From Rhizobium jaguaris (GTDB lineage: Bacteria > Pseudomonadota > Alphaproteobacteria > Rhizobiales > Rhizobiaceae), in NCBI RefSeq assembly GCF_003627755.1, contig NZ_CP032694.1, positions 673,501 through 737,500 on the forward strand: a DNA stretch of 64,000 nucleotides. Reading direction: 5' to 3'. Shown here piece by piece: positions 1 through 64,000 of this stretch. The notes under the pieces were generated by a model that had not been told where the DNA came from, did no database searches, and saw only the letters and a list, made by a program, of their open reading frames with translations. The stretch's first letter is position 1. The number at the start of each line of letters is the position of its first letter. The translations under genes and the position numbers were made by a program.

Positions 1-177
1 GGCTGCGCCTTTGCGCCCCGCTGCGGCCACACCTCCGAGCTCTGTCACAACAGCCTCCCGCAGCTGGTGAGCCTCGGCGACGACCGCGCGGCCGCCTGCT
101 TCCATCCGATTGGCGACAGCACAATCGTGCCGGCCCCTCACACGGTACAGACCAAGCAGGGAGTGACAGTGTCGTGA
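1..177 (+). CDS. Oligopeptide ABC transporter ATP-binding protein, C-terminal end only
   Basis: The first 58 codons are open in frame 1 and end at TGA (175-177). The visible part begins with GCAFAPRC, the cysteine-containing motif found at the C-terminus of OppD/DppD-type ATPases. The same motif occurs as GCAFHPRC near the end of the next gene. The gene therefore starts outside the window. Its stop overlaps the GTG start of the next ATPase by four bases (GTGA), so the two are translationally coupled. It would be the OppD/DppD-like partner of the OppF-like protein. The nucleotide-binding core itself is not visible. Confidence 0.8.
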   Translation, partial: GCAFAPRCGHTSELCHNSLPQLVSLGDDRAAACFHPIGDSTIVPAPHTVQTKQGVTVS

Positions 178-1199
178 ACACGGATCCCATGATCGAGGCG
201 AGCGACCTCACCAAAACCTATTTTTCCCGCCGCGGACTGCTGGGCCGGCCCACAGCCGTGCATGCTGTCGACGGCATCTCGCTCACCGTTACGCAGGGGA
301 CGACGCTCGGCATCGTCGGCGAATCCGGCTCAGGAAAATCCACCACGGGCCGGCTGCTGCTTGGGCTGGAAACACCGTCGGCGGGTCATGTTCGCTTCGA
401 CGGGGAACCCATGCCGGCCTTGGAAACGGCAGCATGGCGCAAATACCGCGCGCGCATGCAGCTTGTCTTCCAGGACCCGCTCGCAGCCCTCGACCGCCGC
501 TTGGCGATTGGTGCGCAGATCGGCGAGCCGCTGACGATCCACGATGTCGGTACGCAAGCCGAGCGTCGCGAACGCGTTACTACGCTGCTGCAGGCTGTCG
601 GTCTGCGCCGCGACCAGGAGAACAGCTACCCGCACGAGCTTTCCGGCGGCCAACGACAGCGTGTCGTCATCGCCCGCGCCATCGCCAGCGATCCGCAATT
701 GCTGGTCTGCGATGAGCCGGTTTCGGCGCTCGACGTCTCCATTCAGGCTCAGGTGGTCAATCTGCTGCGCGACCTGCAGGAGACGCGCGGCATCACCATG
801 GTCTTCATCAGCCATGATCTGAAAGTGGTGCGCAACGTCTCCGACCGGGTCGCGGTGATGTATCTCGGCCGCATTGTCGAAGAGGCCTCTTCGAAAGAGA
901 TTTTCCGCGCCCCGCTGCATCCCTATACCAAGGCGCTGGTGTCGAGCGTGCCAGTCCCGGGAACGGCGCTGAAGGATCGCATCGTGCTGCAGGGCGAGCC
1001 GCCGAATCCGGCCGCGCGTCCCGTCGGCTGCGCCTTCCATCCGCGTTGCGCCGTCGCCATCACCCGTTGCCGCACGGAAACCCCGGCGCTGCTGCCGGCA
1101 GCGGCAGGGCACTCGGCTGCATGCCATCTCGTTCACGGCGGCCAGCCCGTTACGGCTGTAGCGGAAACGATGCCCGAGCAAACGCCAGCGAGCCCGTGA
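174..1199 (+). CDS. Oligopeptide/dipeptide ABC transporter ATP-binding protein (OppF/DppF-like)
   Basis: This 341-residue ATPase would power peptide uptake at the inner face of the membrane. The Walker A motif GESGSGKST is at residues 49-57, the Q-loop VFQDP near 98, the signature LSGGQ at 156-160 and Walker B LLVCDEP at 176-182. The C-terminal extension with GCAFHPRC is typical of the peptide-transporter subfamily. The GTG start at 174 overlaps the stop of the preceding ATPase gene. An ATG six codons in (189) is an alternative. It is followed four bases later by two permease genes. No substrate-binding protein gene is visible, so the substrate (dipeptide, oligopeptide or another solute of this family) cannot be fixed. 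Confidence 0.9.
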   Translation: MNTDPMIEASDLTKTYFSRRGLLGRPTAVHAVDGISLTVTQGTTLGIVGESGSGKSTTGRLLLGLETPSAGHVRFDGEPMPALETAAWRKYRARMQLVFQDPLAALDRRLAIGAQIGEPLTIHDVGTQAERRERVTTLLQAVGLRRDQENSYPHELSGGQRQRVVIARAIASDPQLLVCDEPVSALDVSIQAQVVNLLRDLQETRGITMVFISHDLKVVRNVSDRVAVMYLGRIVEEASSKEIFRAPLHPYTKALVSSVPVPGTALKDRIVLQGEPPNPAARPVGCAFHPRCAVAITRCRTETPALLPAAAGHSAACHLVHGGQPVTAVAETMPEQTPASP

Positions 1200-1203
1200 T
1201 CCC

Positions 1204-2133
1204 ATGTTTCGCTTCTTTCTCTTCAAGCTTCTCCGGGCGCTGATGACCATCATTCTGGTGGTGACCTTCGCCTTCATCGTGCTGCGCATGTCGGGCGATC
1301 CGGCGGTCATCATCCTGGGGCCGGACGCGCCGCCGCAGGCGATCGATGCTTTCCGCCACGCCTGGGGCCTCGATCAGCCGCTTTGGGATCAGTATCTGCG
1401 CTATTTCGGCGCCATCGCCCGCGGCGATCTCGGTGTGTCGATGCGTGACGGCCAGTCGGCGATCACGCTGGTCACCGAACGCATTCCGGCGACGTTGGAG
1501 CTCACGATCCCGGCGCTGATCCTTGAGCTCATCATCGGCATTTCCGCCGGGGTCTATGCGGCGCTGCATCGCGAAAGCCTGCTCGATCGTATGGTCATGG
1601 CCGGCGCCGTCGTCGGCTTCACCATGCCAAGCTTCGTTCTCGGCCTTGTGCTGGTGCTGATCTTCGCCGTCACGCTCGATTGGCTGCCGTCCGGTGGCCA
1701 GGATACGTGGATGCATGCCATCCTGCCGGTCATTACCATGAGCGTCGGCGGCATCGGCATCCTCGCCCGCTTCTCGCGCAGCGCCATGATCGAGATTCTC
1801 GGCCAGCCCTATATCCGTACCGCAAGCGCCAAAGGCATGCCCTGGCGGAAAGTCGTCTGGCGGCACGCGCTGCCGAATGCGGCGATCCCGATCGTCACCA
1901 TTGCCGGCTTCATGGTCGGTTCGCTGATCGCCGGCGCCGTCGTGGTGGAATCATTGTTCTCCTGGCCGGGCGTCGGACGCCTGCTGGTGGTCTCCGTTTC
2001 CAACCGCGACCTCGCTGTCGTGCAATGCATACTGCTGATGGTGGCGGCCTGCATGGTGCTGTCCAACTTCGCCGTCGACGTTCTCTACGGCTATCTCGAT
2101 CCGCGCCTGCGGAACATGAATGCGAAAGGCTGA
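1204..2133 (+). CDS. Oligopeptide ABC transporter permease (OppB/DppB-like)
   Basis: A 309-residue integral membrane protein with an N-terminal membrane segment (about residues 9-30), a conserved periplasmic loop (GDPAVIILGP, then LGLDQP-like WGLDQP), and five further hydrophobic segments. The cytoplasmic EAA-type loop is visible around TASAKGMPWRKVVWRHALPN, which contacts the ATPases. Length and layout match the DppB/OppB family. It begins four bases after the ATPase stop and ends three bases before the next permease, so it belongs to the same operon. Confidence 0.9.
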   Translation: MFRFFLFKLLRALMTIILVVTFAFIVLRMSGDPAVIILGPDAPPQAIDAFRHAWGLDQPLWDQYLRYFGAIARGDLGVSMRDGQSAITLVTERIPATLELTIPALILELIIGISAGVYAALHRESLLDRMVMAGAVVGFTMPSFVLGLVLVLIFAVTLDWLPSGGQDTWMHAILPVITMSVGGIGILARFSRSAMIEILGQPYIRTASAKGMPWRKVVWRHALPNAAIPIVTIAGFMVGSLIAGAVVVESLFSWPGVGRLLVVSVSNRDLAVVQCILLMVAACMVLSNFAVDVLYGYLDPRLRNMNAKG

Positions 2134-2136
2134 GCG

Positions 2137-3000
2137 ATGGCAAACATCTCCATTTCGGGTATCGCCGGCGAACGCAAGAAGCGGAAGAAGCCGGGCATCC
2201 CCATTCTGGTCGGCATAGGCCTCGCCTGGATCGCCGCGATGATCTTCATCGCCCTGACCGCCGATTGGATCCGGCCCTTCAACATCACGGCATTCGACCT
2301 TAAGAATCGCCTGGCGCTGCCCGGCAATCCCACGCATTTCCTCGGCACGGACGAGCTTGGCCGCGACGTGCTCTCGCGCCTGATCGACAGTATTCGCATC
2401 TCTCTGCTCATCGCGTTCGGCGCGACGCTGATCTCCGCCTTCGTCGGCACGCTGCTCGGCTTTCTCGCCGCCTATTTCCGGGGGATCGTCGAACACATCG
2501 TCCTGATGCTGGCGGACTTTCAGGCGGCCATGCCATTCCTGATCATGTCGCTCGCCGTGCTTGCCTTCTTCGGCAGCTCGCTACCGCTTCTGATCTGCCT
2601 CATGGGCTTCTACGGCTGGGAGCGGTATACCCGCATCGCTCGTGGTCTTGCGATTTCCGCCAGCAAACAGGGCTATGCTGCGGCCGTGACCCAGCTCGGC
2701 GCCAGCCCGACACGGGTCTATCTCAACCACATCCTGCCGAATATCGCCTCGACGCTGATCGTCTCGATGACGCTAACCTTCCCGGAGATCATCCTGATGG
2801 AAAGCAGCTTGTCCTTCCTAGGCCTTGGCGTGCAGCCGCCAATGACCAGTCTAGGCAACATGGTCGGCTATGGCCGCGAATACATCACGCGCGCGCCCTG
2901 GATCATGCTGACGCCGTCGGTGGTCATCATGCTGACCACCGACGGCGTCAGCATTGTCGGGGACTGGCTGCGCGACAAGCTCGACCCGACCTTGTCTTAG
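2137..3000 (+). CDS. Oligopeptide ABC transporter permease (OppC/DppC-like)
   Basis: A 287-residue permease, the second channel subunit of the peptide importer. It has an OppC-type N-terminal segment (about residues 24-46), then the family motif HFLGTDELGRDVLSRLI, and further transmembrane helices. The EAA loop lies around AAAVTQLGASPTRVYLNHILPN. It is the last gene of the operon, whose visible order is ATPase, ATPase, permease, permease. The stop is followed directly by a palindromic intergenic repeat. Confidence 0.9.
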   Translation: MANISISGIAGERKKRKKPGIPILVGIGLAWIAAMIFIALTADWIRPFNITAFDLKNRLALPGNPTHFLGTDELGRDVLSRLIDSIRISLLIAFGATLISAFVGTLLGFLAAYFRGIVEHIVLMLADFQAAMPFLIMSLAVLAFFGSSLPLLICLMGFYGWERYTRIARGLAISASKQGYAAAVTQLGASPTRVYLNHILPNIASTLIVSMTLTFPEIILMESSLSFLGLGVQPPMTSLGNMVGYGREYITRAPWIMLTPSVVIMLTTDGVSIVGDWLRDKLDPTLS

Positions 3001-3096
3001 AGCAATTTCAGGAAAAGTGTGCAGCGGTTTTCCGTCCGAAAATTGCAGAAAACAGAAGGATAGAGCGGCAGATTCTGTGAAAGCGGAGCCGCTCTA
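3001..3096. repeat. Rhizobial-type palindromic intergenic repeat
   Basis: Two inverted repeats lie in tandem. The first pairs GCAATTT (from 3002) with AAAATTGC near 3040. The second pairs TAGAGCGGC (3061-3069) with GCCGCTCTA (3088-3096). It lies between two convergent genes and could act as a bidirectional transcription stop or mRNA stabiliser. Similar words recur at 41204-41245 and 38100-38160. Confidence 0.6.
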
Positions 3097-3103
3097 GAGA
3101 GGC

Positions 3104-3778
3104 TTAGGCGCTCGCCTTATCGGCTGACGCGGATGCATCGGAACTCGATGCATTCGTGTCTGAGGTGGCCGACGCAGACGGCCAGGTGATGTAGTAGTAC
3201 TGCGATCCGACCTGGCCGAAATAGGCTTCATTGCCGGTGGTCTTGTCGACGAAGCTGCCGTCCTGGTTCTTGACGAAGGTTCCATCCGAACCGCGTTCGA
3301 GATGGGCTTTCAGGAAGTCGTTCCAATCACGGGTGGGGATGGTGTCGGCGGTCTTGCTGGTCGTGCCCTGCTCGCTGGTGGCATTGACGTCCCATGCCTT
3401 GATCGAAGTGCCTTTCGTCGGATCGGAAACCGTCAGCGTGCCTTTGTCGAGGGCATCGAGCATCGCCTGTGCCTGGCCTCCCGTGCCTTCGCTTTTGACC
3501 GCGTCCTGCAGATTCTGCTTCAGCAGATCCATGAAAGAGCTGCTGGTCATATCCGGGTCGGTCTGCGCCGCCGTACCGTCGATTTGATTGGACGACAGGC
3601 CGTTGAGCATGCTCGTGAGCGACGCCTGTGATTGCGATGGCAGATTGGAGAGATCGCTGCTGCTGCTGTCGCCCAACAGCGGGTCGCTGCTCGAATTCTG
3701 CGAGGGATCCGGCGTCTGCAGCAACTGCAGCGCCATTTGCGATGCGAGCAATCGGGTCGTGGTCAGTGCGGAGACCAT
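3104..3778 (-). CDS. Hypothetical serine-rich protein
   Basis: I do not recognise a family. The start is placed at the ATG at 3778 because GGAAGGAAC lies about seven bases upstream. An 18-codon longer reading (to 3832) lacks such a site. The protein of about 224 residues begins MVSALTTTRLLASQMALQ. It is rich in Ser, Asp and Gln, with a Ser/Ala/Asp-rich low-complexity C-terminus. There is no signal peptide or membrane segment. The middle part (FMDLLKQNLQDAVKSEG, TRDWNDFLKAHLERG) looks helical. It is convergent with the peptide transporter operon and appears to be a single gene. Confidence 0.6.
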   Translation of the reverse strand: MVSALTTTRLLASQMALQLLQTPDPSQNSSSDPLLGDSSSSDLSNLPSQSQASLTSMLNGLSSNQIDGTAAQTDPDMTSSSFMDLLKQNLQDAVKSEGTGGQAQAMLDALDKGTLTVSDPTKGTSIKAWDVNATSEQGTTSKTADTIPTRDWNDFLKAHLERGSDGTFVKNQDGSFVDKTTGNEAYFGQVGSQYYYITWPSASATSDTNASSSDASASADKASA

Positions 3779-3930
3779 AGGTCGTTCCTTCCCAATGTGG
3801 CTGGTGCCGGCGGCCATCGAGCCGGAAGCCATCCTTGACGGTCGGTGAACGCACGCCTGTTCGGACGACGCTCATCATCTGATGTCGTCATTGTAGGACG
3901 AAGGACTTACCCGGGGCTTGTGTGGGCGCT

Positions 3931-5487
3931 TTAGCGTGGCGGCTGAGCACCGTCGCCATGATGCGTCCTCAGAGGCAATTCCGGCAGAAACAGCAGCGCG
4001 ATCAACCCCAGCCCCACGATGGCGGTTCCGGTGGCAAAGGTCATGGCGATGGCGTGGCGATAAAGCGCTATTGCCGCGGCATGGGCTTCCGGCGACGCGG
4101 CGGCGAGCTGCCTGAGACCGCTTTCGGTCAGCGACGATATGTCGAGGCTGCCGGACGGGCCCGTCGCTTGCCGCACGCGATACGCCAGGATCGCACCGGA
4201 GCCGGTAACGCCGATAAGGCCACCGAGCGAACGGAAGAAGGCAAGCGTTGCCGTGCCGACGCCGCGATGAGCATAGGGCAGGGCGTTCTGTACGGCGATC
4301 GTCATATTCGGCATCACCAGGCCAAGTCCGAGACCAAGCGCGAAGACCGAAGGTTCGATAATGCCAAAGCCTTGGCTGGTGGCGGCCGCCCAGGCGAGCA
4401 CTGCGAAGGCCAGCGTGGCGAGGCTGAGGCCGAAAAGCTGGGCCGGCTTGTAGCGACCGAAGCGTTGCAGCAGCACGCGGCCGTTGACCATGGAGGAGAT
4501 GACCACGCCGATCATCAGCGGCCCGGTGAGGAGCCCGGAATGCGAGGGACTGACGCCCATCACCATCTGGAAGAACAGCGGGAAGAACAAGGTCGCCCCA
4601 AGCATGCCCATGGTGGTCAAGGCCAGCACGATGCAGGCGATGACGAACAGTTTGTTGCGGAAAAGGTCTGATGGCAATACCGGCTCCGGCTCGTGGCGGA
4701 CATGAAAGACAAAGAGAATGCCGAGGATCAGAGCAGCGGTCACAAGACCGATGATCTGCGGTGAGTTCCACGCCCATTCATTGCCGCCGAGAGCGAGTGC
4801 CAGCAGGAAGCCCGTCGTGCATGCGGTCAGCAACACTGCGCCGAGATAATCGATGCGGCGGCTGCGTGCCTGATGCGGTCGCTTCAGGGCGCGGCCGATC
4901 ATAACGAGCGCCACCGCGCCGATCGGCAAATTGACGTAGAAGATCCAATGCCAGGAGAGGAGATCGGTGATGATGCCGCCAACGATCGGGCCGAGGACGC
5001 TGCAGACGGCGAAGACGGCGACGATCGAACCTTGATTGCGGCCGCGCTTGGCCGGCGGCACGAGGTCGCCGATGATGATCTGCGCCAGTGGCAGCAGCCC
5101 GCCGGCGCCAAGTCCCTGAATGGCGCGGAAGATGATGAGTTGGAGCAGCGTCTGCGCCAGGCCGCTCAACACCGAGCCGAGGAGGAAGATGAGGATCGCC
5201 GCGTAGATCATGGGCTTGCGGCCATATTGGTCACTGAGCTTGCCATAAAGCGGCATCGTGCTGGTCGAGGCCAGCACATAGGCGCTGACTACCCAGGACA
5301 GATGCGTGACGCCGCCGAGATCGCTGACGATGCGCGGCAGGGCGGTTGCGACGATGCTCTGGTCGATGGCGCCGAGGCCAAGAACGATCATCAGGCCGAG
5401 AATGACGGCGCGAATTTCACGGCGATCGGGTGCCTCGCCTTCGGTCGGCGCCGGTTGCGGAGCGGCTTTTTGGATTTGTACGGTCAT
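3931..5487 (-). CDS. MFS multidrug efflux transporter, DHA2 (EmrB/QacA) family, 14 TM
   Basis: A 518-residue protein of the drug:proton antiporter-2 type. The N-terminal helix ends in IDQSIVATALPRI, the DHA2 motif around a membrane-embedded acidic residue. Motif A appears as GKLSDQYGRKPMI and an antiporter-type motif as VCSVLGPIVGG. Its length and hydrophobic segments fit 14 helices. The start codon overlaps the stop of the MarR gene by four bases (ATGA), so it is co-transcribed with its likely regulator. Predicted role: proton-driven export of a toxic compound sensed by the MarR protein. The substrate is unknown. Confidence 0.9.
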   Translation of the reverse strand: MTVQIQKAAPQPAPTEGEAPDRREIRAVILGLMIVLGLGAIDQSIVATALPRIVSDLGGVTHLSWVVSAYVLASTSTMPLYGKLSDQYGRKPMIYAAILIFLLGSVLSGLAQTLLQLIIFRAIQGLGAGGLLPLAQIIIGDLVPPAKRGRNQGSIVAVFAVCSVLGPIVGGIITDLLSWHWIFYVNLPIGAVALVMIGRALKRPHQARSRRIDYLGAVLLTACTTGFLLALALGGNEWAWNSPQIIGLVTAALILGILFVFHVRHEPEPVLPSDLFRNKLFVIACIVLALTTMGMLGATLFFPLFFQMVMGVSPSHSGLLTGPLMIGVVISSMVNGRVLLQRFGRYKPAQLFGLSLATLAFAVLAWAAATSQGFGIIEPSVFALGLGLGLVMPNMTIAVQNALPYAHRGVGTATLAFFRSLGGLIGVTGSGAILAYRVRQATGPSGSLDISSLTESGLRQLAAASPEAHAAAIALYRHAIAMTFATGTAIVGLGLIALLFLPELPLRTHHGDGAQPPR

Positions 5488-5933
5488 TGTCCGATGTCCC
5501 CAAGCGGGCCGATGGCCGCGCGAATGGCGGCGCGCGCCTCAGGCGATAATTTGGCGAGTTCGAAGGCGAGCCAGTCGGTCCGCCTCTGTTTTATGCCTTT
5601 GATCAGAGCCCGTCCCTTGTCCGTGGCGATCAGGCCGTTGCGTCGCCGGTCTTCGGGATCGGGCGCGGAGCGTGTGACGAGGCCTTCGCACTCCATCGCC
5701 TTGATGTGTCCCGATATCGTCGGTCCGCGCAGTTTCTCCAGCCGCGCCAGCTCCGCGACGCCAATGCCCGGCTGCCGCAGGATGGCGACGAGGAGAAGAG
5801 CCTGCAGCGGCGAGATACCGGGGTCTTCCACCTCGCGTCGCAGTTGCCGATAGAGGCGATGCAGGGCGGGGCGCAACGCTTCGGCGAGCGCCATTGCCTC
5901 TTCAAGTTCTTGGAGATGTCCGGTTTCGCGCAT
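5484..5933 (-). CDS. MarR-family transcriptional regulator
   Basis: A 149-residue protein with the winged helix-turn-helix of the MarR family (ISPLQALLLVAIL, GVAELARLEKLRGPTISGHIKAMECEGLVTRSAPDPEDRR). The start is taken as the ATG at 5933. An in-frame TTG lies two codons upstream. There is no clear Shine-Dalgarno site, so the mRNA may be leaderless or nearly so. A perfect 11-bp inverted repeat (5943-5967) lies just upstream and would be covered by the dimer. The gene overlaps the MFS gene and should repress the pair until ligand binds. Confidence 0.9.
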   Translation of the reverse strand: MRETGHLQELEEAMALAEALRPALHRLYRQLRREVEDPGISPLQALLLVAILRQPGIGVAELARLEKLRGPTISGHIKAMECEGLVTRSAPDPEDRRRNGLIATDKGRALIKGIKQRRTDWLAFELAKLSPEARAAIRAAIGPLGDIGQ

Positions 5934-5942
5934 GTTCAAAAA

Positions 5943-5967
5943 AGATAGATAGGCTTCCTATCTATCT
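5943..5967. promoter_or_regulatory. Probable MarR operator (perfect 11-bp inverted repeat)
   Basis: AGATAGATAGG (5943-5953) and CCTATCTATCT (5957-5967) form a perfect palindrome with a 3-bp spacer, nine bases upstream of the marR-like ATG. The size and dyad symmetry fit a MarR dimer site. The position implies autorepression and control of the downstream efflux gene. Confidence 0.75.
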
Positions 5968-6198
5968 ACATATCTTATGGTTGCGAGTTGCGCAAGCGAT
6001 CGAATCCTTGAAAGGATCGCGTGAGACCTGAGAGGAGCCTGACGTGAAGCGATTTTTGATGGCGGCAACAGCCGCCGCCCGGAATGCCCCGCTTACCGTC
6101 TCGTCCATCGATCCGACCGGCGGTCCACGCGAGCAACACGCAGGGCGGTGATTTTTGCATGGGAGAAATCTCCTCCCTCGGGCGGGGAGGGATGCCCG

Positions 6199-7146
6199 TT
6201 ACGCTATAACAGGTGCTGGCATCCTCAGCCCGGTCAGTTGCTCCGATACCTCCCAAAGACGCCGCCAGATCGCCTTGTCCTGCGCATACGGCACGATCTT
6301 GGCGCGGACGGGCGGCCCCTTCAATTCATAAAAGCCATTGGGACCGTACATGACGCCGCCCTCTGCACCGGGCGATGTAGCGGCGAAAAGCGTCGGCAAC
6401 GCACCTGCTGCGGCGGATTGCGACAGGACCGGTTCCATCAACTTGCCGAACCGTTCAAGAAGGCCCGGCCTGTCGCGGCCCATGCGCGGGCCAGTGCTTT
6501 GCAGACCGGTAACTGCGAAACCTGGATGGGCGGCCGTGCTCATCAGGTTCCATTCCTGAGCGCGGGCGATCCGGTCGAGTTCGAGGCTGAACATCAGCGT
6601 CGCCAGCTTCGACTGGCAATAGGCGCGCCAGGAACTGTAGCTTTTCTTCCATTGCAGATCGTCGAAATTGATCTTGCCGCTGCGATGCGCCAGGCTGCTG
6701 ACGGTAACCACACGTGGGTTCGTGGCGGCAAGGACTTTCGGCAGCAGCCGCATGTTCAAGGCAAAATGGCCGATATAATTGGCTCCCATCTGCATCTCGA
6801 AACCATCTTCCGTTTCATGCCTGTCCGGAATGGCCATAACGCCGGCATTGTTGATGAGAAGGTCGATCCGCGGCACGGAAGCCGTGATGCGCTTGGCGGC
6901 GCGGGCAACGGAATCGAGGCTGGCGAGATCGAGCGGCTCGAAGACGACGTCGGCGCCGGGTGTCGCGGCGCGAATCTCGGCCAGCACTTTGGCGCCTTTG
7001 CGTTCGTTGCGCGAGGCTATGATCACTTTGGCGCCGGCACCTGCCAGTGCTTTGGCGGTTTCATAGCCGATGCCGCTGGTGGCACCGGTAACGACGGCGA
7101 CGCGGTCAGCCTGCGGGGGGATGTCTTTTACGGTCCAGTTTGGCAT
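6199..7146 (-). CDS. SDR-family oxidoreductase (retinol-dehydrogenase-like)
   Basis: The start is placed at the ATG at 7146 (MPNWTVKDIPPQ), with GGAG about eight bases upstream. The longer reading to 7230 adds an unlikely hydrophobic leader. The protein of about 315 residues is an extended short-chain dehydrogenase: nucleotide-binding TGATSGIG, structural NNAG, catalytic Ser in VTVSSLAHRSG and the YxxxK pair as YCQSK. It resembles the WW-domain-oxidoreductase/retinol-dehydrogenase-like group, which reduces diverse carbonyl compounds with NADP. The substrate cannot be deduced. No neighbouring gene is obviously linked. Confidence 0.85.
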   Translation of the reverse strand: MPNWTVKDIPPQADRVAVVTGATSGIGYETAKALAGAGAKVIIASRNERKGAKVLAEIRAATPGADVVFEPLDLASLDSVARAAKRITASVPRIDLLINNAGVMAIPDRHETEDGFEMQMGANYIGHFALNMRLLPKVLAATNPRVVTVSSLAHRSGKINFDDLQWKKSYSSWRAYCQSKLATLMFSLELDRIARAQEWNLMSTAAHPGFAVTGLQSTGPRMGRDRPGLLERFGKLMEPVLSQSAAAGALPTLFAATSPGAEGGVMYGPNGFYELKGPPVRAKIVPYAQDKAIWRRLWEVSEQLTGLRMPAPVIA

Positions 7147-7363
7147 GAGGATCTCCGGGAGGAACTTGGATATTTCATACATGTAAATTATTGCACTTAA
7201 CGCAAAAATACAACATATAAATAATTGCATTGCATACGGTCACCTAATGCGGTTTACAATCAGCAATATCGGCGCCGCAATTGCCCGCCCTGCCTTCGAA
7301 TTGCCACGCTGCTCGGACCTGATCGCGTCATATTCGATATCTTTGCTTAGATTGGATTCTGAG

Positions 7364-8062
7364 ATGACGGCTAAGACGACATGTGCCGATTTCGTTCAGT
7401 TCTTCCGCTCCTGGGTGCGCGATCCGAAGCGTGTCTCGGCGATTGCTCCGTCCGGCGAGCGATTGGCTCGATTGATGACGCAGGAGATCGAGCCGCTCGA
7501 TGGTCCGATCCTTGAGCTCGGCCCCGGCACCGGCGTCTTCACACGCGCGCTGCTCGCCCGCGGCATTCCCGAGAGCGACTTGACGCTGATCGAATTCGGT
7601 GAGGAATTTGCCGTTCAGCTGCGCGGCCGCTTTCCCGAGGCGCGCGTGGTGCAAATGGATGCGGCGCAACTCGCCGAATGCGGCCTGTTTGCCGAAGCAC
7701 CCTTCGGCGCCGTCGTCAGCGGCCTGCCGTTGCTTTCCATGTCTCCGGGCACGATTACCGCGATCGTCGGCGGCGCCTTTGCAACGATGAGGTCCGGCGG
7801 CGCCTTCTATCAGTTCACCTACGGCCCGCGCTGCCCGGTGCCGCGGTCAATCCTCGATCGTCTCGGCCTGAAAGCGGTGCGTGTCGGTGGCACAATACGC
7901 AACCTTCCGCCGGCCGGCGTCTACCGGATTTCGCGTGGAAAACCGTTGGAGATCTCGATCGACCGCTCCAAATATCCTAGCACGGAAGAGGATGCCGGAA
8001 TCGCAGCCCATACTGCAGAAACCGGCGCGGCCGACGTGGGGCGGCCGGAGGCGGGTGCATAG
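7364..8062 (+). CDS. SAM-dependent methyltransferase, PmtA-like (phospholipid N-methyltransferase family)
   Basis: A class I methyltransferase. The SAM-binding motif I is ILELGPGTGVFTRALL, and the N-terminal FVQFFRSWVRDPKRVSAIAPSG is typical of rhizobial PmtA/KsgA-like phospholipid N-methyltransferases. These convert phosphatidylethanolamine toward phosphatidylcholine at the membrane. The start is chosen at the ATG at 7364 (MTAKTTCADF). An upstream ATG at 7247 would add 39 residues of poor quality. The C-terminus is polar. It is followed 12 bases later by a TetR gene in the same orientation. Family membership is clear, but the exact acceptor is inferred. Confidence 0.75.
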   Translation: MTAKTTCADFVQFFRSWVRDPKRVSAIAPSGERLARLMTQEIEPLDGPILELGPGTGVFTRALLARGIPESDLTLIEFGEEFAVQLRGRFPEARVVQMDAAQLAECGLFAEAPFGAVVSGLPLLSMSPGTITAIVGGAFATMRSGGAFYQFTYGPRCPVPRSILDRLGLKAVRVGGTIRNLPPAGVYRISRGKPLEISIDRSKYPSTEEDAGIAAHTAETGAADVGRPEAGA

Positions 8063-8074
8063 CGGGGGCAGTTC

Positions 8075-8728
8075 ATGGCGGATGTGAAAGAGATCGACGG
8101 CGAAGTGAAGGAAGGCCGGCGCGAGCGTAAGCGCCGCCAGACGCGCGAGCGCATCGAGGCGGTCGCCCTGACGCTGTTCCTCGAACGCGGCTTCGACGGC
8201 ACGACGATCGAGGACATCACAGAAGCCGCCGATGTCTCCAAACGCAGCTTCTTCGATTATTTTCCGAGCAAGGAAGAGGTGGTCTTCGCCTGGCAGGACA
8301 GCTTTTCCGACGAACTGGCCGATGCCATCGCCGTGCAGCCCAAGGACGCGTCTATCGTCGAGGTGATTGAGGGCGCTCTGACCTCGGCACTGCTCGCCGC
8401 CTCTGCGGATCCTCAGCGTCTTGCCATAGCCGCCTTGATCCGCGATACGCCGGCGCTTTGCGCCCGCGATCAGTTGAAATATGCCAAGCTGGAAGGGAAG
8501 CTGACGGATGCGCTCTTGGCCCGCTCCGGCGGCGGCGAAGAGGAGCGGTTCCGCCTGCGCCTGCTGTCGGCGATTGTTGTCAGCACGCTGCGCATCGGTG
8601 GCGAGCGCTGGAGTGAAGGGCAGCAGGAGCTATCGTTACAGGATTTCGCCCGTCGCGTGTTCGAACAGCTCTGGACTGCGCTTGCCGATCTCGGCACGCA
8701 GCTGCGGCAACGCAACCCCAATTGCTGA
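8075..8728 (+). CDS. TetR-family transcriptional regulator
   Basis: 217 residues. The N-terminal helix-turn-helix is recognisable (TRERIEAVALTLFLERGFDGTTIEDITEAADVSKRSFFDYFPSKEEV) and is preceded by a basic arm rich in Arg and Lys. The C-terminal ligand domain is not assignable. The gene begins 12 bases after the PmtA-like gene and is probably co-transcribed with it. It is convergent with the LysR gene that ends two bases further on. The regulated genes are unknown. Confidence 0.85.
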   Translation: MADVKEIDGEVKEGRRERKRRQTRERIEAVALTLFLERGFDGTTIEDITEAADVSKRSFFDYFPSKEEVVFAWQDSFSDELADAIAVQPKDASIVEVIEGALTSALLAASADPQRLAIAALIRDTPALCARDQLKYAKLEGKLTDALLARSGGGEEERFRLRLLSAIVVSTLRIGGERWSEGQQELSLQDFARRVFEQLWTALADLGTQLRQRNPNC

Positions 8729-8730
8729 TT

Positions 8731-9660
8731 TCAGGTCAAGGCACCTGCCGTTTGTGGCGGTTCGACCTGCCGCCGATGGCGCAGGAAGTCGATCAACGCC
8801 CTGAGCTTCGCCGGCACGCGGCGGCGATCGGCATAATACAGCGTCAGGCCGGCGAGTGCCGGACTCCAGTCGGAGAGGATGCGCACCAGCCGGCCGTCGT
8901 CAAGAAAGCGGTCGATATAGCCGTTGATCATATAGGCGATGCCGATGCCGTCCAATGCAGCTTGCGTCAGCGCCGCGGAATCGTTGAGGATCAGCCGGCC
9001 GTTCACGGCAAGTTCGATCTTCTCGCCATCCTTCTCGAATTCCCAGCGCTCGACCTGCCCGCTGGAGGAATGGCGGAAGCCGATGCAATTGTGGTTGAGC
9101 AGATTGTGCGGATGTTTCGGCATGCCATAGCGCCCGAGATAGCTGGGCGCGGCGATGATATGGGCCGATATCGCCGGCCCGATCTTCACCGCCACCATGT
9201 CGCGCTGCACCAGATCCCCGAAGCGGATGCCGGCATCAAACCCCTGGCCGACGATATCGACCAACGAGCCCTCGATGCGCACCTCCAGTTCGATTTCCGG
9301 ATAGGCGTCGAGGAAATCGCGCAGAATCGGCTGAAGCGCGATCATATAGCCGGCGCGCGCCACATTGATGCGCAGCAGCCCGGCCGGTCTGTCTACCGAC
9401 TCGCCAAGCTCCTGGGCGGCGGCCGTCAGATCGTGCACCGCAGGTACGACGCGTTCGAGATAACGCAGGCCCGCCTCGGTCAGGCTGACGCTACGCGTGG
9501 TGCGGTTGAAGAGCGCAAGCCGCATCCGGCCTTCGAGCTTGCTGATCGACTGGCTGACCGCCGAGGGCGACACGCCGAGCCGCACCGCGGCCGCTGAAAA
9601 ACTCTTTTCCTCCGCGACGATGACGAAGGTCACCAGTCCGTCCAACACGTCCTGCCGCAT
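8731..9660 (-). CDS. LysR-family regulator, divergent from SDR and aldo/keto reductase genes
   Basis: 309 residues. The winged HTH occupies residues 1-60 ([48 protein letters not shown]), followed by the periplasmic-binding-like effector domain. It belongs to the subgroup with a WEFEKDG-like motif and a C-terminal DWSPALAGLTLYYADRRRVP, typical of regulators of oxidoreductase genes. It is divergent from the SDR gene at 9794, with 133 bp between them that should contain its operator. A similar LysR/SDR arrangement follows at 11598-13466. Confidence 0.9.
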   Translation of the reverse strand: MRQDVLDGLVTFVIVAEEKSFSAAAVRLGVSPSAVSQSISKLEGRMRLALFNRTTRSVSLTEAGLRYLERVVPAVHDLTAAAQELGESVDRPAGLLRINVARAGYMIALQPILRDFLDAYPEIELEVRIEGSLVDIVGQGFDAGIRFGDLVQRDMVAVKIGPAISAHIIAAPSYLGRYGMPKHPHNLLNHNCIGFRHSSSGQVERWEFEKDGEKIELAVNGRLILNDSAALTQAALDGIGIAYMINGYIDRFLDDGRLVRILSDWSPALAGLTLYYADRRRVPAKLRALIDFLRHRRQVEPPQTAGALT

Positions 9661-9793
9661 GAGCGCTCTCCGAACGATTCACTACTTCGCCCGAAATTAA
9701 TCAGTTTTTCTAAAAAGGTCATCTCTGATTGATGAGATTATCGAAAATGTCGGCCTGGCCTATCTTGATCTCATTCAACAAGGAGACATTGCC

Positions 9794-10630
9794 ATGTCCG
9801 ATACCAAGACCCTTTTTATCACCGGCGTTTCCTCCGGCTTCGGACGGGCGCTCGCCGAGGCCGCCCTTGCCGGCGGCCATAAGGTTGTCGGCACGCTGCG
9901 CAAGGAAGCCGACCGAGCCGAGTTCGAAGCGTTGAAGCCGGGCTTCGCCTTCGGCAAGCTGCTCGATGTCACGAACACCGCTGCCATCGCGCCCGTCATC
10001 GCTGCGGTGGAGAAGGAGATTGGCGCGATCGACGTGCTCGTCAACAATGCCGGCTATGGTCACGAGGGCCTGGTCGAGGAATCGACGATCGACGAGCTGC
10101 GCCGCCAGTTCGAGGCCAACGTCTTCGGCCCCGTTGCCCTCATCCAGGCGGTACTGCCCTATATGCGCAAGCGCCGCGCCGGGCATATTCTCAACATCAC
10201 CTCGATGGGAGGCATCATCACGCTTCCCGGCATTTCCTTCTATCACGGCAGCAAGTTCGCGCTGGAGGGCATTTCCGAAAGCCTCGGCAAGGAGGTCAAG
10301 AGCTTCGGCATCCATGTGACCGCCGTCGAGCCTGGCGGCTTCCGCACCGATTGGGCCGGCCGCTCGATGGTGCGCGCCGAGCGCTCGATATCAGATTATG
10401 ACGAAGTCTTCGAGCCGCTGCGCCAGCGCCGCCTCGAACGCAGCGGCAAACAGCCCGGCGACCCGAAGAAAGCGGCACAAGTTATGCTGCAGCTCATTGC
10501 ATCCGAAAACCCGCCGACCCATCTCCTGTTAGGCCGCGACGCCATCAGTCTCGTTCGCGAAAAGCTCGGCCTGCTGAAGAGCGAGTTCGACGCCTGGGAA
10601 CAAGTCTCGGCTTCTACGGATTTCGATTAA
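9794..10630 (+). CDS. SDR-family oxidoreductase
   Basis: 278 residues with classical SDR features: TGVSSGFG cofactor loop, NNAGYGHEG, catalytic Ser in LNITSMGG and the YxxxK pair as [10 protein letters not shown]. The early [22 protein letters not shown] fits NADP preference. A strong ribosome site (AAGGAGA) lies nine bases before the ATG. It is transcribed away from the LysR gene and followed 28 bases later by an aldo/keto reductase gene, so it is probably LysR-activated. The substrate is unknown. Confidence 0.9.
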
Positions 10631-10658
10631 CGTCAACCAGACTATAGGGACGAAAACC

Positions 10659-11540
10659 ATGTCAGATTTAAACGCAGCCAAGTCCGGTCAATTCAAGATC
10701 GGCGGGGATCTCACCGTCAACCGCCTCGGTTTCGGCGCCATGCGCATCACTGGCTCGGGCATCTGGGGCGAACCTGCGGATCACGCCGAATCCGTCCGTA
10801 CTCTCAAGCGCCTGCCGGGGCTTGGTATCAACTTCATCGATACGGCCGATTCCTACGGTCCCGATGTTTCCGAACGTCTGATCAAGGAGGCTCTGCACCC
10901 CTATGGTGACAAACTTGTCATTGCCACCAAGGGAGGTCTGACCCGCACCGGTCCCGACGTGTGGATCCCTCTGGGCCGTCCGGAATATCTGATCCAGCAG
11001 GCGCATAAGAGTCTGCGCAATCTCGGTGTCGAGCAGATCGATCTCTGGCAGCTTCACCGCATCGACCCCAAGGTTCCGGCAGCCGAACAGTTCGATGCCG
11101 TCAAGTCGTTGCTCGACGCCAAGATCATCCGCCACGCGGGCCTCAGCGAAGTGTCGGTGTCCGACATCGAAGCCGCTTCGAAGCATTTCAAGGTGGCGAC
11201 GGTGCAGAACCGCTACAATCTCGTCGACCGCACCAGCGAAGACGTGCTCGATTATTGCGCAAAGCACAATATCGGCTTCATCCCCTGGTTCCCGCTGGCT
11301 GCCGGCGATCTCGCCAAGGAGGGCTCGCTGCTGGATATCATCGCGAAGAAGCATGGCGCTGCTCCGAGCCAGATCGCGCTCGCCTGGGTCTTGAAGCGCA
11401 GCCCCGTCATGCTGCCGATCCCCGGCACCGGCAAGGTCAAACATCTCGAAGAGAATACGGCCGCGGTGAACATCACCCTGTCCGATGAGGAGTTTTCGGC
11501 GCTGGATGCCGAAGGCAAGAAGGCGTTTGCGTCTGCTTGA
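10659..11540 (+). CDS. Aldo/keto reductase
   Basis: 293 residues with the AKR catalytic tetrad visible: Asp and Tyr in [10 protein letters not shown], Lys in VIATKGG and His in QLHRID. The C-terminal cofactor segment [13 protein letters not shown] is also present. It should reduce aldehydes or ketones with NADPH in the cytoplasm. It lies 28 bases after the SDR gene, in the same orientation, and is probably co-transcribed with it under the divergent LysR regulator. Confidence 0.9.
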
Positions 11541-11597
11541 TCTCTGCCTTGAATAGGCAAATGACAGAAGGGGCGGTCGATGACAAAGCGGCCGCCC

Positions 11598-12506
11598 TTA
11601 TGCTTTGGTCATCTCCCTGATGACGCCGACAAATGCCTTCAGCCCTGCCGGTACATGGCGATGTCTCGGGTAGTACAGGCATATTCCCGGAAAGGGCGGA
11701 GTCCAGTCTTCCAGCAGGTGGATGAGCCTGCCGTCGGCGAGACCGGGTGCAGCGGTGCGTTCGGTCATGTAGCCGATACCGGCGCCGCCGAGCACGGCTT
11801 CCAGCATCAGCTCGGCGCTCTGCAGCGTCATCGGCCCTTGAACGTCGAGACGAATTTCCTGGCCGTGGCGTTCGAATTCCCAGCGATAGACCGTGCCGCT
11901 CGGCAGGCGCAGGCGGACACAATCATGCGCTAGCAGATCCTGCGGCGACTCCGGTCGCCCGCGTCTCTCGATATAGGAAGGGGCGGCGGTGACGATCAGG
12001 CGCTCCTCGGCCTTCAGCATTACGGCGACCATGTCCTGCGGCACGGTTTCGGCAATGCGGATGCCCGCATCGAAACCATCGGCAACGATATCGATCATCT
12101 TGCCCTCTGTGACGATGTCGACATGCACGTCGGGATAGCGCCGGTGAAATTCCAATAGGAAGGGCATCAGCAGTCCGCGCGCCGCGCCCTCGGCGGTGTT
12201 GATGCGCAGCGTTCCGATCGGCGTGGCGCGGAATTGATTGACTGCCTCCATCGCATCCGAAATCTCCCTGAGCGCCGGCCCCACCCGGCTCAGAAACTCC
12301 TCGCCCGCCTCCGTGAGCGAAACACTGCGAGTGGTGCGATTGAAGAGCTTCACGCCCATCCGCATCTCGAGCGTCGCGATCGCATGGCTGAGTGCGGAGG
12401 CCGACATGCCGAGTTCGCGGGCAGCGACGCGAAAATTCCGCGCTGCGGCAACGGCAGCCACGGCGTTGAGTTCCACAAGGCCGGCCTTCTGCCCAATTTT
12501 TCTCAT
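11598..12506 (-). CDS. LysR-family regulator, divergent from a second SDR gene
   Basis: About 302 residues if started at the ATG at 12506 ([20 protein letters not shown]). The ORF stays open to 12608, but the extension looks non-native. The HTH is [46 protein letters not shown]. The effector domain carries YRWEFERHG and [20 protein letters not shown], closely paralleling the LysR protein at 8731-9660. It is divergent from the SDR gene at 12633, with about 126 bp between them. Confidence 0.9.
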
Positions 12507-12632
12507 TGTACGATTTCTCTCATCACGGCATGCCACAATATGCCGATTATTCGCATAGTCACAACGCATTATCTCTTGTCCGAAAGCGAATGCCGAAGCT
12601 CTGAGCATCTCATCAACTAAGGAATCAGGATC

Positions 12633-13466
12633 ATGACAAAGACTGTTCTCATCACCGGCGCATCCTCCGGCATCGGTAAGGCGTCAGCCAAACTCTTCCA
12701 TGGCAAGGGCTGGAACGTCGTCGCGACCATGCGCTCGCCTGACAAGGAGACCGAGCTGACAGCCCTCGACAATGTGCTGGTCACCCGGCTCGACGTCTCC
12801 GATCCGCAAAGCATAGCAGCCGCGGTCGCCGCCGGCATCGACCGCTTCGGCAGGATTGACGCCCTGGTCAATAATGCCGGCTACGGCCAATACGGCGTCT
12901 TCGAAGCCGTGCCGCCGGAAAAGATCAGGCAGCAGTTCGACGTCAATGTCTTCGGCGTCATGGACGTTACCCGCGCTCTTCTTCCGCATTTTCGCGCCAA
13001 CAGATCGGGCGTTATCGTCAATGTCAGCTCAGGCGCTGGCCTCTTCACCCTGCCGATGATCTCGCTTTATTGCGCCAGCAAATTTGCGCTGGAAGGATTT
13101 ACCGAAGCGCTGGCCTATGAGCTGCTGGACCTCAATATCGGCGTCAAGCTGGTCATTCCCCATGGTGGTGTCAGCGAAACCAGGTTCAGCGAGCGTTCCG
13201 CGGAGGACAATGCCCTTGCCGATGTGCCTGGCGATTATGCGCCGTTCATCGCCAATGTGGTGAAAGCCTTCGCCAATATGACCGCGGCCCGCACGATCAC
13301 GTCCGCGGATGTCGCCGACGTCATCTACGAATCAGTGACGGACGGGAGCGATCGCCTGCGCTATCTCATCGGCGATGATGCCCGCGGATTCATCAGGGCA
13401 CGCAACGAAATGACGGATCACGACTATGTGAATTTCATGCGCTCGTATTTTGCGGCTGTAAAATAG
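12633..13466 (+). CDS. SDR-family oxidoreductase
   Basis: 277 residues, classical SDR: TGASSGIG, NNAGYGQYG, catalytic Ser in VNVSSGAG and YCASKFALEG. It has a good ribosome site (AAGGAATCAGGA) before the ATG. It is transcribed away from the LysR gene and is similar in motif wording to the SDR at 9794, though clearly divergent (different cofactor-loop residues and C-terminus). Probable NADP-dependent dehydrogenase with unknown substrate. Confidence 0.9.
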   Translation: MTKTVLITGASSGIGKASAKLFHGKGWNVVATMRSPDKETELTALDNVLVTRLDVSDPQSIAAAVAAGIDRFGRIDALVNNAGYGQYGVFEAVPPEKIRQQFDVNVFGVMDVTRALLPHFRANRSGVIVNVSSGAGLFTLPMISLYCASKFALEGFTEALAYELLDLNIGVKLVIPHGGVSETRFSERSAEDNALADVPGDYAPFIANVVKAFANMTAARTITSADVADVIYESVTDGSDRLRYLIGDDARGFIRARNEMTDHDYVNFMRSYFAAVK

Positions 13467-13601
13467 GCGCCGAAATGCTCGAACTGCAAGTGATATGCGG
13501 CATTTGCGGTCTATGAGGACGGAAGCTTTGCGTCCCATGCATTGCTGCATTGCGAAAGCCGGTCTATTAATGCCTGCCCGGCGGTTATATCTACTCCCTC
13601 G

Positions 13602-13720
13602 AAGGCAGCGCATCTCCTCCTCCCAGCGCTCCTTCATAGATTGGCAACACTCCTCCTCCTCCCAGTTGCCAATCAGGATCAAGAGCCCGATGCATCCTCC
13701 TCCCGCATCGGGCTCTTTTT
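13602..13720 (+). ncRNA. Cuckoo/CcsR-type small RNA with three anti-Shine-Dalgarno hairpins
   Basis: Three consecutive hairpins each expose a CCTCCTCCC-type loop complementary to ribosome binding sites. Hairpin 1 has arms 13602-13611/13626-13634 with one bulge. Hairpin 2 has a perfect 10-bp stem (13639-13648/13665-13674). Hairpin 3 has a perfect 13-bp stem (13681-13693/13705-13717) followed by T's. This is the hallmark of the alphaproteobacterial 'cuckoo' RNAs (CcsR in Rhodobacter, alpha-r14 in Sinorhizobium), which are stress-related. The 5' end is not determined and probably lies within the 30 bases before 13602. No DUF1127 protein gene (the usual Rhodobacter partner) is visible upstream. 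Confidence 0.8.
13681..13720 (+). terminator. Intrinsic terminator of the small RNA
   Basis: A perfect 13-bp stem with an 11-base loop is followed by a run of T's (13716-13720). It ends the small RNA and may also stop read-through from the SDR gene at 12633. Confidence 0.85.
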
Positions 13721-13884
13721 ATTTCCCCTGTTTCTCCAAATTCTCCCAGGCTATTTTCTTCCAACCCACCGTTGCGCCTTTGCCTCGCTGTGACGAATTA
13801 GCACTACATCACGTTGCGAAAATGGTGAACGTAGCTTGTGCCATGACCTTCCATGCTTAGAGTGACCGCCATATTGAAGCTGCG

Positions 13885-15207
13885 ATGAAGAGGGTTGGCG
13901 CGATGCGGCGCATGGAAGATGCTGGCCAATGGCGGAAGACTTTCTTCCGGGCTATCGCAATCGTCGCGGCGCTCTCCTTGACAGCTTGCGGCGGCCGTCC
14001 AGTCGGTGTCATGCAGCCGGTTGTCGACAATGTTCCGGGTACCTCCAAGGTCGATCTACTGGTCGCCACCACCCGTCTGCCGGACAAGGACCCGGCGATC
14101 TTGTTTTCCGGAGAGCGCGGTCCTGGTCTGAAGGTGGATGCCGTCAGCGTCTCGATCCCGCCGGAGGCCAATCGCAAGGTCGGTCAGGTGCAGTGGCCGA
14201 GCCGGCTGCCCGGCGATCCCTTGAAGAATTTCGTCACCACTTCTGTGCAGCCGATGATGAGTGTGGCCGATAATCATGCCTGGCTGCGCGCGCATCTGCC
14301 AAAGAGCAAACGCGTGCTAATTTTCGTGCATGGTTTCAACAATCGCTACGAGGATTCGGTCTATCGCTTCGCGCAGATCGTCCATGATTCCCATGCCGAT
14401 GTCGCGCCGGTCGTTTTCACCTGGCCGTCGCGCGCCAGCATTTTCGACTACGCCTACGACAAGGAGAGCGCCAACTATTCCCGCGATGCGCTGGAAGAAC
14501 TGCTGCATCGCGCCGCTTCCAATCCCTCTGTCGGCGATGTCACCGTCATGGCTCACTCCATGGGCACCTGGCTCGCTGTCGAAGCTCTGAGGCAGATGGC
14601 GATCCGTGACGGCCGCGTCGCGCCGAAGATCAAGAACGTTATCCTCGCGTCTCCTGACCTCGACGTCGATGTCTTTGGTCAGCAATTTTCAGCGCTTGGC
14701 AAGGACCCGCCTCATTTCACCCTGTTCGTCTCGCGAGACGACCGGGCGCTGTCGCTGTCTCGCCGCATCTCCGGCAATGTCGACCGCCTCGGCCAGATCG
14801 ACCCGACCGCCGAGCCCTATCGCAGCGAGCTTGAAAAGCACGGCATTACCGTGCTCGATCTCACCAAGCTCAAGACAGGCGACCGGCTGAACCACGGCAA
14901 ATTCGCCGAGAGCCCGGAGGTGGTCAAGCTGATCGGCGACCGCCTGATCGAGGGCCAGACGATCACCGATTCCGATGTCGGCATCGGCGAAGCGGTCGGC
15001 GCAGTCGCCATCGGCGCGGCGCAGACGGTCGGCAGCGCGGCCAGTGTCGCCGTCAGTGCGCCGATCGCCATCTTCGATCCGCGCACGCGCGAGAATTACG
15101 GCGAGCAGATCCGCCGTCTCGGCGCATCTGCCGGCAATACCGTCGGTTCCGTTGGCGACAGCGTCCAGACGACCGGCAGCAACGTCGGCGCAGCGATCAG
15201 CCAATAG
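13885..15207 (+). CDS. Alpha/beta hydrolase lipoprotein (DUF900 family)
   Basis: 440 residues. A hydrophobic N-terminal segment ends in a lipobox, LTAC, so the mature protein is probably lipid-anchored. DUF900 hydrolase motifs follow: FVHGFNNRYEDSVYRFAQI, a nucleophile elbow in VMAHSMGTW (A-H-S-M-G) and a late D/H region. A glycine/alanine-rich C-terminal tail follows the hydrolase domain. Starts at 13885 or 13903 are both possible; GAGGG precedes the second. The family is esterase/lipase-like with unknown substrates. It stands alone, 300 bases after the small RNA. Confidence 0.85.
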   Translation: MKRVGAMRRMEDAGQWRKTFFRAIAIVAALSLTACGGRPVGVMQPVVDNVPGTSKVDLLVATTRLPDKDPAILFSGERGPGLKVDAVSVSIPPEANRKVGQVQWPSRLPGDPLKNFVTTSVQPMMSVADNHAWLRAHLPKSKRVLIFVHGFNNRYEDSVYRFAQIVHDSHADVAPVVFTWPSRASIFDYAYDKESANYSRDALEELLHRAASNPSVGDVTVMAHSMGTWLAVEALRQMAIRDGRVAPKIKNVILASPDLDVDVFGQQFSALGKDPPHFTLFVSRDDRALSLSRRISGNVDRLGQIDPTAEPYRSELEKHGITVLDLTKLKTGDRLNHGKFAESPEVVKLIGDRLIEGQTITDSDVGIGEAVGAVAIGAAQTVGSAASVAVSAPIAIFDPRTRENYGEQIRRLGASAGNTVGSVGDSVQTTGSNVGAAISQ

Positions 15208-15339
15208 GTCGTTACGGGAAAGCCGCAAAAAAGATCGTAGCCACTCAAATCGATCTGATATATCACAGAGTCGGGATGTCGGACCGGGCCGCTTGGGAGC
15301 GGTCCGCGGCCGTGCGATATTCCGCAGGTGGATTTGAGG

Positions 15340-16587
15340 ATGAACGAAAGTAAGCGGACGGTCATCGTTGTCGGTGCCGGCATTATTGGCGCGGCGATCG
15401 CCTTCGAATTGCAGCGGCGCGGACGGCAGGTGACGCTGGTGGACAAAGGCGAGCCGGGGGAGGGTGCTTCCTTCGGCAACATGGCGAGCATCGCACTCGA
15501 TTTCGTCGCCAATTCCCGTCCGTCCACGTGGCGCAAGGTTCCTGGCTGGCTGCTGGACCCCGAAGGCCCTGTTTGGCTCAGGCCCTCCTATGCGCCGAAG
15601 ATGCTGCCTTGGTTCCTGCGCTTCGCCGCCGCCGGTCGGCCCTCTCGCGTGAGGGAGATCGAAGATGCCGGTATGAGCCTGTCCCGTCATGCACTCGGCG
15701 ATTTCAGGAGGATGCTCGAAGCCATCGGCGCGCCGGATCTGATGACGGAAGAAGGCTGCCTGGCCATCTACGAGACCGAGTCGGAGTTTACCGGCGATCG
15801 CGGCCATATCGAGCTGATGCGGCGCTACGGTTTCGAGCACAAGGTTCTCTCCGGCACGGAAATTCGCGACTACGAGCCGGCGCTGTCGCCGAAAATTACC
15901 AAGGCGGTGCTGCTGCCCGACAATAAGTCGATTCGCAATCCCTATCAGCTCGTCCTCAAGCTGGTGGAGGCTGCAAAGGTTCGCGGAACCACATTCGCCT
16001 CCGGCGCTGTCCGGACCGTGGAACGTCAGGCAAATGGGGCCATGACCGCCCTTTTCGAAGATGGAAGGCGGCTGGAGGCGAACGATGTCGTGCTCGCCGC
16101 AGGCGTCCGCACACGCTTCATCGCCTCTGCACTTGGCGAACCGATCCCGCTCGAGACCGAGCGCGGCTATCATACGCAAATCATGAAGCCCGGCATTGCC
16201 ATGCGTTATTCAATCATCTGGCCGCATCGTGCCTTCATGGTGACCCCAACGGCCGGTGGCATTCGCGTCGGCGGCAATGTCGAATTGGCCGGCCTCGATG
16301 CGCCTCCGGATTTTCGTCGTCCCCGCATCCTCGTCCGTCATGCCCAGCGGGCGCTGCCGGGTCTGCAGGTGGAAGACGCCAAGGACTGGATGGGCCATCG
16401 CCCGGCGCTGCCCGACACGATCCCGATCATCTCGCCTTCCTCGCGCGTACCTGGTGTCTGGTACGCCACCGGCCACGGCCATCTGGGACTGACTTTTTCG
16501 GCGACGACAGCAAGGTTGATGGCCGATATGATGACCGGCGTCACGCCCGAGGTCGACATGACCCCGTTCCGCATCAATCGCTATTAG
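15340..16587 (+). CDS. FAD-dependent amino-acid dehydrogenase (DadA/HypO-like)
   Basis: 415 residues from the ATG at 15340, preceded by AGGTGG. A GTG at 15328 is an alternative. The dinucleotide-binding motif VVGAGIIGAAIAFELQRRG is at the N-terminus, and the C-terminal ATGHGHLGLTFSATTARLMAD is typical of the D-amino-acid dehydrogenase (DAO) family. It would oxidise a D-amino acid or D-hydroxyproline, passing electrons to the respiratory chain. It heads a cluster with an SDR gene (11 bases downstream) and a proline-racemase-superfamily gene. That grouping suggests epimerisation followed by oxidation of a proline-type substrate. Confidence 0.85.
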   Translation: MNESKRTVIVVGAGIIGAAIAFELQRRGRQVTLVDKGEPGEGASFGNMASIALDFVANSRPSTWRKVPGWLLDPEGPVWLRPSYAPKMLPWFLRFAAAGRPSRVREIEDAGMSLSRHALGDFRRMLEAIGAPDLMTEEGCLAIYETESEFTGDRGHIELMRRYGFEHKVLSGTEIRDYEPALSPKITKAVLLPDNKSIRNPYQLVLKLVEAAKVRGTTFASGAVRTVERQANGAMTALFEDGRRLEANDVVLAAGVRTRFIASALGEPIPLETERGYHTQIMKPGIAMRYSIIWPHRAFMVTPTAGGIRVGGNVELAGLDAPPDFRRPRILVRHAQRALPGLQVEDAKDWMGHRPALPDTIPIISPSSRVPGVWYATGHGHLGLTFSATTARLMADMMTGVTPEVDMTPFRINRY

Positions 16588-17267
16588 GAGGAAACAGATG
16601 TCCGAAACCGAAAAGCCCGTTGCGCTGATCACCGGCGGCGGCCGCGGCATGGGTGAAGCAATTGCGCGCGAACTCTCCGCCAGCGGCTATCGTCTGGCGC
16701 TGATGTCGCCTTCGGAAAGCTGCGAGAAACTGGCCTCCGAACTCGGTGGCGTCGCTTCGCGCGGTGTCGCGGAAAAGGCGGAGGATATCCAGGCGATCTT
16801 CGACCTTACGATGAAGAGCTACGGTCGCATCGACGCCGTGGTCAACCATACCGGCCATCCGCCAAAGGGCGATCTGCTCGACATCTCCGACGAGAGCTGG
16901 ACGCTCGGATCCGACATGATGATCCTGTCGCTGGTGCGCACGGCAAGGCTGGTGACGCCTGTCATGCTGAAACAGGGCAAGGGCGCCTTCGTCAACATCA
17001 CGACTTTTGCCGCCTACGAGCCGTCGCTGGTCTTCCCGGTCTCCTGCACCTACCGCGCCGCCGCCGGCGCCTTCACCAAGCTCTATTCGGATCGTTATGC
17101 TGCCGACAATATCCGCATGAACTGCATCCTGCCCGGCTATATCGACAGCTTGAACCATAAGCCGGAAACCGCCGATAAAGATGGGATGGTTGCCGCCCTC
17201 CCCCAACGGCATCGCAATGTGCCAGGATGGTGGTTCGTTAGGGCCACCGAGCGGAGAGGACGGCGGA

Positions 17268-18296
17268 ATGTACGATACTATGATTGGCATTGATCTGGCA
17301 AAAAATGTATTTCAGCTTCACGGGGCATCGATGATGGGGGAAGTGAAGTTCCGCAAGAAAATTGGCCGCGTGCAATTTCTCAGGTTTATGGAAGCGCAGC
17401 CGCCATGCGTCGCGGTTATGGAGTCGTGCGGTAGCGCGCATTTCTGGGCGCGCGAGCTGGTGAAGCTTGGACATGCAGTCAAGCTAATCGCCCCGCAATA
17501 TGTGCGGCCCTTTGTCAAAAGGCAGAAGAATGATGCTGCAGATGCCGAGGCGATTGTCACTGCCGCGCAGCGTCCCGAAATGCGCTTTGTCGAACCAAAG
17601 ACGGAAGCTCAGCAAGCACGAGCGATCTTATTCCGCGCACGCGAGCGCATCGTCCATCAGCGCACCGAACTGGTCAATGCTTTGCGCGCCGTGCTCTACG
17701 AATACGGTCATGTCGTTCCGTTGGGGATCAGTCATATCAAGCGTATCGAGGCCATTCTCGATGAAATAGGCAATGATCTGCCTCAGCTCGTCCAGGAAGA
17801 GTGCCGCGATCTTTTGGCTCAGATTGCGGAGAAGACCGCCAGGATCGATGATAAGACAAAGAAAATTGGAGAGGTCGCCAAGCAGACGGATATCGCGCAG
17901 CGGCTTCAGACCATGCCCGGCGTCGGCCCGATGACGGCAATGGCCGTTGAAGCCTTCGCGCCGGCAATGAGAAGCTTCCGTCGCGGCCGTGATTTTGCGG
18001 CATGGCTTGGTCTTGTCCCAAAACAGTTTTCCTCCGGCGGGAAAGAGCGCCTTGGCCGCGTTTCCAAAGCTGGGCAGGCCGACATTCGCAGGTTGCTGAT
18101 CATTGGCGCGATGTCGCGCATCACATGGATGGGTCGTAAACGGATTGCTGACGGTTCGTGGCTGGCCCGGATGCTGGCAAGAAAGCCGCGCATGCTGGTG
18201 GCGATCGCTCTCGCAAACAAGATGGCGCGGGCGATCTGGGCCATGCTGGCGAAGGGTGAAAATTATCGAGTTCCGGCGTCGGGCATGGCTGTATGA
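17268..18296 (+). CDS. IS110-family (IS1111 group) transposase
   Basis: 342 residues from the ATG at 17268, which has a purine-rich ribosome site (GGAGAGGA) upstream. The N-terminal DEDD-type catalytic domain is recognisable: IGIDLAKNVFQLHG, then the ESCGSAHFWARELVKLGH segment and KNDAADAEAI. The C-terminal Transposase_20 domain contains the MPGVGPMTAMAVEAF helix-hairpin and the WLGLVPKQFSSGGKERLG motif with its catalytic serine region. It looks intact. It would act with an RNA encoded in the element's non-coding end to choose target and donor sites. Confidence 0.92.
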   Translation: MYDTMIGIDLAKNVFQLHGASMMGEVKFRKKIGRVQFLRFMEAQPPCVAVMESCGSAHFWARELVKLGHAVKLIAPQYVRPFVKRQKNDAADAEAIVTAAQRPEMRFVEPKTEAQQARAILFRARERIVHQRTELVNALRAVLYEYGHVVPLGISHIKRIEAILDEIGNDLPQLVQEECRDLLAQIAEKTARIDDKTKKIGEVAKQTDIAQRLQTMPGVGPMTAMAVEAFAPAMRSFRRGRDFAAWLGLVPKQFSSGGKERLGRVSKAGQADIRRLLIIGAMSRITWMGRKRIADGSWLARMLARKPRMLVAIALANKMARAIWAMLAKGENYRVPASGMAV

Positions 18297-18569
18297 ACTT
18301 CATGCAGAGCATGCCTGAGTAACGCAGGGAGACGGGTGTGAGAAGGCAATGACCAGAATGGGCGCATGATCGAACCGATCGGGACGGGAAAACCAGTTTG
18401 GCACTTTGAGCATGCAAGCTCGGAATTAAGATTTGGACCCGCTCCGCAGATCACCATACCGGCCGGCGGCCTTTGGAAGCGTCGCAACGAAAGGCCTGAC
18501 AGAAGACCGCACTCGATCACACGCACAAAAGGTCAGAAACTTCTTGCAAAACGGGCGGCAACCACAGAA
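18297..18569 (+). ncRNA. Putative seekRNA/bridge RNA region of the IS1111-group element
   Basis: IS1111-group elements encode their guide RNA in the 3' non-coding end, and this element has 273 non-coding bases there. TTGGCACTTT (18398-18407) is exactly complementary to AAAGTGCCAA, the target as it would have read before insertion (17177-17179 joined to 18570-18576). CCGAT (18375-18379) matches the left target flank in the sense direction. RNA ends and folding are not established. Confidence 0.55.
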
Positions 18570-18712
18570 GTGCCAATGAAGCGCATCGGCCTGATGAGCG
18601 AGATCGCCAAGACCGCGGCGTTCCTGCTCTCCGACGGCGCAGGCTATATCACAGGCCAGAATATCCGCGTCGACGGCGGCATCACCCGTCACGTTTGATT
18701 GGAGTTATCGAC

Positions 18713-19750
18713 ATGAGATGGAAGCGTACGATCCAGTTGCTGGACGTTCATTGCGAAGGCGAAATCGGCAAAGTCGCGATCGGCGGCGTGCCTAAGATCC
18801 CGGGCAATAGCATCGCCGAGCAGCTGCATTGGCTGAACACCGATCCGAAGGGCCAGGAGCTGCGTCGCTTCCTGGTGCTCGAGCCGCGGGGCGCGCCGAT
18901 CGGCTCCGTCAACCTGCTGCTGCCAGCAAAACATCCGGAAGCCGATGCCGGCTTCATCATCCTGCAGCCGGATCAGGCGCACGCGAGCTCCGGCTCCAAT
19001 TCCATCTGCGTGACGACGGCGCTGCTCGAATCCGGCATCGTCGAGATGAAGGAGCCGGAAACGGTCGTCACGCTCGACACTGCCGCCGGTCTGGTACGGG
19101 CAACTGCGACCTGCCGCGACGGCCGCTGCGAGAAGGTCCGACTCACCATGGTTCCGTCCTTCGTGCATGAGCTCGATGTCGAGCTCGACACGCCGCAATG
19201 GGGCAAAATCAAGCTCGATCTCTGCTATGGCGGCATCTTCTATGCGCTCGTCGATGTCGGCCAGATCGGTTTGACGATCGAAAAGGCCAATGCGGCAGCT
19301 CTCGTTCAGGCAGGCATGGTTCTCAAGGATGCGATCAATCGGACGATGTCCGTGGTTCACCCGGAGATCCCGGCAATCTCGGGTGTCGCTTATGTGATGT
19401 TCCGCGACATCGATGCCGATGGCGCCATCCGCACCTGCACGACCATGTGGCCCGGCCGCGCCGACCGCTCGCCCTGCGGCACCGGTAACTCCGCCAATCT
19501 GGCGACGCTGCACGCCCGCGGCAAGGCCAAGGTCGGCGATGTCTTCAAATCCCGCTCGATCATCGGCTCGGAATTCGAGGTCGGCTTGCAGGCGGTGACG
19601 GAAGTTGCCGGCAAGCCGGCCATCATCCCCACCATCACCGGCCGCGGCTTCACCTTCGGTCTGTCGCAGGTGGCACTTGATCCCTTCGACCCGATGGCCA
19701 ATGGCTTTGCCATGACGGATGTCTGGGGGCCGTCGGCGGGGGAGATTTGA
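18713..19750 (+). CDS. Proline racemase superfamily protein (hydroxyproline epimerase / trans-3-hydroxyproline dehydratase type)
   Basis: 345 residues from the ATG at 18713 (GGAG nine bases upstream). The second catalytic motif is standard, DRSPCGTG with Cys255. The first, normally around a Cys (MCGHG-like), reads HASSGSNS, so Ser93 replaces it. Superfamily members differ here: Cys in racemases and epimerases, Thr in trans-3-hydroxy-L-proline dehydratases, Ser in a minority. The DadA/HypO-like gene upstream suggests hydroxyproline breakdown: epimerisation, then oxidation of the D-form. The exact reaction is open. The gene begins 14 bases after the broken SDR gene. Confidence 0.8.
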   Translation: MRWKRTIQLLDVHCEGEIGKVAIGGVPKIPGNSIAEQLHWLNTDPKGQELRRFLVLEPRGAPIGSVNLLLPAKHPEADAGFIILQPDQAHASSGSNSICVTTALLESGIVEMKEPETVVTLDTAAGLVRATATCRDGRCEKVRLTMVPSFVHELDVELDTPQWGKIKLDLCYGGIFYALVDVGQIGLTIEKANAAALVQAGMVLKDAINRTMSVVHPEIPAISGVAYVMFRDIDADGAIRTCTTMWPGRADRSPCGTGNSANLATLHARGKAKVGDVFKSRSIIGSEFEVGLQAVTEVAGKPAIIPTITGRGFTFGLSQVALDPFDPMANGFAMTDVWGPSAGEI

Positions 19751-19808
19751 GGGTAGTCGGCAACGTTGCCATAGCGCCGTTTCGAGAGCTCGGCGGCCCC
19801 TCACCCTA

Positions 19809-20855
19809 GAGCGTTTCCGTTTTTAGCTGAATCGGAAGGGATTCCGTTTTTGCTTGTTTTGTGATTCAAGATGTTGGCTGGAGTGGAGGCCAGCATCAGA
19901 TGACTCGACCTCTTTCAAATGATCTTCGTAAGCGTGTTGTTGATGCGATCGAGGCCGGCGAGAGCTGCCGGTCGGTGGCGGCACGGTTCGGTATTGCGGT
20001 GTCTTCAGCGGTGAAGTGGTCTCAGCGTTATCGTTCGAGCGGATCCGTCGCGCCCGGGAAGATGGGTGGTCACCGCAAGCGTGTTCTGGAGCCGTACCGG
20101 GCGTTTATCGCAGAGCGGATCAACCAGACGCCGCATCTGTCACTGCACGGGTTGAAGGAAGAGTTGGCCGCACGAGGGGTGAAGGTGTCCCACGATACCG
20201 TATGGCAGTTCCTGCGGCGCGAAGGGCTGCGGTTCAAAAAAAACACTGTTCGCCCTTGAGCAGGCGCGTGCCGACATAGCGCGGCGACGACAGCGCTGGC
20301 GGTCCTGGCAGGCCGGTCTCGATCCAAGACGGCTGGTCTTCATCGACGAAACCTGGATCAAGACCAACATGGCGCCGCTTCGAGGCTGGGGGGCGAGGGG
20401 CAAACGCCTGCGCAGCTTCGCCCCGCACGGCCATTGGCGCACCCTGACTTTCCTCGGCGCGCTGCGCTGCGATCGGCTCGCCGCACCTTGTGTCTTCGAT
20501 GGACCGATCAACGGTCAGTGCTTCCGTGCCTATGTCGAGCAACAACTCCTACCGGTGCTCGAACCCGGCGACATCGTCGTGATGGATAACCTCGGTTCCC
20601 ACAAGTCGGTCGCCATCCGTCAGATGATCCGCAACGCCGGTGCACGGCTCTGGTACCTGCCGCCCTATTCACCCGACCTCAATCCGATTGAGCAGGCCTT
20701 CGCCAAAATCAAGCACTGGATGCGCTTGGCTCAGAAGCGAACCATCGATGACACGTGGCGTCACATCGGACAACTCGTTACAACAATCCAGCCCAACGAA
20801 TGTAGCAACTACTTCGCCAATGCCGGCTACGCTTCCGTCAAAACCTGAAAGGCTC
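19809..20855 (+). mobile_element. IS630-family insertion sequence, 1047 bp
   Basis: The element is flanked by TA at both ends (19807-19808 and 20856-20857), the target duplication of IS630/mariner elements. Imperfect terminal inverted repeats begin GAGCGTTTCCG on the left and GAGCCTTTCAG on the right (reverse complement). It carries one transposase gene in two frames and sits inside an intergenic repeat, harming no gene. Confidence 0.85.
19900..20848 (+). CDS. IS630-family transposase in two frames (shift at an A8 run)
   Basis: The first frame (19900-20259) holds the HTH part: LSNDLRKRVVDAIEAGESCRSVAARFGIAVSSAVKW and a second winged HTH ending RREGLRFKKN. The second frame (from about 20237 to 20848) holds the DDE domain: FIDETWIKTNM, VVMDNLGSHKS and YLPPYSPDLNPIEQAFAKIKHW, so D, D and E are all present. 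The frames join at eight A's (20236-20243). One fewer A restores a single frame (RFKKTLFALEQARAD). It may be expressed by slippage on the A run, as in other IS630 elements, or may be a pseudogene. Confidence 0.8.
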
Positions 20856-21018
20856 TAGCCCTCTCCCCGTCTTGACGGGGAGAGGGGACGACCTGCCAGT
20901 TGGCGTCTAAGCAATTGGCTGGAAGGTAGGCTGCGAGCACGCCCATCCCCTTCTCCCCGCGAGCGGGGAGAAGGTGGCCGACAGGCCGGATGAGGGGCTT
21001 TTTTGGCATGCGCCCTCA

Positions 21019-21453
21019 CTATGCCTTCGGATAGATCACGCCCTTGCGTAGAATGATATTCCCATAAAGCCGCAGCTCGCTGGTCTGCACCAGTGCATGT
21101 GCCTGCTTTACCCGCTCGTAGAATTCCGCCGGTAGCAGCGGCACGACCTTGATGTCCGGAACATGCCGGGCACAAACGTCGATCATTTCGGCGTGCACCG
21201 GATCAACAGCGTCGCGGTCCTGCTTGACAGTCGCGCGGAAAATCGCCTGCGGTACGAAATCGTCGATCGGCAAAACGCTGAGCACGGCATCGAGCACCCG
21301 GATGACGCCGTGGCCATCGAGGCGGATCAGACGGCGGGCATGTTCGAGACCCGGATAATTGCCGTCGACGAGGGCGATTTCATCGCCGTGGCCCATAGCG
21401 CGCAACGTCGCCAGCAGGTCGGGGCTCAATAACGGGTCAATGCCCTTCAGCAT
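21019..21453 (-). CDS. RbsD/FucU-family sugar mutarotase
   Basis: 144 residues of the RbsD/FucU fold. The N-terminal LSPDLLATLRAMGHGDEIALVDGNYP contains the conserved His-Gly-Asp-Glu and Asp, and the C-terminal ELRLYGNIILRKGVI is typical of the FucU branch. These enzymes interconvert pyranose forms or anomers of ribose or fucose before phosphorylation. It overlaps the 3' end of the ROK regulator gene by 17 bases and is co-transcribed with it. The neighbouring frc transporter imports ribose, fructose and mannose, which fits a role in preparing an imported sugar. Confidence 0.85.
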   Translation of the reverse strand: MLKGIDPLLSPDLLATLRAMGHGDEIALVDGNYPGLEHARRLIRLDGHGVIRVLDAVLSVLPIDDFVPQAIFRATVKQDRDAVDPVHAEMIDVCARHVPDIKVVPLLPAEFYERVKQAHALVQTSELRLYGNIILRKGVIYPKA

Positions 21454-22684
21454 GCTCTATCTCCTTGAAGAGGATGTTCTGGTCGATGAGGTAGCGCGCG
21501 AAGATCGGCAGGCTGGCACCGCCGATGGCACGCGCCTGCGGCCCGACCGCTCCTTCGATAATTTCGGGCATGACGACGCCCTGAAGGTCGAGATCCGAGG
21601 CCGCTTTGATGGTGGCGCGTACGACCCGTTCGCGCACCCAGCCCGGAAAACCGCCGTCGATGATGGCGGCGCTGAAATCGATGATGGAGGCAGCGGCAAC
21701 GATTGCCTGCGCCAGCGCCTTGGCCGTATCTTGGATCCAGGTTTCGAGGGGCGCACCGAAATCGATCCAATTGTCAGCGGAATACCAGAGCGGCCGAGGA
21801 TCGAAGCCGGCCTGCCGCAAGTAATTTTCAAGAACGTAGATCGAAGCGATATCGAGCAGCTGCCGGGTTTCGCCGTTGCGTCCGCGCACAGGCAGGGGGC
21901 CGAGCGCGCCTGCCGTTCCGGTCCGCCCGACGAAGATCGAGGAATTCAGAACGATACCGCCGCCGAGGAAGGAACCGATGAAAAGATAGACGAAATCCGG
22001 ATAGCGCGGGCCAACGCCGAAGACAAGTTCGGCCCCGCAGGCGCTGGTGGCGTCGTTCTGCAGATAGACGAGATAGGGCACGCGCGCAGCGACTTCCGCC
22101 TGCAAGTCGAAGCCGCGCCAGGCCTCCATCGCTCCCTCAGGCGCGCCGACTTCCTCCGCCCAGTTCCAGAGCTCGAACGGGGCAGCGATGCCGACGCCGG
22201 CAAGCTTGCGGCGTTCTTCACTGCTGAGGCGTGCTTCAAGCTCCTGAATGCCTGATGTGACGAAGGACATGATGTCCTGCGGCAGCGGGTAGGGGTAGAT
22301 TTGGTGGAGCTGCATCCGTATGCGCCCGACGAAATCCATCAGCACGAGATCAGCACTTCGCCGGCCGATCTTGACACCGAAGGAGAGCACCGCATCCGGA
22401 TTGAGTCGCATCGGAATGGAAGGCTGCCCCACGCGCCCGCGCACGGGCTCGCCGCGCGACAGCAGCCCATCCTTCTCCAGCGCCCGCATGATGACGGAGA
22501 CCGTCTGCGCCGACAAGCCGCTGCGCCGGGCGATTTCCGCCTTCGACAGGGCGCCGTGGCGGCGGACGAGCGACAGCACCAGCCGTTCGTTGTGCGCGCG
22601 GACGCGAACCTGATTCGCGCCGCCGCTGGGGTCAAGAATCAAGGGTGATGTTGGCGTATCTGCCGGGTCTTGCAGGGGAGACAT
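21437..22684 (-). CDS. frcR: ROK-family transcriptional regulator of the fructose transport locus (FrcR-like)
   Basis: 415 residues from the ATG at 22684 (GGAG upstream). An ORF extension to 22741 lacks support. The N-terminal winged HTH is HGALSKAEIARRSGLSAQTVSVIMRALEKDGLL, followed by a ROK sugar-kinase-like domain. This domain lacks the usual zinc-binding cysteine cluster in the visible sequence, so it may be purely regulatory. It is divergent from frcB with a 257-bp AT-rich gap. In Sinorhizobium meliloti a ROK regulator sits at the same place beside frcBCAK. The sugar ligand is inferred. Confidence 0.75.
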   Translation of the reverse strand: MSPLQDPADTPTSPLILDPSGGANQVRVRAHNERLVLSLVRRHGALSKAEIARRSGLSAQTVSVIMRALEKDGLLSRGEPVRGRVGQPSIPMRLNPDAVLSFGVKIGRRSADLVLMDFVGRIRMQLHQIYPYPLPQDIMSFVTSGIQELEARLSSEERRKLAGVGIAAPFELWNWAEEVGAPEGAMEAWRGFDLQAEVAARVPYLVYLQNDATSACGAELVFGVGPRYPDFVYLFIGSFLGGGIVLNSSIFVGRTGTAGALGPLPVRGRNGETRQLLDIASIYVLENYLRQAGFDPRPLWYSADNWIDFGAPLETWIQDTAKALAQAIVAAASIIDFSAAIIDGGFPGWVRERVVRATIKAASDLDLQGVVMPEIIEGAVGPQARAIGGASLPIFARYLIDQNILFKEIEHAEGH

Positions 22685-22941
22685 TGGCCTGCTCCTTCCA
22701 TCATGGCCATGCCCTATTTTCCAGCAAAATGCCACATCCAATTAATAATTCAATCCGATTTATTTATTGACAGGACGAAATCTTTAGGTTCAGATGTGCG
22801 CGTTGGAGGACGTGAGCATGGCCTTGGAGGCGGCCTATTCGGCAAAAAATCTAAGCAGACATGACGCGTCCTAGATACGGGCTCAGCGCGAGTCCGGGGC
22901 AGCCGGGAAGTTCCGGCCTATTCAAATTTTGGGAGGATTGA

Positions 22942-23967
22942 ATGAAGAAATCTGTTGTTTCCGCAGCACTCGCCGCTCTGGCGATCGGCGTCGCCTTTGC
23001 CGCACCGGCCAAGGCTGCCGACGTTTCCGCCTGCCTGATTACCAAGACGGACACGAACCCCTTCTTCGTCAAGATGAAGGAAGGTGCTACCGCCAAGGCC
23101 AAGGAACTCGGCGTGACGCTGAAGGCCTATGCGGGCAAGATCGATGGTGACAGCGAAAGCCAGGTCGCTGCCGTTGAAAGCTGCATCGCCGAGGGCGCCA
23201 AGGGCATTCTGATCGCCGCCTCCGATACGAAGGGCATCGTTCCGACGATCAAGAAGGCGCGTGACGCGGGCCTCCTGGTCATCGCGCTCGACACGCCGCT
23301 GGATCCGGCTAACGCCGCCGACGCGACCTTCGCAACGGATAATCTGCTCGCCGGCAAGCTGATCGGGGAGTGGGCCAGAAAGACGCTTGGCGACAAGGTG
23401 AAGGACGCCAAGGTCGGCTTCCTCGACCTGACGCCGTCGCAGCCGACCGTCGACGTATTGCGCGACCAGGGCTTCATGATTGGCTTCGGCATCGATCCGA
23501 AGGATCCGAACAAGATCGGCGACGAAACCGATCCGCGCATCGTCGGTCATGACGTTACCAACGGCAACGAGGAAGGCGGCCGCAAGGCCATGGAAAACCT
23601 TCTGCAGAAGGACTCCAGCATCAACGTTATCCACACGATCAACGAGCCGGCCGCTATCGGTGCCTATCAGGCCCTGAAGGCTGTCGGGCTGGAAAAGCAG
23701 GTCCTGATCGTTTCGGTTGACGGCGGTTGCCCCGGCGTTAAATCGGTGAAGGATGGTGTCATTGGCGCAACCTCGCAGCAATATCCGCTGATGATGGCCG
23801 CTCTCGGCGTAGAAGCGATCAAGAAGTTCGCCGACACCGGCGAAAAGCCGAAGCCGACCGAAGGCAAGTCCTTCTTCGACACCGGTGTCTCGCTGGTGAC
23901 GGACAAGCCGGTTTCCGGCCTGAAGTCGATCGACACCAAGGAAGGCACGGCGAAGTGCTGGGGCTAA
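22942..23967 (+). CDS. frcB: Fructose/ribose/mannose ABC transporter substrate-binding protein
   Basis: 341 residues. A signal peptide ([20 protein letters not shown], cleaved after AKA) is followed by a periplasmic-binding-protein type 1 sugar domain: [17 protein letters not shown], then [21 protein letters not shown] and [16 protein letters not shown] strong ribosome site (GGGAGGA) precedes the ATG. Gene order frcB-frcC-frcA-frcK with a divergent ROK regulator matches the S. meliloti Frc importer. A large palindrome follows the gene and may allow more binding protein than membrane subunits. Confidence 0.88.
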
Positions 23968-23983
23968 GCCCCATCCAGGGTTT

Positions 23984-24052
23984 GGCATGATCTTATCCGA
24001 AGAACCGCGTCATACTTCTTGCTGATGCGGTCCTTCGGTCTGGGATCATGCC
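23984..24052. repeat. Long palindrome between frcB and frcC
   Basis: GGCATGATC (23984-23992) pairs with GATCATGCC (24044-24052). Inside, CCGAAGAACCGC pairs imperfectly with GCGGTCCTTCGG. It resembles the rhizobial intergenic repeat seen again near 41204. In the transcript it would form a stable hairpin between the binding-protein and permease genes. Confidence 0.7.
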
Positions 24053-24143
24053 GTCACCATACAACGGCCGGCCGGGTTTGAGCCCCGGCCGGTTTCAACC
24101 CCGGCGGTTTCCGCGTAGTTCGGCGCGGTTGCGGAGGAAAACA

Positions 24144-25208
24144 ATGACCGGAGCACAGGAATTCGAGCGTGTTCTCGACGGCAGCGACAAGAACGTCGCC
24201 TCGTTTGAACACCAGGATGTCACTCTTCTCAAACGCACACAGCATTTCTTGCATTCGACACCGGCCGCTGTGCCGTTGATCGTATTGGTGGTGGCAATCA
24301 TCATCTTCGGCATTGCCATCGGCGGGCGCTTCTTCTCCGCCTACACGCTGACACTCGTCCTGCAGCAGATCGCCATCGTCGGCATTCTCGGCGCGGCGCA
24401 GACGCTGGTCATTCTGACCGCCGGCATCGATCTTTCGATCGGCGTGATCATGGTCATTTCCGCCGTCATCATGGGCAACTGCGCCATAACCTACGGCATG
24501 CCGACGCCGATTGCTATTCTTGCCGGCATGGCCGCGGGCGGCGTCTGCGGGCTGCTCAATGGTTTCCTTGTCGCCAATATGAAGCTGCCGCCCTTCATTG
24601 TGACGCTCGGTACTTGGAACATCGTCATGGCGACGAATTTCATCTATTCCGCCAATGAGACCATCCGCGACACGGATGTCGACGAACAGGCGCCGCTCCT
24701 GCATTTCTTCGCGATCAGCTTCCGGCTTGGCGGCGCGGTGCTGACCCTCGGCGTCATTGCCATGGTGCTGCTGGTGGTAGGCCTATGGTATGTTCTCAAT
24801 CACACGGCCTGGGGTCGGCATGTCTATGCTGTCGGCGATGATCCGGAAGCGGCAAAATTGTCCGGTATCCAGACCAAGAAGGTGCTGCTTGCCGTCTACG
24901 GCGTTTCGGGATTGATCGCGGCGTTTGCCGCCTGGGTCTCGATCGGCCGCAACGGCTCGATCTCGCCATCCTCGGCTGTAACTGATTTCAATCTTCAGGC
25001 GATTACCGCGACTGTGATCGGCGGCATCTCGCTCTTCGGCGGCCGCGGTTCGATCCTTGGTACGCTGTTCGGTGCGATGATCGTCGGCGTGGTGTCCATG
25101 GGCCTCAACATGCTCGGAGCCGATCCGCAGTGGAAGGTTCTTTTGACGGGCGTCCTGATCATCGGCGCCGTCGCGATCGATCAATGGATCAGAAAGGTGT
25201 CGGCATGA
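24144..25208 (+). CDS. frcC: Fructose/ribose/mannose ABC transporter permease
   Basis: 354 residues from the ATG at 24144 with GGAGG upstream. It is a BPD_transp_2-type sugar permease: a cytoplasmic N-terminus of about 45 residues, then eight to ten hydrophobic helices. The family motif LTAGIDLSIGVIMVISAVI and the EAA-like loop region VYAVGDDPEAAKLSGI contact the ATPase. The C-terminal GGISLFGGRGSILGTLFGAM is typical of RbsC-like permeases. Its stop overlaps the frcA start (ATGA). Confidence 0.88.
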   Translation: MTGAQEFERVLDGSDKNVASFEHQDVTLLKRTQHFLHSTPAAVPLIVLVVAIIIFGIAIGGRFFSAYTLTLVLQQIAIVGILGAAQTLVILTAGIDLSIGVIMVISAVIMGNCAITYGMPTPIAILAGMAAGGVCGLLNGFLVANMKLPPFIVTLGTWNIVMATNFIYSANETIRDTDVDEQAPLLHFFAISFRLGGAVLTLGVIAMVLLVVGLWYVLNHTAWGRHVYAVGDDPEAAKLSGIQTKKVLLAVYGVSGLIAAFAAWVSIGRNGSISPSSAVTDFNLQAITATVIGGISLFGGRGSILGTLFGAMIVGVVSMGLNMLGADPQWKVLLTGVLIIGAVAIDQWIRKVSA

Positions 25209-25993
25209 CCACGACTGGCGAACCTCTTCTCACGGCGCGCGGCCTCGTCAAGCGTTATGGACGCGTGACCGCCCTGGACAATGCCGATTTCGACCTCTAC
25301 CCCGGTGAAATCCTTGCCGTCATCGGTGATAACGGCGCCGGCAAATCCTCGCTGATCAAGGCGATTTCCGGCGCGACGACGCCCGACGAGGGCGAGATCA
25401 GGCTGGACGGGAAACCTGTCCACTTCAGGTCGCCGATGGAAGCGCGCGAGGCTGGTATCGAGACGGTGTATCAGAACCTGGCGCTGTCGCCGGCGCTCTC
25501 GATCGCGGACAATATGTTCCTCGGCCGCGAGATCCGCAAACCCGGCATCCTTGGTTCCTGGTTCCGCATGCTCGATCGGCCGGCGATGGAAAAGCGCGCT
25601 CGTGACAAGCTCACCGAACTTGGCCTGATGACGATCCAGAACATCAACCAGGCGGTGGAAACGCTCTCTGGCGGCCAGCGCCAGGGTGTGGCGGTGGCGC
25701 GTGCTGCTGCCTTTGGCTCGAAGGTGGTCATCATGGACGAGCCGACGGCAGCCCTTGGCGTCAAGGAAAGCCGCAAGGTGCTGGAGCTTATCCTTGACGT
25801 GCGTGCCCGCGGCTTGCCGATCGTGTTGATTTCGCACAATATGCCGCATGTCTTCGAGGTGGCGGACCGCATTCATATCCATCGCCTCGGGCGTCGTCTG
25901 ACCGTGATCAACCCCAAGGAATATTCCATGTCCGATGCCGTTGCCTTCATGACCGGCGCCAAAGCACCGCCGGCGGAGACTGTCGCTGCATGA
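25205..25993 (+). CDS. frcA: Fructose/ribose/mannose ABC transporter ATP-binding protein
   Basis: 262 residues with a single nucleotide-binding domain. Walker A is GDNGAGKSS (about residues 41-49), signature LSGGQRQGVAVARA, Walker B VVIMDEPTAALG and switch His in ISHNM. Unlike RbsA/MglA it has one, not two, ATPase domains, as in the known FrcA. The ATG overlaps the frcC stop and its own stop overlaps the frcK start, so all three are translationally coupled. Confidence 0.88.
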   Translation: MTTTGEPLLTARGLVKRYGRVTALDNADFDLYPGEILAVIGDNGAGKSSLIKAISGATTPDEGEIRLDGKPVHFRSPMEAREAGIETVYQNLALSPALSIADNMFLGREIRKPGILGSWFRMLDRPAMEKRARDKLTELGLMTIQNINQAVETLSGGQRQGVAVARAAAFGSKVVIMDEPTAALGVKESRKVLELILDVRARGLPIVLISHNMPHVFEVADRIHIHRLGRRLTVINPKEYSMSDAVAFMTGAKAPPAETVAA

Positions 25994-26622
25994 CATCTGC
26001 GACTGAGGCACTTGCCGACGAGATCATTGCGCGCGCCGGCAGTGCCAAACGATTCCTGGTCGCGATCGCCGGCCCGCCCGGCGCCGGAAAATCGACCTTG
26101 GCCGACAATCTGGCCAAGGTATTGCATGCCAAGGGCGAGAGCGTCGAAGTTCTGCCGATGGACGGCTTCCATATGGACAATGCCGTGCTGATTGAAAAGG
26201 GACTGCTGGCACGCAAGGGCGTGCCGGAAAGTTTCGACGTTCGGGCATTTATCGATATCGTCAAGGCAGTGCATGCAGCCGATCAAGAGGTGCTGGTGCC
26301 GGTCTTCGATCGTTCGCGCGAGATCGCCATCGCGTCGGCCCGCATTGTGTCGCCCGATCATCGCTTCATTATCGTCGAGGGGCTCTACCTGCTGTTCAGC
26401 GAAGGCAAGTGGGCGGAACTCGAGGGCATTTTCGATTATACGGTCATGCTGGCGCCGCCGATTGAGGTGCTGGAGGAGCGGCTGTGGCAGCGTTGGCGGG
26501 GCTATAATCTCACCGAGGAAGCGGCGAGCGCCAAGGTTTACGGCAATGATTTGCCCAACGGTCGCCGCGTCCTTGAAAACCGCCGCAGGGCCGATACCAC
26601 CATCGATATCGTCCAGGACTGA
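25990..26622 (+). CDS. frcK: P-loop kinase-like protein of the frc operon
   Basis: 210 residues with Walker A GPPGAGKST (about residues 28-36) and the uridine-kinase/phosphoribulokinase-like layout: MDGFHMDN, VPVFDRSREIA, FIIVEGLYLL and the late RWRGYNLTEEAA segment. It resembles panthothenate/uridine-kinase-type P-loop proteins, and FrcK of S. meliloti was named as a kinase for its place in this operon. A sugar or nucleoside substrate is plausible but not shown. It overlaps frcA by four bases and ends the operon; pyrC follows after 98 bp. Confidence 0.8.
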   Translation: MTSATEALADEIIARAGSAKRFLVAIAGPPGAGKSTLADNLAKVLHAKGESVEVLPMDGFHMDNAVLIEKGLLARKGVPESFDVRAFIDIVKAVHAADQEVLVPVFDRSREIAIASARIVSPDHRFIIVEGLYLLFSEGKWAELEGIFDYTVMLAPPIEVLEERLWQRWRGYNLTEEAASAKVYGNDLPNGRRVLENRRRADTTIDIVQD

Positions 26623-26720
26623 TATCGAGCTGGCATTTCCGCCCCATCTTCGATTGTTTTGCGGCATAGGATGGTGCTATCGAGGCTCGACGATACCAGA
26701 CGAGTCCAGAGGTCGCTGCC

Positions 26721-27761
26721 ATGCAAAAGCTCACCATCCGCCGCCCCGATGATTGGCATCTGCATCTGCGCGACGGCGCCATGCTGGAAGGTGTGATCGG
26801 TGATACCGCCAGGCATTTCGCCCGCGCCATCATCATGCCGAATCTGGTGCCGCCCGTCGTCACCACTGCGGATGCGACCGCCTATCGCGAACGCATCCTG
26901 AAGGCATTGCCGGCGGGCCACCGTTTCCAACCGCTGATGACGCTTTATCTCACCGAGCACACCGATCCCGACGATGTCGAGGAGGGCAAGAGAAGCGGTC
27001 TTATCACCGCCGTTAAACTCTATCCCGCCGGTGCGACGACCAATTCCCACGGCGGCGTGCGGCACATGGAGAAGGCGATGCCGGTGCTGGAGCGCATGGC
27101 CAAGATCGGGCTGCCGCTCTGCGTGCATGGCGAGGTGACGACGCCGGATGTGGACATTTTCGACCGCGAGGCCGTTTTCATTGAAACCGTGCTCGATCCG
27201 CTGCGTCGGCGCCTGCCCGAACTGAAAGTCACGATGGAGCATGTGACGACATCCGACGGCATCGACTACATCAAGTCGGCAAAGGCCAATCTCGCTGGCT
27301 CAATCACCACGCACCATCTGATCATCAATCGCAATGCCATCCTTGTCGGCGGTATTCGGCCTCATTATTATTGCCTGCCGGTCGCCAAGCGCGAAAGCCA
27401 CCGCCTGGCGCTGCGCGCAGCTGCCGCGAGCGGCGACGCCCGGTTTTTCCTCGGTACCGATTCCGCGCCGCATGTCGATCCGCTGAAGGAATGCGCCTGC
27501 GGCTGCGCCGGCATCTACACATCGATCAACACGATGAGCTGTCTGGCGCACGTCTTCGAACAGGAAGGCGCGCTCGACAAACTCGAGGCCTTCGCCTCGC
27601 TCAACGGCCCGGCCTGGTATGCGCTGCCGGTGAATGAGGACCGGATTACACTGGTTCGCCGCGCAGAATCGGTGGCCTTTCCCGACAAGATCGAAACCCG
27701 GGCAGGCCCCGTTACTGTATTCGACCCGATGTTCCCCTTGCATTGGGATGTCGAGAGCTGA
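26721..27761 (+). CDS. pyrC: Dihydroorotase (class II)
   Basis: 346 residues. It catalyses cyclisation of carbamoyl-aspartate to dihydroorotate in pyrimidine synthesis. The metal-binding HLHLRDG (written [11 protein letters not shown]) is at the N-terminus, and the active-site Lys lies in [16 protein letters not shown]. Metal His residues occur in LCVHGEV and in [14 protein letters not shown], and Asp in [10 protein letters not shown]. The length fits the E. coli-type enzyme. pyrE lies 3.5 kb further on, not in the same transcript. Confidence 0.95.
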
Positions 27762-27942
27762 GTAGAGCGATTTAGTACACCAATAAATAGTATTTTTATC
27801 TGAAAATTCTGGGAGTACTGTCGGGGCATATTTCGTTGAAATACATGATCTTTACCGGACCCCGTAACCAATTTGATACCCCTTGAAGGATAGCGTAATG
27901 CTAATCCCCAACGGTGCGGAATGAAGCCGTCGAAGGAAGAGC

Positions 27943-29121
27943 ATGGAGCTTGACTATAATTCTCTTCTGCTGGCCCTGGGCGTTTCTGCATCCTGTCTCG
28001 CGGTGACGCTGGGTGGAAGCTGGTTTTCCCGCCGGCCGGAGACGTTCCTGCTGACCTGTTCCGCTGGCCTTGTACCGATCGTTGCAGGCATTTTCAGCTA
28101 TGGCGCCTATGTCGACAAGCCGCGGCTGACACTCGCCATCCTGACCTTCGTTCTGTTTTTTATCGGCTTTTCGACTATTTGGGCGGCGGGATACCAATTC
28201 CGCATGCGCCGGTTTTCCAAGACGCGCGTTGTGCTGGGAAGCCTGACCGGCATTGCGGCCTCTGTGCCGGCCATGCTTGCCGGTTATGATGGCCTCGCTT
28301 TCATCGGCGACAACTCGGTCGTCGCGGTGCTGCTACTGCTGACGGCGCGCGAATATTGGCTGAGCCGCCAGGAGGCACCCACGCCGCTCTACGGGATTAC
28401 CGCGCTTTATACGTTGACCGCCATCTCATTTGTGCTGTGTGCGGGAGTCCTGATCTGGAACGGCAGCCTCGTGCTCGGCCATGCGCCGGATAATTGGGCC
28501 GAGGATTTCAGTCTTGCCATCTGCATTGCCGGCATGACCGGCATCGGTGCCTTGTCGCTTGCGCTGCATCACTGGCGTCAGGCGGCGCATCACCGCCTTG
28601 AGGCGATCACCGATCAGCTGACCGGATTGCTCAACCGCCGCGCGCTCTTCGATCTCTATGGCCAACGCCCTTTCGGCCCGTCGATGGCAGTGGTCGTCTT
28701 CGACGTCGACCGCTTCAAGTCCGTCAACGACCAACATGGCCATGCCGCCGGCGACGTCGTGCTGAAGCTTTTTGCCCAGGAATTGTCGAGCGGTCTGCGG
28801 GCCTCCGACACCGTGGCCCGTCTTGGCGGCGAGGAATTCGCGCTTGTACTCGATAACGCTCTGCCGGGCCGGGCAGAGCAGATCGCCGAGCGGGTGCGCA
28901 CCGCTTTTGCTGCCCGCGAGGTCGCCGTGGAAGGTAAGTCTTTCACCTGCACGGTCAGCGCCGGCATCGCGCTCGGCACCGCCGAGGGCATCGGTTTCGA
29001 TGCCGTCCTCAGCACTGCCGACAAGGCGCTTTATGTGGCCAAGCGCAACGGCCGAAACCGTGTCGAAATTGCCGTCCATCTGCATGCCGTCCCGCCGGAC
29101 GTCTCCCGCACGGCATCTTGA
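27943..29121 (+). CDS. Membrane-bound diguanylate cyclase (GGDEF domain)
   Basis: 392 residues. The N-terminal half has about six hydrophobic segments (residues 5-200) and no recognisable sensor domain. The C-terminal GGDEF domain begins at ITDQLTGLLNRRALFDLY and has an intact active site, RLGGEEFALVL, with the Mg-binding FDVDRFKSVND. An inhibitory-site RxxD (RASD) lies five residues before the GGEEF motif, so product feedback is expected. It should make cyclic di-GMP. AAGGAAGAG precedes the ATG. It is monocistronic and the signal is unknown. Confidence 0.92.
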   Translation: MELDYNSLLLALGVSASCLAVTLGGSWFSRRPETFLLTCSAGLVPIVAGIFSYGAYVDKPRLTLAILTFVLFFIGFSTIWAAGYQFRMRRFSKTRVVLGSLTGIAASVPAMLAGYDGLAFIGDNSVVAVLLLLTAREYWLSRQEAPTPLYGITALYTLTAISFVLCAGVLIWNGSLVLGHAPDNWAEDFSLAICIAGMTGIGALSLALHHWRQAAHHRLEAITDQLTGLLNRRALFDLYGQRPFGPSMAVVVFDVDRFKSVNDQHGHAAGDVVLKLFAQELSSGLRASDTVARLGGEEFALVLDNALPGRAEQIAERVRTAFAAREVAVEGKSFTCTVSAGIALGTAEGIGFDAVLSTADKALYVAKRNGRNRVEIAVHLHAVPPDVSRTAS

Positions 29122-29128
29122 TGATTAG

Positions 29129-29608
29129 CTAAAAGAGAGCTCGGACGAAAGCGCAGGCGGCCAGCAGGGACGCCGCCGTGCGCACATGGTTCCATCTTGT
29201 CCACTCGCTGAGATAGGTGGTCCATAACTGGGCTGCCTCCGCAGTGCGGCCATCGATCTTATCCAGGGCATCGTTCAAAGGAACATTGAAGACGATCGTC
29301 GACAGGAAGGTGGTGACGATATAGAGCACCGCCCCGGCAATCATCAGGATACTGACGCCGCCCCGCCAATACACGATCGCCATCACCGCAATGAACACCG
29401 ACAGCGCGACAGTCAGAAGAAACACCACCATGAACGGCGAGCGCAGGATCGTCGTGTTGATCGACTGCATGGCAGCGATGCCCTGATCGGCGGGAAGCCT
29501 GGCGAAGGCCTGCATGATGAACGTTGAGAAGGCGAAAAAGATGCCGGCGATGAGACCGCTGCCGAGTGCGGCGGCGATGAGGGCGATATTTGTGATCGGG
29601 TAGGTCAT
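29129..29608 (-). CDS. DUF1772-family membrane protein (anthrone oxygenase-like)
   Basis: 159 residues with four predicted membrane helices (IALIAAALGSGLIAGIFFAF, then VVFLLTVALSVFIAVMAIV and others) and the DUF1772 motifs SINTTILRSPF and FNVPLNDAL. Some fungal and bacterial members act as anthrone oxygenases, but most are uncharacterised. Its start overlaps the stop of the NmrA-like gene (ATGA), so the two are co-transcribed. The divergent TetR gene probably controls both. Confidence 0.85.
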   Translation of the reverse strand: MTYPITNIALIAAALGSGLIAGIFFAFSTFIMQAFARLPADQGIAAMQSINTTILRSPFMVVFLLTVALSVFIAVMAIVYWRGGVSILMIAGAVLYIVTTFLSTIVFNVPLNDALDKIDGRTAEAAQLWTTYLSEWTRWNHVRTAASLLAACAFVRALF

Positions 29609-30435
29609 GGCTGCACACTCCAGATGCCGGTTGCGGCGGTTTCACGTACATAGTCGGAAAAATCCCGAGGCGGCCTCCCGAGGACCTGTCGAACGCCATC
29701 CATGACGTCTGAATTGCGGCCATCCAGAACCTGCGTAAAAAGCTCATGCAAAAGATCGGTCGTCTCTGGCGGCAGACCCGCTGCCGTCATCTCGGCGATG
29801 AAGGCATCTACCGGGACCGTCTCATACTCAATGGCCCGGCCGGAAGCCGCCGCGATCTCGGAAACGGCATCGCGAAACGTCAGGGAACGGGGTCCCGTCA
29901 GCTCATAGGTTTGATTGCGATGGTGAGGGTTGGTCAGAATCTCGACCGCCACGTCGGCAAGATCGTCGGCATCGACGAAGGGCTCAGGCACGTCGCCGAC
30001 CAGCAACGCCAGCTTTCCTTGGCGAAGCCCGTCCAGAAAGGCGCCTTCGCTGAAATTCTGGTTGAACCAACTGGCGCGGAGCACGGTGTAATCCACACCC
30101 ACCGCCTTCAGCCCGTTCTCGCTGAGGACGGCCCCATCCTCGCCACGGCCGGAGAGCAGCACGATGTGCCCGACACCCGCGTTAGCTGCCGTCTCCGCGA
30201 AGGCCGATATGGCTTCGGCTGCCCAGGCGACGGAAAGATCCGGCTGGAAGGTGACATAAGCGGCGGAAACGCCGGTCAACGCTGCGTGCCACGTACTGCT
30301 GTCCTGCCAATCGAAGCTGGGTGTGGTTGAGCGCGAAGCTGCGCGGCCATCGATGCCGCGATCTTTCAGACGCTTGGCGACACGGTTGCCGGTTTTTCCC
30401 AATCCGCCGATGATGGCGACTGTTGAAATACGCAT
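29605..30435 (-). CDS. NmrA/SDRa-type NAD(P)-binding oxidoreductase
   Basis: 276 residues of the atypical SDR group. The N-terminal VAIIGGLGKTGNRVAKRL binds the dinucleotide, with VGHIVLLSGRGEDGA and VLRASWFNQNFSEGAFLDGL further on. It has no classical YxxxK, as is normal for NmrA/QOR2-like members. GAGGAG precedes the ATG. It is the first gene of a two-gene operon with the DUF1772 membrane protein, divergent from a TetR gene. It may detoxify quinones or act as a redox sensor. The substrate is unknown. Confidence 0.85.
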   Translation of the reverse strand: MRISTVAIIGGLGKTGNRVAKRLKDRGIDGRAASRSTTPSFDWQDSSTWHAALTGVSAAYVTFQPDLSVAWAAEAISAFAETAANAGVGHIVLLSGRGEDGAVLSENGLKAVGVDYTVLRASWFNQNFSEGAFLDGLRQGKLALLVGDVPEPFVDADDLADVAVEILTNPHHRNQTYELTGPRSLTFRDAVSEIAAASGRAIEYETVPVDAFIAEMTAAGLPPETTDLLHELFTQVLDGRNSDVMDGVRQVLGRPPRDFSDYVRETAATGIWSVQP

Positions 30436-30453
30436 GTCAGGCTCCTCTCATCT

Positions 30454-30492
30454 GAAATGTGATAAATTCTCTCATTTGCGAAATGTGATAAA
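30454..30492. promoter_or_regulatory. Repeated operator-like motif between the NmrA-like and tetR genes
   Basis: GAAATGTGATAAA occurs twice in direct orientation (30454-30466 and 30480-30492), each followed by a TCTCT word, 26 bp apart. It lies in the 99-bp divergent promoter region, as expected for a TetR-type repressor binding cooperatively on one face of DNA. Confidence 0.6.
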
Positions 30493-30534
30493 CTCTCTTA
30501 TATCGTCTGTCAAGAATGATGGACGAGTGGTGGC

Positions 30535-31215
30535 ATGGTGCAGGAACCGTTTGTGAAACGCAGGCGCAGCAAGGACGAGGCGGGGACACCGCGCCGAATC
30601 CCGAGCCAGCAGCGCGGCCGCGAGCGCGTCGAGCGGATATTATCCGTTGCGATGGAGCTGATCGAAAAGAATGGCAGCGACGCATTGCGAATGGGCGAGA
30701 TCGTCGAAAAGGCCGGCGTATCCTTCGGTTCGCTCTACCAATACTTCCCCGACAAGACGGCGATCATCCGCGTCCTGGCCGAACGCTTCAACGAACAAGG
30801 GCGGCAATGTGTCGGAGACGAGCTGGCGGCGATAGCGAGTGCCGATGAGCTCCAGGCTGCCGTTGGTCGCATTGTCGATGGCTATTATGCGATGTTTCTC
30901 GACGAGCCCGTCATGCGCGATATCTGGCATGCGACGCAGGCGGACAAGCTTCTCCAGGAGATCGACGACGAAGATATGGAATGGCACTCCCAGGCTTTTC
31001 TCGCAGTGCTGCGCCGTCTGTGGCCGGAGCGCGATTGCGAAGAACTGGCGCGGATCGCACGATTGACCATGCAATTGGTCGCCGCTGCCGTCCGCTATGC
31101 GATTTCGATCGAGAAAGAGGAAGGCGACAAGGCGATCGCCCTTTTCAAGGCAATGCTGCCCGCCGATATCGGCGCTGTTGCAGAGAGGCTGTCGACGCCG
31201 CAACGAATGAAATAG
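30535..31215 (+). CDS. TetR-family transcriptional regulator
   Basis: 226 residues. The HTH is RVERILSVAMELIEKNGSDALRMGEIVEKAGVSFGSLYQYFPDKTAIIR, followed by a helical ligand domain with a TetR_C-type YYAMFLDEPVMRDIWHATQADK segment. A basic N-terminal arm is present (KRRRSKDEAG). It is divergent from the NmrA-like/DUF1772 pair and most likely represses it and itself through the repeated motif at 30454-30492. Confidence 0.88.
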   Translation: MVQEPFVKRRRSKDEAGTPRRIPSQQRGRERVERILSVAMELIEKNGSDALRMGEIVEKAGVSFGSLYQYFPDKTAIIRVLAERFNEQGRQCVGDELAAIASADELQAAVGRIVDGYYAMFLDEPVMRDIWHATQADKLLQEIDDEDMEWHSQAFLAVLRRLWPERDCEELARIARLTMQLVAAAVRYAISIEKEEGDKAIALFKAMLPADIGAVAERLSTPQRMK

Positions 31216-31318
31216 AAGCGCCGAAAAACGGGCGATACAAATCCCTTCGTCCGGCTGGAAACCCCGGCCACTTGCTGCTATTGCCGCAGGAATGTCCTAA
31301 GAGCGAAGGAGGCTCCGC

Positions 31319-32020
31319 ATGACCACCCAAATGACATTTTCCGATCGCGCCGTCATGGCCGAACTGGTGGCGAAGATGCTTTGGGAGATCAAGGCGGTGC
31401 ATTTCAGCGCCGATAAGCCCTATAAATTCGCCTCCGGCATGGCGAGCCCGGTCTATATCGATTGCCGCAAGCTGATTTCCTACCCGCGCATCCGCTCGAC
31501 GGTGATGGATTTCGCCGCCAGCATCGTTATGCGTGACGCCGGTTTCGAGCAGTTCGATTGCATCGCCGGCGGCGAGACGGCGGGCATTCCCTTCGCCGCT
31601 TTCCTCGCTGAGCGTCTCGATTTGCCGATGATCTACGTCCGCAAGCAGCCGAAGGGCCATGGCCGTAATGCGCAGATCGAGGGCCATATGCCAGATGGCG
31701 CCCGCGTGCTGGTCATCGAGGATCTGACGACGGCGGGCGGCAGCATGTTCACCTTCATCGACGCCGTTCGCGCCGCCGGCGGCATCGTCGAGCACGGCAT
31801 CGCGCTGTTTTACTACGACATCTTCCCGGAAGCGGAAGAACGGTTTGCCAACGGCAAGGTTCGGCTGCACCATATCGCCACCTGGCGCGACGTGCTTGCT
31901 GTCGCCAAGGCACAGAAGCTGTTCGACGATAAGACGCTCGGGGAAGTCGAGGCATTCCTCAATGCTCCGCTCGCCTGGTCCGGCCGGAACGGCGGCGTAT
32001 CGGAACTGGCAACAAAGTAA
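31319..32020 (+). CDS. pyrE: Orotate phosphoribosyltransferase
   Basis: 233 residues. It joins orotate to PRPP to give OMP in pyrimidine synthesis. The PRPP-binding loop is [14 protein letters not shown] (V-I-E-D-L-x-T-x-G-G). The catalytic loop region [14 protein letters not shown] and [20 protein letters not shown] at the N-terminus are diagnostic. A strong ribosome site (AAGGAGG) precedes the ATG. The fructokinase gene follows in the same direction 74 bp later. Confidence 0.95.
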
Positions 32021-32094
32021 CGCTTTGCTTTTGCCGCAAAAATATCTAATCGATTTATGGAACTAGACCGACAGACGCTCTGCAGGAGGCCGGA

Positions 32095-33021
32095 ATGATA
32101 TTGTGCTGTGGCGAAGCTTTGATCGACATGCTGCCGCGGGATACGACGCTGGGCGAAAGGGCCTTTGCGCCCTATGCCGGCGGCGCGATCTTCAACACCG
32201 CGATCGCACTTGGCCGTCTCGGCGTGCCGACGGGCTTCTTCACCGGCCTTGCCGACGACATGATGGGCGATATCCTGCGTGAGACACTTTCGGCCGCCAA
32301 GGTCGATTTCAGCTATTGCGCCATTACGCCTCGCCCGTCGACGCTTGCCTTCGTCAAGCTCGTCAATGGCCAGGCGACCTATGCCTTCTACGATGAAGGC
32401 ACGGCTGGCCGAATGATCACTGAAGCCGATCTGCCCACACTTGGCGATGATTGCGAGGCGCTGCATTTCGGCGCGATCAGCCTGATTCCAGATCCCTGCG
32501 GCGCGACCTACGAAGCGCTGATGAAGCGCGAACACCAGAGCCGCGTTATTTCGCTCGATCCGAACATCCGTCCCGGGTTCATAAAGGACAAGGCAGCTCA
32601 TATGGCTCGCCTCAATCGGATGGTCTCTATGTCCGACATCCTGAAATTCTCCGATGAGGATCTGGAATGGTTCGGCATTGCCGGAAACCATGACGAACTC
32701 GCCGCTCACTGGCTGAACCAGGGCGCCAAGCTGGTCGTCATTACCAAGGGTGCGCAAGGCGCGATCGGTTACACGAAGTCGTTGAAGGTCACGGTCCCGA
32801 GCGAACGGGTCACCGTCGTCGACACCGTGGGGGCAGGTGACACGTTTGACGCCGGCATCCTGGCATCGCTGAAAATGAATGATCTGCTGACCAAGGCGCA
32901 GGTTGCCGGCCTCGACGAAAAGGCGCTGCGGGATGCACTGGCGCTCGGCGCGAAGGCTGCAGCCGTGACCGTTTCCCGCGCAGGCGCCAACCCGCCTTGG
33001 GCGCATGAGATCGGGCTTTAA
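32095..33021 (+). CDS. frk: Fructokinase, PfkB family
   Basis: 308 residues of the ribokinase/PfkB family. The N-terminal signature is CCGEALIDMLPR with YAGGAIFNTAIALGRLG, and the C-terminal active site is DTVGAGDTFDAGILASL with the catalytic Asp. It phosphorylates fructose to fructose-6-phosphate, the next step after Frc uptake. The phosphoglucose isomerase gene lies convergently 360 bp away, so sugar uptake, phosphorylation and isomerisation are clustered. AGGAGG precedes the ATG. Confidence 0.85.
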   Translation: MILCCGEALIDMLPRDTTLGERAFAPYAGGAIFNTAIALGRLGVPTGFFTGLADDMMGDILRETLSAAKVDFSYCAITPRPSTLAFVKLVNGQATYAFYDEGTAGRMITEADLPTLGDDCEALHFGAISLIPDPCGATYEALMKREHQSRVISLDPNIRPGFIKDKAAHMARLNRMVSMSDILKFSDEDLEWFGIAGNHDELAAHWLNQGAKLVVITKGAQGAIGYTKSLKVTVPSERVTVVDTVGAGDTFDAGILASLKMNDLLTKAQVAGLDEKALRDALALGAKAAAVTVSRAGANPPWAHEIGL

Positions 33022-33328
33022 GAGGTCCTATCCCGCCCCTGGCGGGCGGGAAAGCAATTTCTTAGGGTTAGGCGAGGGCTTGTCCCTCGTCTAATTCTTA
33101 GAAATTGCTAGGGCGGGGGTAGGCAGGGGCGTGACCAATTTCCAGCGGATCAGCGCAAGAAACGGCCCCCCCGCTCTCGCAATTTCAATGACTTAGAAAT
33201 TGCGAGAAGCTTTTGAATATGCAGAGCTTCCCGTATCGCAATTCCTAAACCAGTGAAATTGCTTTCTCGCCCGCCAAGGGCGAGATAACCCTCGGGTTTG
33301 CCGCACTTTCGCGCCAAGTCCCATCACC
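33022..33328. repeat. Mosaic of palindromic repeats between frk and pgi
   Basis: This 307-bp stretch has no gene. It holds several nested inverted repeats, such as CCCGCC/GGCGGG at 33031-33052, repeated GAAATTGC/GCAATTTC words (33070-33250) and CTCGCCC/GGGCGAG at 33267-33285. It looks like a rhizobial mosaic element between convergent genes. Confidence 0.6.
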
Positions 33329-33359
33329 AAAAAGCCCCGCCTGATGCAACAGACGGGGC
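33329..33359 (-). terminator. Intrinsic terminator of pgi
   Basis: Read on the minus strand, GCCCCG (33359-33354) pairs with CGGGGC (33339-33334), followed by a run of five T's. It lies 25 bases after the pgi stop. Confidence 0.75.
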
Positions 33360-33383
33360 CATCTTATTTTTGGTCGAAGAGAC

Positions 33384-35009
33384 TTACTTCGCGCGACTTG
33401 CCAGCGCAGCCACCAGGCCCTGCGTCGAGGAATCGTGGCCGGCAGCACTTTCCTTGCCTTCGATCACCGGCAGCAGGCCGGTTGCCAGTTCCTTGCCGAG
33501 CTCGACGCCCCACTGGTCGAAGGAATTGATGCGGAACAGTACGCCCTCGACGAAGACGCGGTGCTCGTAAAGCGCGATCAGGCGGCCGAGCGCAAAGGGC
33601 GTCAGCTTATCGTAGACGAAAGTGATCGACGGACGGTTGCCGGTGAAGACGCGATGCGGTGCGATGAAATCGGCCTTCTTGTCGTCCATGCCCTTGGCAG
33701 TGAGCTGAGCCTTGGCTTCTGCGAAGGTGCGGCCCTTCATCAGGGCTTCCGACTGCGCCACGCAGTTGGCCATCAGCAACTGGTGCTGATGACGTAGGTC
33801 GGGCTCGAAGGCATTGGCGGCGATCATGAATTCGGCCGGGATGATGCTCGTGCCCTGGTGGATCAATTGGTAGAAGGCATGCTGACCGTTGGTGCCGGGC
33901 TCGCCCCAGGCGACCGGGCCGGAATTACCCTCGACCGGCGTGCCGTCGATGGTAACGCCCTTGCCGTTCGATTCCATGTCGAGCTGCTGCAGATAGGCCG
34001 GGAAGCGTGACAGGCGCTGGTCGTAGGGCAGAATGGCGCGGGTTGCGTAACCCAGCACGTTGCGATGATAGAAGCCGATGAGGCCGAGCAGCATCGGCAG
34101 GTTTTCCTTGAACGGCGCCTTGCGGAAATGATTGTCCATCGCATGCGCGCCGTCGAGGAACTTGCCGAAATTCTCAGGACCGACGGCGATCATCAGCGGC
34201 AGGCCGATGGCCGACCAGATCGAGTAGCGGCCGCCGACCCAGTCCCAAAAGCCGAAGACGCGCTCGCTGTCGATGCCGAAGGCGGCGACTTTGTCGAGTG
34301 CCGTCGAGACAGCGGCGAAATGATGCCGAACGGCAGCTTCGCCGAGCGCCTTGGCGATGAAGTTGCGCGCCGTCTGGGCGTTGGTCATCGTCTCGATGGT
34401 GGTGAAGGTCTTGGACGCGACGATGAACAGCGTCGTTTCCGGCGAGACGAGCTTGAGGATATCGGCGATATGGGCGCCGTCGATGTTGGAGACGAAATGC
34501 GCACGCGGGCCGTCATGGAAGGGGGCAAGCGCCAGTGTCGCCATGACCGGGCCGAGGTCGGAGCCGCCGATGCCGATATTGATGACGTCGGTGATCGCCT
34601 TGCCGGTCGCGCCTTTCAGCACGCCTGAGCGAATGCCGTCGGCAAACTTGCCCATGGCCGCAAGCACGCCGTTGACATCGGGCATCACATCCTTGCCGTC
34701 GACGAGGACGGGCGTGTTGGAACGGTTGCGCAGCGCTGTGTGCAGAACGGCGCGGTTTTCGGTGAAGTTGATGGCTACGCCCGAGAACATCTCGTCGCGC
34801 TTGGCGGCGATGCCACCTTCGGTGGCGAGCTTCTCGAGAAGCGCGAAGATCTCGTCGTTCACGGCGGTCTTGGAATAGTCCATCAGCAGATCGTCGAGCG
34901 AAGCGCTGAAGCGGGAAAAACGTTTGGAGTCGGCGGCGAAGGCGGCGCGGATATCGGTGGCCTTGGTGGCCGCTGCGGTGCTCTTCAGTTGTTCGACGAG
35001 GGCGTTCAT
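33384..35009 (-). CDS. pgi: Glucose-6-phosphate isomerase
   Basis: 541 residues from the ATG at 35009 (AAGGAG upstream). It interconverts glucose-6-phosphate and fructose-6-phosphate in the cytoplasm. Motifs: [31 protein letters not shown], the PGI signature [14 protein letters not shown], and late GVELGKELA. It is of the long form typical of rhizobia and gamma-proteobacteria. It is convergent with the fructokinase gene and carries its own terminator. It is separated from the acyl-CoA ligase gene by a terminator. Confidence 0.95.
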
Positions 35010-35127
35010 GGGGGGCTCCTTGCGGTTCGCGCCACTGGCCGTCTGGCGAGGGCAGGGCACTCTGAGTTGGTCGCGGAAACTATTCGCTTTGTAAGGGGTA
35101 AATCAAGTTCGCGCACCGGTAAAAGCG

Positions 35128-35161
35128 AAAAAAGCCGCTCGCGGTTAAAGGCGAGCGGCTT
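35128..35161 (-). terminator. Intrinsic terminator of the acyl-CoA ligase gene
   Basis: An 11-bp perfect stem (35132-35142/35151-35161) with an eight-base loop is followed, on the minus strand, by a T-rich tail (35131-35128 and beyond). It lies about 20 bases after the ligase stop. Confidence 0.8.
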
Positions 35162-35182
35162 ACCGAATGACATAAAATTATG

Positions 35183-36880
35183 TCAGCCACGCAATTCCTT
35201 TCGCAGGATCTTGCCGACATTCGATTTCGGCAGTTCCGTGCGGAATTCAATGAAGCGCGGCCGCTTGTAATTGGTGAGGTTTGCGGTGCAATGCGCCTTG
35301 ACCTCCGCCTCGGTCAGCGCCTGGTCTTTCTTGACGATGAAAAGCTTGACGGCCTCGCCGGAATGCACGTCCGGTACGCCGATTGCCGCAGCTTCGAGAA
35401 TACCCGGATGCGTGGCGGCAACTTCCTCGATCTCATTCGGATAGACGTTGAAGCCGGAGACCAGGATCATGTCCTTCTTGCGGTCGACGATCTTGGTGTA
35501 GCCGCGCTCGTTCATGAATCCCATATCGCCGCTTCGGAAGAAGCCGTCCGCAGTCATCACCTTGGCGGTCTCTGCCGGTTGCTTCCAATAGCCGGCCATG
35601 ACTTGCGGCCCGCGAATGCAGATTTCGCCGACCTCGCCGAGCGGCAGCGAATTGCCATCCTCGTCGCGAATGTCGAAATCGGTCCCCGTGATCGGCAGAC
35701 CGATCGTGCCGGTGAAGTCCGGACTGTCGAAGCGGTTGGCGCTGGCGACCGGCGAGGTTTCCGAAAGGCCATAGCCCTCAGTGATCCAAGAACCTGTCAT
35801 CTTCTGCCAGCGTTCGGCGACCGGCCGCTGCACGGCCATGCCACCAGCCAGCGTCCAGGTCCCCGACAGGTCGAGCTTGGCGAATTCCACGTTGTTCATC
35901 AGCGCGTTGAACAGCGTGTTGAGGCCGGGAAACAGGTCGAATTTGTATTTGCCAAGCTCTTTGACGAAGGCCGGAATGTCGCGCGGATTGGCGATCAACA
36001 CGTTATGTCCGCCGAGCGACATGCCCATCAGCGAATTCACCGTCAGCGCGAAAATGTGGTAGAGCGGCAGTGCGCAGACAAAGGTCAGTGTTTCGGGCCG
36101 CGTCTTGTTGCTGTAAGCGGCTGATAACCACAGCAACAACTGCAATTGATTGGCAAGCAGGTTGGCATGGGTCAGGATTGCGCCCTTGGCAATGCCGGTC
36201 GTGCCGCCGGTATATTGCAGGAAAGCGATGTCGCTGCTGGTAAGATCGGCAGGCTTCAGCGGCAGCCTTGCTCCTTCGTCGAGTACGGCCATGAACCTGC
36301 GATGACCGGGAATGGACCAGGCCGGTACCAGCTTCTTCACTTTGCGGACGATGAAATTGACGATATGGCCCTTCAGCCCCAGCATCTCGCCGAGCGAGGT
36401 GACGATGACGTGGCGCACATCGGTATGCGCCAGCACCTGCTCGACCGTGTGCGCGAAGTTTTCGAGCACGAAGATCGCCTTGGCACCGCAATCGCGCAAC
36501 TGGTGTTCAAGTTCGCGGGGGGTGTAAAGCGGGTTGACGTTGACGACGACGAATCCGGCGCGAAGGATGCCGTAAACGGCGATCGGGTTCTGCAGCACAT
36601 TCGGCATCATGACGGCGACGCGGTCGCCCTTTTTCAGACCGAGACTCTGCAACCAGGCACCGATCTTGCGCGTTTGCGTGTCGAGGTCGCGATAGGTGAT
36701 CGATTTGCCCATGCTGGTGAAAGCGAGCCGATCCGCATAGCGCGCGCAACTTTCCTCCAGCAGTTCGGCAAGCGATGCGTGCTCCAACGGCGGCAACTCG
36801 GCCGGCACGGTGTCCGGGTAGGACGCGAGCCAGATCTTATTGATCGCCGGTCCATCCGAAGGAGCGGAAACTGAATTCAT
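35183..36880 (-). CDS. fadD: Long-chain fatty acid-CoA ligase (FadD-like)
   Basis: 565 residues of the AMP-forming adenylating superfamily. Motifs: YTGGTTGIAKGAILTHANL (P-loop A3), YGLSETSPV (A5), RSGDMGFMNERGYTKIVDRKKDMI (A7/A8) and LPKSNVGKILRKEL with the catalytic Lys (A10). It activates fatty acids with ATP and CoA for beta-oxidation or lipid synthesis. Length and wording fit FadD. A TTGACGT-type palindrome at 37039-37054 in its upstream region suggests control by a fatty-acid or branched-chain regulator. It stands alone between a terminator and a 360-bp leader. Confidence 0.88.
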   Translation of the reverse strand: MNSVSAPSDGPAINKIWLASYPDTVPAELPPLEHASLAELLEESCARYADRLAFTSMGKSITYRDLDTQTRKIGAWLQSLGLKKGDRVAVMMPNVLQNPIAVYGILRAGFVVVNVNPLYTPRELEHQLRDCGAKAIFVLENFAHTVEQVLAHTDVRHVIVTSLGEMLGLKGHIVNFIVRKVKKLVPAWSIPGHRRFMAVLDEGARLPLKPADLTSSDIAFLQYTGGTTGIAKGAILTHANLLANQLQLLLWLSAAYSNKTRPETLTFVCALPLYHIFALTVNSLMGMSLGGHNVLIANPRDIPAFVKELGKYKFDLFPGLNTLFNALMNNVEFAKLDLSGTWTLAGGMAVQRPVAERWQKMTGSWITEGYGLSETSPVASANRFDSPDFTGTIGLPITGTDFDIRDEDGNSLPLGEVGEICIRGPQVMAGYWKQPAETAKVMTADGFFRSGDMGFMNERGYTKIVDRKKDMILVSGFNVYPNEIEEVAATHPGILEAAAIGVPDVHSGEAVKLFIVKKDQALTEAEVKAHCTANLTNYKRPRFIEFRTELPKSNVGKILRKELRG

Positions 36881-37241
36881 GCGTACTTCCTCCTTGACGC
36901 ATCATCCCGCTCAGCCTTCGCCGAGCGGCGGCTTTGTAGCGTGGCACTGCTTGTCGGAAAAGTCTCCAGCTTTTCGATAGCACTGCCGCTTTACCCTCAC
37001 CTAAAGACTTAGAGCAGCAACAAAAAGCTATACTAACTTTGACGTAAACGTCAATAAACCCCGGGCGTTAACCAATTTTTAATAAGTGTGAAAAAAGTGC
37101 TGGAACTTTTGCCGAGACAGCGCGTTAATAGGGCCGTGAGGCGAGAACCCACCGGAGCATCGTGCTGCCCCCCGTAAACGCTTAAGGCGGATCGGACGCT
37201 CCAAAAGTTTATGTGAAGCGTATCCAAGAGGAGGTGCGCAC
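36881..37241. other. Non-coding stretch between fadD and the PRC-barrel gene
   Basis: 361 bp without a convincing gene. It holds the divergent promoters of fadD and the PRC-barrel gene, an operator-like palindrome (37039-37054) and an AT-rich tract (37055-37100). I see no RNA gene in it. Confidence 0.5.
37039..37054. promoter_or_regulatory. Operator-like palindrome upstream of fadD
   Basis: TTGACGTAAACGTCAA is a perfect 16-bp palindrome. It resembles the binding sites of LiuR/MerR-type and related regulators of fatty-acid and branched-chain degradation. The same core recurs at 61819-61834 before the nitronate monooxygenase gene. The regulator itself is not in this window. Confidence 0.6.
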
Positions 37242-37637
37242 ATGCATAAAGAGAGTGCCGATACGATGAGCCGCGATCTTTATATCAAGGACATGTCGAT
37301 GCTGGTTGCTTGCGATCGGGTCGAGGGGTCGAAGGTCTTTGGATCCGACGGCAAACAGATCGGTCATATCGAGCGCCTGATGATGGAAAAAAGCGATGGA
37401 CGTATCGCTTTCATCATCTTGAGCTTCGGCGGCTTTTTCGGCATCGGCCAGGATCACTACCGGCTGCCGTGGGAAAAGCTGCGCTATGACGCCCGCATTG
37501 ACGGCTACCGTATCAATATGACCAAAAACGACGTCGAAAAGGCTTGTCGTTTCGCCAGCAAGGACGATACCCTCGTCCATAAGGATCATGGCCATAAGAG
37601 CCACGACTATTTCGGCGTGCCGCCCTACTGGATGTAG
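37242..37637 (+). CDS. PRC-barrel domain protein
   Basis: 131 residues. The PRC-barrel part is VEGSKVFGSDGKQIGHIERLMMEKSDGRIAFIILS and FFGIGQDHYRLPWEKLRYD, a small beta-barrel found in photosynthetic reaction centres and RNA-processing or stress proteins. The C-terminus is His/Lys/Asp-rich (HKDHGHKSHDYFG). AGGAGGT gives a strong start at 37242. It is a monocistronic gene with its own terminator. Rhizobial relatives are often stress-induced, but the function is unknown. Confidence 0.85.
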   Translation: MHKESADTMSRDLYIKDMSMLVACDRVEGSKVFGSDGKQIGHIERLMMEKSDGRIAFIILSFGGFFGIGQDHYRLPWEKLRYDARIDGYRINMTKNDVEKACRFASKDDTLVHKDHGHKSHDYFGVPPYWM

Positions 37638-37661
37638 GCACACAAATAGTCATGCCGGACT

Positions 37662-37683
37662 GCCCCGCCTTCGCGGGGCTTTG
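37662..37683 (+). terminator. Intrinsic terminator after the PRC-barrel gene
   Basis: GCCCCGC (37662-37668) and GCGGGGC (37673-37679) form a tight stem with a four-base loop followed by TTT. It may also serve the convergent VOC gene. Confidence 0.7.
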
Positions 37684-37695
37684 GTTCTGCGGCTT

Positions 37696-38091
37696 TTATT
37701 GAAACCGCCCGTTCCTTTGTACCACTTCGATCTTGTAGCCATCGGGATCGGTGACGAAGAAAAATAGGGCGAAAAGTCTTCCATCGCGATTGAGCTCGAT
37801 GATCTTGCCGGGGTTCAGACCGAGCTCGGTGAAACGCGCGTGCTCGTCCCGAAGTTCGTCGACTGAAACAGCGAGATGGCCATAGCCGTCGCCGAGCGCA
37901 TAGGGTTCGATTCGACCCTGATTGACGGTCAATTCCAGTTCGAAACCGGTCTCGGCATTGCTGAGATAGATCAGCGTAAAGGTCGGGAAGCCGACGCGGT
38001 CGGCGACCGAGAGCCCGAAAGCCTTGCTGTAGAAATCGATCGAGCGCGCCTCATCGAGGACTCGGATCATCGAATGGATCATTTTCGCCAT
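37696..38091 (-). CDS. VOC-family protein (lactoylglutathione lyase-like)
   Basis: 131 residues from the ATG at 38091, which follows GGGAGG by six bases. Glyoxalase I motifs are present: MIRVLDEARSIDFYSKAFGL with a metal His near the start (IHSMIRV), FELELTVNQG with a metal Glu, YGHLAVSVDEL with His, and FVTDPDGYKIEVVQR with Glu. All four GloA-type metal ligands appear in place. It would convert the methylglyoxal-glutathione adduct to S-lactoylglutathione. GloA is likely, but other VOC activities are possible. Confidence 0.8.
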   Translation of the reverse strand: MAKMIHSMIRVLDEARSIDFYSKAFGLSVADRVGFPTFTLIYLSNAETGFELELTVNQGRIEPYALGDGYGHLAVSVDELRDEHARFTELGLNPGKIIELNRDGRLFALFFFVTDPDGYKIEVVQRNGRFQ

Positions 38092-38316
38092 ACGCACCTC
38101 CCTGGCGCCAAATGTGGGCTACGATGTAAAGCATGAAGCCGAAAAAACTGCGAAGCGATTTTTGGACAAGATCGCGCACGCAAACGGTCAGAGCCATATC
38201 GCCCTAGAACGCCGTAGGTTCATTTGAACGCACAAAGATTGTTCTAGTCTTTTGAATCTAGAGTATCTTATCCGCTTGCAGGTGGTACCTGAAGGCGGGA
38301 TGCTCTGGCCGCGAAA

Positions 38317-39066
38317 TCACTGGGGCTGCAAGCCGATCTTGCGAGTGACGGCGGTTTCGATCAGTTCCATGCCGTCATAGATCAGCACCGCCATGAGGCC
38401 GACGATCAAACCGCCTTGCAGGATAAAAGCGGTATTGTCGTTGATCAGGCCGGCGATGATGACTTCGCCGAGCCCCTTCGCCGCGACAGTCGAGCCGATC
38501 GTCGCCGTGCCGATGTTGATGACGGTGGCGATCTTCAACCCTTCGATGATCAGCGGCAGAGCGAGCGGCAGTTCGACCTGAAACAGCCGCTGCCAGCCAT
38601 TCATGCCCATGCCGTCAGCCGCGTCGAGCACGGAGGCCGGAACCTGCTGCAGACCGGCAACGGTATTTTCGAAGATCGGCAGAAGCGCGTAGAGGAAAAG
38701 TGCTATCAGCGTCGGCACCGCGCCGAAACCGGTGGTGGAGATGGCGAGCGCGAGCACCGCCACCGGAGGAAAGGTCTGGCCGGCATTGGCGATCGCCCGC
38801 GACAGGGGCAGGAAATCGGCGCCGCTCTTGCGGGTGACGAAGATGCCGCCGAGCACGGCGAGAATGCCGCTGGCGGCAATCGAGATGAGGATCAGCTCCA
38901 TATGGCTGATCGCGAGACCCACCAAACTGTTCTGTGTATAGATCGGCGATGCGCCGAATTTGGTGAGCGGCGCCAGGATCGGCATCAGCCATTCCGGCCG
39001 GAACAGCAGCACCAGAAGCAGTGCCAGCGCCAGGAACCGGAAGATGTTGGCGGTCAGAAACTTCAT
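38317..39066 (-). CDS. yehW: Osmoprotectant ABC transporter permease (YehW-like)
   Basis: 249 residues with six membrane segments and a permease loop of the betaine/choline type: AGQTFPPVAVLALAIS, then VLDAADGMGMNGWQRLFQVELPLALP (the EAA loop). Length matches E. coli YehW (243). It is the last gene of a four-gene operon in the order yehZ-Y-X-W. Its start overlaps the stop of the ATPase gene by four bases. Confidence 0.8.
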   Translation of the reverse strand: MKFLTANIFRFLALALLLVLLFRPEWLMPILAPLTKFGASPIYTQNSLVGLAISHMELILISIAASGILAVLGGIFVTRKSGADFLPLSRAIANAGQTFPPVAVLALAISTTGFGAVPTLIALFLYALLPIFENTVAGLQQVPASVLDAADGMGMNGWQRLFQVELPLALPLIIEGLKIATVINIGTATIGSTVAAKGLGEVIIAGLINDNTAFILQGGLIVGLMAVLIYDGMELIETAVTRKIGLQPQ

Positions 39067-40010
39067 GCTTTGCGGCCCAGCTCGATCAAATGCCGCATGG
39101 ATATCGAGCCGACCGGCACTTTGCGGTCGTCTTCCACAGCGGCCTCGTCAGCACCCTGCCAGATCATCTCAGCTAGCGCGTCGCGTAGATTGAGGGTTTG
39201 CGGCAGGCTGTAGCCGAGGCCCGGTCGCAGCGGCTGCATGCTCTCCTTGAGCGGCAGCAGCGACATCAGCTTTAGCGCCCGGTCGGAAGTGCCCGTCAGT
39301 TGCTGCACGAAGGGATCGGCCGGCTCGGTCAGGATCTTCCCAGGTTCGGAGCATTGCAACAGCTTGCCTTCGCTCATGACGGCGATCTTGTCGCCGAGAT
39401 GGAAGGCTTCATCCATATCGTGGGTGACGAGGACGATGGTCGTGCCGAATTGTTTCTGGATCGCCAGAAGATCGTCCTGCGCCTTGCCGCGGATGACGGG
39501 ATCAAGCGCGCCGAAAGGCTCATCCATCAACAGCACTTCCGGCTCGGCCGCGAGCGCACGGGCGACGCCGACACGCTGTTGCTGGCCGCCGGAGAGCTGG
39601 CTCGGATATTTCGCTGCGAAAGTGCCGGGATCGAGATGGAAGAGATTGAGCAATTCCTCAACGCGCCGGTCAATGCGCGCCTTGTCCCAGCCGAGCAGTT
39701 GCGGCACGGTCGCGATGTTCTGCGCCACGGTCCGGTGCGGAAACAGGCCATGGCCTTGAATGGCATAGCCGATGCGGCGGCGAAGCTCGGTGGCCGGCAC
39801 GCTCATGACATCCTTGCCGCCGACTGAAATCTGGCCGGCCGAGTTCGGCACCAGCCGGTTGATCATGCGCACCAGCGTCGACTTGCCGGAGCCGGAGGTG
39901 CCGACGATGACGGTGATCGTGCCCTTTTCCATGCTCATGCTGACATTGTCGACCACGGCGGCATTGCCGTAGCGCTTGGTCACGCCTTTCAGCTCGATCA
40001 TGGTGGTCAT
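39063..40010 (-). CDS. yehX: Osmoprotectant ABC transporter ATP-binding protein (YehX-like)
   Basis: 315 residues. Walker A is GTSGSGKST (about residues 36-44), Q-loop AIQGHGLFPHRTV, signature LSGGQQQRVGVARAL, Walker B VLLMDEPFGALDP and switch His in VTHDMDEA. The C-terminal extension of about 90 residues is of the OpuBA/ProV regulatory kind but lacks clear CBS motifs. It overlaps the genes on both sides by four bases. Confidence 0.85.
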   Translation of the reverse strand: MTTMIELKGVTKRYGNAAVVDNVSMSMEKGTITVIVGTSGSGKSTLVRMINRLVPNSAGQISVGGKDVMSVPATELRRRIGYAIQGHGLFPHRTVAQNIATVPQLLGWDKARIDRRVEELLNLFHLDPGTFAAKYPSQLSGGQQQRVGVARALAAEPEVLLMDEPFGALDPVIRGKAQDDLLAIQKQFGTTIVLVTHDMDEAFHLGDKIAVMSEGKLLQCSEPGKILTEPADPFVQQLTGTSDRALKLMSLLPLKESMQPLRPGLGYSLPQTLNLRDALAEMIWQGADEAAVEDDRKVPVGSISMRHLIELGRKA

Positions 40011-41173
40011 GCGCTTTGTCCTCGGATGCTGTCGATGACCGCATCGAGGATGACGGCCGATGAGAAGGCAAGAAAGACCGTCGGCACGGCGCCGAGCAGC
40101 ACCAGGTCATTAGCCGTCTGGCCGATGCCCTGAAAGATGAAGAGGCCGAAACCGCCGCCGCCGATCAGCGCCGCCACGGTCACGAGGCCGATCGCCTGCA
40201 CCAGCACGATGCGGATGCCGGTCAGGATGACCGGGAAGGCGAGTGGCAGGTCGATGCCGGTGAGGATCTGCCGGCGCGTCAGCCCCATGCCGGCGGCGGC
40301 ATCGCGTACGGAGGGATCGACGCCGGCAAGCCCGACGACGGTATTGGCGACGATCGGCAGCAGCGAATAGATCACCAGCGCCACCAGGGCCGGCGCGGTG
40401 CCGATGCCCTGGATGCCGATCGCGGCGGCGAAGGGGACATGAGTGGCAATATAGCCGAGCGGCAGCATCAAAATGCCGAACAGAGCCAGGCTCGGAATGG
40501 TCTGCACCAGGCTCAGGCCGCGCAGCACGACGGCGCGAAGTCTCGGCTGCCAATAGCAGAAGATGCCGAGTGGCAAGGCGAGCACGATGGCGATGGCGAC
40601 CGAGCCGAGCGACAGGAACACATGGCCAAGCGCCTCGTTCCAGAATTTGTCGGCATTGTTGGCGTATTCCTTCATGATCGACAGATTGTCGAGCAGACCG
40701 GATTTGAGGATGACGCCGAGTATCGCGGCATAGAGCGCGAGCGAGGCGACCCGAAGCCATGGCGTCAGTTGCAGCTTCACCAGCGCATCCGAGATCACCA
40801 GGCCGATGACGGCGAGCAGTACCCAAAAGGAGCCGCCCGGCGTGATGCGCGCTACGGTGCTGCCGGCCGGAGTGGCCGCGGTCGAGACGAGGCCGAGCGT
40901 GATGATCAGAAGGGCGATGGCGAGCGTGGCGATGCCGAGGCGGACGAGCTGGTTGCGCAGGAAAAGAGCGGCAAGCGCGGTAGCAACGAGAAGAATAAGC
41001 AGCGCCAGTGCGACCGGCTGGGCAAGGAGCTGTGTCAGCAATTGCGGCTTGCCGGCGGCAATGCGGTTTGCCTTGACGATGATGAACGGCATCGACGCCG
41101 CCGCCAGGAGGCCACCGGCCACCAGCACCATTCCAAGACGGTCCACCCTGCGGACCGCAAGTGCATCTTCCAT
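40007..41173 (-). CDS. yehY: Osmoprotectant ABC transporter permease (YehY-like)
   Basis: 388 residues from the ATG at 41173 (GGAG upstream). The ORF extends to 41203. It is larger than YehW because of several extra N-terminal helices, as in E. coli YehY (385). The permease domain contains LVQTIPSLALFGILMLPL and VDPSVRDAAAGMGLTRRQILTGIDLPLAFP. It follows the binding-protein gene after a hairpin-bearing gap and is coupled to the ATPase gene. Confidence 0.8.
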   Translation of the reverse strand: MEDALAVRRVDRLGMVLVAGGLLAAASMPFIIVKANRIAAGKPQLLTQLLAQPVALALLILLVATALAALFLRNQLVRLGIATLAIALLIITLGLVSTAATPAGSTVARITPGGSFWVLLAVIGLVISDALVKLQLTPWLRVASLALYAAILGVILKSGLLDNLSIMKEYANNADKFWNEALGHVFLSLGSVAIAIVLALPLGIFCYWQPRLRAVVLRGLSLVQTIPSLALFGILMLPLGYIATHVPFAAAIGIQGIGTAPALVALVIYSLLPIVANTVVGLAGVDPSVRDAAAGMGLTRRQILTGIDLPLAFPVILTGIRIVLVQAIGLVTVAALIGGGGFGLFIFQGIGQTANDLVLLGAVPTVFLAFSSAVILDAVIDSIRGQSA

Positions 41174-41203
41174 CAAGCAAGCTCCGTCAGCGCATGATCC
41201 CAA

Positions 41204-41281
41204 AAAATACGAAGCGGTTTTTGGATAGGATCAAGCCTCATCAAATATGGCTGCGGCTCCACCTTATCAAAGTGGAGCCGC
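41204..41281. repeat. Palindromic repeat and hairpin inside the osmoprotectant operon
   Basis: An imperfect palindrome (CATGATCC...GGATCA, 41204-41233) is followed by a perfect 10-bp stem, GCGGCTCCAC (41253-41262) and GTGGAGCCGC (41272-41281), with a nine-base loop. It separates the binding-protein gene from its membrane subunits and may lower expression of the latter. Confidence 0.65.
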
Positions 41282-41300
41282 GAGGGGAGTTGGTAAAGTC

Positions 41301-42209
41301 TTACTTTAGGAAGCCGTTTTCCTTGAGGTAGGATTCGGCAACGGACTTAGCCGGCTCGCCATCGACCTGGATGCGGCCGTTTAGCTTGCGCAGCACGTCG
41401 GCGGTCAGGCCCTTGAAGATCGGGGTCAGAACCACTTCGATCTTCGGGTTGGCCTTCAGCACGGCTTCGCGGATGATCGGCGTTGGCGCATAGACTGGCT
41501 GCACGCTCTTGTCGTCTTCGAGAACCGTCAGTTCAGCCGCCTCGATGGCGCCGTCCGTGCCGTAGACCATGGCGGTGTTGACGCCGTTGGTCTGGTCGGC
41601 CGCAGCCTTGATCGTTGCCGCGGTGTCGCCGCCGGAGAGCACGACTTCCTGGTCGGGCTTGATCTGGAAGCTATAGGTCGTCTGGAAAGCCGGCAGAGCC
41701 GCCGGCGAGTTGACGAACTCGGAAGACGCCGCAAGCTTCACGGGGCCGCCGCCGGCAACCCATTTGCCGAAATCGGACATGGTCTTCAGTTTCGCCGGAC
41801 CGGCAACGTCGTTGCGAACGGCAATCGCCCAGGTGTTGTTGGCAGGCGAGGGCGTCAGCCAGACGATCTTGTTGGCGTCGTAGTCGAGCTTCTTCGCCTG
41901 GTCATAGCCTTGCTGCAGGTTCTTCCAAGCCGGATCGTCGGCCTTGTTGAAGAAGAAGCCGGCATTGCCGGTATATTCGGCATAGATGTCGATTTCACCT
42001 GCCGTGATCGCCTTGCGCAGAACGGGCGTCGTGCCCAGCGCGATGCGGTCCTGCGCCTTGATGCCGTTGGCATTGAGCGCGGCGAGGATGATATTGCCGA
42101 GCAGCGTGCCTTCCGTATCGATCTTCGACGAGACCACGACGTCGGCGGCGCTGGCGCCACTGGCGACGAAAGCCGTGAGCGCGGCGGCGAGTGCGAGCTT
42201 CTTGAACAT
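41301..42209 (-). CDS. osmF: Osmoprotectant ABC transporter substrate-binding protein (OsmF/YehZ-like)
   Basis: 302 residues from the ATG at 42209 (AAGGGAAA upstream). The longer ORF start is unlikely. A signal peptide (MFKKLALAAALTAFVASGASA) is followed by an OpuAC-type domain: SKIDTEGTLLGNIILAALNANG, TPVLRKAITAGEIDIYAEYTG and VYAPTPIIREAVLKANPKIE. It is the first gene of the operon. Known YehZ binds glycine betaine with low affinity; the ligand here is inferred. Confidence 0.85.
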   Translation of the reverse strand: MFKKLALAAALTAFVASGASAADVVVSSKIDTEGTLLGNIILAALNANGIKAQDRIALGTTPVLRKAITAGEIDIYAEYTGNAGFFFNKADDPAWKNLQQGYDQAKKLDYDANKIVWLTPSPANNTWAIAVRNDVAGPAKLKTMSDFGKWVAGGGPVKLAASSEFVNSPAALPAFQTTYSFQIKPDQEVVLSGGDTAATIKAAADQTNGVNTAMVYGTDGAIEAAELTVLEDDKSVQPVYAPTPIIREAVLKANPKIEVVLTPIFKGLTADVLRKLNGRIQVDGEPAKSVAESYLKENGFLK

Positions 42210-42643
42210 GATGTTTCCCTTTGTACCCCGTTGAACCGTTTGTCTGGCGTATCCGTTCGGTTCAAATCCGGTCCCCGGACACGCCACATATGACTGCGGG
42301 CCGAAGAACCCGCATGCGAAGTCCTGTCTGCGTCTGGGAGATAGTGCTCGCCGCCGAAAAATCGATGACACGCCAGTCTCGCCTGCAGTCGCCGCGCAAT
42401 TATGACGAGAGTGCCCGGCATAAGCGCGAAATTAGATTTCTTTTTTCGGGGGCAAGTGCGTTTGTTTTTGTTCCCCTGACCCGTTTCGCCGCCGTTCCGA
42501 TCTCTTGCTGACGGCAGGATCATTTAGGTGGCGATCAAACGATAGTCATAGCTTTTCGGGTTTGGGATATCTTTTTTTGAGAACACGTCATATCGTCGCG
42601 GTGTCTGAATTGGCGGCATGCAAGAGAGAGGCGTGCGGCAGGC
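42210..42643. other. Divergent promoter region between osmF and a LysR gene
   Basis: 434 bp without a recognisable gene. It contains a small hairpin (GCGGG-N7-CCCGC near 42296) and an AT-rich tract around 42430-42475. No RNA gene or operator could be assigned. Confidence 0.45.
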
Positions 42644-43897
42644 TTGAAAGGACGACTCGGTTTGTATCTCGGGGCATTGTTCATCGCCGATACGGTTTTT
42701 TCGATTGGCTCCGTCAGGGAGACCGCGCGCAGGCTGTCTTTCTCGGCCTCGACCGTGTCGAGCGCGCTGCGGCGGCTGGAGACCGAACTGGCAATGAAGC
42801 TCGTCGAACGAGCATCCGGAGAACTTGCCACCCTGCTCGCCAGTTCTAAGGTACAGAAGAGCCTGCAGCCGATCCTGTCGGCCATGCGGCAGCTCTCGGC
42901 ATTGACGAAGGAGCCGCCCGCGCCGGAGAACTATGCGCAATGGGCGGCTCGCCTTCCGTTGAAGATCGCCACCATCGAGCGTTTCCTTGAGGTCGCCGAT
43001 CAGGGCAGCATCAATCGCGCGGCCCGCCGTCTGCGTCTTGGTCAGCCGCAACTTTCGCTGCAAATTGCCAATCTGGAAGAATTGTTCGGCTGCCGCCTGT
43101 TTGAACGTCAGGCGCAGGGCTCTGTGCTGACTGATGCAGGCCGCGACGTCTATGCGATCCTCGCCAGTATCGCCCAGGCATGGGATGAGATGAAGGCGGC
43201 GGCGGACGAGCGATTTCAGCGGACGGCGCGCGCCGTGCGCATCGGGTCGATCATCCCGACGGGATCGGAGAGCTGGGTAGCCCGCTCGCTTGCCAGCCTC
43301 GTGGCGCGCTGGAACATCAGCGGCAACCGCAACACGCTGTCCCTGATGCTGATGACCGCCGACGATCTGCGTGAGGCGCTGAGGTCCGGCCGCATCGATG
43401 TCGCCATTGTCGATTCCGTCTTCGGCCTCGACGCTTTCGAGCATATGGAACTGGTGGCGACCGACATGGTGGCGATCGCACCGCCTGACAGCACGGAGCA
43501 GACCCTGACGGCATTGGTCGAAAACCATCCGCTCTGCGTGCCGAGCCCGCGCACCGGCATCGGCAATGCCGCCATGGCTTTCGGTTTTGACAGCGGCGAC
43601 CGCCGCCGGTTTCGCGGCCGCGACATCACCTCGGCCGACTCGCTGCCCGTCATCGTCGATCTTGTCGCCAATCACGGCTATGTTTCATTTCTCGGCCGCG
43701 TCAGTGCCGCACCGATCGCCGACAAGGTCCGGATCGTCAACCCGGACCACGTGCTGCCGCTGTCCTATCACCTCGCCCACAACGGCCGTCGAGCTTCGAT
43801 CGACGCCTGCCGGCTGATCCAGGAGGCGGTGCGGGAGCTGGTGGGCAGGCCGAAAGTCGATAGCGTCCAGCCATCCGGAACCATGCCTTCCCCTTGA
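42644..43897 (+). CDS. LysR-type regulator with two tandem HTH domains
   Basis: About 417 residues, against about 300 for ordinary LysR proteins. Two HTH regions are visible. One is near residues 20-55 (GSVRETARRLSFSASTVSSALRRLETELAMKLVERASG) and one near 107-165 (GSINRAARRLRLGQPQLSLQIANLEELFGCRLFERQ). The effector domain follows from about residue 190. No ATG serves the start. A TTG at 42644 is used here, and another TTG at 42662 is preceded by AAAGGA. It is divergent from the osmoprotectant operon across 434 bp. The target is unknown. Confidence 0.7.
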   Translation: MKGRLGLYLGALFIADTVFSIGSVRETARRLSFSASTVSSALRRLETELAMKLVERASGELATLLASSKVQKSLQPILSAMRQLSALTKEPPAPENYAQWAARLPLKIATIERFLEVADQGSINRAARRLRLGQPQLSLQIANLEELFGCRLFERQAQGSVLTDAGRDVYAILASIAQAWDEMKAAADERFQRTARAVRIGSIIPTGSESWVARSLASLVARWNISGNRNTLSLMLMTADDLREALRSGRIDVAIVDSVFGLDAFEHMELVATDMVAIAPPDSTEQTLTALVENHPLCVPSPRTGIGNAAMAFGFDSGDRRRFRGRDITSADSLPVIVDLVANHGYVSFLGRVSAAPIADKVRIVNPDHVLPLSYHLAHNGRRASIDACRLIQEAVRELVGRPKVDSVQPSGTMPSP

Positions 43898-43991
43898 GCG
43901 TTATCTTAATGTCCCTGTTTGTGCGGGGACAGTGCCACCCGGGCCGGCGCAGGTGTCGCCGGTCTTGCGGGTGCGTTCAAGGAGAAGAGAA

Positions 43992-44300
43992 ATGAGGATC
44001 ATCTCAACAGCGTTAGTGGCGCTGGGTATCCTCGCTTTGCCAGTGACCAATGCTGAGGCTTACCATTACTATCACTATCACCATTGGCACCACCACTACG
44101 GCGGCCCCAGCGTGGTGATCTCGCCTGGCTTCGGCGTCTATGTCGGGCCAAGCTACGGCTATCGTCACTACTACTATCGCGATTATTATCGTGACCGCTA
44201 TTGGGGCAGCCCGTATTATGGGTCGTATTATGGGTATGGGCACTACCGTTATTGGCATCGCCCTTATTGGAGCGACCGCTATTACAGCCCGTGGTACTGA
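43992..44300 (+). CDS. Exported tyrosine/histidine-rich small protein
   Basis: 102 residues from the ATG at 43992 with AAGGAG upstream. A signal peptide (MRIISTALVALGILALPVTNAEA) precedes a mature part made almost wholly of Tyr, His, Trp, Arg, Gly and Ser in repeated HY/YY/RY pairs. No family assignment is possible. Such composition occurs in some cell-surface or metal-binding proteins of rhizobia. It is not part of an evident operon. Confidence 0.75.
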   Translation: MRIISTALVALGILALPVTNAEAYHYYHYHHWHHHYGGPSVVISPGFGVYVGPSYGYRHYYYRDYYRDRYWGSPYYGSYYGYGHYRYWHRPYWSDRYYSPWY

Positions 44301-44342
44301 GCGGGTGGTCAGCCCGCGCCGGCAGGCAGGATAAGATGAAGA

Positions 44343-44362
44343 ACGGCGCCAGAAGGCGCCGT
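44343..44362. terminator. Hairpin between convergent genes
   Basis: ACGGCGCC (44343-44350) and GGCGCCGT (44355-44362) form a perfect 8-bp stem with an AGAA loop. There is no long T run on either side, so it is at best a weak bidirectional terminator. Confidence 0.5.
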
Positions 44363-44394
44363 GGGCATAGTTGTTCGGCTTCCGCGAGGTGAGA

Positions 44395-44694
44395 TCAGGC
44401 CGGGTTCAGCACATGCACGGCATGCGCCGCCATCAGGTCCTTCACCTTCTCCCCACAGGCCGCCATATGCGCCGAGGCGGCATGTGCCTTGAGCGCGGCC
44501 ATGCTTTCCCATTTTTCGACCACCACGAATGTATCGGGACCGAACGCGGGATTGGCGCCCTCGACATCCACCACGGCGGTATATTCGATGCAGCCGTCTT
44601 CGGCGTGCACAGCCGGGACATTCGCCTGAAAGGCTTCGAGCACGGCGGCACGCTTGCCCGGCAGCGCGGTAAGGATAGCGAGAACGTGGATCAT
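44395..44694 (-). CDS. Antibiotic biosynthesis monooxygenase (ABM/YgiN-like) family protein
   Basis: 99 residues of the small ferredoxin-like dimeric ABM family: VLAILTALPGKRAAVLEAF, AEDGCIEYTAVVD, FVVVEKWESMAALKAHAASAH. Relatives include YgiN (quinol monooxygenase) and small heme-handling enzymes. An AAGGAAA site precedes the ATG. It appears monocistronic. Function could be quinone handling or detoxification. Confidence 0.8.
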   Translation of the reverse strand: MIHVLAILTALPGKRAAVLEAFQANVPAVHAEDGCIEYTAVVDVEGANPAFGPDTFVVVEKWESMAALKAHAASAHMAACGEKVKDLMAAHAVHVLNPA

Positions 44695-44900
44695 GATGTT
44701 TCCTTTGAATGGATGGGATGATGCTGAGGCAAGGGGTCGGATTGCGCAGATTGCGCGCGGTTGCGACGAATATCACAAATAGACGGCGATCGAACGCTTG
44801 ACTTCACCTCGGTGCAGCCGGGGCGCAATCAAAGTGATTACATGACAATCGCCAAATACTAGTGCTTCCTTATATTCATAAAAAAGACGGGAGGATGCCG

Positions 44901-44981
44901 ATGTCAGCTGAATGGCCAATGTTCATATTGCAGTCGATCGTGGTTTTTGGCTTGGTGGGAGCCCTGTTCATCAGGGCATAG
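44901..44981 (+). CDS. Possible 26-residue single-TM small protein
   Basis: A short ORF reads MSAEWPMFILQSIVVFGLVG then ALFIRA. It has a GGGAGGA ribosome site six bases upstream and one hydrophobic segment spanning most of its length. A hairpin (45034-45067) follows. An ATG two codons upstream (44895) is less well placed. The case rests on the ribosome site and the membrane segment only. Confidence 0.4.
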   Translation: MSAEWPMFILQSIVVFGLVGALFIRA

Positions 44982-45033
44982 CAATCATCGCCAAGTCCCT
45001 TGCCGCTTGAACCGCATTTCCCGGTTTCGAAAA

Positions 45034-45067
45034 CAGCAGCCCGACCGGTCAGACGGTCGAGCTGCTG
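45034..45067. repeat. Interrupted stem-loop after the small ORF
   Basis: CAGCAGC (45034-45040) pairs with GCTGCTG (45061-45067), and inside it CGACCG (45042-45047) pairs with CGGTCG (45054-45059). No T run follows. It may be a rho-independent-like or structural element. Confidence 0.4.
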
Positions 45068-45196
45068 TACGATCCGATCAGGGGTCAAATCCAACCAGAT
45101 CATAAATCACTAAGTTGAACTTATTATAAGTCAACTACTATTTTTGGCTTTCCTATCATCCAAACCGTGCACACCTCATACCAAGACCACGCCCGG

Positions 45197-45412
45197 TCAA
45201 TCGTGCCCACGCCCACGATATGTCGTTGGAACGCCAGCCGCTTCATGGCATTGCGCGAGAGTTTCCAGCCATGCTGCCAGTCCATCCGGCACTTCGGCAT
45301 TCCCCGCTTCCATCGCCTCCACCCACGACAAATCGCATTGCAGGGCGCTTGCCAAATTGATCGGCGTCCAACGGATATGCAAAAGGCATTCAGAAAAGCG
45401 TTCTGGGGTCAT
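45197..45412 (-). CDS. Small HTH-like protein
   Basis: 71 residues from the ATG at 45412 with GGAG seven bases upstream. MTPERFSECLLHIRWTPINLASALQCDLSWVEAMEAGNAEVPDGLAAWLETLA looks like an XRE-like helix-turn-helix reduced to four or five helices. It is common as a lone small regulator. It lies just outside the integrated island. The target is unknown. Confidence 0.6.
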   Translation of the reverse strand: MTPERFSECLLHIRWTPINLASALQCDLSWVEAMEAGNAEVPDGLAAWLETLAQCHEAAGVPTTYRGRGHD

Positions 45413-45567
45413 GATATTCTCCGCGATAGCATTCAAGGTGTCAGCGAGTGGTGCGAAGTCAGAGAAGCTTGCCTATGCTCGATCGCATCGGTCGCGACGC
45501 GAGGCATTAGCATAAAAAAGCTCAAGAACTTCTAACGGTATAACTATCTTATTTTTATGGGAGAAAA

Positions 45568-45587
45568 ATGGTGCCGCTTACGTGAGG
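45568..45587. repeat. att site, tRNA-distal copy
   Basis: AAATGGTGCCGCTTACGTGA is identical to 60620-60639. It is a remnant of the tRNA-Thr 3' end, left at the far border of the island by integration. Confidence 0.85.
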
Positions 45588-45807
45588 CATTTCCTGAAAT
45601 CTAAGGCGTTGAATACAAACGACCCCTACAGGAGGGTAGTGAGCCACGATGTCTCACTTTCGCGTTCCAGTTTCCTATACGAGTAATAGGCGTGGAGCAA
45701 CATACCAGCAAACGCACCTCTAAATGCTAGCTGCAAGGCGGCGTTGTTGCGGCGCTCAGATAGAAATAAAGTGCGAATTTGACCCTAGATACTGAAAATT
45801 TGAATTG
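45588..45807. other. Non-coding border stretch of the island
   Basis: About 220 bp between the att repeat and the first IS3 element. I see no gene, RNA or convincing hairpin in it. Confidence 0.4.
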
Positions 45808-45882
45808 CAACGTGAATTAGCCCCCGAAAGGCCCGGACATGCTCCACCACTTAGCTAAGTGGGTAGGAGTAATGTTGGTAAT

Positions 45883-46275
45883 ATGACTAGCAGCAATTTT
45901 AAGATGGAAGTCCTCGCCGGGCCGGAACGTCGGCGGCGCTGGAGCACGGCAGAGAAGCTGGCAATCATCCACGAGACCTATGAGGCGGACGCGACGGTGA
46001 GCATCGTCGCGCGTCGGCATGGCATCCAGCCGAACCAGTTGTTCGCCTGGCGCAAGCTGGCGTCCCAAGGGGCACTGACGGCGACGGCCGCCGAAGAGGA
46101 AGTCGTTCCGGCTTCCGAATACCGAGCGCTTCAGGCCCAGGTGAAGGAGTTGCAACGCCTGTTGGGCAAGAAGACGATGGAGAGCGAAATCCTGAAGGAA
46201 GCCCTCGAAATCGCCGGTGGCCCAAAAAAACATCTGTTGCGCTCGCTCTCTCTTCCGAGGGGGATTTTGGAATGA
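45883..46275 (+). CDS. IS3-family transposase OrfA
   Basis: 130 residues from the ATG at 45883. The ORF is open from a GTG at 45859. An N-terminal HTH (RRRRWSTAEKLAIIHETYEADATVSIVARRHGIQPNQLFAWRKLA) is followed by a leucine-zipper-like coiled coil (ALQAQVKELQRLLGKKTMESEILKEAL). It ends overlapping OrfB by four bases (ATGA), so OrfB is made by coupled translation or frameshifting. It is the DNA-binding part of the transposase. Confidence 0.88.
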   Translation: MTSSNFKMEVLAGPERRRRWSTAEKLAIIHETYEADATVSIVARRHGIQPNQLFAWRKLASQGALTATAAEEEVVPASEYRALQAQVKELQRLLGKKTMESEILKEALEIAGGPKKHLLRSLSLPRGILE

Positions 46276-47102
46276 AGACCGTCTGCGAAACTCTAGGTGT
46301 CGCCCGCTCGAATATCGCCGCGCGTGCCGCAGGCTCCCCTTCCAAAGCCAGAGGACGCCCGCCACTACCTGATCGCGAGCTGGTGGAGGACATCAAGGCC
46401 GTCATCGCCGATACGCCTACCTACGGCTATCGGCGTGTCCATGCCATCCTGCGTCGGAATGCCCGGAAACTGGGGCGTTCATGGCCGAATGCCAAGCGCG
46501 TCTACCGGGTGATGAAGCTGCACAATCTGCTACTGGTGCGTCATACCGGAGCGGTCGATGATCGCCTTCATGACGGCCGGGTCGCCGTCGAGCGTTCAAA
46601 CATCAGATGGTGCTCCGACGGCTTCGAGATCGGCTGCGACAACAAAGAGAAGGTCCGCGTCGCCTTCGCCCTCGACTGCTGCGACCGCGAGGCAATTGCC
46701 CATGTCGCCACCACCGAAGGCATCAAGAGCGAAGACGTGCAGGACCTCGTGATCACCGCTGTCGAGAACCGCTTCGGCCGCATCAACATGCTATCCGAGC
46801 CCATCGAATGGCTCACCGACAACGGCTCCTGCTTCATCGCTAGGGACACGGCATCCTTGCTCCGCGAGATCGGCATGGAACCTTGCACGACACCGGTGCG
46901 AAGCCCGCAATCGAACGGCATGGCCGAGGCGTTCGTCAAAACCTTCAAGCGCGACTACGTCTCGGTCAATCCAACCCCGGATGCTGAAACCGTCATCGCT
47001 CAACTGCCGTTCTGGTTCGAGCATTACAACAATCTTCACCCGCACAGTGCTTTAGGATATCAATCGCCGCGCGAGTTCATCAACTCGCAATCTCAAACCT
47101 GA
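46272..47102 (+). CDS. IS3-family transposase OrfB (DDE integrase)
   Basis: 276 residues with the rve-type catalytic domain. The triad is visible as D in RWCSDGFEI, D in WLTDNGSCF and E in SNGMAEAFVKTFKRDY, with the 35-residue spacing expected between the last two. The N-terminal YGYRRVHAILRR is the HTH_21 part. It looks intact and active. It starts at the ATG overlapping the OrfA stop. Confidence 0.9.
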   Translation: MKTVCETLGVARSNIAARAAGSPSKARGRPPLPDRELVEDIKAVIADTPTYGYRRVHAILRRNARKLGRSWPNAKRVYRVMKLHNLLLVRHTGAVDDRLHDGRVAVERSNIRWCSDGFEIGCDNKEKVRVAFALDCCDREAIAHVATTEGIKSEDVQDLVITAVENRFGRINMLSEPIEWLTDNGSCFIARDTASLLREIGMEPCTTPVRSPQSNGMAEAFVKTFKRDYVSVNPTPDAETVIAQLPFWFEHYNNLHPHSALGYQSPREFINSQSQT

Positions 47103-47182
47103 GCATGTCCGGTCTTTTGGGGGCAACTCCACAACGCAATGAGCATTGTACAAATTTAAGATGCAAAAAAGGTCGACCTCTA

Positions 47183-48850
47183 ATGCTCTCTTCAATAAAA
47201 TTTAAATTTGGTTCTGCCGCAAATCAGCCCGCCCTCGAGATTGCTACGCCCCCTTCCGTGACTATTTTCGTGGGGCCGAATAACTCCGGAAAAAGCCAAT
47301 CACTGCGCGAAATAAGGAATTTTTTCGCCAGCGGACAAAACGTAGGCGGACTTGTGGTTGAAGATGTTGAGTTCTTGCCATTTACGGAAGAGCAGGCATT
47401 GTACGAACTTCAACAAATGAGAGTTGAGCCGACATTTGGTGAAACCGTTTTTCCTGACCACCAGTGGATCAAGGTCCCTCAAGGTCGCATGCAGATCCAC
47501 AAGCCACAGTTCATTAACGCGCTACGGGCACCAAACAACCCACAGATGGGACTGCGGCAGATGTTCGCAACCTATGCTAATGCGTTTCTACTAGCGTTAG
47601 ATGGTCCGTCCAGAATTCAATTGGTTAACCCCCAAGCTCGCGGCGATCTAAAAAATCCGGAAACCGCATTTGCAAGATTGCTCGTCGACGATGAAAGACG
47701 CTCTGCATTGCGCAAACTGGTCTACGATGCGACGGGTCTGCAATTTGTGTTGGACGCGTCGGTGGGCGATCAACTCAATGTTCGGTTCGGGTCGTCTCCC
47801 CCGCCAAATGAGCGTTCTCTTGAGGAGGTCACTCTTGCTTACATGCAGGCCGCGAAGGGCATTGAAAATGTTAGTGACGGCGTAAAGGCGTTTGCGGGCA
47901 TCTTATTGCAGCTTCACGTAGGCCAGCCGAAGGTCATCACTGTCGATGAGCCTGAGGCCTTCCTTCATCCAAGCTTAGCGTTCACCCTTGGAAAGGAACT
48001 TGCAAAAGGTGCCGTTGATGAGCGGAAACACATATACGCCTCCACTCACAGTGCACAGTTTCTGATGGGGGCAATTTCTTCTGGCGCGGAAGTGAATATC
48101 ATCCGTCTCACATATCAAAACGGTGCTGGGACCGCACGGTTGTTGCCGAGCGCGGATTTAAAAACTTTAATGCAAGACCCGTTGCTAAGGTCGGTAGGCG
48201 TGTTGGAAGGTCTGTTCTTCGATTGCGTTCTGGTGGGTGAGGCAAATGCTGACCGGGCCTTCTATCAAGAGATAAATGAACGATTACTCGCGCAAGGTGA
48301 TGCACGCGGAGCGCCACGTACCTTGTTCCTAAACGCAGACAACAAACAGACCATACCTAGAATTGTCGCTCCATTAAGGAAGCTTGGTATTCCGACTGCC
48401 GGTGTCGTGGATATAGACGTGTTGAAGGACGGAGGCTCTGAATGGACGAAGCACCTCAATGCTATCGGCATGCCGGTCGGTGAACTTAACGCATATGCAA
48501 ATAGACGTACCGCAACTCTGAAGGCTCTTCAGGACACGCAGAAAGACTACAAAAAGGAGGGCGGTATTATCTTGCTTACAAACGGCGACCTAGAAATGGC
48601 GCAAAACCTATTGGCTGATCTGGCGCGCTATGGCCTTTTCGTTGTCGCGCGTGGCGAGGTTGAGAACTGGTTGACCGATCTGGACGTTGAGCGTTCAAAG
48701 CAGAAATGGCTTCGCAATATATTTGAGAAAATGGGCAGCGATCCAAACTCTGAAGGATACGTAAAGCCCACAGCCGGCGACGTTTGGGATTTTATCGGGG
48801 ACATATCTTCGTGGATGAAAAACAAAGACCGTAGAGGAATTCCGGTTTAG
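47183..48850 (+). CDS. OLD-family ATP-dependent endonuclease-like protein (AAA ATPase + TOPRIM)
   Basis: 555 residues from the ATG at 47183. An upstream start inside the IS is unlikely. Walker A is GPNNSGKS, followed by the coupled signature (VSDGVKAFAGILLQL), Walker B VITVDEPEAFLHPSL and a switch His in ASTHSAQF. The C-terminal half has a TOPRIM-like E (LVGEANADRAFYQEI) and D-x-D (VVDIDVL). OLD proteins act in anti-phage defence or DNA repair. No UvrD-type partner is nearby, so this is class-1-like. An IS3 element lies 51 bp upstream and may have altered its promoter. GC content is lower than in the flanking chromosome. Confidence 0.75.
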   Translation: MLSSIKFKFGSAANQPALEIATPPSVTIFVGPNNSGKSQSLREIRNFFASGQNVGGLVVEDVEFLPFTEEQALYELQQMRVEPTFGETVFPDHQWIKVPQGRMQIHKPQFINALRAPNNPQMGLRQMFATYANAFLLALDGPSRIQLVNPQARGDLKNPETAFARLLVDDERRSALRKLVYDATGLQFVLDASVGDQLNVRFGSSPPPNERSLEEVTLAYMQAAKGIENVSDGVKAFAGILLQLHVGQPKVITVDEPEAFLHPSLAFTLGKELAKGAVDERKHIYASTHSAQFLMGAISSGAEVNIIRLTYQNGAGTARLLPSADLKTLMQDPLLRSVGVLEGLFFDCVLVGEANADRAFYQEINERLLAQGDARGAPRTLFLNADNKQTIPRIVAPLRKLGIPTAGVVDIDVLKDGGSEWTKHLNAIGMPVGELNAYANRRTATLKALQDTQKDYKKEGGIILLTNGDLEMAQNLLADLARYGLFVVARGEVENWLTDLDVERSKQKWLRNIFEKMGSDPNSEGYVKPTAGDVWDFIGDISSWMKNKDRRGIPV

Positions 48851-49323
48851 TGGGGCGGATGTCTAAGCACCTTATGGCTTTTTGGCAGTGCCAATGGGCG
48901 TGAAACAGTTTCACCCGATCGAAAGGCCGAAGAGCCAATCGAGATGGCGCTACAAAAGACCGTGTGGTTGCTCGCGCGACGGATTTCAATTCTTTCGCAA
49001 GGGCGCAAGGCGCAAGCCGACGGATATCCGAGCATTAAGCACAGAGTAACACGCGAGCGATGTTGTCAGACCGTACTCAACGAGCGAGGTTGTACAACCA
49101 CTACGACTGACGCAGCCGTGATCGTCAGATCGTAGCAGAGTTTGCTCGACTGAGCGTATGAACGCCCAGCCATATGCACCAGTCATCCGAGGCCCTGTCG
49201 GTAGTAAGCACTACGACATGCTGCGGTTGGCAAAGCCGGAAAAGCCTCTATACGGCAAATTTACGCGTTGGCTATTGAAGCGCGGCTGTGCATAATTCTG
49301 CTGAGCGGCGGAAAGAGGATTAC
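48851..49323. other. Gap between the OLD-like gene and the ATPase gene
   Basis: 473 bp. A 45-residue ORF (49158-49295, MNAQPYAPVIRGPVGSKHYD then more) is possible but has no clear ribosome site and is not called. Otherwise I see only a promoter-sized region for the next gene. Confidence 0.4.
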
Positions 49324-50383
49324 ATGCCATTTTTTCAAGGCGTACACGTTACAAACTATCGTGGGCTAGCAAGTCTAGAAATCCCCGAATTTCGCGATGT
49401 AAATGTGATTGGCGGTTTCAATGGCGTTGGTAAATCAACGTTATTAGAAGCACTATTCATGTTGGTGGATCAAAATAATCCGACCGTTCTGCTTCGGCCC
49501 TTTATGTGGCGGAACTTGCCCGTTTCGATTGACGAGGGGACGCGCATGATATGGACGCACGGTAACGTCGGTGAGGTCGCGTCAGTAAGCGCTATTACTT
49601 CGATAGGAAAATGCGTGCTGTCGTTTAAGGTCGAGCCACAGCCGCTTTTTCCAGTGTTAGGCAATATGTTCCCTCAAAGCCCAACTACGCTCGCTGGCGT
49701 GGGTGTTACGATGACGTGCACGCTTGATGGCCAAACCCGATCCATAGTGCATTTGAAGGGACTAAGCGCTCAAGAGATGCAGGCGTGGCCTGAGCCTCAA
49801 TCTCAGCCGATATCCATGGGGAGAGCCGTGATGCTGTCGCGCCGAACGATTGATCATCCCACTGAGCTTGCGCAGCGTTATTCAACGGCAGTCGCCAATC
49901 GTAAAAAAACGTGTCCTTCAACTCGTACAAGTTGTAGCGCCGGATGTTACTGAAATTACTTTGCTTCAAATCAGTGGGCAGCCGTCGTTATTCGCTTCTT
50001 TTAATAATAATGATGATATGCTTCTTCCCATTTCCATGCTTGGCGACGGCCTTAGTGCAATACTTAGTGCTGGGTTAGCAATTATTGATTGCCAAGATGG
50101 TGTTGTGTTTTTGGATGAATTTGATGGAGCAATACATTACTCGAAATTGAAGCAAATATGGGCTGAATTAATTAAGCTGGCGAAAGAAATGAATGTGCAG
50201 GTATTTGCTGCAACCCATTCACGTGAAGCTATAAAAGCTATATCCGACGCTTCGGTGATTTCTGCACTTCAAGAACGACTAATATATTTACGAATTGACA
50301 AAGTAGACGATAAAACGAAAGCAACAACTTACTTGCAGTCTGAACTCGAAGACGCTCTTTCCGACAATTGGGAAGTGCGTTGA
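49324..50383 (+). pseudogene. AAA ATPase gene of a defence-like pair, frameshifted at an A7 run
   Basis: Frame 1 (49324-49953) has Walker A GGFNGVGKST and runs to the A7 run at 49903-49909. After one A is removed, the frame continues as NRKKRVLQLVQVVAP. Frame 2, ending at 50383, has the signature-like MLGDGLSAIL, Walker B GVVFLDEFDGAIHYS and ATHSREAI. The corrected protein would be about 350 residues with a complete AAA_15/21-type ATPase. It is followed, with a one-base overlap (TGATG), by a TOPRIM gene, as in PARIS (AriA/AriB) and AbiL. The indel could be real, a slippage site or an assembly error. Confidence 0.8.
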
Positions 50384-50612
50384 TGGCAGAACAAGGTGTG
50401 TATTTTGACACAGCCAAGCGCCCCCAAGACAAGCCGTGCTTGCTAATCGTTGAGGGGATCGATGATGCTCGCTTTTTTGACGCGTTGCTACGTGATCTTA
50501 ATGCCGATCCAACGTAACCGCCCGATTGTGGCCGCCTGTTGGAAATAGCCGCGCTTATTTATGACCCGTCTATAACGACGTCGTTAGCGACGTGTTTTAG
50601 GCGAGGCCTGCG

Positions 50613-50993
50613 ATGCGCGTGGAAATTCTCGGCGATGAACGTCGCCGACGTTGGAGTGATGAGAGCAAACTGGAGATCGTGCTGTCGGTGGGGTTCGATG
50701 GCGCGTCGGTGACTGAGGTAGCGCGCCGGTATTCGGTCACGCGGCAGCAGATTTATACCTGGCGGCGTGAGTTGCGGAAGAAGGGCCTGCTGTTGCCACC
50801 TCCGACCCCAGTGTTTCTGCCGCTGGACATGCCGCCCCCTGGAGACAACGAAGAGGCTCGGACTGTCGATGGCATGCAGGTTTTGCCTGCGATGATGGAG
50901 TTGCAATTGCGCTGCGGACGAAACCTTCGCTTCAGCGGCGATGTTGACGTGGTTGCTCTGAAGCGCCTGATCCGGGCAATCGAGGCGGTATGA
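50613..50993 (+). CDS. tnpA: IS66 accessory protein TnpA
   Basis: 126 residues with an HTH typical of IS66 TnpA: ERRRRWSDESKLEIVLSVGF, then ASVTEVARRYSVTRQQIYTWRREL. It binds DNA and is needed for IS66 transposition together with TnpB and TnpC. Its stop overlaps the tnpB start by four bases (ATGA). Confidence 0.88.
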   Translation: MRVEILGDERRRRWSDESKLEIVLSVGFDGASVTEVARRYSVTRQQIYTWRRELRKKGLLLPPPTPVFLPLDMPPPGDNEEARTVDGMQVLPAMMELQLRCGRNLRFSGDVDVVALKRLIRAIEAV

Positions 50994-51337
50994 TCGGGCC
51001 TGGGACAGGTGTTCGGGTTTACCTTGCCTGCGGTGTCACGGACATGCGCAAGGGGATCGAGGGGCTGGCTGCTCTTGCCCAGGATGTGCTGCGCCAGAAG
51101 CCGACGGGAGGTGCGGTCTTCGCGTTTCGCGGGAGGCGGGGCGACCGTTTGAAGCTTTTGTATTTTGACGGTCAGGGGTTCTGCCTTTATTATAAAATCC
51201 TGCAGAAAGGGCGGTTTCCATGGCCGTCGGCAGTAGATGGGGCAGCCCGGTTGACGTCTGCTCAACTGGCGATGCTCTGGGAAGGGATTGATTGGCGGCG
51301 GCCGGACTGGGGCTCTCCTCCGGCCCGCGTTAGTTGA
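50990..51337 (+). CDS. tnpB: IS66 accessory protein TnpB (IS66 Orf2)
   Basis: 115 residues. It has the diagnostic IS66 Orf2 sequence: VYLACGVTDMRKGIEGLAALAQDVL, FAFRGRRGDRLKLLYFDGQGFCLYYK. Its precise role is unknown, but it is essential in related elements. It overlaps tnpA by four bases and lies about 60 bases before tnpC. Confidence 0.92.
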   Translation: MIGPGTGVRVYLACGVTDMRKGIEGLAALAQDVLRQKPTGGAVFAFRGRRGDRLKLLYFDGQGFCLYYKILQKGRFPWPSAVDGAARLTSAQLAMLWEGIDWRRPDWGSPPARVS

Positions 51338-51399
51338 ATTATCCCACTGAATCTGCGTGTTTTTATGGATGTTGGCTCTGACCTGTGGTAGTCAGGTTC

Positions 51400-53025
51400 A
51401 TGTCGAGCGCGAGCCAAAATCTTCCCGATGATCCGGCCTTCCTGAAGGCAATGATCGCTGCGCTTGAGGCGAAAAACGCGAAGATGTCGGCGACCCTGCA
51501 GGCGCATGACCAGTTGATCCAATCGCTGCGGCTGCGCATCGCCAGGCTGAAGAAACATGGCTTCGGCAAATCGTCGGAAAAAATCGAGCGGGAAATCCAG
51601 CAGTTGGAACTGGCGCTGGAGGACCTGATGATTGCCGCCTCGGAAAGCAGCAGCGAGCCGCTCGCCGACGTCGAGGAAACCGTGCGTGCGGAGTCTGAGG
51701 CAAGCATGCCGGAAAAGACCATGCGCCGCCGTCCGCGCGTGTCGGACAAGGCCGCTCGCGAGCGCAGGGAACTCGATCCTGGCACGCACTGCCCCGATTG
51801 CGGTGGCGAACTGCGGCTTGTCGGTGAAGACGTCAGCGAAATCCTCGACATGATCGCCGCACAGATGAAGGTCATCGAGATTGCTCGGCTGAAGAAGTCC
51901 TGCCGCTGCTGCGAGAAGATGGTGCAGTTGCCCGCGCCCAGCCGTCCGATACCGGGCAGCATGGCGGGCGCTGGACTGCTCGCCTACATCCTGGTCTCGA
52001 AGTTTGACGACCACCTGCCGCTCTATCGCCTGAACGAAATCTTCGCCCGCATGGGCGTTGATATCCCCGACAGCACGCTGGTCGATTGGTGCGGCCGCGC
52101 CATGCGGGTGCTCCTGCCGCTGATCGAGTTGATCGAGGCGGCGATCATGAGCAGCGACCTTCTCCACGCCGACGACACGCCGATCCGGGTTCTGGATCGT
52201 TCTCTGCGCGACAAGGGGCTGGGGAAAGGGGTGAAGAAGGGCCGGCTCTGGACCTATGTCCGGGACCAACGCCCATGGGCGGGCATAGCTCCGCCCGGTG
52301 CGGTCTATTATTTTGCTCCCGACTGGAAGGAAGAGCACGTTCACCGTCACCTCAAGCAGGCGAGCGGCATCCTTCAGGCCGACGGCTACAAAGGCTACGC
52401 GAAGTTGTATGAGGCCGGACCGGACGGGACACGCCGCTTCCAGGAAGCTTCATGTTGGGCGCATTGGCGGCGCGACTTCCATGATATCTGGACCTCGAAC
52501 AAATCCGAGATCGCCCGCGAGGCGCTCGACCGTATCGGCGCGCTTTACGACATCGAGCGCGAGGTTGCAGGCAAGTCTGCCGATATCCGTCTCGCCGCGC
52601 GCCAGAAGCACAGCAAGGCAAAGGTCGAAGCCTTGCGCGTCTGGGCCGAAGCGCAACTGACCCGTATCCCCGGCAAGAGCGATCTGGCTGGCGCTTTCAG
52701 GTATGGCCTGAGCAGGTGGTCCTCATTCTGCCTGTTCCTGGAAGACGGCCGTGTCGCAATCGATAACAATGCCGCAGAACGGGCGTTGCGTCCGATCGGC
52801 GTTGGAAGACGAAACTGGCTCTTCGCGGGCGCTGACACTGGAGCAGAAACCCTGGCGCGGGCCATGACAATTATCGAGACCGCCAAGATGAATGGCCTTG
52901 ATCCTCAGGCCTATCTGGCTGACGTGCTCGACCGCATTCAGGATCACAAGATCAATCGCCTCGCCGAACTGCTCCCATGGAACTGGGTGCCGACGGTGGC
53001 AGTCATCTGCGCCGAGGCCGCCTGA
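51400..53025 (+). CDS. tnpC: IS66 transposase TnpC
   Basis: 541 residues from the ATG at 51400. The N-terminal leucine-zipper-like coil is followed by a zinc-finger region (CPDCGGEL then SCRCCEKM). The DDE domain begins at GMAGAGLLAYIL-like AGAGLLAYILVSKFDDHLPLYR, with LHADDTPIRVL giving the first Asp and VAIDNNAAERALRP the Glu. The IS66_C tail is GAETLARAMTIIETAKMNGLDP. It looks complete. Its stop overlaps the fourth ORF by one base (TGATG). Confidence 0.92.
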   Translation: MSSASQNLPDDPAFLKAMIAALEAKNAKMSATLQAHDQLIQSLRLRIARLKKHGFGKSSEKIEREIQQLELALEDLMIAASESSSEPLADVEETVRAESEASMPEKTMRRRPRVSDKAARERRELDPGTHCPDCGGELRLVGEDVSEILDMIAAQMKVIEIARLKKSCRCCEKMVQLPAPSRPIPGSMAGAGLLAYILVSKFDDHLPLYRLNEIFARMGVDIPDSTLVDWCGRAMRVLLPLIELIEAAIMSSDLLHADDTPIRVLDRSLRDKGLGKGVKKGRLWTYVRDQRPWAGIAPPGAVYYFAPDWKEEHVHRHLKQASGILQADGYKGYAKLYEAGPDGTRRFQEASCWAHWRRDFHDIWTSNKSEIAREALDRIGALYDIEREVAGKSADIRLAARQKHSKAKVEALRVWAEAQLTRIPGKSDLAGAFRYGLSRWSSFCLFLEDGRVAIDNNAAERALRPIGVGRRNWLFAGADTGAETLARAMTIIETAKMNGLDPQAYLADVLDRIQDHKINRLAELLPWNWVPTVAVICAEAA

Positions 53026-53861
53026 TGGCAACGGTCCGCTTCGTCTTCACCATCGACTATGTCGCCGAAATCCTCAATGAGGATGTCGACCTTCTCCGGG
53101 AGATCATCAGCAATGATGACAACCTGACCTATGGCAATATCATCAGCGTCGTGACTGGAGACGACGAGAGTACGTCAGCTTTGACAGACGATGGCGTTGA
53201 CGAACTCAGGCAGATGCTTAGCGACGCGCGTAGGTCTGCGGAAACATGGCAAGAGTTCCTCGATTGCTTCGTCCTCGACGAAAAGGTCGTCGAGCGTGTC
53301 AAGACATATTCCCCACGGTCACAATCGGGCGGTTACGATCCAACGCAAGTTGCGATAGAACACATCGGGGGAGTGGATGCGATAGAAAAGAGCCTCCAAT
53401 CGCTTGTCAAGTCGCGGCCCTATCAGGAGGGACGGATTGTAAAGATTGCAGCGATACGAGACGCGGACGTTAATCCAACGGACGCCACCGGCATGATGCA
53501 TCGTGCGTTTCAATCAGTCGGTTGGCCGCAACCAGCTCCGGGCACTTTCGAAGGTGGCCAGAACATTGAAGTGGGATTGTTTGTCGTTCCGTCCTCCGAC
53601 CAAAGCGGCGACTTGGAACGTCTTTGCTTGGCTACCGTTGCCGATGTTGCCAAAGCGCAATCAGTCACTCAATTCTATGCTCAAATGGATGCTACCTACG
53701 GCCCTTTGGACCGCCCTTATAAACGGCAATGTGCAATTTATCTTGCTTGCACGAATGTGGAAACGAGAGGGCCGGGGCAGGCCTTCAGTATTGGCGTATT
53801 TGACCGACAACATGGCGTGCTCGAACCTCTGAAGCAGTTTCTTACGCTGTTCCTCGGTTAG
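53025..53861 (+). CDS. IS66 fourth ORF fused in frame to the 3' part of the TOPRIM gene
   Basis: The first 104 codons (53025-53336) are IS66 passenger sequence: MATVRFVFTIDYVAEILNED and an acidic region. The frame runs on through the terminal repeat and the target copy, joining the TOPRIM C-terminal fragment from about 53337 to its natural stop at 53861. The fused reading frame is 278 residues. The passenger function is unknown. Whether a stable fusion is made is unknown, but the in-frame joining is exact. Confidence 0.75.
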   Translation: MATVRFVFTIDYVAEILNEDVDLLREIISNDDNLTYGNIISVVTGDDESTSALTDDGVDELRQMLSDARRSAETWQEFLDCFVLDEKVVERVKTYSPRSQSGGYDPTQVAIEHIGGVDAIEKSLQSLVKSRPYQEGRIVKIAAIRDADVNPTDATGMMHRAFQSVGWPQPAPGTFEGGQNIEVGLFVVPSSDQSGDLERLCLATVADVAKAQSVTQFYAQMDATYGPLDRPYKRQCAIYLACTNVETRGPGQAFSIGVFDRQHGVLEPLKQFLTLFLG

Positions 53862-54217
53862 AATATCGAAGCAGGAAAGTGCCTGCGTCCAGCTCGTGAA
53901 AATGTATAAAATTACGAGAGGGGTATTTAAGTCAACTCTGTACGGCCTTCCCCCCATGAGGTGCTACTGGTTCGGGCATAAGGCAGGCAACTACTTCGAG
54001 GGTCTCCTGATCGCCGCAGCGAACTGGAAGATTTTTGCGAGGGGGTATCTTAGCTCCTTCGTGCAGCGATGCCCCCCATCGGGTGCTGAGGGTTGGAAGC
54101 GCCTAGTTCTCTGCTCTCTCTCGGCAATGCGTACGACTTTTTCACTACGAGCCGTCATCATGGCAGAAAGGGCATAAGGGCGGGGTACGGGAGCCGTGTC
54201 CGCAGGGGTATACCGTA
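53862..54217. other. Non-coding stretch upstream of the serine recombinase
   Basis: About 356 bp. A 93-codon reading frame (53896-54177) has no ribosome site and no recognisable domain and is not called. The remainder leads into the recombinase promoter region. Confidence 0.4.
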
Positions 54218-54279
54218 ACGTACATCTGGAGTGGCGCATAGAAATATGTACGTAAGGGTTGACTTCGATCAACGTACAT
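54218..54279. promoter_or_regulatory. GTAC-centred repeats upstream of the recombinase
   Basis: ACGTACAT occurs at 54218-54225 and 54272-54279, and its reverse complement ATGTACGT at 54246-54253. Three copies within 62 bp, just before the serine recombinase, suggest binding sites (res-like or an autoregulatory operator). Confidence 0.5.
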
Positions 54280-54321
54280 GCATTTTAACGGACATAACCC
54301 TAACGGATAGAGGGATAGGCC

Positions 54322-54956
54322 ATGTCCAAGATCGTACTGTACGCCCGCGTGTCAACCATAGACCAGACGCTAGACCACCAACGGACACAAGCGGAGCAAG
54401 CAGGCTTCATCATTGACGAGGTGATTGCAGACCACGGTGTATCAGGCGTCAGCACCAGACTTGAAGACCGGCCGGAGGGCAAGCGTCTGTACGACAGGTT
54501 GCGCCGGGGTGACGTGCTGGTTGTTCGCTGGGTCGATAGGCTGGGGCGAAACTACGAGGACGTAACCGACGCCATTCGGCACTTCATGCGACAAGGTGTG
54601 ATCGTCAAAACCGTCATCAACGGGATGACCTTCGACGGGCGACAGCGGACCCGATACAGCAGGCCGTCAGGGACGCGCTGATAGCGTTCATGGCCGCGAC
54701 AGCGCAGGCGCAGGCCGAAGCGACGAAAGCGGCTCAGCGGGCCGGAATAGAGGCAAGGAAGGGCGATATCGAACGCTACCGGGGCAAGAAGCCGAGCTAC
54801 AGCCGGGAGAAGTTCCAGCAGGTGCTTGATATGCTAGCAATCGGCAATGGTGCTTCCGAGATTGCCAAGGCAACCGGATTGACCAGACAGACCGTACTAA
54901 GGATCAAAGGCGATCAGGCCGGGGCTGAGACCGCCTTGGCCAAGTGGGGACTTTGA
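54322..54956 (+). pseudogene. Serine recombinase (resolvase/invertase) with a one-base frameshift
   Basis: The first frame (54322-54681) has the catalytic N-terminal domain: LYARVSTIDQTLDHQ with the nucleophile Ser and conserved Arg, GVSGVSTRLEDRPEGKRLYDRLRRGDVLVV and DRLGRNYEDV. At 54637-54639 a G is missing: adding it joins to the second frame, DGATADPIQQAVRDALIAFM. The second part (ending 54956) has an HTH_7 domain: FQQVLDMLAIGNGASEIAKATGLTRQTVLRIKG. The corrected protein is about 210 residues. GTAC repeats lie upstream. It may be dead or an assembly artefact. Confidence 0.8.
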
Positions 54957-55080
54957 ATTGCTGAATGGATAAAAGCCAATCTAGTTTAGTGCGATACCGG
55001 AGGTAGGTCAGCCTATTGCTGTTTCCGCACGAACTGGTTGCATTTATCCGTACCGCAAGGCAATAGCCTGTATGTGCATT

Positions 55081-55471
55081 TGTTCTGTACTTCTCTGTGT
55101 TATCTGATAACTACCTGATATCATTGTGTATTATCTGCCGGACCCTATTAGGATATATCAAGCGTTATGCCTTCCGGTCTATCAGTAAATGAATAGATAC
55201 ATATCCAGATACTACAAATAGATAATAGATAACTATACAGATCAGATACCGGTAAGATACTAGATAGATATACTATAGAAATAACCATACAGAACATAGA
55301 CAGCTAACAGATAATACATATATAACTAGATATTTATATAGGATAGCTACCAGATTGCTATGCAGACGCCCGCGCTATGCTTGAGGCTCCGCTACGGCTA
55401 GATAGCTAACAGATACAGATATAAGGCCATGACAAGTGGCTGCAGGATCAGCACTGGATAGCAAACAGATC
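55081..55471. repeat. AT-rich tract with iterated AGATA and GATAGCTAACAGATA motifs
   Basis: AGATA occurs about 14 times on the plus strand between 55195 and 55480. A degenerate 15-mer close to GATAGCTAACAGATA recurs at 55299, 55342, 55401 and 55457 (spacing 43-59 bp). The tract is far richer in AT than its neighbours and codes for no protein. It looks like iterons or a degenerated satellite. Confidence 0.6.
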
Positions 55472-55740
55472 AGATATCTAAAGTACGAGCAGTCGGATAG
55501 GTTGGACAGGCATGCAGGACTAGGTGGGCAACCACCTACAGGTTGGCATACACTTTTGTACGAGTTTGCAATCCGGTCAGTACGGACACGGGAACGCTTT
55601 CTCCCTAAAGAGCACATACAGATATAGACCATAACAGCAAGCAATTGTCGTGATGATCTGTAGCGTTTTTCATGTGCAAAGTTAGATTATTGTTTATCGA
55701 TACGGTTGTTATACAATAATCAATTACAGAAAAGCCATCG

Positions 55741-55965
55741 TTGTCCACAGGATTGCTTGGTTATGTCATTTCCGATTTAAGATATTCTGCAAAGTACGGC
55801 TCCGTTGCGTGGGTAATCTCTCAACATGCTCTCTTTCGGCCAGGGATAACCCTAGGAGCGTGTTTCGCGCTCAAGACGATACTTGGCCTACCTTGGACCC
55901 AAACGCCCCTCAGCGAGGCTCTGCGTGAGTTTCGGAAATCATCCGAACCAGATCCAATCGTTTGA
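55741..55965 (+). CDS. Unassigned 74-codon ORF
   Basis: A TTG start at 55741 gives MSTGLLGYVISDLRYSAKYG then a hydrophobic middle. There is no ribosome site. It is not recognised. The composition is more protein-like than its neighbours, so it may be a remnant of a longer gene. It is listed only because no other gene covers the region. Confidence 0.22.
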   Translation: MSTGLLGYVISDLRYSAKYGSVAWVISQHALFRPGITLGACFALKTILGLPWTQTPLSEALREFRKSSEPDPIV

Positions 55966-56057
55966 TATCGTTTGCCTATCTGCATCCCGATTATGCACGC
56001 GCTCCGTAATTGCGATCCGTAGTGCATTGCGCGCCACGTCGCGGTAGGCCGGTCCGA

Positions 56058-56510
56058 TTAGCACCACGGTTGCCTTCGCCCTGTCCATATCCGCGCCAAG
56101 CCTTCCGACACCAGAATGTCGCCAAGCGATCGGCCATCCCGTACAAGCACCCGGAGCTTGCGACCGTACTTGTCTTCGTCACGTCCGGACCATGCCCGCA
56201 TCTGAAACGGACCGGCATTGACAAGTTCCATAAGCCGTACCGTGGCCTGCTCGCCGAGCGCCTTTTCGGCGGCGCAGTGAGGTTGGCTGATTTCCGGCGT
56301 ATCGATATCGGCAACACGGACCTTCACACTGTCGCTCCATAGCGTGTCACCGTCCACGATGCAGTTCTGTCGTTTTCCGCTTCCGCACCGGTCATATAGA
56401 GGCGGCGCTGTGTCGGTGGGCTGTAGAAGTCTGGTTGGCAATGCGGCGCTGACGATTATGCAAAAGCAAGTCGTAACACCGGCCACGCCGAAAATGACGC
56501 CCGTTCCCAT
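56058..56510 (-). CDS. Thermonuclease (SNase) family protein, membrane-anchored or secreted
   Basis: 150 residues from the ATG at 56510, preceded by AAGAGG. An N-terminal hydrophobic segment (GVIFGVAGVTTCFCIIVSAAL) may be a signal peptide or anchor. The SNase domain shows IVDGDTLWSDSVKVRVADIDTPEI, then LGEQATVRLMELV and DKYGRKLRVLVRDGRSLGDILVSEGLAR. The catalytic Arg, Asp and Glu positions appear to be kept (VRVADIDTPE, and R in DKYGRKL). It begins five bases after a hypothetical gene, suggesting an operon. It would cleave DNA or RNA outside the cytoplasm. Confidence 0.8.
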   Translation of the reverse strand: MGTGVIFGVAGVTTCFCIIVSAALPTRLLQPTDTAPPLYDRCGSGKRQNCIVDGDTLWSDSVKVRVADIDTPEISQPHCAAEKALGEQATVRLMELVNAGPFQMRAWSGRDEDKYGRKLRVLVRDGRSLGDILVSEGLARIWTGRRQPWC

Positions 56511-56917
56511 GCCTCTTATCGCTGGCTGACAAAACGGTAGTAGCCGTCTGCGGCAAGGCGGGGATGAACGCCGCATTCGAAGCTGCTGTTGATCCGGGCT
56601 GGATCGGCTTTTGCGAGCCAGCCGCTCAATTGTGCCGTATCGGCGGCAAAGCGCTTAAGCTCGTTCGCAAAGGCGGTGAAATAGCTTTCGTACGTTGGGA
56701 AGCGTTCGGTATGGCCGTGCTCGTGGCAAAAGTGAGCTGCTAGTGCCAGCGGATCAACGCCATCTCGGTAGGCGCGACGTAGCGGCTCTTGTTCCATTAG
56801 GTCCGTAATGCGGGGATCATCGGCAGATTTGCCGGAAATCCGATGGACCTCATTTGCATAAGTCTCGTAGAAGGCGTCGTACCGGTCGTCCTTGCGCATT
56901 GACCTTGCCCCCAAGTT

Positions 56918-57847
56918 TTATCCAGTTTTGAGTTCGCTCCAGTGGTTTTGGGTTGCTGTATTCGGGGCGGTAGCGGCGGGTTGCGGTGCGGAGCCATTTC
57001 GGCTGCGCAGCACCGCATCACGTCGCGGGTTGATGGTCTGAGCGAACTCGGCAGGTGTCCTCCAGCCGAGTCCAGAGTGCGGGCGGTTATCGTTATAATC
57101 GCTGCGCCAGTTTGAAAGCGCTGAACGAGCATGGGTCAGTGACGAGAACAGTGTTTCGTTCAGGAACTCGTCTCGCAGCCGTCCATTGAAGCTTTCGATG
57201 AAGGCGTTCTGGATCGGCTTGCCTGGCGCGATATAGTGCCAATCTATCTTCGTCTTGTCCGTCCATTGCAGGATCGCATTGCTTGTGAACTCGCTGCCGT
57301 TATCACTGACGATCATCTTCGGCTTGCCACGCCCCTCGATGATCCGGTCCAGCTCACGAGCAACACGCAGGCCGGAAAGCGATGTATCGGCGATGAGACC
57401 CAGGCATTCTCTGGTGCAATCATCGACGACCGTCAGAACCCGGAACCTGCGACCATCGGTGAGTTGATCCGACACGAAGTCCAGCGACCAACGTTCATTG
57501 GCGGTTACTGGTATCAGCATCGGTGCTCGTGTGCCGATCGCTCGCTTGCGGCCACCACGCTTGCGCACGGTCAACTTCTCCTCCCGATAGAGCCGGAAGA
57601 GCTTCTTGTGGTTCACAAGGTGCCCCTCGCGTCTGAGCAGCACATGAATGCGTCGATAGCCGAAGCGGCGGCGTTCATGCGCCAACGCCTTCATCCGCTC
57701 GCGAAGGCCCTGGTCGTCGATGCGGCTGCTTTCGTAACGAACTGTCATCCGGCAAACGCCGATGGCTTTACACGCCCGCCGTTCACTCATCCGATGGTGA
57801 TCCATCAGATGCGCGACAGCGTTCCGCTTTGCTGCGGGCGTCACCAC
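56918..57847 (-). CDS. IS3-family transposase OrfB (DDE integrase)
   Basis: 309 residues. The catalytic triad is visible as D in [14 protein letters not shown] in [11 protein letters not shown] and E in [20 protein letters not shown]. The N-terminal part has [17 protein letters not shown]. It overlaps OrfA by seven bases in another frame and is probably made by -1 frameshifting near GGGAAAG. Confidence 0.9.
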
Positions 57848-58107
57848 TTCTTTCCCAAAAGGTCTTTCAACGCGGCATTGTCGAGCATCGCGTCCGCCAG
57901 AAGCCGCTTCAGCTTCGTGTTCTCGTCCTCCAGCGTCTTCAGCCGCTTGGCCTCAGACACCTCCATCCCGCCGAATCTGGCCTTCCATTTATAGATGCTG
58001 GCATCGCTGACGCCGTGCTTGCGGCAAAGCTCCGATACTGGCGTGCCCGCCTCGTGCTCCTTCAGAATGCCGATAATCTGTTCGTCAGTAAAACGGTTGC
58101 GTTTCAT
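57841..58107 (-). CDS. IS3-family transposase OrfA
   Basis: 88 residues with a simple [47 protein letters not shown] leucine-rich C-terminus ([22 protein letters not shown]) allows dimerisation. It is typical of IS407-like OrfA. It ends overlapping OrfB. Confidence 0.9.
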
Positions 58108-58629
58108 TCCCTGGTCCTCTCAATGGGCCAGAGCTTACTTCAAAATGGATTATTTCAACGGGGCAAGGTCAGCATCTCTGCATCGGCCTTCGGGTCTTTG
58201 TCGACCGTCTGCGCAGCATTTCGTATTTGCCCATAGCAGGCTTCGACTTGGGCAGTGGGCGGCGCTGTGCGGGCCAAGGCCGTATACCAGAATGGCATGT
58301 CGGAGCGCATACCGTTCCTGTAAGCAAAGCCGATGACGGCCAGCTGTTTGCCATCGTGCACCTGTCGATACTCGCGGCGCGCGATGTCGATTGTACCGCT
58401 CGATATATCAGAGCCGCTGTCGCTCAGCATGGCAGTCGTTACAGCATTGGCCTCGTACGCGGACAGCCCCTTGTTCAGCGCTTCCAAGTAGACGTAGGCC
58501 CGAACGCCCTCGTTGCCCGCACGTACTGTGAAGCGGAAAAAGGTGTATCCGGCAAACGCCAGCAATCCCAATACAATCAGCCCCATGATGCCCCCCCCCA
58601 CGATCAATGTGGAATATCCGATTTTTGGA

Positions 58630-58648
58630 TAATCCGAAATTCGGATTA
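58630..58648. promoter_or_regulatory. Palindromic operator upstream of the XRE gene
   Basis: TAATCCGAA (58630-58638) and TTCGGATTA (58640-58648) form a perfect 9-bp inverted repeat with one central base. A degenerate copy (TATCCGA...GGATA, 58615-58631) lies beside it. It lies 29 bases before the XRE ATG, a fit for autoregulation. Confidence 0.65.
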
Positions 58649-58677
58649 CCGCACGGTTGAAGGGCAGTCAACCGAGC

Positions 58678-58920
58678 ATGGCGAAAACGCTGCACTCAAA
58701 GAGGCATGAAGTACTGGTAGCGGCGATTGCAGAACAACGCCGTGCTAAAGGCTTGTCTCAAGCACAGGTCGCCAAGTTGCTGGGACGCCATCAACCGTTC
58801 ATCGCTAATATCGAAAGCGGTGAACGCCGGGTCGATTTGCTAGAACTGATAACGATAGCGAATATCATTGAACTTGATGTTCATGCCCTGCTTGACCGGT
58901 TGCAGCAGGTTTCAGAGTGA
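58678..58920 (+). CDS. XRE-family transcriptional regulator
   Basis: 80 residues from the ATG at 58678. An in-frame TTG at 58657 with its own purine-rich context is an alternative. The HTH_3 domain covers nearly the whole protein: LVAAIAEQRRAKGLSQAQVAKLLGRHQPFIANIESGERRVDLLELITIANII. It overlaps the integrase gene by 56 bases tail to tail. Its likely target is the palindrome at 58630-58648. It may control the island's integrase or excision genes. Confidence 0.85.
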   Translation: MAKTLHSKRHEVLVAAIAEQRRAKGLSQAQVAKLLGRHQPFIANIESGERRVDLLELITIANIIELDVHALLDRLQQVSE

Positions 58921-60556
58921 AGTCGAGCGTCTGTATTGCGTCGTCAAGCACCTGTAGGGTGTAGCCCCCGAAGTAGTTTTGGTAGGTAACGCCTTGGGGG
59001 ATGTGGCCTACGATGGCGCTGACAAGTGGATCGTTGGGCTTTGCGTTGCCAAGCTGCGTAATAACGGTATGGCGCAGACTGTGGAACACGAGGAACTCGG
59101 ATTTCAGATTGAGCTTCGGTAGCAAACTTTCGTTAAACCAGCGTCCAAGGTTACGGCCTCGGCCGTGCTCGACAGAGTTCGGTAGCTCCTGAAATAATTT
59201 CTGTTTTCCCTGCCTGCGCAACGCCTCGACATGATCCAATAGACCAAGCCTGATGAGTTCGCGATGTATTGGAACCCTGCGCTTTGAAGCCTCTGTCTTT
59301 ACCTTTTTGTCGTCCTCGTTGTTGATGTCAAAAAACCAGATACCGTCCTGTTGCCGAATGTCTGCAAGATCAAGCTGTGCAATCTCATTGAGCCGTGCAC
59401 CCGTATAGATGCCGATAAGCGGTCCCCATTTTTGGTATGGTTTGCGTGCATATATCAGGCCGCTGTCCACGACGGCGTTCAGAATGGTGCGTATTTGATC
59501 TGATGTGAAGGGTAAACGTTTTTTCTCCGCGCGCTGCCGGTTCCGTTTGATCTGAACGCCTGCAAACAGGTTCCGCTCTACGTACCCGTGATGCTGGGCG
59601 TATCCGAAGAAATCGTTATAGGTCTGTAAATACTTGTTGATTGAGGGAACAGACAGGCGGGGTAAGTTAGCCATCTTCAGCACTTCGGCTAGAGACTTGC
59701 CCCTGGTCTCCTGTTTTTTATGTCGGTGCTTGGGCAGCGCAACCAAGGTGTCTTTAACGGTTGTCACGTCCTGCGGGGTCAGCGAAGCAATATCCCGGTT
59801 TCTGCCGAACAATTCCGTAAGCAGTCCTAGATATTCCTCTTTGCCCATAACCGTAGTCTTAACCCAGTTTTCCCCTAGTTTCCGTTCCATGATGAAACGT
59901 TTGGCTAATTCCTCAATGGTGATACTCAGTACCTTGGGCTGTACTAAAGGCGCAGGCGACGGTGTGGGGATTGCACTCGCGGCAGGTGTCGTAGGAGAAG
60001 CCAGAGTGCTTAGGTCGAACTGTTCGTAGGAAGCGTCATGGTCTAGGACCGCTTTCAGAAAGCTACGGACGGCCAGTTTGAAATCCTTTTTCAGCCAGCC
60101 GTATTGTTTGTCCGCATCAGAGAATGGCACGCGGTACTGCGTCATGAATTTTGCAAGCAGGTCTTGGTAGCTTGTGCCGAATGAGAGCGGGCTATCTGTT
60201 TCAATTTCTTGCTGGGTTGCCTCAAGCCGAAGCTCGTAATCCCGTCGGGTCTTTTCGGTGAGACGGCCTTGGCTATCTATCTCGTCCTTAACCGTGTCGA
60301 GAAGTTCGCGGAAATGCTGTTTCAGCAAGCCGTGCAATTCATCGTATCGCATTCCGTATGCAATTCCCTGCTCATTCAACTGTTCGCCTATCTGGATCAA
60401 GGATCGCGACAAGCGCAATGCTTTTCGTGGGTCGCGTGTCTGTAGCGAAATCTTGATCGTCTCGGCTTTTTGGCGTGGGTGTAACTGCTTCGGCATTGGC
60501 CAGCGGAAGTAGAAGACGCCATGCCGAGACTTGAGAAGATAAGAGGGGATGTACAA
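58865..60556 (-). CDS. Tyrosine site-specific integrase of the island
   Basis: 563 residues. The N-terminal part (RHGVFYFRWPMPKQLHPRQ) is of the DUF6538 type found on many phage-like integrases. The SAM-like core-binding domain and the catalytic domain follow. Catalytic residues: Arg in YTGARLNEIAQLD, HxxR in FHSLRHTVITQLG and the nucleophile Tyr in TYQNYFGGYT. It begins 66 bases from the tRNA-Thr 3' end and reads away from it, typical for an integrase using that tRNA as att site. It looks intact. Confidence 0.92.
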   Translation of the reverse strand: MYIPSYLLKSRHGVFYFRWPMPKQLHPRQKAETIKISLQTRDPRKALRLSRSLIQIGEQLNEQGIAYGMRYDELHGLLKQHFRELLDTVKDEIDSQGRLTEKTRRDYELRLEATQQEIETDSPLSFGTSYQDLLAKFMTQYRVPFSDADKQYGWLKKDFKLAVRSFLKAVLDHDASYEQFDLSTLASPTTPAASAIPTPSPAPLVQPKVLSITIEELAKRFIMERKLGENWVKTTVMGKEEYLGLLTELFGRNRDIASLTPQDVTTVKDTLVALPKHRHKKQETRGKSLAEVLKMANLPRLSVPSINKYLQTYNDFFGYAQHHGYVERNLFAGVQIKRNRQRAEKKRLPFTSDQIRTILNAVVDSGLIYARKPYQKWGPLIGIYTGARLNEIAQLDLADIRQQDGIWFFDINNEDDKKVKTEASKRRVPIHRELIRLGLLDHVEALRRQGKQKLFQELPNSVEHGRGRNLGRWFNESLLPKLNLKSEFLVFHSLRHTVITQLGNAKPNDPLVSAIVGHIPQGVTYQNYFGGYTLQVLDDAIQTLDFTLKPAATGQAGHEHQVQ

Positions 60557-60619
60557 AGAAATGTCTCACCGGGATGTCCCACCTGTGGACGTCGGTAGTC
60601 AAGTCTTTGATCTTAAAGG

Positions 60620-60639
60620 AAATGGTGCCGCTTACGTGA
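60620..60639. repeat. att site at the tRNA-Thr 3' end
   Basis: AAATGGTGCCGCTTACGTGA includes the CCA end and acceptor stem of tRNA-Thr (minus strand). It is identical to 45568-45587. Integration re-formed the tRNA's 3' end here. Confidence 0.85.
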
Positions 60640-60698
60640 CTCGAACACGTGACCCCATCATTACGAATGATGTGCTCTACCGACTGAGCTAAAGCGGC
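60623..60698 (-). tRNA. tRNA-Thr (anticodon CGT)
   Basis: Read on the minus strand, the acceptor stem GCCGCTT pairs with AAGCGGC followed by ACCA. The anticodon stem CATCA/TGATG encloses TTCGTAA with anticodon CGT. The T-loop (TTCGAGT) and D-loop (GCTCAGTCGGTAGAGC) are present. It is 76 bases long with CCA encoded. The island is integrated at its 3' end without damage. Confidence 0.95.
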
Positions 60699-60836
60699 AT
60701 TCCGGGCCGTTTGGTATGGCCCCGCGATTTGCATGGCGCTGATACAGTCAAAGCGGTGAGATTTCAAGCGTCCAAATCGCCGAATGGCAAAAAAGCGAGA
60801 GGCTTGTGAAAAAAGTAGTCGTGCGCGTGGGCTTTC

Positions 60837-61796
60837 TCAGAGCTCCAGCCGGGCACGTGCCTGGCGGTATTCCACCTCCAGCCGGTCGACGAGCGCGGCC
60901 ACCGGTTCGATGGCTTTGACGGCGCCGATCCCCTGGCCGGAGCCCCAAATATCCTTCCAGGCCTTGGCGCCGGTCGTCGCCGCTTCGAAATCCATTTTCG
61001 AAGGATCGGCTTCGGGCAAGTTGTCCGGGTCCATGCCGGCGGCGCGGATCGAAGGTTTCAGATAGTTGCCGTGCACGCCGGTGAAGAAGTTGGAATAGAC
61101 GATATCGGCCGCCGCTCCGTCGACGATCGCTTGCTTGTAGGCTTCCGCCGCGCGCGCCTCTTCGGTGGCGATGAATGGCGAGCCGATATAGGCCATATCC
61201 GCGCCCATCGCTTGCGTGGCCAGGATCGCGCCGCCATTGGCAATGGCGCCGGCAAGCAGCAAAGGCCCGTCGAACCATTCGCGGATTTCCTGGACCAGCG
61301 CAAAGGGCGAGAGTTGGCCGGCATGACCGCCGGCGCCCGCCGCCACCGCAATCAGCCCGTCCGCACCCTTGCGGATCGCCGAATTGGCATGACGATTGTT
61401 GATGATGTCATGCAGCACGAGGCCGCCGTAGGAATGCACGGCCGCATTGACCTCCGGCACGGCACCGAGCGAGGAGATGACGATCGGCACCTTGTATTTC
61501 ACGCAGAGCATCAGATCATGTTCCAGCCGCTTGTTCGACGCATGGACAATCTGATTGACCGCGAACGGAGCGGAAGGCCGTTCGGGATGCGCGGCGTCGT
61601 GCGCAGCGAGATCCTCGGTGATCATTGCCAGCCATTCATCCAATTGGCTTTCCGGCCGGGCGTTCAGCGCCGGAAACGAGCCGACGACGCCGGCCTTGCA
61701 CTGCGCCAGCGTCAAGGCCGGATGCGTGATGATGAAAAGGGGCGAGGCCACGACTGGCAGCCGCAGGCGCTCGGTCAGGACGGGGGGGAGGGCCAT
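60837..61796 (-). CDS. Nitronate monooxygenase (2-nitropropane dioxygenase) family protein
   Basis: 319 residues from the ATG at 61796 (MALPPVLTERL). In-frame ATGs at 61802 and 61805 are alternatives. FMN-binding TIM-barrel protein of the NMO family: LPVVASPLFIITHPALTLAQCKAGVVGSF at the N-terminus, then AVAAGAGGHAG (the catalytic-His loop) and LLAGAIANGGAILATQAMGADMAYIGSPF. It oxidises nitroalkanes such as 2-nitropropane or propionate-3-nitronate. Rhizobial relatives lie among fatty-acid genes. Its upstream palindrome matches that of fadD. Confidence 0.88.
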   Translation of the reverse strand: MALPPVLTERLRLPVVASPLFIITHPALTLAQCKAGVVGSFPALNARPESQLDEWLAMITEDLAAHDAAHPERPSAPFAVNQIVHASNKRLEHDLMLCVKYKVPIVISSLGAVPEVNAAVHSYGGLVLHDIINNRHANSAIRKGADGLIAVAAGAGGHAGQLSPFALVQEIREWFDGPLLLAGAIANGGAILATQAMGADMAYIGSPFIATEEARAAEAYKQAIVDGAAADIVYSNFFTGVHGNYLKPSIRAAGMDPDNLPEADPSKMDFEAATTGAKAWKDIWGSGQGIGAVKAIEPVAALVDRLEVEYRQARARLEL

Positions 61797-61818
61797 GAAC
61801 ATCATCCGTATTTGACGT

Positions 61819-61834
61819 TTACGAAAACGTCAAA
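61819..61834. promoter_or_regulatory. Operator-like palindrome upstream of the nitronate monooxygenase gene
   Basis: The core TTACGAAAACGTCAAA matches the fadD site (37039-37054) at 13 of 16 positions. A larger inverted repeat, TTTGACGTTT (61811-61820) and AAACGTCAAA (61825-61834), surrounds it. It lies 15-40 bases before the start codon, a repressor position. Confidence 0.6.
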
Positions 61835-61877
61835 GGCATAACAGATGCTCGTCGGGAGCGGAAGATGGCAGCCGAGG

Positions 61878-61945
61878 CAATAGGCAGCAGGCAATAGGGA
61901 TTGTTAACGATATCCGCGACAAACGCTTTTGCCTGCTGCCTACTG
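61878..61945. repeat. 17-bp inverted repeat in the intergenic gap
   Basis: Arms 61878-61894 and 61929-61945 match at 16 of 17 positions and enclose 34 bases. The arms contain GGCAGCAGGCAA, a word of a dispersed rhizobial repeat. The 316-bp gap around it has no gene. Confidence 0.6.
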
Positions 61946-62122
61946 CCACCCCATTTGTGTCGTCTTTGCCATTTATCCCCGCCGGAGTGTCCATGGGTCA
62001 TGGGAGAGACTTGCACATTGTCGGGCGGGGCGTTACCGAATTCGGTTAGCGAATGGTAAAGAAGTGGTCGTTTTGCCGATAGAGTATGCGGGCGTATTGC
62101 GAGTAAGAGTAAAGGACCTGAC

Positions 62123-63355
62123 GTGAGCGGACTAGAAACGGCTATCAGAAACGCCCTGGAGCGATCCGATCGCGCCAATCCGGAAATTCGGGCCCGCATC
62201 TACCAGTCGGCGCGACAGGCGCTCGAATCGGGGCTTCGCAAGCAGGACATTACCGACACCGGCATCATTTCGGCTCAGCGCCAGCGCCTGGAGGCGACCA
62301 TCCGGGCGATCGAGGGCGAGGAGCGCGCCCGCCCGCCGGAAACGCCGGTGACGCCCGAGGTGGAGGCGCCCCAAGTTCCTTCGGCGCCGCCGCAGCAAGC
62401 ATCGCAGCCGGTGCAGCAGCGACAGGAGCAGGAGCCTGTCATGAGCGTGCGCGGCGAGACGCGCGACCGCCCCACTGCCGCTCAAGCCTCCGCTCCCGTC
62501 GAATCCCCTGCGCCGGAAAGCGAGTTTGGCGACATGCGCGCCGGCCCGGCCGATCATCTCGGTGCCGACAGCGATCAGCGGCAGGCACCCGCGCCCACCG
62601 CAACGCGGTCGATGAATTTCAAACCGGAACGCGCCGCGGTTCGCCGCAAGCCGCGCAAGTTCTTCTCGCGCCTGCTGGTCTTCTGCATCCTCCTCGCCTT
62701 CCTCGGCGTCGGCGCCTGGTGGATCAAGACCTCGGGCGTGTTCATGACGGCGGCGCAGCGCGACACCAGCGTCCCCAATCCGCCGGCGCATGTTGATTCC
62801 CAGGATTTCAAGGGCAACAACAGTGACGGCGACGCGTCCAATGACGATGACAACAGCGGCCCCGCCAATCCGGGGCTGGCGACGATCGATCCGCAGAACA
62901 GTTTCTCGGCGGAGTGGATCGAGATTTTCAAGCCGACCGACTTGGCCAAAGTCGTAAGCGGCGCGCAGGCCAAGGCCGAGAACGTCTCGGAAAACGAAGG
63001 TCCGGCGGTGCGGCTGACCTCTCAGACCAACGCCCCGGACGGCAACGCGTCGGTCGAAGTGCCGGTCAGCGTGCTGCAGCAATTGGCTGGCAAATCGTCA
63101 GCCGTCGCGCTCACGCTGCAGTCTACCTCCGACACGCCGACGCAGATCACCGTGGAATGCGATTTCGGCTCGCTGGGCAGTTGCGGCCGTCATCGTTTCA
63201 ACGTTACTCGCCAGAAGAGCGACGCCCTGTTCGAGGTCCATTTCGACCGTTCGCTGGCGCCAAACGCGCCCGGCCATTTGATCATCAACAGCGATGTCGA
63301 CGGCAAGGCGCGAGGCATCAACATCTATGCCATCCGCGTCCTGCCCGGGCAATGA
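62123..63355 (+). CDS. Conserved hypothetical single-TM protein
   Basis: 410 residues from the GTG at 62123, preceded by AAAGGA. The N-terminal part is helical (LETAIRNALERSDRANPEIRARIYQSARQALESG). A long Pro/Gln/Glu/Ala-rich linker follows, then one membrane helix (FFSRLLVFCILLAFLGVGAWWI, about residues 179-200) and an outer domain with a cysteine pair (VECDFGSLGSCGRHRFNV). This is consistent with a type II membrane protein with a periplasmic beta-rich domain. I recognise no catalytic motif. It is a stand-alone gene. Confidence 0.8.
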   Translation: MSGLETAIRNALERSDRANPEIRARIYQSARQALESGLRKQDITDTGIISAQRQRLEATIRAIEGEERARPPETPVTPEVEAPQVPSAPPQQASQPVQQRQEQEPVMSVRGETRDRPTAAQASAPVESPAPESEFGDMRAGPADHLGADSDQRQAPAPTATRSMNFKPERAAVRRKPRKFFSRLLVFCILLAFLGVGAWWIKTSGVFMTAAQRDTSVPNPPAHVDSQDFKGNNSDGDASNDDDNSGPANPGLATIDPQNSFSAEWIEIFKPTDLAKVVSGAQAKAENVSENEGPAVRLTSQTNAPDGNASVEVPVSVLQQLAGKSSAVALTLQSTSDTPTQITVECDFGSLGSCGRHRFNVTRQKSDALFEVHFDRSLAPNAPGHLIINSDVDGKARGINIYAIRVLPGQ

Positions 63356-63390
63356 GGCCGGGCCGCCCACCTCTCATTTGAAGCCACCTC

Positions 63391-64000
63391 TCATTTGAGG
63401 ACATGTGGTCCCCTGCCAAGGATCTTGTCGTCGATCTCGCCGATCGCCTTCTGGTCCTTGCGGTCATAGTCGAGCGTCAGCAGAATGTGACGGATGAGGT
63501 TGAGGCGCGCGCGGCGTTTGTCGTTGGCATGGAGCACAGTCCATGGCGCGTAGTCCGTATGCGTCTCCTTCAGCATGCGGTCGCGCTTCTCGCTGTAGTC
63601 TTTCCACTTGCTCAGCGCCGCGATGTCCATCGAGGAAAGCTTCCAGACGGCGCGCGGATCGTGGCGCCTGTCGTGAAAGCGCTTGAGCTGCATTTCCCGG
63701 CCAATATCGAGATAGAATTTGAAGAAGAAAATGCCGTCCTGGACGATGAGCTTTTCCAGATGCGGAGTCTGTTTCAGGAATTGCTCGTATTGCTCCGGCG
63801 TGCAGAAGCCCATGACCGGCTCGACACCGGCGCGGTTGTACCAGGAGCGGTCGAACAGCACGAATTCGCCCGCCGTCGGGAACTGGGCGACATAGCGCTG
63901 GAAATACCATTGCCCCGCTTCGCGATCGGTCGGCTTGGTCAATGCCACGGCGCGCGCAAGGCGTGGGTTCATATGTGCCGAGGTTGCAGCGATCGAACCG
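63391..64000 (-). CDS. ppk2: Polyphosphate kinase 2 (PPK2) family protein, N-terminal part beyond the window
   Basis: The visible part reads [29 protein letters not shown], then [20 protein letters not shown] (the PPK2 lid/catalytic Asp-Arg motif) and [22 protein letters not shown]. The last 203 residues are present, with the P-loop further upstream outside the window. PPK2 uses polyphosphate to phosphorylate GDP or ADP. An internal ATG at 63972 should not be taken as the start because the frame continues beyond 64000. Confidence 0.88.

What the first reader, a model, noticed from the sequence alone, without database searches (positions are those of the whole stretch)
49324..53861. PARIS/AbiL-like ATPase-TOPRIM pair, both genes disabled
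A complete two-gene module (AAA ATPase, then a TOPRIM gene overlapping it by one base) can be rebuilt on paper. The ATPase has one extra A in an A7 run. The TOPRIM gene is split by an IS66 with an 8-bp duplication, leaving an exact 215-residue frame when removed. This resembles PARIS (AriA/AriB) but with a DUF3226-like effector, so it may be a distinct subtype. Loss of both parts fits a costly abortive system being shed.
Basis: partly seen in the sequence, partly recalled or inferred. Interest (0 to 1): 0.8.

Follow-up and report, generated by a model that had tools for sequence, protein, structure and literature searches.

The report
Disabled ATPase–nuclease phage-defence gene pair
In a Rhizobium-like genome, a two-gene module that looks like a phage-defence switch (an ATPase sensor plus a nuclease) is broken in both genes; it belongs to a catalogued but little-studied candidate defence family, so it is mainly a new broken member of a known kind.

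Summary
At 49324-50383 lies an AAA ATPase gene split over two frames near an A7 run; its stop overlaps by one base the start of a TOPRIM gene cut by a 2823-bp IS66 (50514-53336) with an 8-bp duplication; an identical IS66 copy lies on contig C3. The effector pieces keep the TOPRIM residues and the tail matches Pfam DUF3226 above cut-off. The ATPase scores best with PADLOC PDC-M38A, then AbiLi, then AriA. The AriB model finds nothing in this genome; AbiLii finds only another locus. So it is neither PARIS nor strict AbiL but a PDC-M38 pair, a candidate system PADLOC already lists. In the sampled genomes 16 of 16 DUF3226 loci over the cut-off have the ATPase directly upstream. An intact homologue models confidently (pLDDT 95.8), with OLD-type TOPRIM domains among its nearest solved folds. 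The module is cargo of a 15-kb tRNA-Thr island whose site is empty in two relatives. Most likely an abortive-infection pair whose effector was destroyed by a recent IS hop; the ATPase break could still be an assembly error. Defence by this family was not tested here, and my library searches found no paper on it.

The parts
49324..49953 (+). AAA ATPase gene, N-terminal open frame (Walker A, GGFNGVGKST) up to its premature stop
   Evidence: AAA_15 3.1e-7 (30.8 bits, just under its cut-off 32.1); PDC-M38A 1.3e-11, AbiLi 2.3e-11
49903..49909 (+). A7 run inside the stretch where the reading frame changes
49913..50383 (+). AAA ATPase gene, C-terminal part (Walker B FLDEFDG, ATHS), ends in TGA
   Evidence: scanned as 49850-50380: AAA_21 2.8e-8, over cut-off; PDC-M38A 5.4e-30, AbiLi 1.7e-25, AriA 1.3e-11; alignment A1
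50383..50513 (+). TOPRIM/DUF3226 effector, head with the TOPRIM Glu (LLIVEG)
   Evidence: DUF3226 0.028 and PDC-M38B 0.0072 on 44 residues, both weak
50506..50513 (.). 8-bp target duplication, left copy (GATCCAAC)
50514..53336 (+). IS66-family insertion sequence, 2823 bp
   Evidence: identical copy on C3
50613..50993 (+). IS66 first ORF (HTH_Tnp_1)
50990..51337 (+). IS66 TnpB
   Evidence: TnpB_IS66 2.2e-37
51385..53025 (+). IS66 DDE transposase
   Evidence: DDE_Tnp_IS66 2.7e-96
53025..53861 (+). 278-codon hybrid frame: ORF at the right end of IS66 running in frame into the TOPRIM tail
   Evidence: no Pfam match at E <= 0.01 for the IS part
53337..53344 (.). 8-bp target duplication, right copy
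53337..53861 (+). TOPRIM/DUF3226 effector, tail with DxD and the family's P, G, E, K, L, G positions
   Evidence: DUF3226 6.2e-12, 46.2 bits against cut-off 27; PDC-M38B 6.3e-5; motif survey
45566..45585 (.). 20-bp left att repeat of the island
60620..60639 (.). 20-bp right att repeat, overlapping the 3' end of tRNA-Thr
58865..60556 (-). tyrosine integrase of the island
   Evidence: Phage_integrase 4.3e-9
60623..60698 (-). tRNA-Thr(CGT), integration site
47105..48850 (+). open OLD-like single-gene ATPase-TOPRIM protein in the same island
   Evidence: AAA_21 1.3e-10; OLD-like_TOPRIM 2.1e-4, 22.2 bits against cut-off 23.2; PADLOC Old 1.9e-16

Best explanation
A disabled member of the PDC-M38 type of two-gene candidate defence: an OLD/AbiL-like AAA ATPase (sensor and restrainer) made together with a DUF3226 TOPRIM nuclease (effector), carried on a 15-kb integrative island at tRNA-Thr(CGT) in a Rhizobium-like chromosome. 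In intact relatives the ATPase most likely holds the nuclease inactive until a phage signal frees it, and the nuclease then cuts nucleic acid (tRNA or DNA) and stops growth; this is inferred from PARIS, AbiL and AAA/TOPRIM toxin-antitoxin pairs. Here an IS66 hop cut the nuclease gene between its Glu motif and its DxD, and the ATPase frame is broken too. Shown: gene identity, gene order in relatives, modelled TOPRIM-like fold of a homologue, the IS insertion, the frame break in this assembly, the island. Inferred: defence role, restraint by the ATPase, substrate, and that the nuclease was lost first (an effector without its restrainer should be harmful, although a break in the upstream gene could also silence it).
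Against: No direct evidence that any DUF3226 pair defends against phage: 0 papers for DUF3226 or PDC-M38 in the library, and PADLOC lists it only as a candidate. The window effector is divergent (17% to the first reference) and its PDC-M38B match is weak (6.3e-5). Foldseek alone gave no match at E <= 0.001, and in the second look unrelated folds (Piwi 7.2, gephyrin 7.1) stand close below the OLD group and above the PARIS rows. One intact ATPase relative, L050, scores best with AbiLi, not M38A. A Klebsiella plasmid has IS1 in the ATPase and a DUF3226 gene annotated whole, which sits badly with a strictly lethal free effector unless the insertion silences it.
Confidence: 0.75

Rival explanations
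1. It is PARIS (AriA/AriB) with an unusual effector.
Against: The AriB model finds 0 matches in the own genome at E <= 1 and none on the pieces. On the C part PDC-M38A and AbiLi are ahead of AriA by about 18 and 14 orders of magnitude in E-value. OLD C-terminal domains rank above the PARIS rows in fold.
Confidence: 0.05
2. It is an AbiL (AbiLi/AbiLii) system.
For: AbiLi is the second best system for the ATPase C part (1.7e-25) and the best for relative L050 (9.8e-65).
Against: The AbiLii model does not match this effector at E <= 1; in the own genome it matches only another place, on C3, beside another ATPase-like frame.
Confidence: 0.12
3. The ATPase frame break is an assembly error at a homopolymer and only the IS66 insertion is real.
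For: Homopolymer runs are common error sites in long-read assemblies (recalled). The island also has a resolvase split over two frames (54322-54681 and 54690-54956).
Against: 100 A7 runs of the genome fit the search pattern; of the first 30, 7 lie in frames open through the run, 1 looks like a broken gene and 22 show neither, so such breaks are not general. This does not exclude a single error.
Confidence: 0.25
4. Not phage defence but a plasmid- or island-maintenance pair of the toxin-antitoxin kind.
For: Relatives of the ATPase sit on plasmids, some of about 4 kb (154 records, 138 of them Klebsiella), where addiction modules are common (recalled); AAA proteins are paired with TOPRIM toxins in PMC10440598.
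Against: Patchy distribution (5 of 397 genomes of the order and 15 of 398 of the phylum sample, own included) and an island shared with an OLD-like gene fit defence; the two roles are not exclusive.
Confidence: 0.2

Closest known systems
PDC-M38 (PADLOC-DB candidate phage-defence system, M38A ATPase + M38B)
   Same: Same two genes in the same order; best-scoring ATPase model; effector in the family that M38B models match
   Different: Window copy is interrupted in both genes and its effector is divergent (M38B 6.3e-5)
AbiL (AbiLi ATPase + AbiLii, RloB-type TOPRIM)
   Same: Two-gene ATPase-TOPRIM layout; AbiLi is the second best system for the ATPase
   Different: Effector is DUF3226; the AbiLii model matches a different locus of this genome
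PARIS (AriA + AriB)
   Same: Split ATPase and TOPRIM genes; weak profile and fold relation
   Different: AriB model absent; ATPase closer to M38A and AbiLi
OLD family nucleases (class 1 OLD, Gabija GajA, retron Eco2)
   Different: There ATPase and TOPRIM are one protein; here two genes

Membership tests
PDC-M38 (kinship) | M38A-type ATPase gene | tested here: met
   best model on the C part (5.4e-30) and on the N part (1.3e-11), AbiLi close behind on the N part (2.3e-11)
PDC-M38 (kinship) | adjacent M38B / DUF3226 effector gene | tested here: met
   DUF3226 46.2 bits against cut-off 27; PDC-M38B only 6.3e-5; one-base overlap
working PDC-M38 system (function) | both genes open | tested here: not met
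   frame break in the ATPase, IS66 in the effector; lowers function, not kinship
working PDC-M38 system (function) | phage-defence activity | not testable with these tools
   needs experiments
PARIS | AriB effector | tested here: not met
   PDLC02983 AriB: 0 matches in own genome at E <= 1; none on the pieces
PARIS | AriA ATPase | tested here: inconclusive
   AriA 1.3e-11 on the C part, far behind M38A and AbiLi
AbiL | AbiLi ATPase | tested here: inconclusive
   AbiLi 1.7e-25 against M38A 5.4e-30 on the C part
AbiL | AbiLii (RloB-type) effector | tested here: not met
   no match on the pieces at E <= 1; in this genome only C3:403900-404574 matches
TOPRIM nuclease fold | Glu and DxD on a TOPRIM-like core | tested here: met
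   E in 63 of 64 rows (window tail lacks that region), D 63 and D 60 of 64; fold neighbours; in the window E lies in the head piece, DxD in the tail piece. Nuclease activity not testable
IS66 | TnpB + DDE transposase, terminal repeats, 8-bp duplication | tested here: met

The most novel reading that the evidence does not exclude
DUF3226 pairs are a separate, untested class of split OLD-type immunity, present in Pseudomonadota and beyond (an M. jannaschii protein is over the family cut-off) and on plasmids of clinical Klebsiella, in which the nuclease is an OLD-like TOPRIM rather than AriB or RloB. Natural copies with one half disabled, such as this one, would then record which half can be lost first.
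Probability: 0.35. Interest if true: 0.5.

Novelty: new member of a known kind. Interest (0 to 1): 0.3.

Why it matters
My library searches found no paper naming DUF3226 or PDC-M38, although the pair recurs on plasmids and in genomes. A confident model with OLD TOPRIM domains among its nearest folds, plus conserved gene order, makes the family directly testable. The window copy itself is a relic and mainly shows how such a module decays.

Tried and rejected
Protein search with the TOPRIM tail found only the window's own protein (1 of 44 candidates), and with the ATPase N part none of 364 candidates: close relatives are scarce or share no words. Against plasmids: no match for the ATPase DNA or the tail, 154 records for the ATPase C part, 4 of them over 80% of the query, 6 records for the L024 effector. 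Against phages: no relative of the Plesiomonas effector at 1e-5; other effectors were not tried there. Searching related genomes with PDC-M38A is unspecific: 92 of 150 genomes and 12 of 14 controls ring; of the listed matches only G097 covers the whole model, nearly all others being short AAA stretches, so DUF3226 was used instead. Five loci under the DUF3226 cut-off were left out of the 16 of 16 count: L046 is a pair by both profiles, L045 and L049 have a weak ATPase match only, L028 is one 617-residue frame, L044 shows neither. Genome contigs: 1 relative, L050, whose contig ends just behind the ATPase. Solved-structure search by sequence gave no TOPRIM match for the effector family and only distant ATPases for L024. 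NCBIfam: no family for the effectors. Papers: DUF3226 0, PDC-M38 0; from the listings three papers were opened, none in whole. A programmed frameshift as the cause of the ATPase break was not tested. Whether Foldseek missed other TOPRIM folds is open.
Full report
What is there. The ATPase gene runs from 49324 to 50383 and its stop overlaps by one base the start of the next gene at 50383. At an A7 run, 49903-49909, the first frame has been open 209 codons and closes 15 codons later, while the frame used by the rest of the gene has been open for only 24 codons and goes on for 158. The N part carries a Walker A motif; PDC-M38A (1.3e-11) and AbiLi (2.3e-11) lead its PADLOC list, and its best Pfam match, AAA_15, is just under cut-off. 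The C part carries Walker B and an ATHS motif and matches AAA_21 (2.8e-8), PDC-M38A (5.4e-30), AbiLi (1.7e-25) and AriA (1.3e-11). Motif names are from general knowledge.

The effector gene is cut after 131 bases by an IS66 of 2823 bp (50514-53336) flanked by GATCCAAC; an identical copy on contig C3 is flanked by its own 8-bp repeat. The codon phase on both sides of the IS agrees. The head (LLIVEG) holds the TOPRIM glutamate and the tail holds the DxD. The tail matches Pfam DUF3226 with 46.2 bits against a cut-off of 27; it is the only DUF3226 match in the genome. The IS carries at its right end a frame that reads through the repeat into the tail (53025-53861), so a hybrid protein without the glutamate motif could be made.

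Where it lies. A 20-bp repeat at 45566-45585 and 60620-60639, the second overlapping the 3' end of tRNA-Thr(CGT), and a tyrosine integrase at 58865-60556 mark a 15-kb integrative island. In relative G036 (L054) the left flank runs straight into the right flank with an 18-bp overlap, and G024 (L056) shows the same junction: the site is empty there. The other relatives compared show no such clear junction. The island also carries an open OLD-like single-gene ATPase-TOPRIM protein (47105-48850), two pairs of transposase genes of the IS3 kind, an SNase-type protein and a resolvase split over two frames.

Relatives. DUF3226 is rare: 5 of 397 genomes of the order sample and 15 of 398 of the phylum sample have a match, own genome included in both; 4 and 12 are over the cut-off. 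The matching genomes other than the own are of other families. Leaving out the own locus, 16 loci are over the cut-off, and in all 16 an ATPase of this type lies directly upstream on the same strand; three of those 16 ATPases were part of the profile. The annotated plasmid records show the same order in Plesiomonas, Acinetobacter and one Klebsiella record; a second Klebsiella record has a 211-residue 'ATP/GTP phosphatase' followed by a hypothetical protein that I did not test. Of the relatives put to PADLOC, 3 of 4 ATPases score best with PDC-M38A and one, L050, with AbiLi; 5 of 5 effectors score best with PDC-M38B. In the wider alignment (63 proteins chosen from the 120 listed of 658 hits, plus the window tail) 64 of 64 match an M38B model and 10 of 64 weakly touch AriB.

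Membership. PARIS fails on the effector. AbiL fails on the effector; the genome has a separate AbiLii match on C3, an open 220-residue frame behind an open 430-residue frame that looks like an ATPase by eye (L109). PDC-M38 fits both genes, though the effector is divergent. Whether PDC-M38 defends against phage is not shown by anything I read: no paper in the library holds the words DUF3226 or PDC-M38.

Mechanism. From PARIS (an AriA hexamer sequesters the TOPRIM tRNase AriB and frees it on a phage trigger; PMC12409363, introduction and passages), from AbiL and AAA/TOPRIM_OLD pairs described as abortive or toxin-antitoxin pairs (PMC10440598, part 1 of section 11 and passages) and from the OLD review (PMC10568477, abstract and passages), I infer a sensor-restrainer ATPase and a nuclease effector. 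If so, loss of the nuclease before the ATPase is the safe order. G097 fits (open ATPase, effector frame of 132 residues whose DUF3226 match skips model positions 39-123), while the Klebsiella record with IS1 in the ATPase does not fit simply. The order of the two lesions in the window is not shown. Selection against cost is possible, but nothing here tells it from chance decay.

Caveats. The ATPase break could be an assembly error: of the first 30 of 100 A7 runs that fit the pattern, 7 lie in open frames, 1 looks broken and 22 show neither, which argues against a general problem but does not exclude a single error.

Noticed in passing
window 47105-48850: Open OLD-like ATPase-TOPRIM gene beside the disabled pair; 4 of 297 genomes of the order sample, own included, match at 1e-20, the best other one 50% identical (L098) and aligned from residue 27 on.
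   Followed up: partly
L109 (around G000:C3:403900-404574): An AbiLii match on another contig of the same genome: open 220-residue frame behind an open 430-residue ATPase-like frame; the ATPase was judged by eye only.
   Followed up: partly
window 53025-53861: A frame inside the right end of IS66 continues through the terminal repeat into the TOPRIM tail.
   Followed up: partly
L095 (G002:C2:24500-34500): A relative has a second 49-base copy of the tRNA-Thr end about 8.5 kb from the first, with a 425-residue integrase-like frame (by eye) between: the tRNA looks like an integration hotspot.
   Followed up: partly
L032: In a small Klebsiella plasmid the ATPase of such a pair is interrupted by IS1 while the DUF3226 gene is annotated whole.
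   Followed up: no
L004: G097 has an open ATPase gene but a DUF3226 frame of 132 residues whose match skips the middle of the domain.
   Followed up: no
window 54322-54956: Resolvase gene split over two reading frames.
   Followed up: no
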